A stretch of DNA of 64,000 nucleotides from Hyaloperonospora brassicae. Its lineage: Eukaryota > Oomycota > Peronosporomycetes > Peronosporales > Peronosporaceae. Location: assembly GCA_947650285.1 (NCBI GenBank), contig CANTFL010001479.1, forward strand, positions 1-64,000, given 5' to 3'. The notes beneath the pieces are model-generated. The model worked only from the letters and a program-made list of their open reading frames with translations. It had not been told where the DNA came from and did no database searches. The translations under genes were made by a program, and so were the position numbers. This document shows positions 1-64,000 of this stretch, in pieces (position 1 is the stretch's first letter; the number at the start of each line of letters is the position of its first letter).

Positions 1-3000
1 GTATCTGGCACCGCTGCTAAATGAGCCATCTTGCTCAAACGGTCAACAAAGGCCACAATACCCGTATTGCCATGCGCATCTTTTAGGAAACCGAATAGGA
101 AGTCCATGCTGATGGACTCTCAACACCCCTTGGGTATAGGAAGACTAGCGAGCGGCGCGGCCGCGTGGGGTGAGGGTTTCACACGTACGCACATATGTGC
201 TCACCCATTTGTATAGTTTGGGCCACCAATGGCATTGGATAACTGAGCCATATGTCTTCTCACGACCGAGATGACCACTCAACGCATTATCATGTTCCTC
301 ATAGAGGATCCGATACTTCAACTCCTCATCATGAGGGACTAAAATGCGAGGGGTATCCTCCACATCCGTGCTCTAGCACAACAGGCCCTGATCGATGGAA
401 TATCGATGTCGCCCCGCACGTAATCGTGCCGACAATTCTATGTCCGAGTCCTTGAACTCGTCGCTCCCAAGAGCACGTAGCTGAGCTACACAATGTTCAT
501 CCTTGGCATATGCCGTACGGATTAGGTCAGTGACAGACGACGACAGAGTCGTAACATGAACAAGCTCTTAATCAGGCCTGCGTGACAACGCATCAGCAAA
601 AGCATTCTTCTTGCCCGTCTTATACTTCAACTCAAAGTTGTACTCGGCAAAGAATGAGAGCCAACGAGCCATTCGCTGATAGAGATGTAGCGACTGGGTC
701 GCAGTGCGTAATGACGCATGATCTGTATTGATCACAAATGTCTTAGAGTCAAGTAGATTAAATCTGAATTTGGTGAGAGCTTACTTCATTTCGAGTAGCT
801 TTTTGTCATGAACAGGATAGTTCTTTTCTGCAGCCTTCAGCTGTCGGGACTCAAACGCAATAACGCGTTCCGTCCATCAGAATCTGTCTGTACGAGAGCG
901 CTGCCTATGTAAAAGTCACATGCTTCACAGAAGACACTGAACGATCGATCAGAATCAGGCAAAGCCAAGCAAGGCGCATGAAGGAGACTTTTCTTTCTGC
1001 TTGAATAGCATCATGCTCGGTGCTAGTCCAGCACCATTCCACATCCTTTTTAAGGAGATTGGATAATGTCCGAGCCATATCTGCGTCATTCGCACAGTAA
1101 TTGTGTAAGTAATTGGCAAGGCCAAACCACTTACGTAAGTCCTTTTGGTTCTTTGGAACCGGCCAATCAACTATGGCTTTTACCGTAGCAGGATCCGCTC
1201 GAAGGCCACGCTTCCAAATGAATCATCCTAAAATGAGGATCTCTTGTGCACCAAAGATGCACTAAGAGGCGTTGGCTTACAACTTGTTTGTGCGCATGCA
1301 CTCAAGCACTGCTCGTAAATGGTTAATGTGATTGTCCACATCAGACCGGCCTTTCATAGCACGACTATGTACAAAGATGTCATTAAAATACGTCTGTGCA
1401 TATCCTCGGTGAGGTCTGAACAATTGTGTCACAAGACAATTGAATGTAGCCGGGGCATTTGATAAGACTTGTGGATAAAAAGCCACTCCTAGAGCATACT
1501 ACACGGAGTGCTGATCGCTGTCAGCGGAATATCGCTTTCTCCCATGAGAAGTTGGTAATAACCATCAACTAAGTCGAGCGCACTGTACATTGTACATCCC
1601 ACTATATTGTTCCGAAGATCATCCTTCCTCGGAATTGGTGCCTGAGCCAGGATAGTGGCCGCATCAAGCTTGTTGTAAGCACGAACAATGCGCCACTTTC
1701 CATTGCGCTTTTTGACATAGACGGTGGGTGTAGAATGGGAAGATTTGCTCTCACGTACCATTCCTGACGCGTGCTTTGCACGAAAGAAGTCGTCAATGAC
1801 GTCACACGGTTCCTTCAGTAATTTCCACTGCCGAGTTACGCAGTATTTAGTTCCAGGAACCAAGTCAATTTCATGACGTACACCTCTATCGGGAGGTAAG
1901 ACGGACGGTGGGTTGTGACACACCACGTCCTGGAACTCCTTTATTAAGGATAGAATAGATCAAGAGGATTTTTAAGGATCGACGATCCACTACGGGCATC
2001 CAATGCCACCCTTGTGTCCTCAAGAACTGACTCGTTCAATAACGAGGATGGGTTCAACTCAATATCCGGTCGAATGGCCACTAACTCTGATAATTCTCCT
2101 GTCTGTAAGGCTTGGCTAAATTCGCCGTCATAAATTTCGTCTAGGTCAAAGAGAGTATACGAGGATGGAAGAGTCTCAAGACTAATATTGCCATCAATAT
2201 GGCCAGTCACTCCATTGACAAGTGTATATAGTGTACTATTACTATCATCAATTCGTGACTTCTTAGACGTTGGGCGCTTAGCAGTTGCCAGCCCAGACAG
2301 GCTTGTTCCCTCAAAATTACCTTACGCCTCCTAGAGGCCGGGACAGTCGGTTCCCCGTGGTTGCTATTTGTCTTAGCCCGCTCTATACGAGAGCTCATGT
2401 CTTGAACGACATCTAGTGAAGTGTTACGTAACCTGAACACTTCACCCAGTGGATTTATTGCACGTACGACTTCACGTACAGCATCCGAGCCTATATCTGA
2501 ACACTCTGGATTCTTGCCAACAATTTCATTACCGACATTCAGTGAGGTGCCATCTCGGCCGCCCTCACTCGGTGGAATATCACGTGCCACCCCACTCACA
2601 TCAGAGGAATTACATTCTTGATGTCTTGGCCTTCTGCCAACTATACCTGCAGCATGAAGTGACTCGTTATCACAACAAGTATCACTCAACAGAGTACAAC
2701 CCTCTTCACATACAATGAAAGATCCCCGCTCACATTCAAAATCATAGACATTGGAGTTAATTAGCTCTGACATACCAAAGTTTAGCAAATTGACGTCTTC
2801 CGTCAATGGCTCGCGCCAATAGCGCTTTTGTTGCCTAGCGAAGGTGGGTTCATGACTCTTCAAAGCTTCGCTAGGAACATAGCGCGTTGCGCCCAAGGTC
2901 TTAGACCTCGAATTAATCCATGACTCATGGCGTTCAAGCCAAGCCATACCTAGGATGATATCATATCTCGAATCCAAATCGAGGACAAGGCAGCGTTCAA

Positions 3001-3212
3001 TGATGTCGAAGTCCGAAAACTTCACACCTAACTTCAACGGAACTTTAGGCATCGTGACGCGACTACCAGTCGCTGAACGAACGGTGATCGAATCACCTTC
3101 ATGTGTTTTGAGCGCTTCAGCATATCACTGCCTTTCCTCAAGAGAACGCCGTGGAGCATAATTGCATGATGCTCCGGAGTCGATCAGGATCGACCAATGC
3201 TTCTCAAAGCCT
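1..3212 (-). pseudogene. pol: Family 1 pol: protease, RT, RNase H, start of integrase (broken)
   Basis: The polyprotein frame is interrupted repeatedly. The protease active site LIDSGAS lies at about 3206-3170, followed by YDIILGMAWL in the long piece 3052-2207. RT covers 1926-1277, with PLDRGVRHEIDL-like and YNKLDAATI motifs and LDLVDGYYQLL. Its catalytic YxDD box reads YFNDIF, so one of the two aspartates is lost. A TAG replaces the tryptophan expected before EWL near 1490. RNase H sequence follows (about 1200-560) and includes a TAA after EMK near 785 that the plus-strand copy shares. Integrase begins with a zinc-binding segment (363-145, GHLGREKTYG) and reaches the first catalytic region, MDFLFG, at the window edge. 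Confidence 0.88.
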
Positions 3213-3434
3213 TTAACTTCGCCTTGGCGACTAACAAACCAGGCTCGTATCCACGCTCTGTGCTAGCGGGCATAGAGCTCAGTGAGGCTTAAGCCCTGTT
3301 TCACTCTACCTCGTAGAGAAGCAATAGAAGTCAGTCCTACCCCAGTAGGGCGCCCCGCACCTACTAGGTGTCGACGTATCCCCGTGCCATACCAGGTTTC
3401 TGGTTGGGCCGGGCTTTCGACTCATACGAGTCGG

Positions 3435-4343
3435 TTATTGCTTACGCAAAGGACAAGTGGGACGCAAGTGTTTAGTGCTTACGCACATGTAACAGCGTCT
3501 CACCTCCTGTCGTTGCTTGGCAACATGAAGCCCCGCTTCACCTTCATATTCAGCATGACTGAGATATATCGGTTCTGGCTCACAGGAAGCCGAGGTGCTC
3601 GCAGGTGTTGCCCTCGCAAAGCTTGGGTTGTACCCATTCCAACCAAGTCTGGTCGACTCAAAGTTCTGCTCAGCATTTTGAGCGATGCTAAAAGCCTCCT
3701 CAATAAGTAGAAGGATGGACCCGAAAGACCTCGGTCCTGGCAACGCCATTGCGAAGACCTTCCATGAATACAGTCACATAGACTGTCTCAGGGAGAGGGT
3801 CAGACTGCATAGCAGCCATAAGAGTTCTCAACTCTTGGACATAGTCCGTTATCTCATTCTTACCCTGATGGGTAGACAAAAAGCGTGAGCGCACGCGATA
3901 AGCCTGGTTAGGCGGCGATAAAACTCGCAAAAGGTCTAACTTGAGTGCATCACATGTGAAAAACCCCAAGTCGACCAACGTGCCACACGTCAGAGCCCGT
4001 TCTCTAGCTTTTCCATCGAGCTTGGAATGGCCAGCAAGACCCGCTGGTACTCCAGTGAGATAAGGTCAGAGTTCATGATCATCTCAATCCCACGAATCCA
4101 GAGGGTGAGGTTTTCCCCTCTTTCAAAGGAGTAATGTTTAACGTCCACCCGAAGGGGACGAGGCTTAGCTTTTTCTGGTGGCATTGCCACGTAGCGTGTT
4201 GGCAAACCCGAAGCTACTTGTTTTTAATCCTGCCCTTACATGGCCATTTCATACTGCATGAAGGTCTCGACTTGTGCATTTAGCACATCGGGACCTTGTG
4301 CAGCTAGAACCTCCACATACTCTGAGCCTACGGCCGCGGTCAT
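3435..4343 (-). pseudogene. gag: Family 1 gag (broken)
   Basis: The gag nucleocapsid and capsid precursor starts at an ATG at 4343 and reads in pieces. An N-terminal piece is cut by an in-frame TAA near 4238. A second piece (4205-3990) carries PEKAKPRPLRVDV and SLEYQRVLLAIPSS. A capsid piece (3978-3700) has YRVRSRF, DYVQELRTLM and TVFMEGLRNGVA. The last piece (3749-3435) ends in the zinc knuckle CYMCVSTKHLRPTC, a perfect CX2CX4HX4C. Pieces are separated by frame changes. The TAA and both capsid-flanking frame changes are present at the same bases in the plus-strand copy at 29278-30185, so these lesions, or programmed events, predate the copying. Confidence 0.85.
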
Positions 4344-4452
4344 GTTTTAAGCGCGACCTTTTGTGCCTCAGAGAGGGGTGTGGATTGATCCGTCCTCACT
4401 GAAGATCAGTCGTTACCAACTCAGGCGTAGATTGTATACGAGTGCTACCACG

Positions 4453-4935
4453 TGTTGCGGAGCCACACAGCTCCTTAAGTCAGAGGAAGGCCTTAACGCT
4501 CAATGAGCAACTTTGGTTCTACGAACCCGACTCAAAGAGTCAATAAGCTCAGGGAACTTACGGTCCCTGTTCCAGGGGGGCCAAAGGATTCAAAGAATCA
4601 AACGCACAGAGTGCACAAGGAGTAGCTGCCTTAACAAGGCGTTTCTACCTCCTTAACGATCACAAGACGCCTCCAAGAGGCATGTGTCTATTGGATCAAA
4701 ATGGGAGCTGAACTTTATTTCTTCTTTTCACCTAAAAGAACACCGTAGAACAAAGTAATTAACCTACTCGCTAATGTCCTAAATAAACCTCTTAAAAGAT
4801 CTCAAAATCAATGGTTGACAGACATCAGTCTTCAACAATTGATTCTCTGTTCTAATATCACTTTAAAAGGGCATTCCATCCCTTGTGTGTACCACACCTA
4901 TTGTCGACTACCAGTCGATGTGTAACCCTGTTACA
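4453..4935 (-). repeat. 5' LTR of family 1 copy M
   Basis: The LTR is 483 bp and on the minus strand runs from TGTAACAGGG to a CAACA end next to the primer-binding site. Its outer 15 bases form a short palindrome, TGTAAC-CCT-GTTACA (4921-4935). The sequence is clearly homologous to the LTRs at 28639-29168 and 35802-36271. By eye it is closest to 28639-29168: both share a stretch around the AGCGAGTA motif that the third LTR lacks. Confidence 0.88.
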
Positions 4936-5156
4936 CAAATGAGGAGATTTGCACCGGCATCTTCGCATCCATATAGACTGAAACGTCTGGATCATTTTAA
5001 GCGTCTAGTTTTGCAAGGGTACGTCATTCACCCGCCTTGCAATAAGATTCTTCGTGGACAAAAATGGTTTAACCATGTTCAATCATGATGGCCTAGACAC
5101 CGCGTGGTACTGAAGTCTAATGAATCTCGAATACAAGACGGGCTAGAGTACTACTG

Positions 5157-6420
5157 CTATCGATCCATAACGTCTTTTAAATCTCGAGGAAGGGTAACAA
5201 AAGGGGTCTGACTTCTTGATACGTCCCAAATATGGGAGTGTTGTCCTGATGGGTCGCATCGCAGTTGACAGACAAGCCATCTGGGCCTCTGGTGATCATT
5301 TCTCGATGCGCATACGTTCGTAATACTATTCGATGAAAAACCTGAGCCCTCAATCCGTCGACGCATGGTAGTGTATATGTTCTTCCAGTTTGGTTAATCA
5401 AGAGCCGATGCAACCTCGAAGTCATCTGAACTCCAAGCCGCCGCTCGTCCAATCACGTCAGCACACCGTGGCGTGTGGAGGTTTCCAGTACGACACTTTC
5501 AAATTTATAACGCGCGCTTTGGCTACTGATATGCTCCTACCATAAATCCCCGAATTGGTTCAGCGCAGGGTGAGGGAGAACGACTATATTTTTGTACCCC
5601 TTTAGGAGCAGTGTTTCTGAATTGAATCAGCAGATCCGGCCTGGAGTGCAATGTGCCGCATCACAGGAAATACATCACCATTATCGATCTCTTTCGTGGA
5701 ATCATTGCTGTGGACCAGACAAATGAAGGGTCCGGCCCGTGAAGACCTGCTCAGGAGGTTGTGCGGACACGCAGAGGTCTAAAGGAGCGATACGCTGGTA
5801 CAGCAGTAGACGATTATTAGACACCAATGGAAGGATCAAGAGCCGTAAACCTGTATTCGTGACCGATAAATATGGTGTCCCCTGTGATGAATGCGCTGTA
5901 TGAATCACGTGAACGAACAGGTGTCCGGTCAAGAATGCCTTCTCACCTACAGTAGCTTCGGTAATATGATTGCTGAAGCAATACGATATAGCTGCTCGAT
6001 TGTCCCAGTTTGTGAATCGCCAGCCTTGGTTAAGGCCCGAGTTTAAGACTCCGCAAGCTTCCAGTTATCATCAGCACTGGACGTGCTGTCTACTTGAGTA
6101 CCCAGATACCGACAAGACTCACCCGGCTTTAGAAGTTTCATTGGCCAATCTTAGGGCGTATCAGCCGACAGTTCGGTCTCTTGTAACGCAATAGCAGTCG
6201 TTTCGGCCTCATTTTAATATTATCCCAAATACATTGCCAAAGCATCGTATGGTGCATAATACAAAACTTATCTGAAACGGCGAGCCAATGTAGACCGCCG
6301 TATCATCGGCATAGCTGGATACACGAAGCGGGAATTAGAAGGCTCGGTCTGAATGGGCACTTCTGTATGACTAACCGGCGAAGCCAATATCTTGTATAAC
6401 AGTTCTAAGTCTAGACAAAA
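5157..6420 (-). pseudogene. LINE reverse-transcriptase relic
   Basis: Read on the minus strand, bases 6315-6290 give YADDTAVY, the catalytic RT box of non-LTR retrotransposons. Downstream, near 6110-6000, the strand reads CRYLGTQV...ADDNWKLAES, the post-catalytic segment usual in LINE ORF2, then ILPKLL. Stops and frame changes fall every few dozen codons, so the copy is dead. Weaker open stretches (5932-5702 and 5452-5157) probably continue ORF2, but I cannot assign domains there. It matches the region after the RT box of the LINE at 13811-22035 only loosely, so it is a different family. The element ends are not visible. Confidence 0.65.
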
Positions 6421-8090
6421 AAAAGTAGAGGATAAAGAGAGCATATTTGCCGAGATTGACGAGTCACCTAAATTGTCCTGATTCTGTCTTCCATCGCCAT
6501 AAAGTGCACCGTCTTATCACAATGTAAAAGCTAGCTATAATTGACAAATTGAAATGGAAATCTATGGCGACGTAAGTGGTATATGAATGTTCCCGATACG
6601 ACGTAAGTAGCTCGTAGATTCTGACTAATTACGATAGCTCCTACCCTTCTGTCAGCAATACGTTCGTCGACTTTTCGCTGCTGACGCACATTGATTCCAC
6701 GGCTTCGTTACCGTATAAAGGGAGCAGCCTGTAGTCATTCGTTATAACCTTTTAAAATGATAATATAGCTATAACTCAATCACCTTTCGTCGCGAAATGG
6801 ATGAGTGTTCTTGCATCTTATTGATATCTTGCAATCAAATCTCATAGCGCTTTTATCCATCCAACGAAAAAGTCGGGGCTCCTCATGTTACCTCGGCTAT
6901 TAGGCCATGATGTCAATCAATACACGTAGCACCATGGTTGAAGAATGGTCACTCTCCTATGCCTTGTCGTGAATGTATTTGTGACACTTAACGTATTCAA
7001 CAAGAAAAAGATTCCTCGACACTGGGTTCATTAACGCAACGTTAGAAGACCAGGTAGAGGCCTCATATAAATATCGTGCACATCAATATAATTTCTTTTA
7101 AATCCACACATATGAAAATGCAATAAGACAACACCGATATGCGACGCAGCGACGTGACGTTTCGACACAAATTTCGGGAATTATTGATAAATTTAGTAAC
7201 GGAAAGAAACATAGCTGGTTGGTTTAGCTGCGTAATTTGTGTGCCAAAGTCATCAGAGATCTTCGTTGTGTTTTACTTTTAACGTGGTCGAGAAGTCATT
7301 TGCATCACAGTCGAAAAAAGTGACATCACATTTCCACGAAATTGTCCCATAAGTGACGCTTGATCTACACCCGCTTCTTATAGATTGTATTACGCTTGAT
7401 AACGGAATATAAAATTGAAAAAATGGTGACTAAGATATCATCAACCTAACCAAAGTAGTTCACTTTCTTTCGCATCCAACAGGTTTTTGCAATAAGACAC
7501 GGAGATGCAAAACGATTACTTTTGATCGAAGATCTTGCATATGTATAACGGTATTTACACTTTCATTTCATAAAAACATACATCCTGTATTTCTCGCGTT
7601 CGAAACAAGTATAGTAATGCTTATATTTCTGAAATTCCATTTACTTTAGGAACATAAGGTCAATTAATTTGAACTGAAGCGGGACGGAGTGACTTCCTAC
7701 ATATGATTAGCGATATTGTATCAAGATACGAACAGTTGCTACGCATATAATGAAAATCTTTTATCATTCAGATTTTGCAATTTAATTTAATTTATTTTGC
7801 AAGACTTTGATCATCTGCGAATAGCTTTAGCTTAAAAGCATCTTAGGCAACAAACCGCGAGAAATTAGGAGCTATCAAAAAAAGTTAATCTTTACATCAA
7901 GACATCAGTAGGATTGGTAAAGACCAAATTCATCATGAACAACCCAATCCTAAAGTCGCCCTATTCTGCTTCTGGGGAGCTTGTGCGTACACTGAATCTT
8001 CATTATACCGCTTTAATGAATAAGTTAACGGTGAATCCTAGACCGCGATATTGGTTGCTTGAACGATCTTATCCAAAATTTCAATCTAGA
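6421..8090. other. AT-rich stretch with no recognisable gene
   Basis: I see no convincing coding sequence, LTR end or RNA gene here. Base composition is clearly more AT-rich than the retroelements around it. The longest open frame, 7914-8156 on the plus strand, has no recognisable motif and overlaps the left edge of the duplicated segment. It may be ordinary intergenic DNA or an old, unrecognisable repeat. Confidence 0.5.
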
Positions 8091-11000
8091 CAATGCGGAC
8101 GAAGGCGCATGGTACCAATGCAATTCACAACAGTGATGGGTACGCGCAATGAGTGACTAACAGATATTTCCAGTTCGTGGTTGCATATAAATTTGGTTGG
8201 GAAAGGCTTAACGAGATATAGTAGATGGAGCTTATCCATACCATTTTTACATCTGACTTACGTCTTCACGTGATTCTACTCGTTTCCTCTGCACATGCGT
8301 GTGCTTGAGAGAAGGAGAGCACCTGCTTACACTTTCATCTGTGCAGGTGAGGCTATACTGTTACCAGTAAAAGCGAGGTGTCCCGTTACACATGCAGCGA
8401 TACCGGACCAAACCCACCCGAGCCATCGCGTGCTCATACCCGAGCTTATTAAGATGTTAACATCAACCTCAAATCCAGTTAGCGCAAGATTTTGCCCGCT
8501 CCTGATCCAAGATGTCTGGGGAAACATTCGCGCTTAGCAACTAATACATCAAAGTTTCCACGAATATCATGCAGCAATCAGTCACATCGGAAAACAAGGT
8601 CAATCACCGCTGGATCGACCAACGTTCCGAGAACGTTTCTCTTTAACCAATGACACAATCAGTCATCGGCAAGAATACACAATCAACAACACCTGGGCCG
8701 GTTGATCGGCACATTTCGGCTCGAGCGTCGTCTATGAAAGTTAGGTGCGCAAAAGCCTTCGATCCAATCTGCGGTCCCTAAACCGAAAATGGTCAGCATG
8801 ACATTAACGACCCGTTCAGCTGTTAAGGAAAATCAAGCACTTGAGCTGTATTATTCTTGGTGTTGCGTCTCAGGACCCGCTCCGAATCAAGATTCGGGAC
8901 ATACCACGCTCCCCGCGTTGTCCGTGTTGCGTTATTCTTCTTGTGATCGTATTCAAATCACATTGGCATTCACGGCTATAGCTCCTCCGTCTCTGCTGAT
9001 GTCTATGTACCCACCGAGACCAGCCCTTGGTACCAAGTCGTCTCGGCAGCCACCGTCATCTTGTACGACCATTTTTGCAAGCCCGATCGTTTCATTCCCT
9101 CGAGCATCAGATAAGCTCTTGGTAGTCGCTTCTTTTGGCGGTCCGTCGAGTGAATCAGATGATGTGCTCAGTGTGGCCGTCGAAGCAGGCGATCATCACA
9201 ACATACTATTGTCCACGAGCGCCTCCACCGTGATTGCTCCGACTAATCTTCCCCCAGTCTAGTTGATCCTGGGTTATCGCGACTTGGGTTGCCGTATCTT
9301 CCGGCGCTTCGACTTCGTGATCCACCAAACGCATCAGTGTGACAAGTGTTTCGGATGATACGTGGGCTTCTCTTCGCCTCTTTTTGAGACCCAACATTGT
9401 TGTATTATGGTCGAAGATGATCAAAGTGAGATGGAGAAAAGACACTACCAATATCTATTTTTACAGGGCAACGTTGACTTTATGCTGCTTCTTTTGCGTT
9501 CGTCAGCATTGTAGAACGACTTGTACTCAATGTGCATGTCGTTCTCAAGACGTATACAAGAGCTCGAGACGAAAGGAAAGTTCGTCGGCTGACATGATAC
9601 GACCACAAACACGTTCAGGGAGGGCAGATATACACACGCTTTTTTGCATATCATTTGATACACGCATTTGTCGTCGCTGAGCCGAACTATCTATTGATAC
9701 GGAAAAAGTCGCGCTGAAGATTTTATGGAAACGTTGTAAGCATAATTTAATCATCAACAAGCGCTCATGCAGAGCATACTGAATTGTTCGAGATAGTCGC
9801 GTAAATAGATGCGTAGAACGCAAGATGATACAGCTGCAGGGGCTTGCTAGAGAAGTCCTCGCTCTGAATCTCGTTTTGAATGCACGCAAAAGGATGTTGT
9901 AAAAATGAAAAAGCAAAGAATGCACCGGATAATTGCGAAATATAATAGTGCACCTCAAGATGTACAATCTAGAAACATGCACCAATTGAAGCAAAAGTAA
10001 ATGCAACACAGATGTGTACTATATGATCGAATGTACAAATGCTGGAGATCACATTAATGCACCCGATTGCTGTGTCAACATTTCGAGAAGTGTTGTAGTG
10101 CAGCATCACGAAGAGAATTTCCGGCGATGATGCCAAATCAGTCATTTTCTCCATTGATCACATAAAATTACAACATGACACTTGTTGACGCGATGGCGCT
10201 TTTGCCACAGACGGCATGGAAAAATACACGACGCGAGTACCATAGATCTATGTCTTCGTTGGAACGTCGACTTGATTTACAATGTAGAACACAGAAGGTC
10301 GGATTGCTGCGCGCAAAGTGTTTGATGTGAGCCGAGATGCTAAGCTGCTTTGCTTGCGTGCATTATGTCCTCCCCAGTGCAGATGCCAGTATTGTATCTA
10401 TTTCACAGCATTCGTACTGCAATATCCGGATCAAAAACATCATCACTTTCACCTAAAGTAGCTTCTAATTTGCGACCACCACAATATTCCATCAATGTTG
10501 TGTGCTATGATCAATAAACTATATGTGTCCTCAAGCATCCACGTGACCACCTGTAATTGCACCAAAATATCACCATCAGTTCTTTCCGACCTTGTCTCAA
10601 TTGATAAGGTTTGGAAATAGTCGATCTCATATTGCTTCGGACCGGAACTTAGATACCTTATAGAGCATTGCGTGCGCTCTGTTTGATTGTATTGTGACGC
10701 TATTTCATCTGATCCAAAGTAAACCGATACGGCCGAGCGTAGAGCTACACATATCATTTAACGGCGCACGATCTTATCTATCACTGATAAGCCCTTGTTT
10801 GTTATTCGACACAACGGTGCATGCTTCCCGACGCCACTTCCACGTGAGCGTTGAGGAAGCGCGAGGTAGAGAGATGAGCTAAGGAAGCTCAGAGTAGGGG
10901 GAAATGTAGAGCTGTATTTATTATAGTTATGTTTCTTCTGATCAGGTCTCGTTGTATTAGTGTAACTCAATCAGACTCCAACCTTCTATGTAGGTTTCTC

Positions 11001-11136
11001 GCGCACCACCGTTTGCGCGCGTTTAGCAGCAGCTGGTGGATAACTTGGTCGATAGCATGACCCATGTCAACCTATAAGTGGAGAAGTCTATAATAAAGTA
11101 CCTTTGAAGGTAATATGCCATCAATATTTCGTGAGC
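8091..11136. repeat. 3.05 kb segmental duplication, copy A
   Basis: This block matches 49761-52806 base for base at a constant offset of 41670, with no indel that I can find and about 17 substitutions by eye, near 99.4% identity. Homology starts abruptly at ATGCGGACGAAGG and ends just after TCGTGAGCCA. Beyond that, weak similarity continues for about 70 bases up to the solo LTR at 11205. No gene family is recognised inside. The longest frame is 8789-9262 (157 codons, plus), kept open in both copies but without known motifs. Frames on the minus strand at 9451-9206 and 10009-9545 are equally anonymous. There is no LTR-like end or internal RT. Confidence 0.9.
8789..9262 (+). CDS. Unidentified 157-codon open frame in duplication copy A
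   Basis: The frame opens at an ATG and encodes a Ser/Pro/Thr-rich protein with no recognised domain, signal peptide or membrane span. The same frame, differing by one residue (Ile to Phe in the RIQITL/RIQFTL segment), is present at 50459-50932 in copy B. Preservation in both copies says little, because the copies are so similar. The composition, rich in codons read opposite to stop-poor sequence, leaves open that this is chance. I do not propose a function. Confidence 0.2.
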   Translation: MVSMTLTTRSAVKENQALELYYSWCCVSGPAPNQDSGHTTLPALSVLRYSSCDRIQITLAFTAIAPPSLLMSMYPPRPALGTKSSRQPPSSCTTIFASPIVSFPRASDKLLVVASFGGPSSESDDVLSVAVEAGDHHNILLSTSASTVIAPTNLPPV

Positions 11137-11204
11137 CAGGTAGTATTGATGAAAGTAATTGACCTGAATAATATTCACATTGATGTATTCTTATATGAAT
11201 GACA

Positions 11205-11662
11205 TGTAACGGGCTTTCCCTGAAACAGGGTAGCCCATTACATGAACATGTCATTAAGGATAAAATGTCAATAAAGAATATTACGTTGAATATCCTTTCA
11301 ACAATATCCCAAAGGATGATAATATTGTTGGGATGACCGAAGGGTCTACTTCTTGGTTGATATCGTGATGCTATCAACCCACCAATCGCTGCTAGACGGC
11401 CGCAATGGGTGGTGAGTAGATGTCATCATACGTTTGGTTGGATTGATATAATCAAGTCAGGACGAACAGAGACACAAGAGCTATAGGACTTAATTATATT
11501 GAATAACAGTTTTACGTCTACCACGACTAGAGCCTTCGCCATAGTCGTTACCTTCCTCTGTGTAAGGGTTTACACCTAGCTGGGCACTGACCTTCACTGT
11601 TGTCAGTGAAAGGTAAACTCCGTACTGGTAGTCCAGTACGTAGTCGCCGGTGCCCCGTTACA
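11205..11662 (+). repeat. Solo LTR (family 2-related)
   Basis: The 458 bp sequence starts TGTAACGGGC and ends CCCCGTTACA. It shares the internal blocks GTTGATATC, CAACCCACCAATCGC and CAATGGGTGGTG with the LTRs at 38511-38901 and 49202-49669. No internal region follows it, so it is a solo LTR. The flanks are TGACA on the left and TACCC on the right, so no target duplication remains. Its first 38 bases can fold back: TGTAACGGGC pairs with the segment ending CCCATTACA. It lies at the edge of the duplicated block; copy B has only diverged sequence at the corresponding place. Confidence 0.85.
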
Positions 11663-12535
11663 TACCCCTTCAGACATTTACGATGTCAGATTATACAATT
11701 TGGACGCCAAAGTCACAAGCGACGTGGTCTTACATAAAAAAAAGGCAAACAAAATTCGTAGGCTACGTTTGAAACGTCGACGCACCACTTTCTTCGTGCA
11801 ATACGACATTGGACAAATTGTACATATGCGTTACGAATCGATGAAAGCAGAAGAAAATGGTGCAAATTCGGGCGGATGTATTCGACTGATTCCAGGCATG
11901 GAAATAACCGGGCGTATAGTATATATCAGAGGTAAATTTCCAATTCTTCATTTCTTGAAGCATCATCCTTTTCTCATCTTTTTGTCCAAATTTATTACTT
12001 TCTAAACTATGTGGTACAAATTGAATAAAACCCATCCATGAAATGGCTGATACAAAAATGAGAAGTGATTTTGTATACATTAGATATAAAATCGCTTTTT
12101 CTCCATCGGTATATTCCGGTAAGAAACGAATTCATGATCGACCAACTAACGGTGAGCCGCTCAATTCGGTTGGCCGTACACTCACCTACATAAAGAACCC
12201 GAATCCACAAGTGTTTCGTTGAAATCACCATAGCTAAGCGCTCCAGCTCGCCTATAGTTTTTCTCCTTGTGACTACGTGTCAGGGCACTGTCGAGCTGCG
12301 CGTATGAAAGAGACGTTTCGCATGTGTCGAGAGTCTGGTATCGAGTCTCTCCTCTCTTTGTCTTGTGTTGGTGTAGAGCTCTGCTTCTCGACCAGTCCCA
12401 GAAACTGCTACTTCACCACTCTTGCAGCATTCGAGTCTGCGGGTTGCCTATGTCGCAGCTATACCCGTAGCGCTGCGCCGACGGAGGGAGCAATGATTTT
12501 TCCATGCCAGCTATTGAAGTGTATAGATGTTTCTT
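11663..12535. other. Unassigned spacer between solo LTR and eS8 pseudogene
   Basis: An open frame at 11700-12005 (plus, 101 codons) starts with a lysine/arginine-rich segment and has no recognised family. A second one at 12277-12549 is cysteine- and serine-rich and also anonymous. Bases 12527-12535 read TTCTTGTAG just before the first eS8-like codon. This resembles a 3' splice site, so part of this stretch might be a retained 5' intron or leader of the ribosomal gene. That is only inference. Confidence 0.3.
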
Positions 12536-13162
12536 GTAGGCGTATCTAGTGATTCGCGTCACAAGTGCTATGACATTGGCGATAGCCGCAAGCAGTATCG
12601 TAAGAAAATGCATTCCGACCATGGCCGTCAGCCGCAGCGGCTACGAAACGAGAGGGTAAGTACGTACACATCGTTTGTGTGCGTGGTGGCAGCATCATGC
12701 TCCGCGCGCTGCACGTGGAACGAGCAATTTCTCATGGGGCACGGAAGTGTGGGCTCGCAAGACGCGTGTCCTCGGTGTGACTTATAATGCGCCAAACATT
12801 GATCTCGTGCGTACCAAGACGCTTGTGAAGCGCGCGCTCGCGCAGTCGGATACAATGCCTTTCTGTCACTAGTACGAGGCCCACTACGGTGTCAAGATCG
12901 GCGTCAAGAAGAATGCCGAGGAGGTTGAGGAAGAAGAATTGGTGAAGAAGTCGAGCCACGTGCTGTGTAATCTTGCGAAGCGGCAACGAACACGAAAGCT
13001 TGACTCGAAGATTGACGATCAGGTCACGTCTGGCCGTTTGGTGGCTGTCTTCTCGTCTCGTCCGGGTCAGTCGGGCCATGAAAGTGCGACAGCGACATCC
13101 TGGAAGGCAAAGAGCTCGAGTCTTACCAACGTCAACTCGCCACGAAGAAGCCGAAGAAGTAA
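12536..13162 (+). pseudogene. RPS8: Ribosomal protein eS8 (RPS8) pseudogene
   Basis: The small-subunit ribosomal protein eS8 is readable in three frames. The N-terminal part (12536-12660) has SDSRHK, RKQYRKK and GRQP. A middle part (from about 12710) has [18 protein letters not shown] and LVRTKTLVK. After an in-frame TAG at 12870-12872, where a tryptophan is expected, the same frame continues with [34 protein letters not shown] and SGRLVAV. A last frame change leads to [14 protein letters not shown] and a lysine-rich end, KKPKK, then TAA at 13160-13162. Intact eS8 is about 200 residues, and this covers nearly the whole length. At least two frameshifts and one nonsense codon make it non-functional. 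Confidence 0.9.
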
Positions 13163-13810
13163 CTTGCTCGGTAGTTTAGCTGCCAGTAGTAGTGGCTTGC
13201 GAGACTACTACCTGCCTGCCGGTAAACAAGGATCAATAGAGTCGGTTCGGTTTCATCAGTATGGTTTATACTCTTCTTCTGCAGTTATGTTCTATTTAAG
13301 CGTAAAGTCGTACTTGATAACGTCGACATCCAGAGATCAGAATCATCATCAGCACCTGGAAAAGACGTTTAGCCCTTTCAGTTTCGTTCGTGCCTTTTCA
13401 TGGGGACGCCTCAAGTAAAGTATCGCTCGTCGCGTGGACGTGGGGTCAATAGCAATAGCGGGAGGGACCTTTCTCGCCCATGTGAACGGAATCGTGCTCG
13501 ACACTTGAGCAATCTTGGCTCGCATGCCTATCGCTTCGAAGAGACGCAAGACGTTGAGCAAGTGGCAGATCACGCGTTTGAAAGCGAGCGCACGCAGTTC
13601 TTTGCATCGGAGCAGAACTACCGAGACACGACGGGGTCAGTACCGTCCGGACACTTCGGAGTCGCGGATGGAGAAGTGGGAGCAGAAAGACGACAGTGCA
13701 GACGACGTTGGAGCTGTTAAAGTGAGTGAGAAAGTGAGGTATATTTAGGTACGCTTACGATCTACTATATCCCGTCACCCGGCAACAAGGTTACCGGGGT
13801 GACTGCTACT
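13163..13810. other. Unassigned region between eS8 pseudogene and LINE 3' end
   Basis: Several overlapping open frames exist (for example 13400-13720 plus and 13573-13349 minus), but none shows a recognisable domain. Near 13774-13804 there is an imperfect palindrome, GTCACCCGGCAAC...GTTACCGGGGTGAC, that could form a stem-loop. The LINE RNase H reading frame ends shortly beyond, so part of this stretch may be the LINE 3' untranslated region. Confidence 0.3.
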
Positions 13811-13989
13811 TTATATACTAGGTAGCATTAGGTCTCGAACATCAGAACGCCTGAGCGCAGACTCCTGTCGCGAGATGATCAGGTTCTTCGGTGGCAGTAC
13901 GAGGTCCTGTATGACGTATTGTTCGGCCTGAGAGGTCTCCAACCAATGATTGACATCATAATCAAGGAAGGTCGTGGCCTCCTGGGCTA

Positions 13990-14313
13990 GAACGGGGTTA
14001 AAAGAAGCGTGCGCTTTAACCGAACCTCCTGTGTCTATAGCGATATTCGCCGGTCGGTCCGCCATTTTGTTCTAGGTACGATAATGATATTCCCAGCTGG
14101 AGACATGAATATTGTATACGATGGCGCTAGATTCGGTGAATAACTGCACCAAGTGTTGCTTGCGTGGAGCATGTCGTTTTCGGAGATGTGCAAGCACAAG
14201 GGCATTGTCCCCAATGACATGTAGGGGTAAGTAGTCGCTGGCTTTTGCTCGCCGAAGACCGTGGACAAGCCCTCAGTATACAGCAGTATTGTTAGTAGTA
14301 TCGGCAGCGGCAT
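13990..14313 (-). pseudogene. LINE RNase H domain
   Basis: The minus strand reads TEGLVHGLRRAKAS, then VIGDNALVLAHLRKRHAPRKQHLVQLF, then NKMADRPANIAIDTG across three frames. These match the second half of the cellular-type RNase H domain attached to oomycete LINEs, where GD(S/N)ALV and NKMAD.AAN.A.D are characteristic. The domain removes RNA from the RNA:DNA hybrid during reverse transcription. A stop precedes NKMAD and frames change twice, so it cannot be expressed as one piece. Confidence 0.78.
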
Positions 14314-14718
14314 AGGCCACGCTCGCTACCCACAAAACGCATGCGGCGTGCGTCGGAACGTGGAGTAGGACAATAACAGATCGAGCTCCACCTGGACCTG
14401 AATTTTCGCGGGATCCTCAATCGAAAATGACGAGGTAGAGCACTCCTGGCCACCGTTCGATAGGACGTACGTGCAGCAAAGAAGGTCCGTCGTAGCGGAG
14501 GAGGGTATCTGCCAAGGCCGACCGTACCTGCGAAAACAGTTACCCGTCCTTCCCAATGTCTGACTGGTAGGTTGATCCGCAAAACCTTTAAACCGACCGG
14601 CGAAAGATAGTCTTGGCTCTAGCTGTGTGAACATCCTGTGATAGAGACGAGCCGTCCATGAGGCGGAGGCGTTCGACCTAGATGGCATGAAGTGTCATTG
14701 TACGACAAAACGCCACAT

Positions 14719-15096
14719 CTATCGAGCTGTCGGGAAGACCGCAGCCTGAGTTTTCAATAAATCTGACCCTGTGTTCATAGATTGCTTGACAACGGCCCAG
14801 GCGTTGGGCGGAATCCCCGGGAGGTCAAGGCCAAACACCCATACATGCAAGACATCCTCCCGGAAGGTACCAAGCCATTGCCACCTTTGAAGGAGGTAGT
14901 TTTGGTGTCGACGCGCGCAAGTGCATGTCCAAAAGATATGGCTTGCCAGATCTGGACTAGCATCCACACACTCAAGGACGGGGCACGACAGATCTTGCTT
15001 CACCCAATTCCAGAGCGGAACATAGTTACTCTTCAGCCGATATATCGTCTGAGCGTTGTTTGAAAAGGACGCACGAATTCGACAAATTTTCTCCAC
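14719..15096 (-). pseudogene. LINE RT-associated zinc-binding segment
   Basis: A 125-codon open piece has SNNAQTIYRLKSN, LWNWVKQDLSCPVLEC, DLASHIFWTCTCARRHQNYLLQRW and later WVFGLDLPGIP. The C...C...SHIFW.C..A..H spacing is that of the zf-RVT segment found after the RT of many LINEs, which helps bind template RNA. Sequence between here and the RT (about 15100-16420) is more degraded, and includes a minisatellite at 16067-16165. Confidence 0.7.
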
Positions 15097-16066
15097 GTGA
15101 TCAATGGTAAACCTTCCGATATCACGTGAAAGTCCGCCCTTGCAACCCGTTCCTCGAGAAGTTTAGTTCCTTCAATATAGCGCCACCGGAAAATAAGCTG
15201 TTAAAGTTTCTTTCGATGTGGCCGTATCCATCGACGACCGGCCTACAGGTGGACAACCCGCGTGATCATCGGATTCGCGCCAAAGTGGACAGGACACCCG
15301 CTGGATGAGGACACGGCGATATCGCACGCCGTCATCGACGAGACGGGTTGCAACCCACATTCCATACTCGTATCGGAATGCAAAAGCGATGCACCTTCAC
15401 TAGTGAGAATCCAGTCATGGAATTGGTGCACCTTCGTTGAGTACGAAATTAGGGACCCAGGGTTCAGCACCCGATAGACCACAGACGGGAAATTGTAAAG
15501 AAGTGCGAGGCAGAAAGACCCGAGATGCCGTCTCTTCACCATAGACTGGATCGCCATGTCACGCGTCGCATAGAACAAGACGATGCCAGTCTACACAGTC
15601 GTCCAAGACATTGCCTCACCAAGGTAAGTCAAACCAAGGACAAAGGCGGCTCCGTTCAATGTGTGCGCCGTACCCCGTCAATCTCGCAGCCACGACGTAT
15701 CCTTGAGCGTGGCGTGGACAAGCCATCGGTGATCAAATCGTCCCGACGCCGCAACTTTTGCACGCATCCCGGCTCGCGGTCGATAATCAAGCACCCGCCG
15801 AACACTAACGGTGAAATCAATGTCGTCATTATAGACTACTGAAGCTATCGATGTAAAAGAGACGGCAAGTCTGCATACTTCTCTGACCGCCCCTTGGCGA
15901 GCGTGCCGAGCTACAGAGTTTCCGGCAATTTGGACCCGGTTTGCCATAGAGTCGCTCGATATCGAGGATGCTTTTCTTCAGTCCAACAAGGCGTGATGTA
16001 AGCCGGACCTGACCCGCTCATTCCCCACAAGTAATTAACAAGTATTAAGTCCCTCAAAGAAAGAGT

Positions 16067-16165
16067 AGCTGCCTAATGTCCAATTGCTGTAGCTTAATGT
16101 TTAATTGCTGTAGCTGCCTAATGTCCAATTGCTGTAGATTCCTAATGTCCAATTGCTGTAGCTGC
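16067..16165. repeat. Four-copy 21-24 bp minisatellite
   Basis: Four direct units of the form GCTGCCTAATGTCCAATTGCTGTA occur in a row; one unit is shortened to 21 bases and one starts GATTCC. The array sits inside the decayed LINE ORF2 between the RT and the zinc finger. It is out of keeping with coding sequence, so it probably expanded after the LINE died. Confidence 0.85.
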
Positions 16166-16419
16166 CATAGTCATAAATTCCGTCCGAGTACAAGGCACCG
16201 CTAAACCCGCCGAGGGATTAGTAAATAAGCTATCTCAGGATGAATCCACGGTCGGGACCGCTTGCCATCACGGACGCCCCGGACGAAGTCAATAATCAAG
16301 CTGTGAAGCCTGGTAACTACGGCGGGAGGAGGCCATCAGTGCCGTGCTAAAAACATATTTTTTGGGGCAGCAATAGCACTGGCGAGCTGAGCCCGTTGTT
16401 CCACCGTGTGCGTCTTCTC

Positions 16420-17562
16420 TCGTGCTATTACAAGTCAACTTCAAAGAGATCGAATGCACTTATTCCAGTTATCGGCTACCGAAACCTGCTATCCCACCAG
16501 AACACCAAGATACCGGCAAGCTTCGCCGTAGGCCAGCAGATTGAGACCACAGGTGCTTACAGGTTGCGCTGATCCACGCGGGTCCAGATCAAAGACCATT
16601 GATTTAGCCGGATTAGTCCAAAGACCTGAAACGCGAGCGAAGTCATCGAGAATAGCGATAACAGGAAAATTTGCAGACCGATCGCAAAGGTATACAGCAG
16701 TATCATCGGCTTATCCTGGGATTTTAAGCTCAGTTGTCCGACCGCTAGATGTAATAGGTACACCTCGAATGTCCTCCCGCGCTTTGGGCACCCGATAGAC
16801 ACTATTGAGGGCAAGAATAAAGAGAAGTGGCGCATGAGGACACCCTTGCTGGATTACACAAGTAACGGCACGTCGACTCGATCGATGTCCATTGACGAGA
16901 AAACGGTACGTGGTGTCGCGGTGTAATGCTGCCACGACGGATACGAAGTGGGGTGAAAACCCAAGCCGCGTCAGCGCCGAAAGTGAATATAAAAATATTG
17001 CAATGGGTCGTACGCTTTTGCAAAATCGAGAAGCAGAACAATTGCTCCATGTAGATCGCTGTCCAACTTTCAGCTTTGCGTATCGCCGCGAAAATGTCAA
17101 GAGCCGTATGGATCAATTGATTCGGAACAAAACCAACTTGAGCCGGCAGGACGAGTTGCGATCGCAATGGCCGCACCCGAAACGAAAGAATATTGGTGAA
17201 TAACTTGTACTCACTGGTCAGGAAAGCGATCTGGCGATGATCAAGCTGCAAGGTAGAGGCAGGAGATTTATCAGGCACTGAATATTTGCTTCGCCAAACG
17301 GCGCTGGGAACACGCTGCACGTAATCCATCTAATATAACATGTCGCGAGAATGGGATCGAGCGTGTCCGCGTAATCGCGGTAAACTGTTTTGTTAAATTC
17401 ATCCGGTCCAGCGGCTTTACCACGTTTGAGCCTCTTCAAAGCCGCACTTGCATCGTCGGAAGATATTTCCAATGTCACGGTAGAGTCATCATTTCGTAGC
17501 TGACGGGTGGCCCGGAAAAGGAAAGCAGGGGTAGCTTCGGGACAGGCAAAAAAATGATTCAT
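16420..17562 (-). pseudogene. LINE reverse transcriptase
   Basis: The RT blocks follow in order on the minus strand: ALKRLKRGKAAGPDEFNKT (17460-17400), IAFLTSEYKLFTNIL and LPAQVGFVPNQLIHTALDIF (17230-17100), GFSPHFVSVVAALH (near 16940), RFLVNGHRSSRRA with VIQQGCPHAPLLFILALNSVYR (16900-16800), and ADDTAVYLCDRS with the first tyrosine replaced by a stop (near 16710). After the catalytic box come TNPAKSMVFDLDPRG and CRYLGVLVG. The blocks lie in at least three frames. The family is unmistakable, but the enzyme is dead. Confidence 0.9.
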
Positions 17563-18067
17563 GATACGCTAACAGCCAACGGCCATTTTATCAGCCAATT
17601 CATAGGGCCGATTCGGCCCGGATGTTGTTTTTCCTCAAAGAGACACGATGGTGTTGTCTTAAAACTAAGTCGAAACCCGGCGTAAAAACGTCGGGAAGTT
17701 TCTCCAGACGTGTACGTGTGCTGAACGAGAAGGATTTCGTTATATGTCCGTTGCCATAAGCGTCAACACTCGGACACAGTGCGCCAAAGTTTCGCTGAAG
17801 TATCGGGAGTGCTAGGCTGGTCGCAACGTTATGATCTCCCGAAGGTGAGGTATTAGGTGTACGCGCCACCAGGAGAGCATTATCCAATCGGACATATGAA
17901 AGACGCCGTCGCTGCGTATAGCTTTTTTTAAGACCTTGACGCGCGGTTTTGGTTGTCTCCAGAAGAAATTTACTAAGTCCTATTTTCCAGTCGTCTCTCT
18001 TGTCATCCAAGATCCGGGTTGTGGTATAGTTCCACGTCGGAACAGATATAATTGCGTCAGCTTTTAG

Positions 18068-19156
18068 CTAAGCAAGCGCAATGGCCGCAAGGATAGTTTC
18101 GTCCGCGTCCGCATATGCACAACCCGGAATAGGATACACGCGCCTCGGCGTCTGGCCATGGACCACATGACGGGGCACGCCTATCCAGATGCTGATGCCA
18201 TTGTGGTCGGCAGCAGGACCAATTACCGACATATCAACGTCTCGAATCCAATAAGCATGCCGAGAACTCACAAGCCACATATCCTGTCGTGAACTTGCCA
18301 CTCCACCACCCTGTAGCATGTAATTAATGTTAGCCGCCGCCCGAAATGCTGGTACATTTCTCTCTTCACCGGCGATCTCCATTTCACCATCAATAACATC
18401 AATGAGCTGCGCTCGATCGAGAAGCCGTTGCAACGCCAAGGTATCGTTTCGTCCGGGTGGAGATATAAAGGAATGGTCTAGTCTCGGCTCTAAGGTGCAT
18501 TTTAGGTCCCCACCAACAAACATGGGTCAGTTGTATGCCTATAGAAGAAGTATAAGGCTCTTGAACATCGCTTTCCACTCAGTCTTGACACTTGGTGCAT
18601 ACACGTTTACAACAAGAACTGTTTCTCCCAGGAGCGTGAGCTGAACAGCCATCCAGTGGGGCGTCCAATGCGCCTCAGACCACGGGACCATTTCCGTGAC
18701 CGATGAGAAGGGGTTCATTAACATCGCCACTGCCCCTCTAGAGTGCTCTTACTCTGTCCACAACGAGCGTCCGCGCTTGTGTACAAAGCCCCAGGAGGAG
18801 TTGTAAAGCTTTTCCATAGTCACGAACTCACCAATAGTGACGTGCGTTTCTTTTAGAAGAATCAAATCGATGGTAATCCTAGATTTGCTCATTCGGAAGT
18901 GTTTAAAATAAGATGAGCAGTGTTCCGATGGCTTGGGAAATCCCGCGAGATTCTGTGAATAGAAACCGACGCTGTTGTTGCGCAGATGACGCGACTCCTT
19001 CAGCAGAAGTCTATGACGACGTTGGGGCGTGGACTGAGACAGGGCACCCCCTAGATCATCCAAGACGCCCTCAGCATTGCGTTTCCAGCTGCTCGCCATC
19101 GCGAGCGATAATGTCAAGCGCCGGGTGCCAGTTTGCAGGTTTGCAGAGAATGCCAA
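18068..19156 (-). pseudogene. LINE APE-type endonuclease
   Basis: The exonuclease-endonuclease-phosphatase fold that nicks target DNA is seen in three pieces. The first (19156-18749) has YSQNLAGFPKPSEH, KSRITIDLILLKETHV (catalytic Glu) and NSSWGFVHKR. The second (18730-18539) has AHWTPHWMAVQ and VVNVYAPSVKT. The third (18523-18068) has GGDLKCTL, where the usual Asn of GDFN is replaced by Lys, SPPGRNDTLALQRLLDRAQL, SSRHAYWIRDV and ADHNGISI (catalytic Asp-His). Order and spacing match ORF2 endonucleases of the LINE group. A substituted active-site residue and frame changes show loss of function. Confidence 0.88.
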
Positions 19157-19209
19157 TGACCGGTGCGCGCACCTCTATGGAGAGGTGGTATAGTACATCC
19201 TTCGTTTGT

Positions 19210-21207
19210 TACATTACCACGTTCGTCTCAATACCAATGGTTGCAAGATTTGGTAGCAGAACGCACAGCACATTGCGGACTCCCCAATGATCCAAGTCAT
19301 CAAGCGGTTCGACGACAGTCGCGCACAGCAAATCGGGCTGTAGTTTGCTTAATCGTCGCCGCCGTTCGATATTGTCCGTCGTTCTCCATCGAATTGACCG
19401 GTTTGCCCACCCTCCATGGCGGCCCAATACGTGCACAGATCGCGAAGTTTCGCATCGGCGTGTGTGTTGTGAACCGTATCACAGTCAGTTGAGATTCACA
19501 ATTGAAGGCATGTCCAAAGGAACGCAGGGTTTCACTTGGCATCGAGGCAAGATAAGCAATCAGATATGGTGGACCAGAGCCGAGTCTCGCCAATTTTGAG
19601 GCACACGTGGTTGTCCACGCCACTTGCCCCCTTGGTCCATCTGGCATGGTAGACGGAAGTTTTGCAACAGCTTTGTGCCGGATGACCCATTTGCGAATCG
19701 CAGTGTGTTCGCGGAAAGTTGTTATATATTTTACGACTCAGCGGCGGCCGCCACCGCAGCAGATGCAGTATCTGGAACGTTGTGCACTGGGGTTGCACGC
19801 AAAGTCTAATCGTGGGTATCGGAAGCGCGAACGTGTTCCATATGTATTGGATCGCTACCACCGAACATAGATCGCCCATGCCGGCGACCGGACGTGTCGG
19901 CGAGCCAGAAGCACCCGTGTCGGGGTCGTATAGTACTTCAAACGAGACCTTGAGCTCTTCCTCCATCTCCTTGGCAAGTTTCGCTGGAATAGGTACACGA
20001 GCGGCACAGGGAGGAGTAGTTCAGCCCCGTCATCCAGATCATGTAGGCATATGGTGGCTCCAACGCAACCGTGCTCTCCGCCATCGAAACATCGAGATTC
20101 GGTGACTGTTGCCCGTCCGACTACTTAAGGAACGCGGTTGAAAGATCCGACGGTCCCGGTGAATGAGGATGCGCCGCGAATGGCACCGTACATGGTAATG
20201 ATTCTGAAGGCCCACATGTAACACCCTGTTTGCGGCGAATGTGAGAGGCCAGCAAACGTTGAATCATGGACCGATCCTCTCTCTGCATCTTTCCGCCAGT
20301 GCAGCAGGCAACTCGTGGGGTGGTGTAATCTCTCGCGGATCATTCACTTCGATCACGAGCTTCTTTTTGGGTGCAAACCTTGCCAACCGGCTGGTCAGAG
20401 TTTTAAGTGTTTTCGCTGCGGTCTTTGCATCCATGTTCACTTGGCCTGCCACCGCGCGCGCAGCACGGTACTCGTACTCCAATTGCCGCGATTCGCCACC
20501 TTATTTGTAGAGTGAGGTAGGGGCCTTAGTGTCCTGGGCGTCAGAAGCAATAACTGCTTCGAGTGCCTGAGCATAAGCCTCGAAGTAGCAGAAGTTTTTC
20601 GTGTTAGCCTCGCGCTTCTTCTCTGCGGCTGCGCAGGTAATGTTCTCGACCACTTTCCGTGCGGCCACTACGTGTAATCGAGCCGACTCAAGCGCCGTCT
20701 CTTCTAATGCCTTTGTATTAAGAGACGACCGTCCATCGGGGTAGGAGTTGGAACTGCGGCAGCAACCGCATGATCTTCGCGAAGTAATTGGTCCAGTTCC
20801 TTGATAGCCCGCGTGCGCTGATTAATCGCCTTGATGGGGACAAAGGTCGCTGGTGCAGATATGAAAAGATTGGAACATCCTTGGGACGACCCGTGGTCTC
20901 TGCCAGCTTAGGTGGTATCTTGTTTGCTAAGACCTTGGTCGCAGAATTTTTTTGTAAATTAGCCTTCGTCTTCAGGAGAGGCGACTTTCGTAAATTGTCA
21001 ATCGTGGTGGACCGCGAATGCGTGAATGGTGTCACTGGAGGTCCCGCCGATGGACTGGACGGCGCCACCGGGGGACGCACATCCCGCTATTTCTTGTTCG
21101 CGCCAGCGTCAAACCACTCGGTCGTCGACGTTCTATTGACGCGAGTAGAGCCGCCACGAGGAGCCTGGTCTACATCTACGGGAGACGCGGCGGTATCGCC
21201 CGAGTGA
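19210..21207 (-). pseudogene. LINE ORF1-like fragments
   Basis: Open pieces upstream of the endonuclease on the same strand (21080-20718, 20482-20264, 19966-19532 and 19647-19300) encode basic, Pro/Ser-rich and then cysteine-containing sequence. Position and composition fit an RNA-binding ORF1 product, but I see no firm domain. The piece 20482-20264 (KTAAKTLKTLTSRLARFAPKKK) is Ala/Lys-rich and helical in character. Assignment rests mainly on location. Confidence 0.45.
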
Positions 21208-21239
21208 GCAGCACGAGGAGGTGTTAGCTACACCTTACT

Positions 21240-22035
21240 CACAAGGATGGCCTTGTTGCCATCCGATTTCCACCTCGCATGGCCGCCACCAAAGATTTCG
21301 CCAGTCATGATACATGCTGCATGCGACCGGCAACGTTCAAGTGGTCAAACGTCAACCCACTGACGTGAGGTAGATCAATTGGCACACCGGTGAACTCTCA
21401 GTATTGCTGAACGTAAAAAGCGCCTTTGCGTCCGCCGCACTTGGAACTCGAGTGGTAAGGTGAGTAGCAGATAAAACAGGGAACATGTTGGAAGAGCTAA
21501 AAATGGTGGAGGAAGATCTCATGGTTGGAGGTTGCGATGTGCGAAACCAGCTTGAGCTATTCGAACCGAGGCTCCGCGTCGATATTCGCGACGAAAAAAT
21601 ATGTATCATACACCTCCGAGCCGTGTGAGCATCCACGAGTCACAGATGTCACCGCACAGAAACACTGGACTTCAAAATAGCTTGAACCAAGCTGGCCGCC
21701 ATTCCATTGACTAGGACCCGGGCTTGATAGTGCAAGTGGTGTCTGCTAATCGAAGTAGCAGGTAGCAATGAAGTTGTAATATTGTCGCGCTAAAGTATAG
21801 GTGGACACAACATCGGAAGACGCTTACCTCGAAACAGAATTGTCTTGGCATGCCAGCTCGCCGCAGCTGCTTGATCTGGCATAATGAAAGTCATTTTCCT
21901 CGTGTAGGCGTCGTAACTAGTCCTCTTGGCATGCCAGCTCGCCGCAGCTGCTTGATCTGGCATAATGAATGTCATTTTCCTCGTGTCGGCGTCGTAACTA
22001 GTCCTCTTGGCACGCTTGACCAGTTCCCGACTCAT
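21240..22035 (-). pseudogene. LINE ORF1 fragment with CCHC knuckle and internal duplication
   Basis: The 81-codon open piece 22035-21790 carries a 27-residue unit twice in tandem (starts AKRTSYDA, ends AAAASWH), then TILFRGKRLPML. Further on the same strand (near 21495-21450), after stops, comes CFICYSPYHSSSKC, an exact CX2CX4HX4C zinc knuckle. This fits a nucleic-acid-binding LINE ORF1. The DNA repeat has an 81 bp period (21844-21924 and 21925-22005) with only a couple of base differences, so the duplication is recent relative to the decay around it. Confidence 0.65.
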
Positions 22036-23684
22036 GACATCGGCTCCGTCTCCCTGTCGCGTCGTTCCAAGAGTTGGAGAAGCAACGTCTTCTCCGCGAT
22101 GTATTAAGTCCTACGCAAAAAAGGAGGAACAATCGAATAACCTAGCCTTCGAGGTACGCTTCGAAAAATTCAATCATCACTACCCTTGTAACCCGCGCGT
22201 GCGTACAGACTAGAAATCCAGGTGGAGAAGGAAAAACGATGCCCCCATTATCCATGCCGCAAGAGCCTCCTCCTCAAGCGAAATTGTTGGACGCAGATCA
22301 TCGTCCGGCTATGCAAACCACGCCCTGGTGGCCGCGTGGAGGAGAACCGGCCTGCGATCCTGGGGGGCATCGGCCCTCGCAACACCAGCAGCGGATATTA
22401 GGCGGGCAACACCGACCAGACCGGCTTGAAGAAAGTCGGCATGGTCAGACCGGCAATTTTGCCCATGACCGCTCGGCGAATTTCGCCCGAATTCGCTCGG
22501 CGATTTCGTACGAGTCCGATCGGCGACAGAAGTCAAAACGAGGCGGCGACAGTCGTCAAAATTTGGTCGTCGAACTTTTTCAACCCCACTGACTGCATCA
22601 GCGTATGAGTGTCGCCATCATGTCGTCTTAAGTACGACATCATGGTCGCACGGACCTTGCCCTTCCCCATCAACGCCGGGACACATAGGCGGACGGTCAC
22701 CTCACCCGCTCCCCTTCCCTCGCTCCTCGGGGATATCGGGTGGGTGGGAACCCCCCGGCACGCTCTGCATCCCCGTAAGAGGTAATGCAGCGCTTTGCAT
22801 CTCTCTGCCGTCGGCCGATCGCATTAGTGTTGGCACAATTCCACGTGCCAGTATTTGGGTCTGCTTACCAGGTCGCAAATCTGGAAGTTATGGAGCTGTT
22901 GGAGTGTTGGTAACAGAACTGCTGGGTGCATCTTTTGTGGCTCCTCTATGCAACACGAGGTCGTTAAGATTTTTCTTTCTTTCTGTGTTTGCCCATGCTC
23001 TTTGCTGTACTTGTTGCATTGCTGTATAGAATTTGGACTGGATCGCCTCGCAATTGGAGCTTGTGTCTCCAGACATTCGATACCGGGTCGACCCTAAATA
23101 CTGTGTGAGTCAGTTCAGCTGCTAATGACGTCCTCCATTGCATTCTCGTGCGCTGACTTTTGTTGCGGTAATTTTATTGCCGTAGACTGACTTTCCATTC
23201 AAGTCACTGGACCGTCGTAGTGAGTCTGATCAGGACGTTGCGACTGATGGACCGAGTGCGGTGGCTCCAGCTCTGCCGAAAGCTGCACACCACGACAACG
23301 AGCTCGACGTTTTGCTCCATCTCAGTGCGTCAATAACGTCCAGCGGGGTTCAACGAACTCCTCCGCCTCCACTTTCCTCGTCAGAACCAGCACGCACACC
23401 TCCGGTTGAAACGGAGAAGCTTAAAAGTGGCTGGATGATGTGCTGAACCTGGAGCAAGCTCACGCTATTACGAATCTTGCTGTTTTCAGCATCTTTAGTC
23501 GAGCTCACGCTGCAGAGATAGGTTTTACTCGCGTGATGTCAATCGAGTCGGCGTGTTGCGTCTTCTCACGTATTTTTACCTTCGGCTTTGGATACTCATT
23601 TGTCTTCAAGCACGGCAGTTATTCTTTGCCCTGTGAGCATACAGTTTCCTCTGCTTAGAGCACGTGGCAGTGTGGTACCTGGGA
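22036..23684. other. Unassigned region between LINE and family 4 element
   Basis: Bases 22240-22600 are GC-rich and contain repeated CTCGGCGA-type words; they may be the LINE 5' end. A near-palindrome, CATCATGTCGT...ACGACATCATGG, lies at 22618-22645. From about 23190 to 23445 the plus strand reads an open, acidic and proline-rich stretch (SDQDVATDGPS, TPPPPLSSSEPARTPP) that looks like real protein composition, but I recognise no family. Nothing else can be supported. Confidence 0.35.
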
Positions 23685-23936
23685 TGTAATGACTTGACGG
23701 AGAATACAAAAGTGATTGCATTGGGTCCTTAGTTCACCCGCAAGCTGCTACTCTAAGCCTTCTGGATTCTATGCAAGAGTCTTTCTCGACTTCGAGTGGG
23801 ACTAAACTCGATGGATTGCACAACGTGCTCATATACGGTCGGTCCGTAACCATTCTGGAGCGGGATTGCACACCGTGCGCGTATACGACGTCGAAATTCA
23901 TTCTGGAGCGAACGGCTTGCGCTACATCCTCCCCGA
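23685..23936 (-). repeat. 3' LTR of family 4
   Basis: The LTR is complete: on the minus strand it starts TGTAGCGCAAGCC right after the purine tract and ends GTCATTACA. About 152 bp of it, from the 23685 end, matches 28487-28638 closely, which defines the LTR pair. Internally it repeats the words ATTCTGGAGC and GATTGCACA(A/C)CGTGC twice each, about 60 bases apart. Confidence 0.88.
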
Positions 23937-24480
23937 GCGGAGTTCGCGTTGGCGCATTGGGAAGTCTTGCATTGAATCGCGCTCATGTGTCACGTGTCTG
24001 ATGTATTTTTGTTGTTTCCGGGTACACTGATGCTCCGGCAGTTCATGCCACCAGACGAGTCACTCCAGCTGTCTGCTGACCATGCGCTTTTTGACAAACG
24101 CTTCCACCATGTTCAACTCGTCACTGGTGGCTTCATCAAGTATCACTGGTACTGCTTTCGGCACTGGTCAAATGCTAAACCGCACAGGATTTGGCCCAAG
24201 GTGACTTAAGAAATCAATGTTGAAGCTCGGGTGCAACTTGATGAGTGCTTGAGGGAAAATAAGCTTGGCCACGTTCTGGTTAATCATTCACTCAATCTTG
24301 AACGGCCCAATCTTCTTCGCAACTGATTTTAAATTGGTTGTATCTTATCTTTTGTTACGATGGCGTAGATTGAGATGTCTAGCGTCAAGCATAACCATTT
24401 CCTCAGCTTTAGGCATAACACTGTTGTGTTTCCTGTTAAACTTTTTTTGTTTCTTTTGAGCATTCTTCAAGTTCTTCCGT
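23937..24480 (-). pseudogene. pol: Family 4 pol C-terminus: GPY/F linker and chromodomain
   Basis: On the minus strand the sequence reads KKIGPFKIE, then ALIKLHPSFNIDFLSHLGPNP (the post-integrase GPY/F-type module), then VEAFVKKRMVSRQLE, a TGA at 24062-24060, and LVWWHELPEHQCT. The last part is a recognisable chromodomain, the module that guides chromovirus integration to marked chromatin. One nonsense codon splits it. The chromodomain ends near the purine tract and leaves no room for an extra open frame before the LTR, unlike the other families here. Confidence 0.8.
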
Positions 24481-25330
24481 GCAAATTCGATGGTCTTTCG
24501 TCTTCTGTCTGCAAATTTCTTGGCGTACTCAGATAACCCATTTTCGTCACTGCTTCACTGGAATCGCCTGTTATAGCGTTGTTGCTTTTCCGCCCCGTGT
24601 CAATTTCGAATAGTGAAAGCTTGGTAGACTTGCTTACCAGTGTAGCGTGCGCAAACTCGATAGTACTGAATTGATCTGACCAGTCACTTCCATGGTGTCG
24701 TACCATGCATCGTAGATTATCTTCCAAAATTAAATTTTGACGCTCTGTTTGACCGTGCGCTTGTGCGCGGTGCGATGTCGTCATTGAAAGCTTTGTACCC
24801 ATGACCGCCATGATCGATCTCCAAAAGTTGGACGTAAATTTTCAGTCTCGATCACTTATAATGACTTTCGGTAGACCGTGATAGCGGACTGCAGCATCAA
24901 AGAAACGTTTGGCAACTTGTGGCGCATCGACGTTGGTGTGCGTGGAAGCATATCTTGGAAGCTTCGACAGTTAATCTACTACAGTCATGATCGCGTCAAA
25001 CCCGCTTGATACTGGCAGTCCCGTAATGAAATCAACCGATTGAACTTCACAAAATTCTTCTGGTATAGGTATGGGCATGTGCTTTTCATTTTTCTTGAGT
25101 GAGCTCGTCTTCCATCGCATACACGTACCACAGCTTGATATATAATTGCGCACATCTTGTTCCGAGTTTGGACAATAGTACCATTGCGCCACCTTCAACT
25201 GAGTGCGACGAATTCCTGGATGCACCGCTGTGCTTCCATCATAATGTGCTTGGAGGATACCGGTGATCAATCGGTTTTCCACTGGAACGCAAAGTCGCCT
25301 GATAGCACGCTAAGGCTTCAGGTAGAGTAC
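24467..25330 (-). pseudogene. pol: Family 4 integrase
   Basis: The zinc-binding part (25282-25100) reads AHYDGSTAVHPGIRRT, VAQWYYCPN and CGTCMRWK, the HHCC pattern. The first catalytic Asp is in CEVQSVDFITGLP. The second is in IISDRD (near 24855), followed at once by a TGA. The catalytic Glu lies in AHGQTERQN (24811-24467 piece). The order Asp, Asp, Glu is complete, but frames are split, so no active enzyme can be made. Confidence 0.88.
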
Positions 25331-25406
25331 CCCATTCTTCAACACATACTTCTAATGAACGTTGTTAAGAGCACTCTTAATTTCCCGATCATGAGCGTAG
25401 CCGACG

Positions 25407-27206
25407 TTAAACATTTTCTTCATCGCAGAGGAGAGATGCACACTTGGTACCACGAACTTGATGTGCTGGAATTGACCCTGCACCTGCACTAGTTGAATCT
25501 GATTTACACCAACGTGGTTGACGGATACCACCCATCGCTTTAAGGTCATGCAAATCGAGCAGAAGTTCTTGATCTAGACGCGAGAGAGAGCATAGTGCTG
25601 CCGAATGGAGGTTGTGACGACAAAAAGCCTTATCCCGAACAACGCACTGCGGCACACAGTCATGAACTCGAGGCATTAAAGCTAGTAACGGTTCTGTGGA
25701 CGGATTGATCTCGTTAGGCCGTGACAACGCATTGGAGACCACGTTAGAGGTGCCCTTGACATGATGCAACGTAATGTCGAATTGTGAGACAAAAGTCAAC
25801 ATCCGAGCCAATTTCGGTGCAACCATTGGAGGATGAAGCATTCAGCGGCACGCGGTATTGTCTGTAAACGCATCTGGTGAACGTCCATGAAGGCAATGGC
25901 ACCATTTGGAAAGACCTGTCTTGATCGCTAATAGCTCGTGTTCGTGGGCAGGCAACGCTTGATCATGATCCCCAATCTTCATCGAATAGAATGCTGTGGG
26001 GCGACCTTCTTCGTTTGTGGTCTGGGATAGTACGCCACCCATGCAGCACCCGGACGTATCGATAGTGACGCTAAACGGTATCGCGAAGCTCGGTAGCTTC
26101 AGCTCAGGTGGTTGTTGTAGGGTGACCTTTAAGTCTCGGAACGCGTTTTCTTGATCGTGCGACCACTCCCACTGCACTTGCTTTTTAAGAGCTTCGTAAG
26201 GGTTAGTGCTATTGTGCGAAAACACATATAAATCTTCGATAGTATCCAGCTAACCCTAGAAAGATCACAAGTTCTTTCAGAGTGCTTATTGCCTATATCT
26301 GCTCAATACCTCTCGCCTTCCGCTGACCCTTACTCAAGCCATTCTTAGAAATTGTATGGCCTAAAAACGCGACACTGTCCTATCTAAAAGAGCACTTCCC
26401 CCGACGTGCGTATAGATTCTCTTGGCGCAGTACCTTAAACACCTCGAAAAGATTCCTTATAGGATCCGCGTTTGATCTGGAAAATACGCAAATGCCGTCG
26501 AGGTAGACAACCACGAAGTCAAATTTATCAAAGAGGACGCGCATAAGTCGGGGATAGACGCCTGGCATTCCTGCCAAGCCCATTGGTAACACACACCACT
26601 GGTATGTCTCCTTATGAGTCCGAAAAGCCTTGTATTGACGGCTGGTTGGTGTTCACAAGCATATGATGATATCGCTGAGCCAAGTCTATCGCAGTCTAGA
26701 CAGTACTGTTTGCCATTTGATCAAGAAGCTCCTGAATGAGAGGCAGAGGGATTAATGGAATCTTGGTATGACCGTTCACGTATCGGTAATCGATAATTTC
26801 AGCAAATAGGCTGCGAAACATTTCCAGACCGAAGCCACTCACACCGGTTTAGATCTTGACCAGTAACCTAGTTTTTTTAGAGTACCAAAGACGTTGGAAA
26901 TCCACCGTGAGTATGAGACTTCTACCCAGCCTTTCTCAAGGTTCTCTGTCACAACGACTTGAGCGCTTCTTGCTCCGTCTTGGACAAACGAAAGGGAGAT
27001 CGCGAACTTGTAATTGCATCTAGTTTCATCTCAGCTTCGAGCTGCAAAGCACGTGTCGGTGGGAGACCATCAGGAAGCTTTTCTGTAAAAATATCGATGT
27101 ATTCCGAAGTAAGATCACGGTTCCATTCAGGGATGATGTCGCTTGTGGTGACAGGGGACACTTTCACCATGTAAATCTCGGAGTAATCGTTTCTTCTCAC
27201 ACACAA
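25407..27206 (-). pseudogene. pol: Family 4 reverse transcriptase and RNase H
   Basis: RT begins with SPFRLSKTEQEALKSL (27206-26949 piece). It continues through broken frames to LPMGLAGMPGVYPRLMRVLFDKFDFVVVYLDGICVFSR (26592-26380), where the catalytic YLDD is changed to YLDG. RNase H follows (26225-25842) with FSVTIDTSGCCMGGVLSQ and AHEHELLAIK, and ends with VKGTSNVVSNALSRP in the 25841-25407 piece. The changed catalytic box and several stops indicate an inactive copy. Confidence 0.88.
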
Positions 27207-27277
27207 TGGGTGCGTAGGCCCACTTCATACAGAGCTTTGATCACACTGATATGGCTGGGCCAATCCATTATCGTTCA

Positions 27278-27620
27278 TTACATCGGAGTTAGCGTGAGCC
27301 TTTTGGTGTAGAATTTCTCCGGAGATCCAGTCCAACTGCGGAGTGTGATCGCGAGACTACGGAAGCCCAAAATGACTTCCTGATAGGCATTATAGGGACT
27401 CTCCGCAAATATCAAGCTAACGAACTCTCTGTCACTCATCCGAACAGTTGATTCGACTGTCGACAGATCGGCTGGCAAAGTTTGAGAGCTATCGAACCGC
27501 TTCAGCTTTCACCGATGTTTACTGATGGCTCTTGAGGCAAGACTAGGACGAATCACATATGTTGAAGCTCCACAATCCAATAAAATTGTCACTTGCACAC
27601 CATCAATCATACCGCGTTTA
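27278..27620 (-). pseudogene. pol: Family 4 aspartic protease
   Basis: The minus strand reads GVQVTILLDCGASTYVI near 27600-27560, the active-site motif of retroelement aspartic proteases, which mature gag and pol. The downstream piece 27478-27278 has VILGFRSLAI near the place of the conserved ILG motif. A stop lies between the two parts. Confidence 0.75.
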
Positions 27621-27779
27621 CATAGCAAAGTTGGCTGAAGACCGACCACGTGTACTTCAAAAGCGTTGATAGTGTACTGATCGAACACGATCCCACTTTG
27701 ATCTTCTTATTTCGTTTCTTGCACACTATCGATCATGTCAATTTGACCATTCGGTCGCGATGCGTTCCGGTTTTGTGGC

Positions 27780-28432
27780 TTCGTCGGACATTCTGCGGGT
27801 CGATGTCCTGGCTGTTTGCAATAAAAGAACAGTTTGCGCAGGAAGCACTCTTCCTTAGACACCACTTATACCTGAAAAGTATTCATGGGATCTGGTCGGG
27901 CATCTTCGAAGCGCGGACGTGGCCCTATTTCTTGTCGACAAAACGGCTGCACGCGTTTGGAGGTCCCAACGCCAAAATGCAATCGCTCGAAGTCATAAGC
28001 AACACCGATCGCTTGACTCAACGCCGAGAATCGTCTATACTCGACTGCAGCGCGAGATTGATGCTTTAATCCTTGATTAAAATAGAAAATGTAGTCGACA
28101 TCAATCATAGTTTGGACCTGGATCATCAGCTGTCGAAAGCGATTAGCGAAACCCCAAAGGCCCCGGCATTTTGCCTGATCCAGAATTCGAAGCTAGTCAC
28201 GGAGACGCATTTGAAGGTTCGCTGGTACAAATTCTTGCTTTAAATGAAAAAACAGCCCATACACAGTCGTGGTACTGCTTCTGAACCAAACAAACCACTC
28301 CGCTGAATTACTTGTTGCTATGACATCATCACCAACATGCTTTGCATGAGCTCGGCGTTTAACGGTCCGCTCATAACTTCCATAAACTTTGCACAGCTTT
28401 TCGCAGTGAGGTCGGGGTCTGGTCGGGTTCAC
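27780..28432 (-). pseudogene. gag: Family 4 gag
   Basis: Two open pieces (28432-28193 and 28126-27866) carry capsid-type sequence, including FNQGLKHQSRAAVEYRRF and AIGVAYDFERLHF. The zinc knuckle lies near 27830-27785 and reads FYCKQPGHRPAEC; the first cysteine of the CX2CX4HX4C motif is lost. The region is interrupted by stops. Confidence 0.75.
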
Positions 28433-28486
28433 GGTCTGCGCGTCAGTCTTCAGACCAACAAGGGCTACCAGACGTGATGGGTGGGA

Positions 28487-28638
28487 AGAAATGACTTGAC
28501 GGAGAATACAAACGTGATTGCATTCGGTCCTTAGTTCACCCGCAAGCTGCTACTCTAAGTTTTTTGGATTCTATATAAAAGTCTTTCTCGATATCAACTG
28601 GGACTGAACTCTATGGATTGCACAACGTGCTCAAATAC
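28487..28638 (-). repeat. 5' LTR of family 4, truncated
   Basis: These 152 bases match the first 154 or so bases of the complete family 4 LTR at 23685, with scattered changes. They stop at CTCAAATAC, where the family 1 LTR begins at 28639. The missing 100 bases do not reappear after the right LTR of that element (36272 on), where chitin synthase coding sequence is found instead. Confidence 0.85.
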
Positions 28639-29168
28639 CGTAGCAGGGTTACACGTCGACTAATAGTCGACAATAGGTGTGGTGCACACAAGGGATGGGA
28701 TCCCCTTTAAAGTGATATTAGAACACAGTATCAATTGTTGAAGACTGATGTCTGTCAACCATTGATTACGAGATCTTTTGAGAAGTTTATTTAGGACATT
28801 AGCGAGTACGTTAATTACTTTGTTCTAAGGTGTCCTTTAGGATAAAAGAAGAAATAAAGTTCAGATCCCATTTTGGTTCGATAGACACGTGCCTCTTAAA
28901 GGCGTCTTGTGATCGTTAAGGAGGTAGCAACGCCTTGTTAAGGCAGCTACACCTTGTGCACTCTGTGCGTCGATTCTCTGAATCGTTTGGTCCCCCTAAA
29001 ACAGGGACCATAAGCTCTCTGAGCTTATTGACTCATTGAGTCGGGTTCTTTTAGCCAAACCTTAGCTCTCGGAGCTGTTGACTACTTGAGTCGGGTTCGT
29101 AGAACCAAAGTTGCTCGTAAGAGCGTTAAGTCTTCCTCTGACTTATGGAGCTGTGCAGCTCCGCTACA
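28639..29168 (+). repeat. Left LTR of family 1 copy P
   Basis: It begins CGTAGCAGGGTTACAC, a mutated form of the family's TGTAACGGGGTTACAC, and ends GCTCCGCTACA. A primer-site-like AGTAGCACTCG follows. It is longer than its relatives because the segment from GCTCTCTGAGCTT to GAGTCGGGTTC is present twice (about 29010-29100). The other two LTRs have it once. Confidence 0.88.
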
Positions 29169-29277
29169 CTTAGTAGCACTCGTATTCAATCTACGCCTGA
29201 GTTGGTAACGACTGATCTTCTGTGAGGATGGAGCAATCCACACCCCTCTCTGAGGCACAAAAAGTCGCGCTTAAAAC

Positions 29278-30185
29278 ATGACCGCGGCCGTATGCCCAGA
29301 GTATGTGGAGGTTCTAGCTGCACAAGGTCCCGATGTGCTCAATGCACGAATCGAGACCTTCATGCAGTATGAAATGGCCCTGTTAGGGCAGGATTAAAAA
29401 CAAGTAGCTTCGGGTTTGCCAACACGCTACGCGGCAATGCCACCAGAAAAAGCTAAGCCTCGTCCCCTTCGGGTGGACGTTAAACATCACTCCTTTGAAA
29501 GAGGGGAAAACCTCACCCTCTGGATTCGTGGGATTGAGATGATCATGAGCTCTGACCTTATCTCACTGGAGTACCAGCGGGTCTTGCTGGCCATTCCAAG
29601 CTCGATGGAAGCGCTAGAGAGTGGGCTCTGACGTATGGCACGTCGGTCGACTTGGCGTTTACCACATGGGATTTGCTCAAGTTAGACCTTTTGCGAGTTT
29701 TATCGCCGCCTAACCAGGCTTATCGCGTGCGCTCACGCTTTATGTCTACCAGTCAGGGTAAGAATGAGCTAACGGACTATGTCCAAGAGTTGAGAACTCT
29801 TATGGCTGCTATGCAGTCTGACCCTCTCCCTGAGACAGTCTATGTGACTGTATTCATGGAAGGTCTTCGCAATGGCGTTGCCAGGACCGAGGTCTTTCGG
29901 GTCCATCCTTCTACTTATTGAGGAGGCTTTTAGCATCGCTCAAAATGCTGAGCAGAACTTTGAGTCGACCAGACTTGGTTGGAATGGGTACAACCCAAGC
30001 TTTGCGAGGGCAACCCCTGCGAGCACCTCGGCTTCCTGTGAGCCAGAACCGATATATCTCAGTCATGCTGAATATGAAGGTGAAGCGGGGTTCATGTTGC
30101 CAAGCAACGACAGGAGGTGAGACGCTGTTACATGTGCGTAAGCACTAAACACTTGCGTCCCACTTGTCCTTTGCGTAAGCAATAA
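29278..30185 (+). pseudogene. gag: Family 1 gag, copy P (broken)
   Basis: The frame starts with MTAAVCPEYVEVL at 29278 and meets TAA at 29395-29397. It continues as LPTRYAAMPPEKAKPRPLRV, shifts frame near 29631 (GGGCTCTGACGT) into the capsid segment (29652-29921), then shifts back near 29915. The zinc knuckle CYMCVSTKHLRPTC lies at about 30127-30168, out of frame because of a one-base loss near 30088 that copy M lacks. The TAA and the two capsid-flanking shifts are identical in copy M. Confidence 0.85.
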
Positions 30186-30329
30186 CCGACTCGTATGAGT
30201 CGAAAGCCCGGCCCAACCAGAAACCTGGTATGGCACGGGGATACGTCGACACCTAGTAGGTGCGGGGCGCCCTACTGGGGTAGGACTGACTTCTATTGCT
30301 TCTCTACGAGGTAGAGTGAAACAGGGCTT

Positions 30330-33300
30330 AAGCCTCACTGAGCTCTATGCCCGCTAGCACAGAGCGTGGATACGAGCCTGGTTTGTTAGTCGCCGAGGCG
30401 AAGTTAAAGGCTTTGAGAAGCATTGGTCGATCCTGATCGACTCCGGAGCATCATGCAATTATGCTCCACGGCGTTCTCTTGAGGAAAGGCAGTTATATGC
30501 TGAAGCGCTCAAAACACATGAAGCTGATTCGATCACCGTTCGTTCAGCGACTGGTAGTCGCGTCACGATGCCTAAAGTTTCGTTGAAGTTAGGTGTGAAG
30601 TTTTCGGACTTCGACATCATTGAACGCTGCCTTGTCCTCGATTTGGATTCGAGATATGATATCATCCTAGGTATGGCTTGGCTTGAACGCCATGAGTCAT
30701 GGATTAATTCGAGGTCTAAGACCTTGGGCGCAACGCGCTATGTTCCTAGCGAAGCTTTGGAGAGTCATGAACCCACCTTTGCTAGGCAACAAAAGCACTA
30801 TTGGCGCGAGGCATTGGCGGAAGATGTCAATGTGCTGGACATCGGTATATCGGAGCTAACTAGCTCTAATGTCTATGACATGAATATTGAGCGGAGCTCT
30901 TATAATGTGTTTGAAGAGAGTTGTACTCCGTTGAGTGATACTCGTTGTTATAATGAGTCACCGCATGCGTCAAGCATGGTTGGCCTGCGGGCGGGACATA
31001 CAGGAATTAATTCCTATGATGTCAGTGCGGTGGCACGTGAAAATACACAGAGTGAGGACGGCCGTGATGGCACCTCACTGAATGTCGGTAATGAAATTGT
31101 TGTCAAGAATCCAGAGTGTTCAGGGCTAGGCCCGAATGCTGTACGTGAAGTGGTCGGTGTAAATCCACTGGGTGAAGTGTTTGAGTTACGTAACACTTCA
31201 CCAGATGTCGTTCCAGACATGAGCTCTCGTCTAGAGCGTGCTTAGACAAATAGCAACCACGGGGAACCGACTGTCCCGGCCTCTAGGAGGCGTACGGTTT
31301 CTTTGAGAAAACAATTCCAGCGTAAGGTGGCAACTGTGAAGCGCCCATCGTCTAAGAAGTCACGAATTGATGATAGTAATAATACACGATATACACTTGT
31401 CAATGGGTTGACTGGCCAGGTTAATGACAATATTAGTCTTGAGACTCTTCCATCCTTGGATACTCTCTTTGACCTAGACAAAATTTATGACGGCGAATTT
31501 AGCCGAGCCTTACAGGCAGGGGAATTATCCGAGTTCGTGGTCATTCGACCTGATATTGAGTCGAACTCATCCCCGTTATTGTACGAGTCTGTCCTTGAGG
31601 ACACAAAGGCGGCATTGGATGCCCGTAGTGGATCTTCGATCCTTTCAAATCCTCTTGATCCGTTCTATCCTTTGGTAAAGGAGTTTCAAGATGTGGTGTG
31701 TCACTACCCACCGTCCGCCTTACCTCCCGATAGAGGTGTACGTCATAAAATTGACTTGGTTTCTGGAACTAAATACTGCGTAACTAGGCAGTGGCCTTTA
31801 CCGAAGGAATAGTGCGACGTCATTGACGACTTCTTTTGTGCAAAGCACGCAGCGGGCATGGTTCGTGAGAGCAAATCTCCTCATTCTACACCGACCTTCT
31901 GTGTTAGAAAGCCCAATGGAAAGTGGCTAATTGTTCATGCTAACAATAAACTTAATGCTGCAACGATCCCGGCTCAGGCACCAATTCCGAGGAATGATGA
32001 TCTTCGGAACAATATAGTGGGATGTACAATGTACAGTGCGCTAGACTTGGTTGATGGTTATTACCAACTTCTCATGCGAGAAAGCGATATTCCGCTGACA
32101 GCGATCAGCACTCCGAGTGGTATGATCTAAGAACGGCTTCTTATGCTGCAAGTCTTATCAAATGCCCCGGCTACATTCAATCGTCGTGTGACGCAACAGT
32201 TTTGGCCTCACCGAGGATATGCACAGACGTACATTGATGACATCTTTGTCCATAGTCGTGCTATGAACGGTCGGTCGGATGTGGACAATCACATTAACCA
32301 TTTACGAGCAGTGCTTGAGTGCATGCGCACAAACAAGTTGTACGCCAACGCCTCAAATTGCATCTTTGGTGCACAAGAGATCCTCATTTTAGGGTGCGTC
32401 ATTTGGAAGCGTGGCCTTCGAGCGGATCCTGCTAAGATAAAAGCCATAGTTGATTGGCCGGTTCCAAAGAACCAAAAGGACTTACGTAAGTGGTTTGGCC
32501 TTGCCAATTACTTACACAATTACTGTGCGAATGACGCAGATATGGCTCGGACATTATCCAATCTCCTTAAAAAGGATGTGGAATTGTGCTGGACTAGCAC
32601 CGAGCATGATGCTATTCAAGCAGAAAGAAAAGTCTCCTTCATGCGCCTTGCTTGGCTTTGCCTGATTCTGATCGATCGTTCAGTGTCTTCTGTGAAGCAG
32701 GTGACTTTTACACAGGCAGCGCTCTCGTACAGACAGATTCTGATGGACGGAACGCGTTATTGCGTTTGAGTCCCGACAGCTGAAGGCTGCAGAAAAGAAC
32801 TATCCTGTTCATGACAAAAAGCTACTCGAAATGAAGTAAGCTCTCACCAAATTCAGATTTAATCTACTTACTCTAAGACGTTTGTGATCAATACAGATCA
32901 TGCGTCATTACGCACTTCGACCCAGTTGCTACATCTCTCTCAGCGAATGGCTCGTTGGCTCTCATTCTTTGCCGAGTACAACTTCGAGTTGAAGTATAAG
33001 ACGGGCAAGAAGAATGCTTTTGCTGATGCGTTGTCACGCAGGCCTAACTATGAGCTTGCTAATGTAACGACTCTGTCGCCGTCGGTCACTGACCTAATCC
33101 GCACAGCATATGCCAAGGATGAACATTGTGTAGCTTAGCTACGTGCTCTTGGGAGCGACGAGTTCAAGGACTCGGACATAGAATTGTCGGCACGACTACG
33201 TGCGAGGTTACATCGATATTCTATCGACCAAGGCCGGTTGTGCTATAGCACGGATGTGGAGGATACCCCTCGCATTGTTGTACCTCATGATGAGGAGTTG

Positions 33301-34827
33301 AAGTATCGGATCCTTTATGAGGCACATGATACTGCGTTGAGTGGTCATCTCGGTCGTGAGAAGACATATGGCTCAGCTATCCAATGCTATTGGTGGCCCA
33401 AACTATACAAATGGGTGAACACATATGTTCGTACGTGCGAAATGTGTCAACGGATGCAACCCTCAGCGCTTGCGGCCGCGCTGCTGGCTAGTTTGCCTAA
33501 ACCCAAAGGGTGTAGGGAGTCCATCAGTATGGGCTTCCTGTTCGGATTACACTATAATTCGTATGTTTATACGGGTATTGTGGTCTTTGTTAACCGTTTG
33601 AGCAAGATGGCTCACTTGGCGGCTGTGCCAGATACCGTTGATGGTGAAGGTACAGCTACGCTGTTTATCGATCGGTTGTTCCGACAATACGGTTTGCCTG
33701 TGGCAATTGTCTCCGATAGAGATCCTCGCTTCACTGGGAAGTTTTAAGGGTCTATCTTCAAGGTGCTCGGCACACGTTTGGACATGTCCACAGCGGATCA
33801 TCCGCAGACAGATGGTCAAACCGAGCGATTGAAACGCGTCATCGGTGACAAGTTACGCAGTATTTGCGCTAATACACTAAAACGTTGGAGTTCGATGCTT
33901 CCTGTTGTTGGGTTCGCGTTAAATAACGCTGTTCACGCCTCTACAGGATTTACTCCGTTCTACGGGAACGGTCTCACACACCCTCGCGTTCCGTTGACGC
34001 TACCACTGCGGGGTTCAGGGCTTGGTGGGGGAGAGATGGCCGATCGGCTTGCTGATAACAGATCTGCTACTGTTCATAAACAGGTAAACGAGTTTCTTGC
34101 AACGCGCTTGAATGTGTTACGACACGTACGTGATGCACTGGTTGATAGCCAAGACAAGCAGAAGGTTCAAGCTGATGCTAAAGGAAGAGGATGTATTAAA
34201 CGTTATGAGTTCGGAGACCAAGTTCTACTCAATGCTAAAAACCTACCTACAAATGTAGTGTCTGCCATCTTCAAGACAAAGTTGAGTCCGCGCTTCATTG
34301 GGCCATTCACGGTCATTGCTAAGAAGGGATTGGCGTATACACTCAACCTCCCGCGCAAACTGCGCACGCACCCAGTGTTCTGCGTCGGCTTACTTACGCC
34401 GTATCGGGATCCGTCTCATGTGAACTTGGAGGCGCTTGCGCCGGGTAATAGGGCCTTGCGTTCGGCTGTTGCATCCGAACTAGGAGGTCAAGCCGACCAT
34501 CTACACGGGCTAAGGCCAACTCCAATGTTTGAACACGGGCTTGCATCGCGTCGAGCGCACTCTGGGTCTTACCCAATGTCTCTTGGAGACCACTCAGCTC
34601 ACGGAGCACCTTCTCATGCTCCTCCTTCGGTACCCCGACTACCACCGACTCTGCTCGATAAGCAAGGGAACTACCAGTTCCATATGGAGCGACTCCTTTA
34701 GCGACTTCGTCGTCGTGGCCAATACCAGTATCTGGTAAAGTGGCGAGGGTACCCGGAGTCGGAGAACTCGTGGGAGTATGAGATACCCCTTCGGCAGGAC
34801 TGCCCTTACGCCGTAAAGGTTTTTTAA
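30330..34827 (+). pseudogene. pol: Family 1 pol, copy P: PR-RT-RNase H-IN-chromodomain, many in-frame stops
   Basis: Nearly the whole polyprotein lies in one frame. It is cut by stops ending at 31245, 31812, 32130, 32838, 33138, 33747 and 34701, with one frameshift pair in RNase H (about 32625-32850). Protease: LIDSGAS (30430-30460) and YDIILGMAWL. RT: LDLVDGYYQLL and intact YIDDIF (32228-32250). RNase H ends KKNAFADALSRRP. Integrase: GHLGREKTYG...CEMCQR; the first catalytic Asp is changed (SMGFLFG), the second (SDRDPRF) and the Glu (DGQTERLKR) remain. The GPY/F module is IGPFTVI...LRTHPVF (34285-34402). After a TAG the chromodomain reads YLVKWRGYPESENSWE and ends at TAA 34825-34827. Confidence 0.9.
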
Positions 34828-35736
34828 CATCGTGGCCTGGGTCGCCTTGCGAGCGAGAATACTTCTTACCAATAGTGGTGGGAGGTGGCGTGTTGCTCCG
34901 CACATCAGGGTCGAGACCCGTGGCTACCATTGTAGCCGGAGCATAACGCGTACGTGTACGCAACTGGCCTCTGGCCTTGAGCTTGGCATAATCGAACCGC
35001 TGCTTCCGTTCCAGACGAACGTCAGCCACATCGGCGCTGTCCCGCAGCGTTGGCACACTGCTAAGACGCCGCTTGCGGTACACCCAACGGATGAACTCAT
35101 TGTCTTCCTCCTCGGGCAGCTCGCCAGCGAACAACAAGATGGGCACGCCCTTTATCGGTCGAACCAAACACCACGAGAAATAATCTCAAGGTGTGCAAGG
35201 TACTGACCTTGCGTGGTATAGGCTGGTTCGAGATACCTCTCATTTAGAGCCTTGCGAAAGGCGATATCTTCTGGCGACGTAGCCTCGGGGCCAATGGCCC
35301 ATGTTGAAAGGCTACGGCCTTCCGTTTGACGGAGGCGTTGCTCCACGTCTGGTGTTGAGAACACGTAACCACTCCGGTTTCGAATAACCGCCTGGGTATG
35401 AGTGCGACGTAGAGCACGCTCCTCACTCTGACGGATCAGCTCCTGTTGCTCGTCGAGCGGGTTCGTGATGGTGTTCTCACCTGCATCTGTTGTATGATGC
35501 TTCGCCACTGGCGCGGTGGTATCACCACGTTCAACGAACGGATTCGGTGCTGTTAGAGGACGAGCCCCAGGTACAGCGTAGTGGGATGGATATCCCGTCA
35601 TCTCCATGGACACTGGTATCCCTACCATAGTCCACATCCTCGTCGAAGTCGAGGTAAGATGAAAGTGTCCAAGACTCGTTGGGTGGCAATGCCATGGTGT
35701 TTCGTGATCAGCAACTGCGAGGTAAAGCACAAACAC
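34394..35736 (-). pseudogene. Family 1 antisense ORF (two pieces)
   Basis: Two long minus-strand frames, 35736-35152 and 35167-34394, overlap at one frame change and together give about 440 codons. The first has QEEL-type charged helices (DEQQELIRQSEERALRRTH) and FRKALNERYLEPAY. The second starts with GVPILLFAGELPEEEDNEF and RWVYRKRRL, has a Pro/Ser/Thr-rich middle, and ends in a heptad-like coiled coil (residues 180-233, EHEKVLRELSGLQETLG...LELALARVDGRLDLL). Bases 34828-35736 lie beyond pol, so this is not merely a pol shadow; 34394-34827 is antisense to the chromodomain region. It starts about 66 bp from the 3' LTR. Function unknown. Confidence 0.6.
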
Positions 35737-35801
35737 ACCGACCTCTTCGAGGAAAGAAGCCGATTGACGTTTTGTAGTAACGTCAGTCTGGTGGGGGAGG
35801 G

Positions 35802-36271
35802 TGTAACGGGGTTACACGTCGGCTGGTAGTCGACGATAGGTGTGGTGCACACAAGAGAGGGGGTACCCTATAAAGTAATTTCAGAACACAGTGAGTGTAT
35901 CAATTGTTAAAGACTGATGTCTGTCATCAATTGATTGCGAGATCTTTTAGGAGGTTATTTAGGGCAATTTAAAGACGTTGTTCTAAGGTGTTCTTTTAGG
36001 TTAATTAAAGAAAAAAATTTAGTTCCCTTTTGATCAGAAAAAGACACGTGCCTTGCGAGGCGTCTTGATCGGAAGTGCTAGCAACGCCTGTAAAAATAGC
36101 TACTCTTGAGCACTCTGTGCTGTGATTCTCTTAAATCGTTTGGTCCCCCTGGAACAGGGACCGCAAGCTCTCTGAGCTTGTTGACTCTCTGAGTCGGGTT
36201 CGTAGAACCAAAGTTGCTCGTAAGAGCATTAAGTCTTCCCCTGACTTAAGAAGCTGTGTAGCTGCGCTACA
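35802..36271 (+). repeat. Right LTR of family 1 copy P, inside chitin synthase
   Basis: It starts TGTAACGGGGTTACA, a perfect 6-bp-arm palindrome, right after the purine tract and ends GCGCTACA at 36271. It belongs to a different subfamily from the left LTR: many substitutions, a shorter central part and a single GCTCTCTGAGC block. Its outer edge abuts chitin synthase codons on the minus strand. Confidence 0.9.
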
Positions 36272-38179
36272 ACGGCGGTGTACTGCATGAACTTCATAAC
36301 GATGTGGTGCACTTCGCTGTAAAGAGCTGGACCAATGAAGTACGCTCTGACTGTAAGGATCGACACAGCTATCGACTGGATAGTTGCTGGCGATGAAAAG
36401 AAGATGCCGACGCCCACGAGCGACGAGAGCATCATCATGACACCGAATACAGCGCCCAGGAAATAGTACGTGAGCTTCATGTGCTTCGGGTTGTTGCCTA
36501 GCCCGATAATGATGAGCATCAGCAGACCGAATAGGTACGCGAAGTTGTACATGTACACGGCACAGTCCAGTACAGTTTGCGAGTAGCCAGAAGTGTCGAC
36601 AAACTCGAGACTGTTTTGCTGAAAGCCCTGGAACACGATGAAGAATAACGCCAGGTACAGATTCGCTGGCAGGAAGAAGCCGAACACTGTGTATAGTAGA
36701 TGATATAGATACAACACCAGGAACGCCATCTTCCTCGGGAACGAATGTGAGCCCTCCAGGTAGATACGACCCCAATTCCGAATACAGAAGAGCGTGGCGA
36801 AGAACGCGCCATTGAGCCAGCGCTTTCGCTGCGAGATCAGACCGACAAGATTGTGCGGGACGTCTGTACGAGTGATCGAGTCCATGACGTAGTGCATCGT
36901 CCAGCTGCAGTCTTTCCGTGCCACAACTTCAAACGACAACATCCTGTCTTCAGCGAGGTACATGTTGCCGAGAAAAGGTCCCAGAACATCCAAATCAACG
37001 TTGAGCGTCTGAAAGTACGCATCCAGTGGAGCTCCTCGAATAGCTTCGTGGCGATAAGCAGAGAACGCTCCTGGTAACACACTAATGAAGCCAAAACAAC
37101 TCTCCAGCGACTTGTCCAGGATATTCGAGATCTTGTACTCGAAATGCTGCGCTGAAACGACCCAATTGCTCAGATTTTCGAACGCTTCGTCCACCGTCAG
37201 ATGTCCACAAGCTCCACCAATCTGTTGATTGCGCTCCATCGCAAAGAGCACGTGATAGAGCGCAGACTTCGTCAACATCGTGCCAACGTCCATCACAGCC
37301 GTATACTCCGGCTGCACCTGCTCGGCGAGCGCGTCAAAGTACCACCGGTGCGAGTCCAGTTTGCTCGACTTGTGCTCCTTGAGAGCGAACACCGTCTGAA
37401 TAGGCAAGAGACGCTTGCCATCCACCGAGATCTGCAGCGTGTGCTCGAACAAATGACATTGCGTGTCAATGCCGGCGCTATTGATGGTCAAGAGGCCTTT
37501 ATCGTACAAGCCGGTAGACTCCAAGTGCTCGAGCATCTTGTCATTGACCTTCTCGCGGCCGTCAGCGACGATACAGATGAGCACGTTCTGCCACACATTG
37601 TCGCCCGCGAACGGCCCCATTAGTGCGTAAGGATTGTTCTTGCGCTGACTGCGGCTCCGTCAGCTGCTGTTCTTTCAAATAGGCCAAATTGTTCGCGAGT
37701 TTCGTCAGCGTCGCTTTCAGCTGCTCTGGCTCTTCGTTGTACATGGTGATGCACACCATCAGACGCGGCCGTCGTCCCGTCTCTACACATCTGAACCGGT
37801 ACCCGAAGTTGGAAAAGTCCAGTGGGTGCGGACAAAACACGGGCGTGTACCACAGCCGACGCGCCTCTTCTTCGTCCAAGCTCGGGCCCACCCAGTCTTC
37901 GTCCCAATTGCGCACGAGGGTCCCGACATTGTGCACGCCCGAGCGCGGGTGATTCTCCTGCACGCGCTCTTCGACCCAATCACGGAGCAGCGCGTTCCGG
38001 TTCGACGTCTCAACGACTTCGCTTGCCAATGAGGTGTGGATTTCTGCGTGCATTCGGCGCTCCGTTACATTCGCCATGGCGTACCCGAAATCAAGGTGAT
38101 GAAACCCTTGACGGAGAAATGCGAAATGAGAGCACTTACGTTTTGCGCTAGCAAATCTTGTGCTCTCCAAAGCCTGCAT
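36272..38179 (-). pseudogene. CHS: Chitin synthase, copy 1: 3'-truncated by an LTR and frameshifted
   Basis: This is a family 2 glycosyltransferase that makes chitin from UDP-GlcNAc at the plasma membrane. The first piece (38179-about 37650) has HAEIHTSLASEVVETSNRN, WDEDWVG and VCITMYNEEPEQLKATLTKLA. A one-base frame change near 37640-37665 leads to NNPYALMGPFAGDN and the second piece, with VADGREKVN, VMDVGT, PGAFSAYR, AEDRML and the catalytic QRKRWLNG (usually Q(Q/R)RRW). At least four membrane spans follow. The coding sequence ends abruptly at KFMQYTAV, where the LTR starts at 36271, so the last spans and tail are missing. The start is uncertain: ATG at 38179 or the later MANVTERR. The remainder is not found on the other side of the element. 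Confidence 0.93.
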
Positions 38180-38510
38180 AATTGTTTACGACTGTAAACT
38201 CGCTCCGAATGTAGCCTACGATTATTACATCGTCCAGCTGTGCGCTCTAATTGTAGCCCACACCAGTGTAATGAAAATGGTCTTTCTTATTGTAGCCCAC
38301 AACCATTACTATTAGTCTAATCTTGATACGTTAACGTTACTCACAGCCGTCTCTGATTAACAACTTGCATTGTTGACGTTGTCGCACGAGACAACTTCGC
38401 GAAAGCTCAACTAGACTCACCAGAAACTTGCAAATCTTGGCCCTAAACATACTCCAAAAATTGTGGAAATAGCACGACGGTAACCGGCTTGCTCATCTGG
38501 TCAAAATTCT
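38180..38510 (-). promoter_or_regulatory. Chitin synthase upstream region, copy 1
   Basis: These 331 bases match 46866-47195 upstream of the second chitin synthase copy, with few differences. They contain repeated TGTAGCC(C/T)A words (38211-38293), which could be regulatory, though I know of no established role. At the outer end the minus strand reads QMSKPVTVVLFP, the tail of another open frame seen more fully at 47312-47103. The family 2 LTR starts at 38511. Confidence 0.6.
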
Positions 38511-38901
38511 TGTAACGGTGCAGCCCGTTACATGGAATTGTCACTTTAAAGAAAGTGACAATAAAGAATATGAAGTTGAATATTCTTTGAACAATATCAT
38601 TAAAGTGGTGATATTGATGGGTTGACAAAAGAGTCTGTTCATTGGTTGATATCTTGATGATGTCAACCCACCAATCGCCGCAAGACGCGCGCAATGAGTG
38701 GTGACGAGACGTCACCATACATTCAGTTATATTAGCATAATTAAGTTAAGTCAAACAGAGAGACAGTAGTTAAAAGACTTAATTATATTAATACAACAGT
38801 TCTGCTTTTACCCTACCTACGCTTCCTCGCCTGCCTTGTGTACGTCTGTCGGGGCACCGATACCCTTGCGTTAAGTTCACGCAAGGGTATACCCCGTTAC
38901 A
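38511..38901 (+). repeat. 5' LTR of family 2
   Basis: The 391 bp repeat begins TGTAACGGTGCAGCCCGTTACA, or in short an 8-base arm, a 6-base loop and its reverse complement, and ends ACCCCGTTACA. It shares internal blocks with the solo LTRs at 11205 and 49202 (GTTGATATC...CAACCCACCAATCGC). Near 38863-38890 a perfect stem, ACCCTTGCGT...ACGCAAGGGT, precedes the LTR end. Confidence 0.93.
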
Positions 38902-38945
38902 CCTGGTAGCACTTTGTAGTCCTTCCAAGGACCACAACATTTAAC

Positions 38946-40098
38946 ATGAACATGTTGGATGATGAAGAGACCTTTCACGCCACACGTGAAGTGTTTACCC
39001 ATTTGAGTGACATCGAATGGAGTGCGGTAGAACGAATTAGTTCTACCGTAGGCGAGTTCGCCATTAGCGCCATGTTGGAGTCTCTAGACAGAGACCAAGA
39101 ACATGCCGCTATAGCCAAGTTCATCCAAAGTAAACTTGTCGCCGAAAGGGAGAAAGTAGCCTTGCTTCACCAGCAAGGCTCTCAACAGGCCGAGCAGTTG
39201 AGAGAACTCGGTGCTCAACAGACAGAGCTGTTGATACAGCAGCAATTCCATGCTTCTGTGGGCGGGACGGCACATGCGCGTCGTCCCGAGGTCATGAAGT
39301 TGACATCTCCAAGTACAGTGGAGTCCCGGAGGACTCCCTGTTACTATGATTTGTCGAACTCGACAGAGCCTTAAGGGCTCGTCGCGTCGAAGATGAGCAA
39401 ATGAAACTCACATTTGCTCAGACCCACTTGGCAGGGCGTGCCAAAACTTTGACCCTGGGGCTCGAGAGTAGCGACCCACATGTGTTAAGGTCGCTAGATG
39501 CTTCAAGTCCCAGCTCAGACAAACGTTTGAGCCGCCACGGGCTGAGTTCAGGGCTCGTTCCGAGCTCCTGAAACTCAAGCAGGGTAAGCGTGATGTGCAC
39601 GCTTACGCTCAACATATACGACGCCTCGCGAGTATTATAACTGCTACCCCAGTCCATGTATACACGTTGATTACGGTGTTCATGCAAGGGCTCGCAGAAG
39701 GGCCCGTCAGGAGCCACCTGTTCCGCCTTGAGCCGAATACGCTGGCAGAAGCGATATCAGCCGCGGAACAGGAAGACTTCAGCATGAGACAGGCTCATGC
39801 TAGATCAAACTCTTGTCGTCCACCGAGACGACAAGAGATCGGAGGTCCAGAACCAATGGACCTCTACTATGTTGAGAGCGAGAGACCTCGCTCTTCAAAC
39901 AACAAGCGATTGCAGAAGTGCAATCGCTGTCAGAAGTCAGGGCACTTCGCACATGAGTGTAGTGCCCCACGCCCAGTACCAAGCAGTTCTGAGCAAAATG
40001 GACGACCATTTGCTAAGAAGGGAAATTGGCGTGGGTCCAGCGCTGTTGCGAAACCGCAAAAGCGAGACGGACCATCAAAAAATGGACGGGGTCAATAG
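38946..40098 (+). pseudogene. gag: Family 2 gag
   Basis: Gag starts MNMLDDEETFH at 38946. It has a Gln-rich helical stretch (LLHQQGSQQAEQLRELG) and then breaks at TAA 39372-39374, with the capsid continuing in other frames as RALRARRVEDEQMKLTFAQTHLAGRAKTL. The last piece (39595-40098) has VFMQGLAEGPVRSHLFRLE, QEDFSMRQAHA and the zinc knuckle CNRCQKSGHFAHEC, an exact CX2CX4HX4C. The start codon lies 45 bases after the LTR. Confidence 0.88.
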
Positions 40099-40199
40099 GG
40101 GCGGAGCGCCCTACTGATCCAGCAACCTCAAGAGAATTCGCAAATCTCTTGACGAAAGTTGCTCCAGATACACAATCATTGTGTGTCTATGCACCTGGT

Positions 40200-41348
40200 G
40201 ATGAAGTTTCGCTCATCACCTTGAAGTTGGAAGCGACAAATGATTTGTCGCTTCGTGCCCTAGTAGACTGTGGGGCGTCGAAGAACTTTGTTCGACGCCA
40301 GTCACTAGAGGGTCGTAGGCTCAAGTTCGATGAACGCGACATTCCCCTCACGAGGATGACGGTGCGCCTTGCAACAGGCGCATCGATTACCGTTGAGAAA
40401 CGTGTAGTAGGAATCCACTAAACGTTAGAGGGCGAACAGTACGATGATGTCTTCATCGTACTAGATCTGGATGACAAATTTGATGTCATCCTGGGATTAC
40501 CTTGGCCCAGAAAGTACGAGCCAAGAGTGAGATGGCAGCATTGATCCGTGAAGATGCCTACCGCTTGTTCATCAGATGGTCATCTGATGAACGTCATGGA
40601 GCGTCCACAATCGTGTGGATGTACTGCGAGTGAGTGCGATGCCCTCACTTGCGGTAAGGTCGTTAGCACGACTGCACAAGATCACAGTGTAGTTGATCAC
40701 TACACTATGCAGCAAGCTCTCGGTGGCTGTACAGAAGTACAGGCTGCGCCGAAGGTCCACCATTCGAATAAGTCGAGTGGACCGGGACATGGATGCATGC
40801 CTAGCGGGCAGCCTCTTAGAAGTAAGAAACCTGTTGCCCCCAAGGGCCAACATGGAAATCCTAGGTCGACTGGAGAGTCGATCGTAAAGGATCGGTGCCT
40901 GACTGTGGTTGCACAGCCACAGTCAGAAGACGTCGAGGGAATAAGTCCCCACGTGCTTGAGGAAGGAATTCCTAAAGAGTCACTTGCTGAAGTATTAGGC
41001 CTTCAGCAACCTTTGGAAGCAAGGTACCAGGAAGTAATTGAGACGTTGAACGCCTTGGTCAATAACGGATCAAGCGTAGGCGCTTATACGCTTGATCTGA
41101 TTGTGCCTCCGAAGTTAACTTCGGAGATAACTCTGTTGCCAACTCTAGAACCGAAACGGTTATTGCGTGATCTGCGGAGTGGCAAAGTCAAGCAGGTCTG
41201 CATACTCGTCACAGAGGATGAGTATGTGGCCATTATTCGGTCGGCAACAGTACTTGCTGAGAACGAACGGGTTCTCAGCAGCTCATCGATGGACGAAAGT
41301 GTCCTCGATGAGAAGACTCGGATTGAGCGATACACGTCTCAATCCTGA
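40200..41348 (+). pseudogene. pol: Family 2 protease and linker
   Basis: The protease active site is ALVDCGASKNFVRRQSL (near 40255-40305), with DIPLTRMTVRLATGASITV, a TAA at 40419-40421 where a tyrosine is likely, and then FIVLDLDDKFDVILGLPW. A TGA follows at about 40543. The open piece 40548-41348 is a long linker with CGCTASECDALTCG, unlike any enzyme I recognise, and leads into RT. Confidence 0.8.
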
Positions 41349-41369
41349 GAGTCACTTCAGGCAAATACT

Positions 41370-42967
41370 TTGTACAAGGATTTGATCGAATTCAGGGATG
41401 TGTTCCCTGAATCCGTACCTTGCGAGTTGCCTAAGGACAAAGGCACTCGACACGAGATCGAGCTCAAACCGGGCTCGAAATACTGTGTCATTAAGCAGTG
41501 GCCACTGCCTCGTGAACAAGTGATAGCGATCGACAAGTTCTTTGCCGATCGCTTAGCAGCGGGCCATGTGAGGGAATCAACATCCCCTCACAGCTCTCCG
41601 ACCTTCTGTGTGCGAAAGGCCACAGGAGGGTGGCGGATAGTGCACGCATTAAACAAATTGAATGCTGCAACGGTACCGGATCAGACGCCGATACCAAGGA
41701 AGGACGTAATCATAGATGGTATGTCAAAGAGCACCATATTTTCTTCCATGGATCTGATGGATGAATTCTATCAGATCCTCATGCGTGAACGGTACATCCC
41801 GTACACAGCAGTGAGCACCCCCAGCGGTATGTTGTGGGAGTGGCTAGTGATGCCACAGGGGCTGAGCAATGCCCCTGCAACATTCAACAGATGTGTCACA
41901 AATCTGTTGAGACCGGTGCGAGACTTCGCACCGAGTTACTTCGACGATGTGTTCGTCCATAGCCGGGCTATGGACGGAAAGACGGACGTTGAAGTTTTCA
42001 GAACTCACGTTGTTCAGGTTCTTCAACCTATGCGCAAGCATAAGTTGTACGCAAACCTCAAGAAGTGTATATTCGCGGCTAGCGAAATACCACTTCTTGG
42101 GTGCATCATGGGTAAACACGGCGTACGCCCTGATCCCGAAAAGATCAAGGCAATCACCGACTGGCCTGTGCCAGTCGATGTCAAGGGACTAAGGAAGTTC
42201 CTTGTGCTAGAGGCGTACTTGCACAAGTACTCGCGCAACTACGCCGAGATGACGGTACATATTTCTTGGTTACTCAAGAAAAATGTGAAGTGGTCATGGA
42301 ACGCTGAGTGCCAGCGTTACTTTGAGGGTATCAAGCAAAGCTTGATGCAGTCGCCGATATTGGCGATTGCAGATCAGGACAGACCATTTCATGTGGTCTG
42401 TGACGCCAGCGATTTTGCAATCGGCTATGCGTTAAGGTAGTTCGACGCAGATGGCGCGGAGCGCGTCATCTGTTATTAGTCGCATCAGCTGCAAGCAGCT
42501 GAGCGCAATTACCCAGTGCATGACGAGAAACTCCTTGCCATGAAGTACGCACTAGCTAAGTTCCTGGTATATCTCTTAAGAGATAGACCGTTTGTTGTCG
42601 ATACGGACCATGCGTCACTACGCACGGCCGTAAACAGCCCACACCTCTCGCAAAAATGGCGAGGTGGCTGTCTTTCTTCGCGGAGTATAACTTCTCCGTG
42701 GAGTATAAATCAGGACGACTAAACGTCGTCGCTGATGCGCTTTCGCGCCGGCCCGATTTCGAGCCGGACGCACAAATCAACAGTGAGGATAAGAATACTG
42801 TTGCGACACTGTCATTCAGTGGCCCGTCGTCAAGTAAACTTGACGACGTACGAAAGGCATACGCGGAAGATAAGGATCTTCTGCGATTGATGGATCATCT
42901 GATGCATCCATCCAGTAAATCCATGAGGTATTTGCCGGCTTTGTACCGATCCGATGAGGATCGGTAA
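41370..42967 (+). pseudogene. pol: Family 2 reverse transcriptase and RNase H
   Basis: RT is open for 356 codons (41370-42440) with GTRHEIELKPGSKYC, FCVRKATGGWRIVHALNKLN, WEWLVMPQGLSNAPATFNR and the intact catalytic box YFDDVFVHS. RNase H starts with FHVVCDASDFAIGYAL and is cut by TAG at 42438-42440 and 42477-42479, both where Gln is expected. It resumes as ERNYPVHDEKLLAMKYAL and, after a frame change, YNFSVEYKSGRLNVVADALSRRP. RT itself looks intact in its motifs; RNase H is broken. Confidence 0.9.
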
Positions 42968-42982
42968 AAAACACGCAACGGA

Positions 42983-44177
42983 TTGCTGTACTATACAGCT
43001 GTTGCCGACGACACGCCTCGTGTCGTCGTACCCGCTCATCATGATTTGCGATCACGCATCATGTATGAGTGTCACGATGCCCCAACAGGCGGCCATCGTG
43101 GTAGAGAAAAGACTTACCTCACGGTAAGCCGCGACTTTTACTGGCCCCGCCAGTATCAGTTTGTCCGCAAATACATACGTGCTTGCGAGGTTTGTCAACG
43201 GGTGAAGCCTAGTCCTTCATCCCGTGCGCCATTGCAGCCTCTACCAGTCCCGGCAGAGTGCTGGCAGTCCGTTTCAATGGACTTCGTCTTCGGTTTTCCC
43301 GAAGACGATCACAAGAATAATGGTATTCTTGTGTTTGTTGACAGATTCAGCAAGATGGTCCATCTTGCTGCTGTCCCTGAGTCAATCAAGGCTCAAGGTT
43401 GTGCTAGTGTCTTTCTTGACACGATCTTCCGACTCCACGGGTTGCCCCGTGAACTCGTATCCGACCGTGACCCTCGTTTCACGGCGGAATTTTGGCAAAC
43501 CGTGTTCCGTTCTCTCGGAACACGATTGAAGATGTCTACCTCTGACCATCCGGAAATAGATGGTCAGACGGAACGTGCAAACCGTGTCCTCGAAGAGATC
43601 CTTCGAGGATATGTCCACTCGTTTTCGAGTTGGAGCGAATTCCTTCCAATGTTGGAATTCGCCATCAATACTTCGGTGCATGCTTCAACACAGCACACAC
43701 CGTTATACGTAAACGGTTTACGCATCCACGTGTGCCCGCCATTCTAGAGTGTGACTCTTGTATAAGGGGGGAGAGACTAGCTCGAGCAAAAACCGTTCTG
43801 GCTCTTGCTCATCACGTGTCGACGCTAACGTCGTCACGTATGATGCCGATATCGATCAAGTCGACATCGATGAAGAACATCACCTCAATAATAGCGGCAA
43901 CGCTATTATTGACTCGGATGGCGATGACGATGCTGGTATATTCCATATCGTCAACGATCATTCCAGCAAGGAAAATGACAACCTCGCTGAAGAAGAGAAC
44001 CATCTCTTAGCAGTGCGCACGAAGCGCACTAAAAGACAAAACAAAGAGTCAGCTGAGAACTTCCTGCTGACTATAGAAGCGGTAGTCCGTTTCGTTCAGG
44101 ACTCCATCGCAAATGCGGTGGACCGTCAGAAACGGAACGCAGTCAAGAATGGAAGAGCAAATGTTCCTTCAATATAA
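42983..44177 (+). pseudogene. pol: Family 2 integrase with acidic extension
   Basis: Integrase (42983-43747) keeps all hallmarks: HDAPTGGHRGREKTYL...CEVCQRVKP (HHCC), SVSMDFVFGF, VSDRDPRFT and IDGQTERANRVLEE (D,D,E). A TAG near 43747 and a frame change lead to an acidic, Asp-rich stretch (43758-44177: DADIDQVDIDEEHH, DSDGDDDAGIF) ending LLAVRTKRTKRQN and FVQDSIANAVDRQKRN. This extension lies between the core and the GPY/F module and is longer than in family 1. Confidence 0.88.
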
Positions 44178-44250
44178 AGTTAAGGACCTCGTACTACTGT
44201 CTACGGTAAACTTACCTGGACATTAAGTCACTAGTGTCGGCAGTAGTGAA

Positions 44251-45972
44251 CTACTGCCGAAGTACGTTGGGCCATTTCGAGTGTTGCATCGCAAGGGCAA
44301 TGCATACACACTCGAATTGCCACGTAAGATGCGCACGCATCCTACGTGTTACGTGGGGAGGCTCAGGCCGTACTGTCGGTACGAGCCTTCTTTTCCCGAT
44401 GAAGATAGCCCCACGTTCAAGAACATTCATCAAGCCCTTGCATTCGCGGTCCAGACGATCCGTCTGGTCGCGCAGATATGTTTTCTCGGAACTTAACCGA
44501 GATATCTCCCCGCGAGCTGTCGCCAGCTCGCTGAATAATGAGCCGAAATCCCGCTCGACCTGAAGCTGCGCTGTGGCAGAATCGGCGCGATCCCTCGCCC
44601 GATCAGCCTCGTGATCCTTGCGGTTCTTCCGCACGTTATCAGTCAAAGCGTAGCGCCGGTCGCGCTCGTGCTTCAAGTCATCGCGCAATTCATCGATTTC
44701 TCGATCCATCTCGTAAGGGTCGAGATGGTGCACCGAATCATCTGGAGGAGGTCTTTCCTCCTCCACCACATCCTTTGGTGGATTCTCACGGTGGTCAACG
44801 CTTTCTAGTGTAGCGTATCTTGAACCACCGTGACGATTCAGGATCAAGGACGAGCTACCTCGTCCAGTGGCGGGGGTATCCACCCTCTTGGAACAGCTGG
44901 GAGCCCCGCTCTCACCTGTTGATGGATGTTGAAGGTCTCGTCCGCCAGTATGACGAGACCCATCCGATGAGTCCTGTGGCCCATCGGTAAACACGCGCTT
45001 TTGGCGCGTGTAGACGGATTGCAAATTTGCAATCGCGTCACGCATCTTGTCCGAGATGTGTGCCGTTCCCCAGGGCGAACTTAGGGAATACACATCCCTA
45101 TGTGCACGCTGCGTGTTGTCAACACAACTCGCACAAGGGTCTCCCCATATGAGGCAAAGAATGCCTGCCTCACTCGACAAACAGTGCAACCGGTACCTGG
45201 CACCGATTGGCGTTCGCTTTTCGAACCTGAGGCGTGTCGCCTCAAGTTTCTTGAGCCATCCTTCTCGTCCAAAGTTCTTTACGTTTTGGACGAACGCGTT
45301 CCACGCAGCCAAAAGCGAGGCTTTGTCACGCTTTTGGTTGCTGTTGTACCATCGATGTCTAAGGAAGACATCAAGATAAAAGTCTTCTTCAGCGCGAAAG
45401 TTGGTAGCGCTGGGATTCAAGCCGTGAAGCTCAGTCGCATCGAATAAAGGTATTCGATGGTGTTGGCTTGTCTCGTGAGACAAGCTATTGATGAGACGCT
45501 CGGGCAAACGCCACGGCTTCAGCTCATCACGCTTCACAGTGGTACCTCTGTCGGTACCACGGCTCCCAGAATGACGACGGCTCACGCCATCGTCATCACG
45601 CTCGTGCGAAGAAGCAGGAGTCGGCGGTGGTAAGGAGTAATATTCCTCACCACCCTGATCTCCTTCATCATCACTGCCAAACAGACTGTGATGCAAATCA
45701 CGAGTCCGTTCGTTTGGCAGTGGTCTTAGCGAATACTGAGGCGTCGCCGGTGATCGAGACGCCTCTGGCGCATTGCCCGAGTCAGACACGTCCGACTCGC
45801 TAGAGTAGATGACCTCAACGTCGGGGTCATCATGCACACGCGGTGAGATACCGCGTGCACCTGCAGCACCTCTTGCTGCAGGCAGAGAAGGAGCAGCAGA
45901 CGACGAATGGTCTGCCGCAGAGGCTGGCACAGCAGCGGGCTGTGCGGGTCTTGAGTCACCCCGCATAGACAT
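44251..45972 (-). CDS. Family 2 antisense ORF, intact, 573 codons
   Basis: This is the longest open frame in the window, on the strand opposite gag-pol, starting 117 bp inside the 3' LTR. Residues 1-145 are Ala/Pro/Ser-rich and then acidic (DDPDVEVIYSSESDVSDS). Residues 185-260 look like a folded helical domain (EEDFYLDVFLRHRWYN, LLAAWNAFVQNVKNFGREGW). Residues 420-521 form a long, highly charged coiled coil (EIDELRDDLKHERDRR, LSSEKTYLRDQTDRLDRE). Residues 327-403 lie opposite the sense chromodomain, and 521-573 opposite the GPY/F module. Residues 1-327 lie in DNA beyond pol. No known family is recognised. It could be an accessory regulator, or an unusually open shadow frame. The ATG choice is the first Met of the frame. 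Confidence 0.65.
   Translation of the reverse strand: MSMRGDSRPAQPAAVPASAADHSSSAAPSLPAARGAAGARGISPRVHDDPDVEVIYSSESDVSDSGNAPEASRSPATPQYSLRPLPNERTRDLHHSLFGSDDEGDQGGEEYYSLPPPTPASSHERDDDGVSRRHSGSRGTDRGTTVKRDELKPWRLPERLINSLSHETSQHHRIPLFDATELHGLNPSATNFRAEEDFYLDVFLRHRWYNSNQKRDKASLLAAWNAFVQNVKNFGREGWLKKLEATRLRFEKRTPIGARYRLHCLSSEAGILCLIWGDPCASCVDNTQRAHRDVYSLSSPWGTAHISDKMRDAIANLQSVYTRQKRVFTDGPQDSSDGSRHTGGRDLQHPSTGESGAPSCSKRVDTPATGRGSSSLILNRHGGSRYATLESVDHRENPPKDVVEEERPPPDDSVHHLDPYEMDREIDELRDDLKHERDRRYALTDNVRKNRKDHEADRARDRADSATAQLQVERDFGSLFSELATARGEISRLSSEKTYLRDQTDRLDRECKGLMNVLERGAIFIGKRRLVPTVRPEPPHVTRRMRAHLTWQFECVCIALAMQHSKWPNVLRQ
44254..44990 (+). pseudogene. pol: Family 2 GPY/F module and chromodomain
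   Basis: The plus strand reads GPFRVLHRKGNAYTLELPRKMRTH (44265-44340), then a frame change, a Pro-rich linker (PPPPHPLVDSHGGQRFLV), a TAG at 44811-44813 where Glu is usual, and RILNHRDDSGSRTSYLVQWRGYPPSWNSWEPR, with the chromodomain core at about 44855-44910. It ends at a TAA just before 44993. The whole segment is covered by the antisense ORF on the other strand, in which the TAG is harmless. Confidence 0.82.
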
Positions 45973-46088
45973 GTTAAATATGCGAGGTCAAGCGAAAAGT
46001 GAATGGAACGGACTCAACAAGTGCTCCCTGTCCCAATGGTGTCTAACGGGTGGCCGCCATATGTTTGATGATCACACGATGACTATTA

Positions 46089-46478
46089 GTTAAGGGGCAG
46101 CTCGTTACATGGAATTGTCACTTTAAAGAAAGTGACAATAAAGAATGTGAAGTTGAATATTCTTTGAACAATATCACCAAAGTGGTGATATTGATGGGTC
46201 GACCAAAGAGTCTGTTCATTGGTTGATATCTTGATGATGTCAACCCACCAATCGCCGCAAGACGCGCGCAATGAGTGGTGACGAGACGTCACCATACATT
46301 CAGTTATATTAGCATAATTAAGTTAAGTCAAACAGAGAGACAGTAGTTAAAAGACTTAATTATATTAATACAACAGTTCTGCTTTTACCCTACCTACGCT
46401 TCCTCGCCTGCCTTGTGTACGTCTGTCGGGGCACCGATACCCTTGCGTTAAGTTCACGCAAGGGTGTGCCCCGTTACA
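46089..46478 (+). repeat. 3' LTR of family 2
   Basis: It matches the 5' LTR at 38511-38901 apart from about ten substitutions and a decayed first dozen bases (AGTTAAGGGGCAGCTCG in place of the usual TGTAACGG start). It ends CCCCGTTACA at 46478 and is followed by CAACCGGTACCCG, chitin synthase coding sequence on the minus strand. Confidence 0.92.
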
Positions 46479-46865
46479 CAACCGGTACCCGAAGTTGGAA
46501 AAATCCATTGGGTGCGGACAAAACACGGGCGTGTACCACAGCCGACGCGCCTCTGCTTCGTCCAAGCTCGGGCCCACCCAGTCTTCGTCCCAATTGCGCA
46601 CAAGGGTCCCGACATTGTGCACGCCCGAGCGCGGGTGATTTTCCTGCACGCGCTCTTCGACCCAATCACGGAGCAGCGCGTTCCGGTTCGACGTCTCAAC
46701 GACTTCGCTTGCCAATGAGGTGTGGATTTCTGCGTGCATTCGGCGCTCCGTTACATTCGCCATGGCGTACCCGAAATCAAGGTGATGAAACCCTTGACGG
46801 AGAAATGCGAAATGAGAGCACTTACGTTTTGCGCTAGCAAATCTTGTGCTCTCCAAAGCCTGCAT
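46479..46865 (-). pseudogene. CHS: Chitin synthase, copy 2: 5' fragment only
   Basis: The minus strand encodes the N-terminal 127 or so residues of the same chitin synthase as at 38179. It runs from MQALESTRF through HAEIHTSLASEVVETSNRN, WDEDWVGPSLDE and HPMDFSNFGYR, where the family 2 LTR cuts in. It differs from copy 1 by very few residues (Glu to Ala in the EARR segment, Leu to Met in HP(L/M)DFSN). None of the catalytic domain is present. Upstream DNA matches copy 1 for another 330 bp. The same start ambiguity applies as in copy 1. Confidence 0.93.
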
Positions 46866-47102
46866 AATTGTTTACGACTGTAAACTCGCTCCGAATGTAG
46901 CCTACGATTATTACATCGTCCAGCTGTGCGCTCTAATTGTAGCCCACACCAGTGTAATGAAAATGGTCTTTCTTATTGTAGCCCACAACCATTACTATTA
47001 GTCTAATCTTGATACGTTAACGTTACTCACAGCCGTCTCTGATTAACAACTTGCATTGTTGACGTTGTTGCACGAGACACCTTCGTGAAAGCTCAACTCG
47101 AC

Positions 47103-47312
47103 TCACCAGAAACGTGCGGTCTTAGCCCTAAACATGCTGCAAAGATGCGGAAATAGCACGACGGTGACCGGCTTGCTCATCTGGTCAGCATTCATGTCCC
47201 GGTTTGGGCAGTGCTCACAAACCACTTGTCTCTCAGCAACCTTTTCAAGCACACAAAACTTTAGCAGAAAACAACGTGCTTTGTGTGGTACAAACCTCGT
47301 GATCTGGGCCAA
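47103..47312 (-). pseudogene. Unidentified host-like gene end upstream of chitin synthase
   Basis: The minus strand has an open piece with CVLEKVAERQVVCEHCPNRD and NADQMSKPVTVVLFPHLCSMF, then a stop at about 47101. It ends about 240 bp upstream of the chitin synthase copy 2 start, in the same direction. The last dozen residues recur, less preserved, upstream of copy 1 (38500-38460), so it belonged to the duplicated segment. The CX2C pair hints at a zinc site. I do not recognise the family. Confidence 0.35.
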
Positions 47313-48519
47313 TGCGATGGAATCTCGCTAGTCCCATTGATCTCGACAATTTATTCGCTTTTCATTCTATCCAGCTTATCCGTAAACACCTTGATCCATA
47401 CGGGCACTTGGGTAGCTCTGATAGCGCCTTGTACTCTTCTTCGGTTTATTGTAGTGCTACCGTCGTTTGCTTCTTACTGCTGCAGATGTTGATTTCCCCG
47501 CTCAATATGGAACGTAGCTGCAGTACCTCGTCGGGCATCGACGTCGCCAATCCAGTCCGTACGGGTAATCACACTCGTACTGCAACACTAATAGCTAGCA
47601 TACACTTACCACAGTGTAAGCAGGTGCCTCGTCACCTCACGCACACCGTGCATGGAGAGAAAGGTAAGTATACTATGCGAACACGCTTAGTAACAGGGGA
47701 AAGTAGAGCGTGTTTGATCTACAGTCAACGTGTCAAAAATACACCTCTTTTGTCGCAGGCTGTATTAAACTACAACTTCAAAGGTAGCTGTACGCTCACC
47801 ACACGTTGCGCGCGTCTGGCAGCGATATCGACGCATCCATGTAACGAAAACATTTCGTCCATTCTGAATTGATAAGTGTACCTAAAATAAAGACAGTGTG
47901 AGCAGGTGGACGAATCCTCACCTAACGCGCGTGCAGAAGACGCACATAAACTTACGAGAACACGTAGGTGTATGGTAAAGACCAGTATTCAATTTACTTA
48001 AGCAAATCAAAAAATGTGTGTACATCTGCGTGAGCTATATCTCAACACAAACAAAAGTTGGGCCATTTGCCAGCCACAGACTGCTCATGTACAGTATTGA
48101 TTGACGCTTTCCTGGCTGAACTACTAATCGATATCAACTAATTTGAAGAAGCCAGCAAATATTACCTTTTGCATTATTATATGAAAATGTGATTGCTAAA
48201 ATGATATTCAGATTGACATTTCATACTATCAATTTCATGGAACGGGTTCGCATCGTTACACATTCCACACATCAGTAGACTTATTGACTGGATGTATCTC
48301 TTTTTAGAGAAAAAACTATTTGTACCTGTGCCTGCGATTGTGTCTGTAATATCGAAGGCAATATGACTGAGCATTCCGTCTGCAGCTGCAATCTCGGGAC
48401 GACCGACCATCATAAGTTACGTGAAGCGTTAGTATCGGTACGGTAAAGCAGTTTGTCATCGTCCGCTCATGGTTGCAGTCCCATTCGCACTTATAGCCTT
48501 AATGAGCTTGTGTCTTGGG
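47313..48519. other. Region without a recognised gene
   Basis: A plus-strand frame at 47312-47872 (186 codons) is open but has no motif. On the opposite strand near 47420-47390 the words LPKCPYGSRC resemble the start of a PBZ- or CCCH-type zinc finger, too short to claim. Bases 47900-48519 are AT-rich with no supported feature; the minus frame 48413-48177 has no recognised domain. Confidence 0.3.
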
Positions 48520-49130
48520 TCTTGTGGTGATTGATTTGACTAGGTTGCTTATCTTCATCCCGAACATCTCCAGAATGTCGTTTAAAACATCATTTGTCGA
48601 ATCGATACGATCTCGACGTAGGTATCTCGGTTAATTTACGCACCGAGAGACTACTCGAGATTTCCAATGCCTTTTAATCAATCCTTGTACTAAGCGCACT
48701 CTTAGTCTCACAAAGAAACTTGTCACTACTGCAGGCAAGGACCAAATCACCTACATAGAGTGCAGCAATTTCATGTGATCGTGGTTAATTCAGATGTATT
48801 GACAGGACTATCACATCTTAAGACCTAGATTCTACGTGAGTGGACTTGGATCACTGAATCGGTGACTGTCTAGTCCGTAAAGAAATTCAATCTCGATTAC
48901 AAACAAGTGCTTGTGCTTTTCGCTGATACTGCGACTGAATAAGGGAAGATAGATATCTCTACCCATCTTGCGTTTATGGAAAGTGTTGTTGTCGTCCGAC
49001 TGGTGTACTGCAAGGCCGTATTTGGCGGTCAGATTGAGCACGACCGTGCGCTAAACAGCTTGACGGCTGGTGCGAAGGTCTCGCCGTATTTTTTACCGTA
49101 TTTATGCGAAACTACTTAGCGACTAGACTC
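48520..49130 (-). pseudogene. Ty1/copia reverse-transcriptase relic
   Basis: The minus strand reads LNLTAKYGLAVHQSDDNNTF and KMGRDIYLPL (49041-48940), then IEIEFLYGLDS, and farther on AALYVGDLVLACSSDKFLCETKSALS (48765-48690). These are the RT blocks of Ty1/copia elements, in which the catalytic box is YVDDL; here it is YVGDL. Several stops and frame changes separate the blocks. No LTR pair or other copia domain can be found nearby, so this is an isolated fragment. Confidence 0.8.
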
Positions 49131-49201
49131 AATTAAAAACTGTCAAAACCCTTGATCTTGGTTCTCGTTGCCCTAATCTCGCATCGACAGCCGAGTGGAG
49201 T

Positions 49202-49669
49202 TGTAACGGGGTGAGCCCGTTACATAAAAATTGGTACGAAAGAACCATTTTTGGATATTATCTATTTTGATTTGTTCAATCAACATCACTCGAGAAAAGC
49301 GAAGTTGTCGGAATATTACCTATAAGGGAATATCCATGGAGGGGTCCACTTCTTGGTTGATGTACCGTATACATCAACCAATTTAACCACCAACCGCTGC
49401 TGGACGCGCGCAATGGGTAGTGGACAGAAGACCCACATAGGAGACAGTAGTTTAATATAGTTAGATTAAGACGAAAGATGATTTAGTAAGAAAATAAATA
49501 TATTAAATAACAGTTCTACTTTCCCCTCAAGACAGAGCTTTCAGGTTCTGGATTGTCTTGGTCGCGCTTCCTCACGCCACTTGTACGTGACGTCGGGCGT
49601 ACGCACCCTTGTATTGTTATCAATACAAGCCCTTGCTCAGTTATCTGAGCAAGAGCGTGTCCCGTTATA
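49202..49669 (+). repeat. Solo LTR with target duplication (family 2-related)
   Basis: The 468 bp LTR starts TGTAACGGGG, has the mirrored CCCGTTACA within its first 23 bases, and ends GTCCCGTTATA. It is flanked by a perfect 5-bp repeat, GGAGT (49197-49201 and 49670-49674). This is the target duplication expected from a gypsy integrase and shows that the LTR arose from a normal insertion followed by recombination between its two LTRs. Internal blocks (GGTTGATGT, CCACCAACCGCTGCTGGACGCGC) relate it to 11205-11662 and 38511-38901. Confidence 0.93.
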
Positions 49670-49760
49670 GGAGTAAAGTGCGACCATGATCCATCCTGCG
49701 AAGCACTATCGGCTTTCAGCTATTTTGGGACAACAATACTGGCCATGAATCTAAGTAAGA

Positions 49761-52700
49761 CGATGCGGACGAAGGCGCATGGTACCAATGCAATTCATAA
49801 CAGTGATGGGTACGCGCAATGAGTGACTAACAGATATTTCCAGTTCGTGGTTGCATATAAATTTGGTTGGGAAAGGCTTAACGAGATATAGTAGATGGAG
49901 CTTATCCATACCATTTTTACATCTGACTTACGTCTTCACGTGATTCTACTCGTTTCCTCTGCACATGCGTGTGCTTGAGAGAAGGAGAGCACCTGCTTAC
50001 ACTTTCATCTGTGCAGGTGAGGCTATACTGTTACCAGTAAAAGCGAGGTGTCCCGTTACACATGCAGCGATACCGGACCAAACCCACCCGAGCCATCGCG
50101 TGCTCATACCCGAGCTTATTGAGATGTTAACATCAACCCCAAATCCAGTTAGCGCAAGATTTTGCCCTCTCCTGATCCAAGATGTCTGGGGAAACATTCG
50201 CGCTTAGCAACTAATACATCAAAGTTTCCACGAATATCATGCAGCAATCAGTCACATCGGAAAACAAGGTCAATCACCGCTGGATCGACCAACGTTCCGA
50301 GAACGTTTCTCTTTAACCAATGACACAATCAGTCATCGGCAAGAATACACAATCAACAACACCTGGGCCGGTTGATCGGCACATTTCGGCTCGAGCGTCG
50401 TCTATGAAAGTTAGGTGCGCAATGGCCTTCGATCCAATCTGCGGTCCCTGAACCGAAAATGGTCAGCATGACATTAACGACCCGTTCAGCTGTTAAGGAA
50501 AATCAAGCACTTGAGCTGTATTATTCTTGGTGTTGCGTCTCAGGACCCGCTCCGAATCAAGATTCGGGACATACCACGCTCCCCGCGTTGTCCGTGTTGC
50601 GTTATTCTTCTTGTGATCGTATTCAATTCACATTGGCATTCACGGCTATAGCTCCTCCGTCTCTGCTGATGTCTATGTACCCACCGAGACCAGCCCTTGG
50701 TACCAAGTCGTCTCGGCAGCCACCGTCATCTTGTACGACCATTTTTGCAAGCCCGATCGTTTCATTCCCTCGAGCATCAGATAAGCTCTTGGTAGTCGCT
50801 TCTTTTGGCGGTCCGTCGAGTGAATCAGATGATGTGCTCAGTGTGGCCGTCGAAGCAGGCGATCATCACAACATACTATTGTCCACGAGCGCCTCCACCG
50901 TGATTGCTCCGACTAATCTTCCCCCAGTCTAGTTGATCCTGGGTTATCGCGACTTGGGTTGCCGTATCTTCCGGCGCTTCGACTTCGTGATCCACCAAAC
51001 GCATCAGTGTGACAAGTGTTTCGGATGATACGTGGGCTTCTCTTCGCCTCTTTTTGAGACCCAACATTGTTGTATTATGGTCGAAGATGATCAAAGTGAG
51101 ATGGAGAAAAGACACTACCAATATCTATTTTTACAGGGCAACGTTGACTTTATGCTGCTTCTTTTGCGTTCGTCAGCATTGTAGAACGACTTGTACTCAA
51201 TGTGCATGTCGTTCTCAAGACGTATACAAGAGCTCGAGACGAAAGGAAAGTTCGTCGGCTGACATGATACGACCACAAACACGTTCAGGGAGGGCAGATA
51301 TACACACGCTTTTTTGCATATCATTTGATACACGCATTTGTCGTCGCTGAGCCGAACTATCTATTGATACGGAAAAAGTCGCGCTGAAGATTTTATGGAA
51401 ACGTTGTAAGCATAATTTAATCATCAACAAGCGCTCATGCAGAGCATACTGAATTGTTCGAGATAGTCGCGTAAATAGATGCGTAGAACGCAAGATGATA
51501 CAGCTGCAGGGGCTTGCTAGAGAAGTCCTCGCTCTGAATCTCGTTTTGAATGCACGCAAAAGGATGTTGTAAAAATGAAAAAGCAAAGAATGCACCGGAT
51601 AATTGCGAAATATAATAGTGCACCTCAAGATGTACAATCTAGAAACATGCACCAATTGAAGCAAAAGTAAATGCAACACAGATGTGTACTATATGATCGA
51701 ATGTACAAATGCTGGAGATCACATTAATGCACCCGATTGCTGTGTCAACATTTCGAGAAGTGTTGTAGTGCAGCATCACGAAGAGAATTTCCGGCGATGA
51801 TGCCAAATCAGTCATTTTCTCCATTGATCACATAAAATTACAACATGACACTTGTTGACGCGATGGCGCTTTTGCCACAGACGGCATGGAAAAATACACG
51901 ACGCGAGTACCATAGACCTATGTCTTCGTTGGAACGTCGACTTGATTTACAATGTAGAACACAGAAGGTCGGATTGCTGCGCGCAAAGTGTTTGATGTGA
52001 GCCGAGATGCTAAGCTGCTTTGCTTGCGTGCATTATGTCCTCCCCAGTGCAGATGCCAGTATTGTATCTATTTCACAGCATTCGTACTGCAATATCCGGA
52101 TCAAAAACATCATCACTTTCACCTAAAGTAGCTTATAATTTGCGACCACCACAATATTCCATCAATGTTGTGTGCTATGATCAATAAACTATATGTGTCC
52201 TCAAGCATCCACGTGACCACCTGTAATTGCACCAAAATATCACCACCAGTTCTTTCCGACCTTGTCTCAATTGATAAGGTATGTAAATAGTCGATCTCAT
52301 ATTGCTTCGGACCGGAACTTAGATACCTTATAGAGCATTGCGTGCGCTCTGTTTGATTGTATTGTGACGCTATTTCATCTGATCCAAAGTAAACCGATAC
52401 GGCCGAGCGTAGAGCTACACATATCATTTAACGGCGCACGATCTTATCGATCACTGATAAGCCCTTGTTTGTTATTCGACACAACGGTGCATGCTTCGCG
52501 ACGCCACTTCCACGTGAGCGTTGAGGAAGCGCGAGGTAGAGAGATGAGCTAAGGAAGCTCAGAGTAGGGGGAAATGTAGAGCTGTATTTATTTTAGTTAT
52601 GTTTCTTCTGATCAGGTCTCGTTGTATTAGTGTAACTCAATCAGACTCCAACCTTCTATGTAGGTTTCTCGCGCACCACCCTTTGCGCGCGTTTAGCAGC

Positions 52701-52806
52701 AGCTGGTGGATAACTTGGTCGATAGCATGACCCATGTCAACCTATAAGTGGAGAAGTCTATAATAAAGTACCTTTGAAGGTAATATGCCATCAATATTTC
52801 GTGAGC
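49761..52806. repeat. 3.05 kb segmental duplication, copy B
   Basis: This is the second copy of 8091-11136, in the same orientation, without indels. It lies about 90 bp right of the solo LTR at 49202. The right boundary, after TCGTGAGCCA, passes into sequence only weakly similar to copy A. The open frame 50459-50932 corresponds to 8789-9262. No coding family is recognised. Confidence 0.9.
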
Positions 52807-53333
52807 CACGTAGAACTGATAAATACGATCAACTATGAACAAGTTCACATCGATGTTATAAATATAAATGAAATGTTACGAGCTCACTTATTAACATCAC
52901 ACGTACTTTACGACCGGTTAAAATTGTAAGTGATTGACTGATGCGTGGTTAAAAGGGGGATGACCATTGGATTACTCTAGGAAGGTAGGCACTTGTTCGT
53001 TTTCACTTATTTTTGTCCACACTTCGGCGCTTGGCAAACAGGTCGCTGCTATGCTCTGCAATGGACCCCAAGAACGCGGCTGCACGGTCGCGTGCAGCTG
53101 GCGAGTAAGAAATCCAAGATTAAGTAGCAAATGCTCATTTTTTGCTGCTGGTAGTGAGGAGCCTGTAATTATTTGCACGTGTAAAGGATTGTTTCCATGT
53201 GACTTATTCGTTCACAGCGTCAGACTCGGTTCTGAGACATTTGGATGCGACATAACGTCAGAATTTGTCTACTTAAACATTTTGCGTCCTCATTCTGAGT
53301 CTAAGCAACCTGAATAACCTACCGGTATGACAT
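52807..53333. other. Unassigned stretch left of family 3 element
   Basis: An open plus-strand frame (52967-53317, 116 codons, Cys-rich) has no recognised domain. The first 70 bases are a diverged continuation of the duplicated block. Nothing else is supported. Confidence 0.3.
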
Positions 53334-53653
53334 TTTAATGGGCCACCCCGTTACATAAAAAGTTCGGATTATGTTTGCATGTTACATAAGTAGGGGTGCT
53401 ACTTCCAAATTCGTGGAAAGGCACGTCTTATATTTTAGCTGGATTAATGGGCTTGGTCCCATTGCTAGCCAGTAAGATATCGGCACGTACATTGAGTAAT
53501 TCCAAAGAATCCAAGAGAACCGTTCATACTTACGATGATAAAGACACAATTATAAACAGAATAAAAATAACTAAAGACCGCAGACTTGGGCTTTGGGACT
53601 TCCTTAAAGCGTGGATAAGGTAAGCTTAGTACGGCGTTTCTAGACCCTTTATA
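53334..53653 (+). repeat. 5' LTR of family 3
   Basis: These 320 bases match 60509-60829, with about nine substitutions in the central 290 bases. Both ends are more worn than in the 3' LTR: it begins TTTAATGGGCC instead of TGTAATAAGCC and ends CCCTTTATA instead of CCCGTTACA. The primer-binding site follows directly. Confidence 0.9.
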
Positions 53654-53789
53654 CCTGGTAGCACTTTGTACCCTTCATATGCCGAAGTTACGGAGCGATT
53701 CTTCGTACATTGACGCTTCGTATATGATTCTAGAGCACGCTGCTTTTCCCCATCTCATTATTGTTGAGTGACAATTCTTTTAATCACCT

Positions 53790-54640
53790 CGCAGCGATCT
53801 CAAGAAAGGCATTCGTTTCGTCGCTGAAAAATCAGCTACTCCTGATGGACAGCGTCTTGCTATACACGATTTCATGGCTCGCAAGCTCGCCTAATCCAAT
53901 CGGCAAGATTTGATTTTCTCGCAACATTCACGGGAACTTCGTGAAGATGAATCTTTCGTCTTTTCGGGCGAAAATAAAGAGAAATGGTCGCTGATTCGCT
54001 GGTTTCTAAATGTCGACATTGCCGTCGCATTCAGTTTTCTCAAGCCCCCCTGCGAAGGTGAACTTTCTCATTTTCCGTCTCGCTGTGAGACCAAGAAACG
54101 GACTATTGGAATGTTCTTGGTGAACGAGTACGCGTTTACCACTCTGGATGCCATCCAGAGTGACCTTCGGTTTGCCTCTGAGATACCGCAAGAGGAGAAG
54201 ATGGTGCGCTAAACGCTCCTGACGATGTGACAGAATAAGGTGGCCATGTGCGACTTATCACAGATGGCCTGACATCTGGCCTCGTGCATCATCAGTCACT
54301 CTATCGACGTGTACATGCAGGTGAGTGTCTTTAATATTGGTATGTGTGAGAAGAAGACTTGCTTATTGCTGGATCGTGCGGAGCCTGCCACGTTAAAGGA
54401 GGCATTTACCATCTCCCGCCGTAAAGCCTATGGGGCCTCAAGTCTTAAACAAAGCCTTCTGTATTTACCGTCAACCCTTCGTCTGGCTCATGTATTATGA
54501 TAATCGACGTGAATGAATCGTCAAGTGACCGAAGACGTGCTAAACTCTATAAATGCGACGTCCATACCGGATGTCAGATGATTTGCTTTCGTTGCTAGAA
54601 GCCAGGACACCGCGCGGCTGAATGGCGCACACCAGCGACG
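53790..54640 (+). pseudogene. gag: Family 3 gag
   Basis: Early sequence reads DLKKGIRFVAEKSATPDGQRLA and ENKEKWSLIRWFL. A degenerate zinc knuckle at about 54574-54630 reads CFRC, stop, KPGHRAAEW, so Gln has become TAG and the last Cys has become Trp. Identification as gag rests on position and the knuckle; the capsid part is not clearly alignable by eye. Confidence 0.6.
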
Positions 54641-54845
54641 ACGTCGGCACATACAGTGGCCGTCTATTATGAAGGCGCTGTACCGGTCGCACGTTCAAAA
54701 TCGGTCGGGACCATAGGTGCAGGGCGCCCTACTCATTTAATGGAGGTCCAGGCCCACCGATGTCCAACCTTCTTGACCAACTGTGCTGCGTGCACGCTTA
54801 TATGACACCACTACGCGTGGTGATTAACGCCTGATCATTGTCAGC

Positions 54846-55145
54846 TTGCATGTCGCCGGTGTCCGGCAACCTATACGAGCGCTTCTCGACTCAGGAGAGA
54901 CGAGGCATTTCCTTAATAAAATTAGGAATCGATGCTGCCTCCCAGTATCCAGGTATGCGGGGGTCCTTACCAAGTTGTCGTCAAGCTATACGGTGACATA
55001 CCACACCGCGTATCGTAGCGTGAAGTGTCGCTGCCGTATATGTTTGATGGTTTTTGCAGCAACGAAAATTTCTTCGTGATTGAGATGAACAATGGATTCG
55101 AAGGCATCCTGGGCAAGCCATTTGGCAACCTATAATCCCAGACGC
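54846..55145 (+). pseudogene. pol: Family 3 aspartic protease
   Basis: The active-site motif is IRALLDSGETRHFLN, with the usual DSGAS changed at the fourth position. Later NNGFEGILGKPF corresponds to the second conserved ILG block. A frame change separates them. Confidence 0.7.
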
Positions 55146-55369
55146 CTGGTTATCCAGATCATTGTGACTGCAACGTAAATTTGACGTCATTGAAGTATTT
55201 ACTTATCTGTAGATGAACTTGAGTGATTGGTAAAACGTCGCAGTCGTGGGTCATGATATCACGACGCAAGCGGTGCACAGAGCGAAAAATTGCTCTCTTT
55301 GTTCTAATTGTGCCGGTAATATAAACGCAAGTGATGAACTTTCGTCGCTTTGCGCCGAAGAGTACGACG

Positions 55370-55725
55370 TGGAATAGCAGTGGCTCCCGCACAAAAATGA
55401 CGCGGTCGAACAGAGGTTCCCGCGCAATAAAGGCGCAATCAAAAAGGGGTCCCGAACGAGAGAGAAATGATTTGACCAGGGTTCCCAACTGAACTAATTG
55501 TGATCGAGCAGAAGCTCCCACATAGGCAACATGTCGACGATCTAGAGCCCGCCACCTAGTGTGGCGTCGACGGACGGGAGTCCCGACGTGAGAGCAAGAT
55601 GGTCGAACAGGGTTCCTATCATCACTCACTGTGGTTAAATAAAGTCTCCCACATGGACATTTGTGGTCGATCAGGGGCTCCCACAAGGAGGTGTGGCAGT
55701 CTATCAAAGGATCCCGCATCAAGCG
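55370..55725. repeat. Degenerate 33-bp tandem repeat, about 11 units
   Basis: About eleven imperfect units with a core like GG(T/C)TCCC(G/A)C... and a GGTCGA(A/T)CAG end occur head to tail. The period averages 33 bases, or 11 codons, so the phase is mostly kept. The minus strand is open right through (55722-55159) and shows the period in protein as EPL(F/I)D-containing 11-mers; the plus strand has stops. It sits between protease and RT of family 3. Confidence 0.75.
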
Positions 55726-56199
55726 TCGACGGATATTAATGAATTACCCCCGTCACGCGGTTTCGGTAATATCGGTGAGGACCACCATTGTCAAGGGGGA
55801 GGTAATTCTTCATCACCTAGCTGCGGTTCTCTATCTTCTGGCATGAACTGGAAGCCCGATGGGTACGCAAGCATCAAAATTATGGTGTTGAAATGTGTTG
55901 ACACTGTGTGTAAGTGGACGGGAGTCGACAAAGGAGTCAATGCATTGTAGTCGCATTTTTACCGCGCGACGCGCCTTCGATTACGAGCCATTCAGGTCTC
56001 TCCTGATAGCATTTCGTATGTGAACTAAAGGGAGACATGGTGGAACAATTAACTTATGAGTCACCAACAATGTGACTTATCAGTTTTACGAGGAGCACAT
56101 GACGCGCCCTCGAAGTGCTGAACCAAAGTCAGCGCGTAAAAAAATATTTGCTTTGCAGTCACAGGGGGCTCTGCGGATGTCTAATAATCCTGTATACGA

Positions 56200-57480
56200 A
56201 ATTAATCGAGATTATGCAGATGTGTTCCGGGAAAAGACCTCAGCTTAAATTCTGCCGATCGTAATGTTCGACACGGAATGACGTCTTGCCAGGATCGAAG
56301 TATTGTGTGACGCGGCAGTGTCCGTTGCCTCGAGATCAAGTCGAGGATATTGGTGCATTCTTTAAAGGTCTTCCGAAGGCGGGTCATCTGGGTGAGATTC
56401 TCTTACCACACCTTCTGCGTGAAAAAGGCTACGGGGGGCTGGCGGATGGTGCATGCATTCAATAATCTTAACGGTGCTACTAAACCCGCACAAAAGCCTA
56501 TCCTCAGGAAAGGCACGGTGGTAATTTCATTTCAATAAGTGTCTTCTTCAGCGCCATCGACCTGATCGATGGCTGTCTTTAGATCTTGAAGCAAATGAGC
56601 GACATACCACTCACAGCGATGGCAACCCTAATTGGAATTTTTGGGAGTGGCTAGTGATGTTAATAATGTTGAAGAACGCACCAGTCACTTTCAATGGCAT
56701 GGTGTTTCAAGTGTTTGAACCGCTTCGATACATTGCTCCAGGCTACTTCAATGCCAGTTTTGTCCACAGTTTCATCAAGGGGAACCTCAGCGCTGTCCAA
56801 AATCACCTATAACACTTGAAACAGGTGTTTTAAGTCATGCGATACAACTAGTCGTATGGAAATTTGAAGAAGTGTGTAACTGTGCACCTGCATTTCCGGC
56901 GCTGTGTCGCAATGTAAGCTGATCTAGAGCTCGAGCCGATCCATAGAAGGTGTTTTCGATCTGTTCTTGGCCAACACCCAAGAACTTTACGGAGTTGCGT
57001 GAATAGATCGGTCTAGCTAATTACATGCATAGGTATACAAAGAATTAAGCCGGTTCTATACAATATCTGTCATCACTTTTGAAGAAAAACGCTTCGTGGT
57101 CGTGGCGTCCTGAGATCCAAATCTTCGACGCAGTATATGATATCCTGGCTTCAGCTCCAGTGCTAGTAATCCCGGACGATTTCAAGCCGCTTCACGTGGT
57201 ATGTGATGCAAGCGATTTTACAACTAGTTGTGCCCTCATGCTGTTTGATCATAAAGGAAGTAAAAAGGTTATGAGTTTCCAATCGCGACCGATGAATCCG
57301 GCGTAGTAGAACTATTTAGTTCAAGATGAGGAACTGCTATCAATGCGCTATGCATTAACAAAAAAAAACCGTACACCTAATGGTCGAACGTACGTTTGCT
57401 CTGTACACCGATCACGCATCGCTGCTAACAACGATGAAGCGTCCACACCTGTCACAGCGGATGTAATAATGGCTCTCCTT
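56200..57480 (+). pseudogene. pol: Family 3 reverse transcriptase and RNase H
   Basis: RT pieces read YHTFCVKKATGGWRMVHAFNNLN (56400-56470) and WEWLVM, later LKNAPVTFNGMVF. The catalytic box has become YFNASFVHS, losing both aspartates. RNase H (57079-57306) has WSWRPEIQIFDAVYD and FKPLHVVCDASDFTTSCAL; then come LYTDHASL-type residues and many stops. It clearly derives from the same lineage as families 1 and 2 but is far more degraded. Confidence 0.85.
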
Positions 57481-57735
57481 CGTTTCTGAGTAAAATTTAT
57501 GAGTGCACTAGGAGCCAGATAAAACTTAAGTTCTTGCAGACGCGCTGTCACGACGTCCAGACTACGACCCTTGGTCTGCGCTGAGTCGTCAGAAAACTGA
57601 CGACGACGAAGATGAAGATGAAGATCATTGTGCGGCGTGTGTGTCATGAAAATTAACTGGGGGCACGCCCGAGTATTGACTTTATACTGAAGAACCGTCG
57701 CGGATTACTCGAATGATCCAGATAAGCGGACATTA

Positions 57736-58534
57736 TTGCTAATAAATGCGCTCTCAGTGATGTCGCACCGGGAGCTTTATCGCGAACGAAGCGACTACAA
57801 CTTCAGTGCTACAGTGTGGATGGTGTTTTCCTTTGTACAGCATCGATCGATTCGATACACTTCTTACGGTTATCGCAATCGATGTAGACTTGCGTGCTAT
57901 ATTCCCAAGACCATGATGCCCCAGTTACCTGCCATCGAAGCCACTAAAGGACTTTATCGTCTGTGTCTCGTGATTTTTTTTGGCCCCGCATGGACCTGTA
58001 GGTTTGCGATTGGAGATGTACGTACGAAATTTATCAACGAATCAAGGTATCCCCCAGCGTTGCAGGCACCCCTGAGACCCGTGCAGATTGCAGCTGAGGC
58101 TTGGCGCTTAGTTTCAATGGACATTATCTACGGACTAGCGCCCAATAGTCAAGACCGAACGGGTTTTCTGGTCTTTGTGGACACACTTACCACGATGACC
58201 AACCTGTTGCCTGTTCACGTCACGGTCACCGCGGTTATGATCGCGGTACAATTTATTGATACAGTGTTTCGCCCTCACGGTATGCCAAAAATCAATTTTG
58301 CGGACCTTGATCCTTGCTTCACATCCGCTTTTTAAATACCGTTTTTTAAATTCTTGGACGAAGCTACAGTTGTCGACAGTCTTCCATTTGAAAACAGATG
58401 GGCAAATCGAGCGTATAAACCGGGTCCTCCTAGATGTATTTGGAAGATACCCGCATAATATACGAGTTGGAGCACGTAACTACCTCTGCCTGATTGCAAA
58501 CTCAGCAATGCCGTCCACGCGTCACTTGAATTGA
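57736..58534 (+). pseudogene. pol: Family 3 integrase
   Basis: Recognisable segments are LVSMDIIYGLAP, TGFLVFVDTLTTMTNLLPV, FRPHGMPKINFADLDPCF and, after a frame change, KTDGQIERINRVLLDVFGRYPHN, so the two Asp regions and the Glu region remain in order. The expected SDRD is altered to ADLD. Zinc-binding residues upstream are poorly preserved. Confidence 0.82.
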
Positions 58535-59306
58535 CTCGATTTTACGTCGATTCGGCTCTGCATCCTCGAGCTTTCACTCTACTTTCCGTAGGTCGCCCCA
58601 CTGCTCTTCGTATCTCCACTCTGGACGGTAATGAAAGTAATCAACATCGATTGATTGCAGCTCACGGTGTTCTGATCGCAAATATAGTCACCCGATCCAA
58701 GCGAAGCCTGCTGTGTTAACGCCATCTGACGTGGCTTCCCCGCTAAAACAATGGACTGCGCAGACAACAATAGACCCTTCTTCGGTGTGCACTCATCTAC
58801 AGCCGACTACGCTTCGATTGAGACGGCGAGAAAAATTAATGACATGGCTATGTAGAAGTTTATACTCCAACGTTTGGCCACCACACGGTTTGAACTTGAT
58901 ACTCTTCGATCTGCAGTGGACAAAATCGTGCAAACGCAGTAAATCGTGGCAGACAGAACATGATTATATGTGATAAAGTTGATCGTGTATTAATTTCATT
59001 TGAAGGCTTAAAAGATCAGCCTGTTATAAATCTAGGCGCGAGAAAAATTGCGCCACGATTCATTAATCCATTTGCTGTTTTATAGGCAATCAGCGACTTT
59101 TAAACTTTGGACAACCCTTCGTCGTTACAACTTCAACCGACGTTCTGCGTCGGACAGCTTAATGTGCATTTTTCGGCTACTCTTCACGGGTTGGTTTAGA
59201 CTCCAAAGGCAAGCAATTAAAAGGTCGACCTTTCCTCCCGCCTTGCCCGACGCGCCGATGACATCTGACGTGGCTGCATTCCCGTCCGCGCGTGTTTAAG
59301 TATCTG

Positions 59307-59501
59307 TCATTCCAGATTCCTCATCCTTTTGAAAAGTTCGCGGTTGAACTGCTGAATCTCATTTGAGGTGATCTCCGCACGCGCAACACGCTCTAAGGCA
59401 GATTTGACTCTCAGCTGAGCATCTTCAGCCATGTTCACAGCGTCATCCACATCCTCGTGGACATCCAGGACGCCAGCGTAATCATCGCGAGGGATTGCCA
59501 C
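59307..59501 (-). pseudogene. Family 3 antisense ORF remnant (coiled coil)
   Basis: A 64-codon minus-strand piece between the integrase remains and the 3' LTR reads DVHEDVDDAVNMAEDAQLRVKSALERVARAEI...FNRELFKRMRNLE. It is acidic and helical with heptad-like spacing, and ends in a stop. Position, strand and coiled-coil C-terminus match the antisense frames of families 1 and 2. Further minus-strand pieces upstream (59855-59592 and 60016-59816) may be its N-terminal part, though repeats of CGAGAACGAGA confuse the region. Confidence 0.45.
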
Positions 59502-60508
59502 CGCTTGTAGACGTGGATGGTCAAAAGCGCCGGATCGTGGATTACATAACAGGTCTTATGGACCCTCACCGCGATGTGACATCAGCGACTTCTAATTCGC
59601 GCGGGGTTCCACCCGAGCACAAATACCTTGCACGTTGACAAGAGTAATCACGCGAGCAGGATACGTGGGAGCCACGCTCTCGCTTTTTCGCGAAGTTCCA
59701 GGTGTCGTCCAGGCGTACGAGTAGATGGAGTCGACACATCCTGACGTGGTCGCGGACGTGAACGTTCTCGTGGCGAACGAGAACGAGAATATCGACGACG
59801 AAGTCGCGTTGAAAGTCACCACGACCATGAGAATGAGAGCGCCGTTGGAATGCACTTCTCTACGACCACGAGAACGAGAGCCTCGTGATAACGTACATTA
59901 CCACGACTACGAGCTGCTAATAAACTTCCCGATCTAAAATTGTTCGTATTATCTGAGTGTATACTCAGTGACGTGTAGTTGCCATCCTTCGCGAAATGAA
60001 CGTTGCATCTAATCACAAAAATGACATGTTTCGTTCACGTGGGCGCAGCCGCTTAGTTCCACTTTCTACGCGCTCTTGCATATTCTATTATGCAACACAC
60101 CGATATAGTGATCAATGTGAAAGTCATCTCTATTTGCAAGCTACTGTGGGAATCTTTGTCTCTTTTCACGCACCAGATCAAATGGTTGGATGACATCACA
60201 CCACGAACTTTAAAGAGCGCCATATGAAATGCCTTTTAAACTCTTCTTGTGCAATCCGTGGAAACGCCCGAAGTTTTTTTCGCAACGTTTCAAGTGAGCT
60301 CGGAGCTTGAGCTCCGGACAGGTCGTGCAGCTCTTATGGGATAAGGTGTGGTACCATCACGTGGATGATATCTTTCTGCTAAGGGGGCTCGTGAGAGCTA
60401 AGGTGTTGGTGCTTGTGTCCTCAGCCATCGTTTGTTTTAGGAGTGGCTGTTGAGGTTATGCCGATTAAGCACACACGATTAGTAAGTGCAGTTTTAAGAA
60501 GGGGGTAC

Positions 60509-60829
60509 TGTAATAAGCCACCCTGTTACATAAAAAGTTCGGATTATGTTTGCATGTTACATAAGTAGGGGTGCTACTTCCAAATTCGTGGAAAGGCACG
60601 TCTTATATTTTAGCTGGATTAATGGGCTTGGTCCCATTGTTAGCCAGTAAGATATCGGCACGTAGATTGAGTAATTCCAAAGAATCCAAGAGAACCGTTC
60701 ATACTTACGATGATAAAGGCACAATTATGAACAGAATAAAAATAACTAAAGACCGCAGACTTGGGCTTTGGGGCTTCCTCAAAGCGTGGATAAGGTAAGT
60801 TTAGTACGGCTTATTCCAGGCCCGTTACA
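60509..60829 (+). repeat. 3' LTR of family 3
   Basis: The 321 bp LTR begins TGTAATAAGCCACCCTGTTACA (terminal arms TGTAA and TTACA) and ends GGCCCGTTACA. A purine tract, AAGAAGGGGG, stands immediately before it, then TAC. It is the better preserved of the pair. Confidence 0.92.
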
Positions 60830-61279
60830 TTGTTGCGTATAGGAAGACGGCAACGCCTTGTGGTAGTGTTGACACGAGACTCTGCGTCTAATAATGTCCG
60901 GCTCATCCGACGAGTCAAACGACTAGTCGTAATGGATCGTCTCGGTTACCTAGTCAATCGCACTCGCGTTTATTTAATGCGGGTAAGAGACAAGATGGCG
61001 CTACTTACTGTAATTATACCGTGACACGAGAATGTGTTGAAGCGACCAATGAAATTTGTATAAGGAGAACGGAACGCGCTCCGGTTACATCCAAGGTGGC
61101 AGACGATTGCTAACGCCGATCCCACAACTGGTCGAATCTCATCTTCTGGATGGCTAGACAGAACCGGATATCAGATCGGACAGGACGAGACCTACGATAT
61201 CGGGTTAAAGTACAACGAGAGAAGTGTTAGGAGCCATTAAGACGGGGTAATTGGCAAGGGGACGATTATGTTGGCGATC

Positions 61280-61620
61280 AGTCTATCAAGAAGGTAATTG
61301 CGATCACGGGGGCGGTCTAAATCGTGATCGGCGACCAGGTTGGTATGGACTACCATAAGCGGTCACGCTTAAGGAGATTTGTGCCAGACCAAGTGACCGG
61401 GAACAGCAAAGCGATCGTGATCGTAATCGGCTACTAGGTTGGTGATCGTGATCTGCGATCAGGTTGGTATGGACCACGAATATCGTTTGCAATTAGAAAA
61501 GTGTGTGACATACCACGTCTCCGGAATCAGCAAGGCGATCGCGATAAAAAAGACAATCTAGATCGTGATCGGAGACCAGGTATGTGATCGCGATAGAGCT
61601 AGTGTGGTTTACATCGCACG
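61280..61620. repeat. Degenerate GATC-rich interspersed repeats
   Basis: The phrase GATCGTGATCGGCGACCAGG, followed by TTGGTATGGAC, recurs in altered form at about 61315, 61425, 61450 and 61570, with spacers of 25-120 bases. It looks like an old complex tandem array. I cannot tie it to a transposon or gene. Confidence 0.55.
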
Positions 61621-64000
61621 GTCGGCTACCAGAATGGCGACTGCGATTGTTCATGTGTATCAGGTGTGTGCCACGCAAATACAAGATCGCTATCGTCAAT
61701 AGAGAGCGACACGTGACATGCGATGTCTACAGTATGAAGATAGGGATATGGCTGATGTGTTTGATTGTCTAACATTAAACATGGTTTTATTTGCTCTAAA
61801 GTACACGTGTCAACTTCTCGTCCGGGTGGATCATTGGCCACCCGACGTCAAGGAAAGCTTTACATACTTTAATCAAGTAATATCCCTGGATTGTTTGGCC
61901 AGGGATCAAGATCTCTCAAACAACACCCCAACTGCGACTGGACGCATGAAACTCTTTGGGGTTGAGTACCCAAGATTGCGAGACGGCTCAAGTGGTCAGA
62001 AGGCTCGCATATCAAGGTCTACATTTGGACAAGGCGATCTGTTACAGATCAGGAAGACTCATATCGAGCACCCCACAAGCATACAAGTCATCGCGTGAAG
62101 AATTCCACGTGATCACACCAACCCCGATCGCGGTGTGAAAATTTCCACACCTTGATCGAACCTCGACCCCATCGCAAACACGGTCAAGTTTTCCGTTGAC
62201 ACGATTCCATCTGGAAGAGTGCAACCCGCCCCACCGATGGGTACACAAGGTGAGGAAGGCAATCATGAACACGGAATAGGAGTACCCCCTCCGTTAGTCG
62301 GTCGTCCAAGCGCCAGTGGAGAGTTGGGATCGACTCCTCACAAGAGCGATCACCACTCCATCACAAGACATAGTCGCCAAAGTCATATCAATTCAGAATA
62401 TTGTGACGGTTTTGGTGCCAATACTTCTATTATCACCAAGTACGAGATGCAAGACCATTACATACTACGTTTTTCTTTTGACCTCAATATATGGGTATTG
62501 GCTCGACGAAGTCTACGATAGTAAAATTTCATCAATAAAGACAAATCCACCCGTTTCAGAACTCTTCAAGGCTTCATAGTCTTGATGCTTCTATACTAGG
62601 ATATTGCAATTAAAGTATTCTTAAATAGGCGTTTCTTTTAGACATCGATAATATTACGTAAATCATTGCCGAGACAAGCTATGATCGGCTCAGGCGTTGA
62701 ATTCTCATGCAGGAAACATATATAGCATTTATGCAGTAAAGACATGCATAACAAGCCTTTTGCTGATTTTAGTAGATCATAAAATACATTCAACCGGGGC
62801 TCGGTATAAGCTGCACCGATTTATTTGAGAGGCAAAATTGCCTCCATTTCCATAGGAGAAAATTTTTTTGAGCTGCTTTGACAACTATGTTCGCGCCCCT
62901 AGCGAGGCCTTACTCTCAAATCAGATCTTTTGAAGGGTTCACATCTCTACCGAGCTGTACGAACATTTTAAGACGTTCGATTGTGTTGCTAAAGCCTTGC
63001 AGATTTTCTCAACGGTTTCCTATGCCCATAAAGGGTGTGTCTCGTCATTTTGGTCGAAAAGACCACTAACGTCGAATACGAGTTGAGCGAGAGGGTTCCA
63101 GCTCCTCACACAGGTAGATATCATCCCCAAAGGACAAGTTAAATCGTTCATCCATTTTTCCGTTCGCGTTGCTTTAGATAATCCGCCTCACAAGAAATTG
63201 GTAGCTACCGCGCGACTCCGCCATGAAATGCGGAGGAGGAGGAATAGCCTTCCTTGAGTTGTTATTATACAGACCAACTCGATATACGCAAGATAAGCAT
63301 GCAATAATTGAAGTGCACGAGTATTATAAGATTGATAGGACCAACCATTATATCCTGACCGAATCTTTGAGAACCAATTGCAATGATCACATTGATGATC
63401 GTGCTAAAGACCGTGACGAGAATGCTTAAGCACAATTAAAGTACGAAATGGGAAATGTCTTCATGTCGTTAACAAGCTGTCGTCAGCTTGTAAAAGTTTT
63501 TGTTTGAATGAGGAGTTCTATTCACTTTGCAACCAGACTGAACGCTTTGAGATGAAGAGCAAGAAATCGAACGGATATTTTAAACGCAGATGCTATCTTT
63601 ATCGTCGGAAGACTCCTCGTATATATAGTACGGGCAAAGACTCCCAGCGTAGAAAATAAGATGCCTACGCATGCAACGGAACGCCTTAAATGCGCATACG
63701 CTCATTTGTTGACACAATTCACGAAACGAGCTGATGCACCTGGGCAGTAATTACTGCTGCTCTAACTCGTCACTGCGTGGCTAGACCAGTTTACTGTACA
63801 AGCGGTGCTCATCAAGCATATTCAAATAAGAGATACGCATTAACATTCTTGTCAGCGGTCCGTTTCTGCCAATTTACCGCGTTAGAGATGGAATCCTGCA
63901 CAAAGCGGACTAACAATTTCCGAGCCAGCAAAAATCATCTGCGGCCTTGCCGATTATTTATTCGATTTGAGTGGTACGCACTGTAAAGATTATTGAATTC
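61621..64000. other. Right end of window, no recognised gene
   Basis: The longest plus frames (61718-62098 and 62219-62521) have no recognised domain. The second begins with a Gly/Pro/His-rich segment (GTQGEEGNHEHG) but soon turns AT-rich. From about 62580 on, I see only short frames and no LTR, RT or RNA motifs. Confidence 0.35.

What the first reader, a model, noticed from the sequence alone, without database searches (positions are those of the whole stretch)
44251..45972. Intact 573-codon antisense gene candidate in a gypsy element whose sense genes are broken
Seen: the minus strand is open for 573 codons between pol and the 3' LTR, while gag and pol on the plus strand carry many stops. 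About 327 codons lie beyond the end of pol, so the frame is not just a shadow of pol. The product has ordered composition: an acidic Ser/Pro N-terminus, a helical middle and a 100-residue coiled coil. Its start lies 117 bp from the 3' LTR. Inference: an accessory protein made from antisense transcription driven by the 3' LTR, in the way some retroviruses and plant LTR elements use antisense frames. I know of no described family for it.
Basis: partly seen in the sequence, partly recalled or inferred. Interest (0 to 1): 0.88.

Follow-up and report, generated by a model that had tools for sequence, protein, structure and literature searches.

The report
Antisense third gene in oomycete retrotransposon
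A jumping gene of a downy mildew carries a third, backwards-written protein gene overlapping the tail of its replication gene; evolution has preserved that protein about as strongly as the element's other proteins, so it is very probably a working part of the element, although its job is unknown.

Summary
The window is almost certainly Hyaloperonospora brassicae. The 573-codon minus-strand frame is one copy of a gene (here aORF1) found at the same place in 20 of 20 element copies picked by aORF1 score and 10 of 10 picked by reverse transcriptase alone (4 of those 10 intact). Beyond pol its dN/dS is 0.3-0.5 (omega free against 1: 2dlnL 36.8), like gag and pol. Relatives at 37-48% identity occur in named other downy mildews. 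Corrections: the intact protein is about 535 aa; in the window copy an indel replaced its conserved basic, NLS-like tail with about 40 residues of pol shadow. The gene overlaps pol by about 210 codons: its coiled coil faces an unconstrained pol linker, its hinge the constrained chromodomain. A second antisense gene, unlike it in sequence (aORF2), sits at the same spot in another Gypsy family of this window, with relatives as far as Phytophthora ramorum. Antisense genes between pol and the 3' LTR are known in plants (Grande, Retand) and a fungus (Boty); the protein families, the chromodomain overlap and the oomycete setting appear new. Best guess: a nuclear coiled-coil regulator of the element. 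No RNA evidence could be examined.

The parts
44251..45972 (-). aORF1: antisense open frame, 573 codons in this copy (intact copies about 535 aa)
45505..45972 (-). aORF1 residues 1-156: acidic, Ser/Pro-rich, predicted disordered; ML omega 0.55 for residues 1-149
44998..45504 (-). aORF1 residues 157-325: conserved helical domain, beyond pol; ML omega 0.40 for residues 150-324
45124..45186 (-). H263, C273, C280, C283: listed as invariant in alignment A1; zinc binding is inference
44719..44994 (-). aORF1 hinge, about residues 327-418, mostly predicted disordered; its first ~60 codons lie opposite pol's chromodomain and show no detectable constraint of their own (omega 0.90 for residues 328-395)
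44389..44718 (-). aORF1 residues 419-528: one long confident helix, probable coiled coil; omega 0.50 for residues 401-515
44251..44385 (-). frame-shifted C-terminal stretch of this copy (pol shadow) in place of the conserved basic tail
45996..46002 (-). INR-like TCACTTT (YCAYTYY of PMC3599244), 30 nt before the aORF1 ATG; weak evidence
44814..44990 (+). chromodomain end of pol, opposite the aORF1 hinge (in another frame than the pol part before it in this copy); placed by reading against L028
41370..42440 (+). pol fragment with reverse transcriptase and start of RNase H
42983..43747 (+). pol fragment with integrase
38946..40098 (+). gag region, broken in this copy (zinc knuckle in 39595-40098)
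38511..38902 (+). 5' LTR (approximate ends)
46089..46478 (+). 3' LTR (approximate ends); the two LTRs differ at 13 of 393 aligned sites
34394..35736 (-). aORF2: antisense gene of a second chromodomain Gypsy family, in two open pieces (broken frame) in this copy

Best explanation
SHOWN: 44251-45972(-) is a copy, damaged at its C-terminus, of a protein-coding antisense third gene of a chromodomain-bearing Ty3/Gypsy element of (by contig-length match) Hyaloperonospora brassicae. It is carried at the same place by independent insertions, is under purifying selection comparable to gag and pol, has diverged relatives in other downy mildews, and shares its last ~210 codons, tail to tail on the opposite strand, with pol's linker and chromodomain. 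INFERRED: it is transcribed antisense from a promoter just inside the 3' LTR (or in the LTR), and the ~535-aa protein enters the nucleus through its basic tail, oligomerises by its coiled coil, and uses its helical, possibly zinc-binding domain to act on the element's DNA, RNA or integration complex as a trans-acting regulator, much as retroviral and plant antisense accessory proteins are thought to do. Probability: selected antisense protein gene about 0.93; nuclear accessory role about 0.5; any specific step (transcriptional control, nuclear import, silencing suppression, integration targeting) 0.1-0.2 each.
For: Own-genome search: 76 scored matches, 32 of 76 without a stop over the aligned stretch (my count). 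The gene lies at the same place in 20 of 20 fetched copies, 17 of which align over both element ends; exact 5-bp flanking repeats in 11 of 20 (my count). RT-chosen sample: present in 10 of 10, fully open in 4 of 10. Residues 1-324: median dN/dS 0.33 over the 152 of 210 pairs with dS>0.05; on 20 distinct rows ML omega 0.47, 2dlnL 36.8; core 0.40, 25.2; coiled coil 0.50, 17.6 (omega-1 fits at three trial kappas). Same copies, pooled pN/pS: gag 0.37, pol 1-1100 0.39, RT 0.28. Six-frame control: the aORF frame has 2 stops in all 21 copies (both in L013) against means of 5.8-23.9 per copy in the other frames, and the lowest pN/pS, 0.33. Internal branches (51 N: 64 S) are more constrained than terminal ones (103.5: 70.5), Fisher P 0.011. 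Overlap: pol linker 1.18 opposite coiled coil 0.57; chromodomain 0.34 opposite hinge 0.71. Relatives in H. arabidopsidis, Peronospora matthiolae and P. destructor. Basic K[KR]x[KR] tail in 18 of 20 C-termini, H-C-C-C motif in 18 of 19 sequences tested.
Against: No RNA or protein evidence. The 20 main copies were picked from the aORF1 score list, and ten of them (L019-L028) among rows already shown without a stop, so their intactness is by choice. In the RT-chosen sample, itself drawn from copies at 98-100% RT identity to L028, only 4 of 10 are intact and pN/pS for residues 1-324 is 0.56 (0.43 without the two most decayed copies). The hinge opposite the chromodomain shows no selection of its own (omega 0.90, 2dlnL 0.1; 1.23 for L028-L031), and residues 1-149 are only loosely held between L028 and L031 (0.67). 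In the aORF2 family the division of constraint is seen in the two wider comparisons (chromodomain 0.31 and 0.34, linker 1.03 and 0.77) but not in L032-L034, which has few changes (1.60 and 0.22). The fold model is poor overall (pLDDT 56) and found no informative relative. The INR hint is weak (about 9% by shuffling; absent in L010 and the three aORF2 loci). NLS and zinc roles rest on recalled motif definitions.
Confidence: 0.85

Rival explanations
1. The frame is a by-product of the opposite strand (shadow of pol, or of composition), not a gene.
For: About 210 of its codons do lie opposite pol; the hinge opposite the chromodomain looks constrained only through pol (omega 0.90); the last ~40 codons of the window copy are shadow; long random frames are not rare at this composition.
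Against: 327 codons lie beyond pol. Over 307 gap-free codons of that part the three sense frames carry means of 8-10 stops per copy, while the aORF frame carries 2 stops in all 21 copies together and has the lowest pN/pS. Relatives at 37-51% identity keep the domain; the coiled coil is constrained where pol's linker is not.
Confidence: 0.03
2. The antisense RNA, not the protein, is the functional product (for example a source of small RNAs damping the element).
For: Sense and antisense small RNAs map along Gypsy elements of Phytophthora infestans (PMC3522703, passages seen); PMC7264820 raises this possibility for plants.
Against: An RNA role alone does not predict dN/dS of 0.3-0.5 or conserved residues at 37-51% protein identity. 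Both roles could coexist.
Confidence: 0.05
3. The protein is a structural or packaging component of the virus-like particle or of the cytoplasmic complex rather than a nuclear regulator.
For: Helical domain plus long coiled coil; constraint similar to gag's.
Against: No match to this element's gag and no gag or capsid model among the Pfam matches; basic tail in 18 of 20 C-termini.
Confidence: 0.2
4. A nested element or captured host gene that happens to lie inside this copy.
For: The coding strand is opposite to gag-pol; no relative recognised as a host gene was found, so the origin is unknown.
Against: Same position in 20 of 20 and 10 of 10 copies and opposite the pol tail in three divergent subfamily loci. 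As an ancient origin capture is not excluded; as an explanation of this copy it is.
Confidence: 0.03

Closest known systems
Antisense additional ORFs (aORF-3R) of plant Gypsy elements: Grande gene23, RIRE2, Retand, PvRetro13 (PMC7264820, parts 1-2 of 3 read; PMC11963269, passages and Discussion read)
   Same: Antisense to gag-pol at the 3' end of the internal region, in most copies, conserved to a degree like gag-pol. SMC and Mis12 matches are reported there; weak coiled-coil matches, Mis12 among them, are seen here. Grande's product is reported nuclear; here a basic NLS-like tail.
   Different: No TRP28/PF04195 match here. Here the gene overlaps pol by ~210 codons, chromodomain included, and starts ~0.12 kb from the 3' LTR; Retand's pol-to-LTR region is 2.9-6.6 kb. 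Host is an oomycete.
brtn antisense gene of Boty elements, Botrytis cinerea (Zhao et al. 2011; seen only as cited in PMC7264820 and in passages of PMC8365987)
   Same: Antisense gene in an LTR retrotransposon of a filamentous plant pathogen.
   Different: Sequence not compared here; fungal host.
HBZ / APH-2 antisense proteins of HTLV (nuclear role as told in PMC11963269 passages; bZIP nature of HBZ recalled)
   Same: Accessory protein coded antisense towards the 3' LTR, presumed nuclear.
   Different: No bZIP match here; a retrotransposon, not a retrovirus; LTR promoter activity untested.
Chronos Ty3/Gypsy elements of oomycetes (PMC5348765; abstract, outline, section 5 and passages read)
   Same: Peronosporales Gypsy element with a chromodomain at the end of pol.
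   Different: Chronos has two RNase H domains; only the Gypsy-type one was found here. The word antisense has 0 occurrences in that paper's main text.

Membership tests
aORF-3R class (antisense ORF between pol and 3' LTR) | open frame antisense to gag-pol at the 3' end of the internal region | tested here: met
   it overlaps the pol tail
aORF-3R class (antisense ORF between pol and 3' LTR) | present in most copies of the family | tested here: met
   10 of 10 copies chosen by RT, of 131 listed; intact in 4 of 10
aORF-3R class (antisense ORF between pol and 3' LTR) | conserved to a degree similar to gag-pol | tested here: met
aORF-3R class (antisense ORF between pol and 3' LTR) | antisense transcript, own promoter, nuclear product (Grande) | not testable with these tools
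   no RNA data; only INR-like and NLS-like motifs
Retand-type TRP28 protein | PF04195 domain | tested here: not met
   not among Pfam matches at E<=0.1 for 11 aORF1 sequences or 15 aORF2 sequences; sequence level only
HBZ-like antisense bZIP protein | bZIP domain | tested here: not met
   not among Pfam matches at E<=0.1 for 11 sequences; sequence level only
Chronos (oomycete Gypsy) | dual RNase H in pol | tested here: not met
   only RT_RNaseH-type matches at E<=0.01 in three overlapping pol pieces of one copy, L028
Chronos (oomycete Gypsy) | chromodomain at the end of pol | tested here: met
   PF00385, E 1.9e-13 in L028
Known fold of the aORF1 helical domain | structural match to a solved or viral protein | tested here: inconclusive

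The most novel reading that the evidence does not exclude
Chromodomain-bearing Gypsy elements of Peronosporales have at least twice fixed an antisense gene directly opposite the chromodomain tail of pol. The two proteins are unlike in sequence but alike in layout (acidic start, conserved domain beyond pol, hinge opposite the chromodomain, C-terminal coiled coil; modelled for aORF1 only). Together with the plant and fungal cases this would be a convergent third gene of LTR retrotransposons: a nuclear cofactor of chromodomain-guided integration or an anti-silencing factor, whose antisense overlap ties its expression to that of pol.
Probability: 0.3. Interest if true: 0.82.

Novelty: new variant of a known kind. 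Interest (0 to 1): 0.62.

Why it matters
Antisense genes at the 3' end of LTR retrotransposons are known from plants and a fungus, but their function is open. Here are two further protein families in oomycetes, in scores of copies (4 of 18 aORF1 elements tested have identical LTRs over the aligned sites, so are recent), with measurable selection and an antisense overlap in which the two strands seem to divide the constraint. This gives the open question a set of testable proteins, shows the arrangement in another eukaryotic lineage, and suggests that some uncharacterised or effector-candidate proteins in downy-mildew annotations are transposon genes.

Tried and rejected
Shadow of pol: rejected for residues 1-324, accepted for the last ~40 codons of this copy and, in effect, for the hinge opposite the chromodomain. 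Homology of aORF1 and aORF2: no support (hhalign probability 1.4%), with shallow profiles; very old common origin is not excluded. Derivation from gag: no support. Known domain: only weak, mostly coiled-coil matches. Solved structures by sequence: one match at E 0.67. Folds: nothing informative. Promoter: INR only, weak. Scripts that stopped with errors: reading the omega value; done; ancestral states by IQ-TREE; replaced by parsimony counts. Protein searches scored only the 8000 candidates sharing most words. Literature: antisense ORF + LTR retrotransposon + oomycete, 0 papers; searches listed no paper whose title or shown abstract start reports such a gene in oomycetes. Most listed papers were not opened, and only open-licence PMC papers are held.

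Full report
OBSERVATION. The frame 44251-45972(-) is real: 573 codons without a stop, in a Ty3/Gypsy element of about 7.97 kb with LTRs at roughly 38511-38902 and 46089-46478. In this copy gag has 2 in-frame stops and pol 11, plus frame switches. A database protein (P0050) is named as Hyaloperonospora brassicae and lies on a contig of 186,089 bases, the length of the window's contig C887; I take the window to be that downy mildew.

IT IS A FAMILY FEATURE. A search of the genome with the protein gave 76 scored matches, 32 of 76 with no stop over the aligned stretch (only best candidates are scored). Twenty copies fetched with flanks are the same element with the frame in the same place; 17 of 20 align over both ends and three (L009, L011, L020) lack or have a damaged 5' end. 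Exact 5-bp flanking repeats are seen in 11 of 20 (my count), so many are independent insertions. The frame is at least 530 aa long in 16 of 21 copies, window included, cut near 488 aa in three and broken in two. That count is biased: the copies came from the list ranked by this very frame, and L019-L028 were taken among rows already shown without a stop. I therefore took every 14th of 131 copies ranked by reverse transcriptase alone (all at 98-100% identity to L028), 10 in all, nine newly fetched and one already held (L019): the gene is present in 10 of 10 and fully open in 4 of 10 (L019).

SELECTION. For residues 1-324, beyond pol, the median pairwise dN/dS is 0.33 (the 152 of 210 pairs with dS above 0.05). 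A codon model on 20 distinct rows gives omega 0.47 and rejects omega 1 (2dlnL 36.8, with kappa tried at three values under omega 1); for the core 150-324 it is 0.40 (25.2) and for residues 1-149 0.55 (11.8). Gag and pol residues 1-1100 in the same copies have pooled pN/pS of 0.37 and 0.39, RT alone 0.28. Among six frames this one has the lowest ratio, 0.33. One sense frame shares its third positions and reads 0.39, but has 10 stops per copy; the other four read 0.99-1.55. Stops of the aORF frame itself were masked; one search shows two within residues 1-324 in all 21 copies, both in L013. Internal branches (N 51, S 64) are more constrained than terminal ones (N 103.5, S 70.5; Fisher P 0.011), as expected if working copies are selected and dead ones drift. 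In the RT-chosen sample pN/pS is 0.56, or 0.43 without the two most decayed copies.

RELATIVES. The protein database gave 11 relatives by single sequence and 48 by profile, among the 8000 candidates scored in each; named sources are H. brassicae, H. arabidopsidis, Peronospora matthiolae and P. destructor, the rest are unnamed ENA entries. Identity falls to 37% while the helical domain and residues H263, C273, C280 and C283 stay; the spaced H-C-C-C motif is in 18 of 19 sequences tested and 20 of 21 copies. In other subfamilies of this genome (L029-L031) the gene again lies opposite the pol tail, intact in L031 and with a broken start in L029 and L030. Between L028 and L031 the core has dN/dS 0.25, residues 1-149 0.67.

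ANATOMY. A model built on 11 sequences (mean pLDDT 56) shows a disordered start to residue 156, a helical domain at 157-325, a mostly disordered hinge, and one long confident helix at 419-528. Intact copies end at 535 aa with a basic tail; the pattern K[KR]x[KR] occurs in 18 of 20 C-termini that a script picked out (16 database proteins and 4 loci). In the window copy, L009 and L014 a frame-shifting indel near residue 532 replaces that tail with pol shadow. The pol frame breaks in the same region in these copies, so one indel probably hits both genes.

OVERLAP. In L028 pol ends with a chromodomain (PF00385), and the antisense gene overlaps pol by 629 nt, stop codons included. Constraint is divided: pol's linker is free (1.18) where it faces the coiled coil (0.57; omega 0.50, 2dlnL 17.6), and the chromodomain is constrained (0.34) where it faces the hinge (0.71; omega 0.90, not different from 1).

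A SECOND CASE. The window holds another antisense frame, 34394-35167 with 35152-35736(-), opposite the pol tail of a second chromodomain Gypsy, its frame broken here. The genome search scored 148 matches. Three intact loci encode 433 aa and overlap pol from residue 274; beyond pol dN/dS is 0.25 at dS 1.13 (L032-L033, and the same for L033-L034; L032-L034 has too few changes to tell). Pol's chromodomain and linker give 0.31-0.34 and 0.77-1.03 in the two wide comparisons, 1.60 and 0.22 in the narrow one. Its 77 relatives reach Peronospora effusa and Phytophthora ramorum (34% and 36% for the best two). The two proteins do not match each other, so antisense genes may have been gained twice at the same spot, unless they have diverged beyond recognition.

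HOW IT MAY WORK. Shown: a selected antisense protein gene. Inferred: antisense transcription from the ~117-bp spacer or the LTR. An oomycete initiator motif (YCAYTYY, PMC3599244, section 6 and passages read) lies 30 nt before the ATG (36 nt in L031) in 21 of 22 aORF1 loci, but a shuffle gives such a match in about 9% of cases, and the three aORF2 loci lack it. Also inferred: nuclear entry by the basic tail, oligomerisation by the long helix, and contact with nucleic acid or chromatin by the helical domain. I consider a nuclear regulatory role the likeliest, at about one half.

KNOWN KIND. PMC7264820 (parts 1-2 of 3 read) and PMC11963269 (passages and Discussion read) describe antisense genes between pol and the 3' LTR in Grande, RIRE2 and Retand; PMC7264820 adds PvRetro13 and the fungal Boty. 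Their function is given as unknown. This gene meets the structural features of that kind but has no TRP28 or bZIP match. The oomycete Chronos group (PMC5348765: abstract, outline, section 5 and passages read) shares the chromodomain but has a second RNase H not found here, and its main text does not use the word antisense. My searches listed no report of such genes in oomycetes by title or abstract start; subscription papers and preprints are not covered.

Noticed in passing
34394-35167 and 35152-35736 (-): A second antisense gene (aORF2), unlike the first in sequence, in another chromodomain Gypsy family, overlapping the end of pol; 148 scored matches in the genome and relatives to Phytophthora ramorum.
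   Followed up: partly
about 37794-38508 and 46480-47195: About 0.7 kb of the 5' part of a chitin synthase gene stands on both sides of the element, far longer than the usual 5-bp target repeat; 98% identity over the 300 bases reported, 86% over a 63-base piece at the far end. Origin unexplained.
   Followed up: no
pol residue about 1146 in L009-L028: The pol frame breaks at the same spot in 13 of 20 fetched copies, and 1339 codons is the pol frame length listed most often: a recurrent slippage site, a shared lesion or a programmed frameshift.
   Followed up: no
L031 against L028, aORF1 residues 401-515: The coiled-coil part is far more diverged (dN 0.60, dS 3.1) than the core beside it (dS 0.31), suggesting exchange of the 3' module between subfamilies.
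   Followed up: no
proteins P0031 and P0036: C-terminal pieces of this transposon gene are named RxLR effector candidates in the H. arabidopsidis proteome (P0031 56%, P0036 61% identity to the window protein); they look like transposon proteins instead.
   Followed up: no
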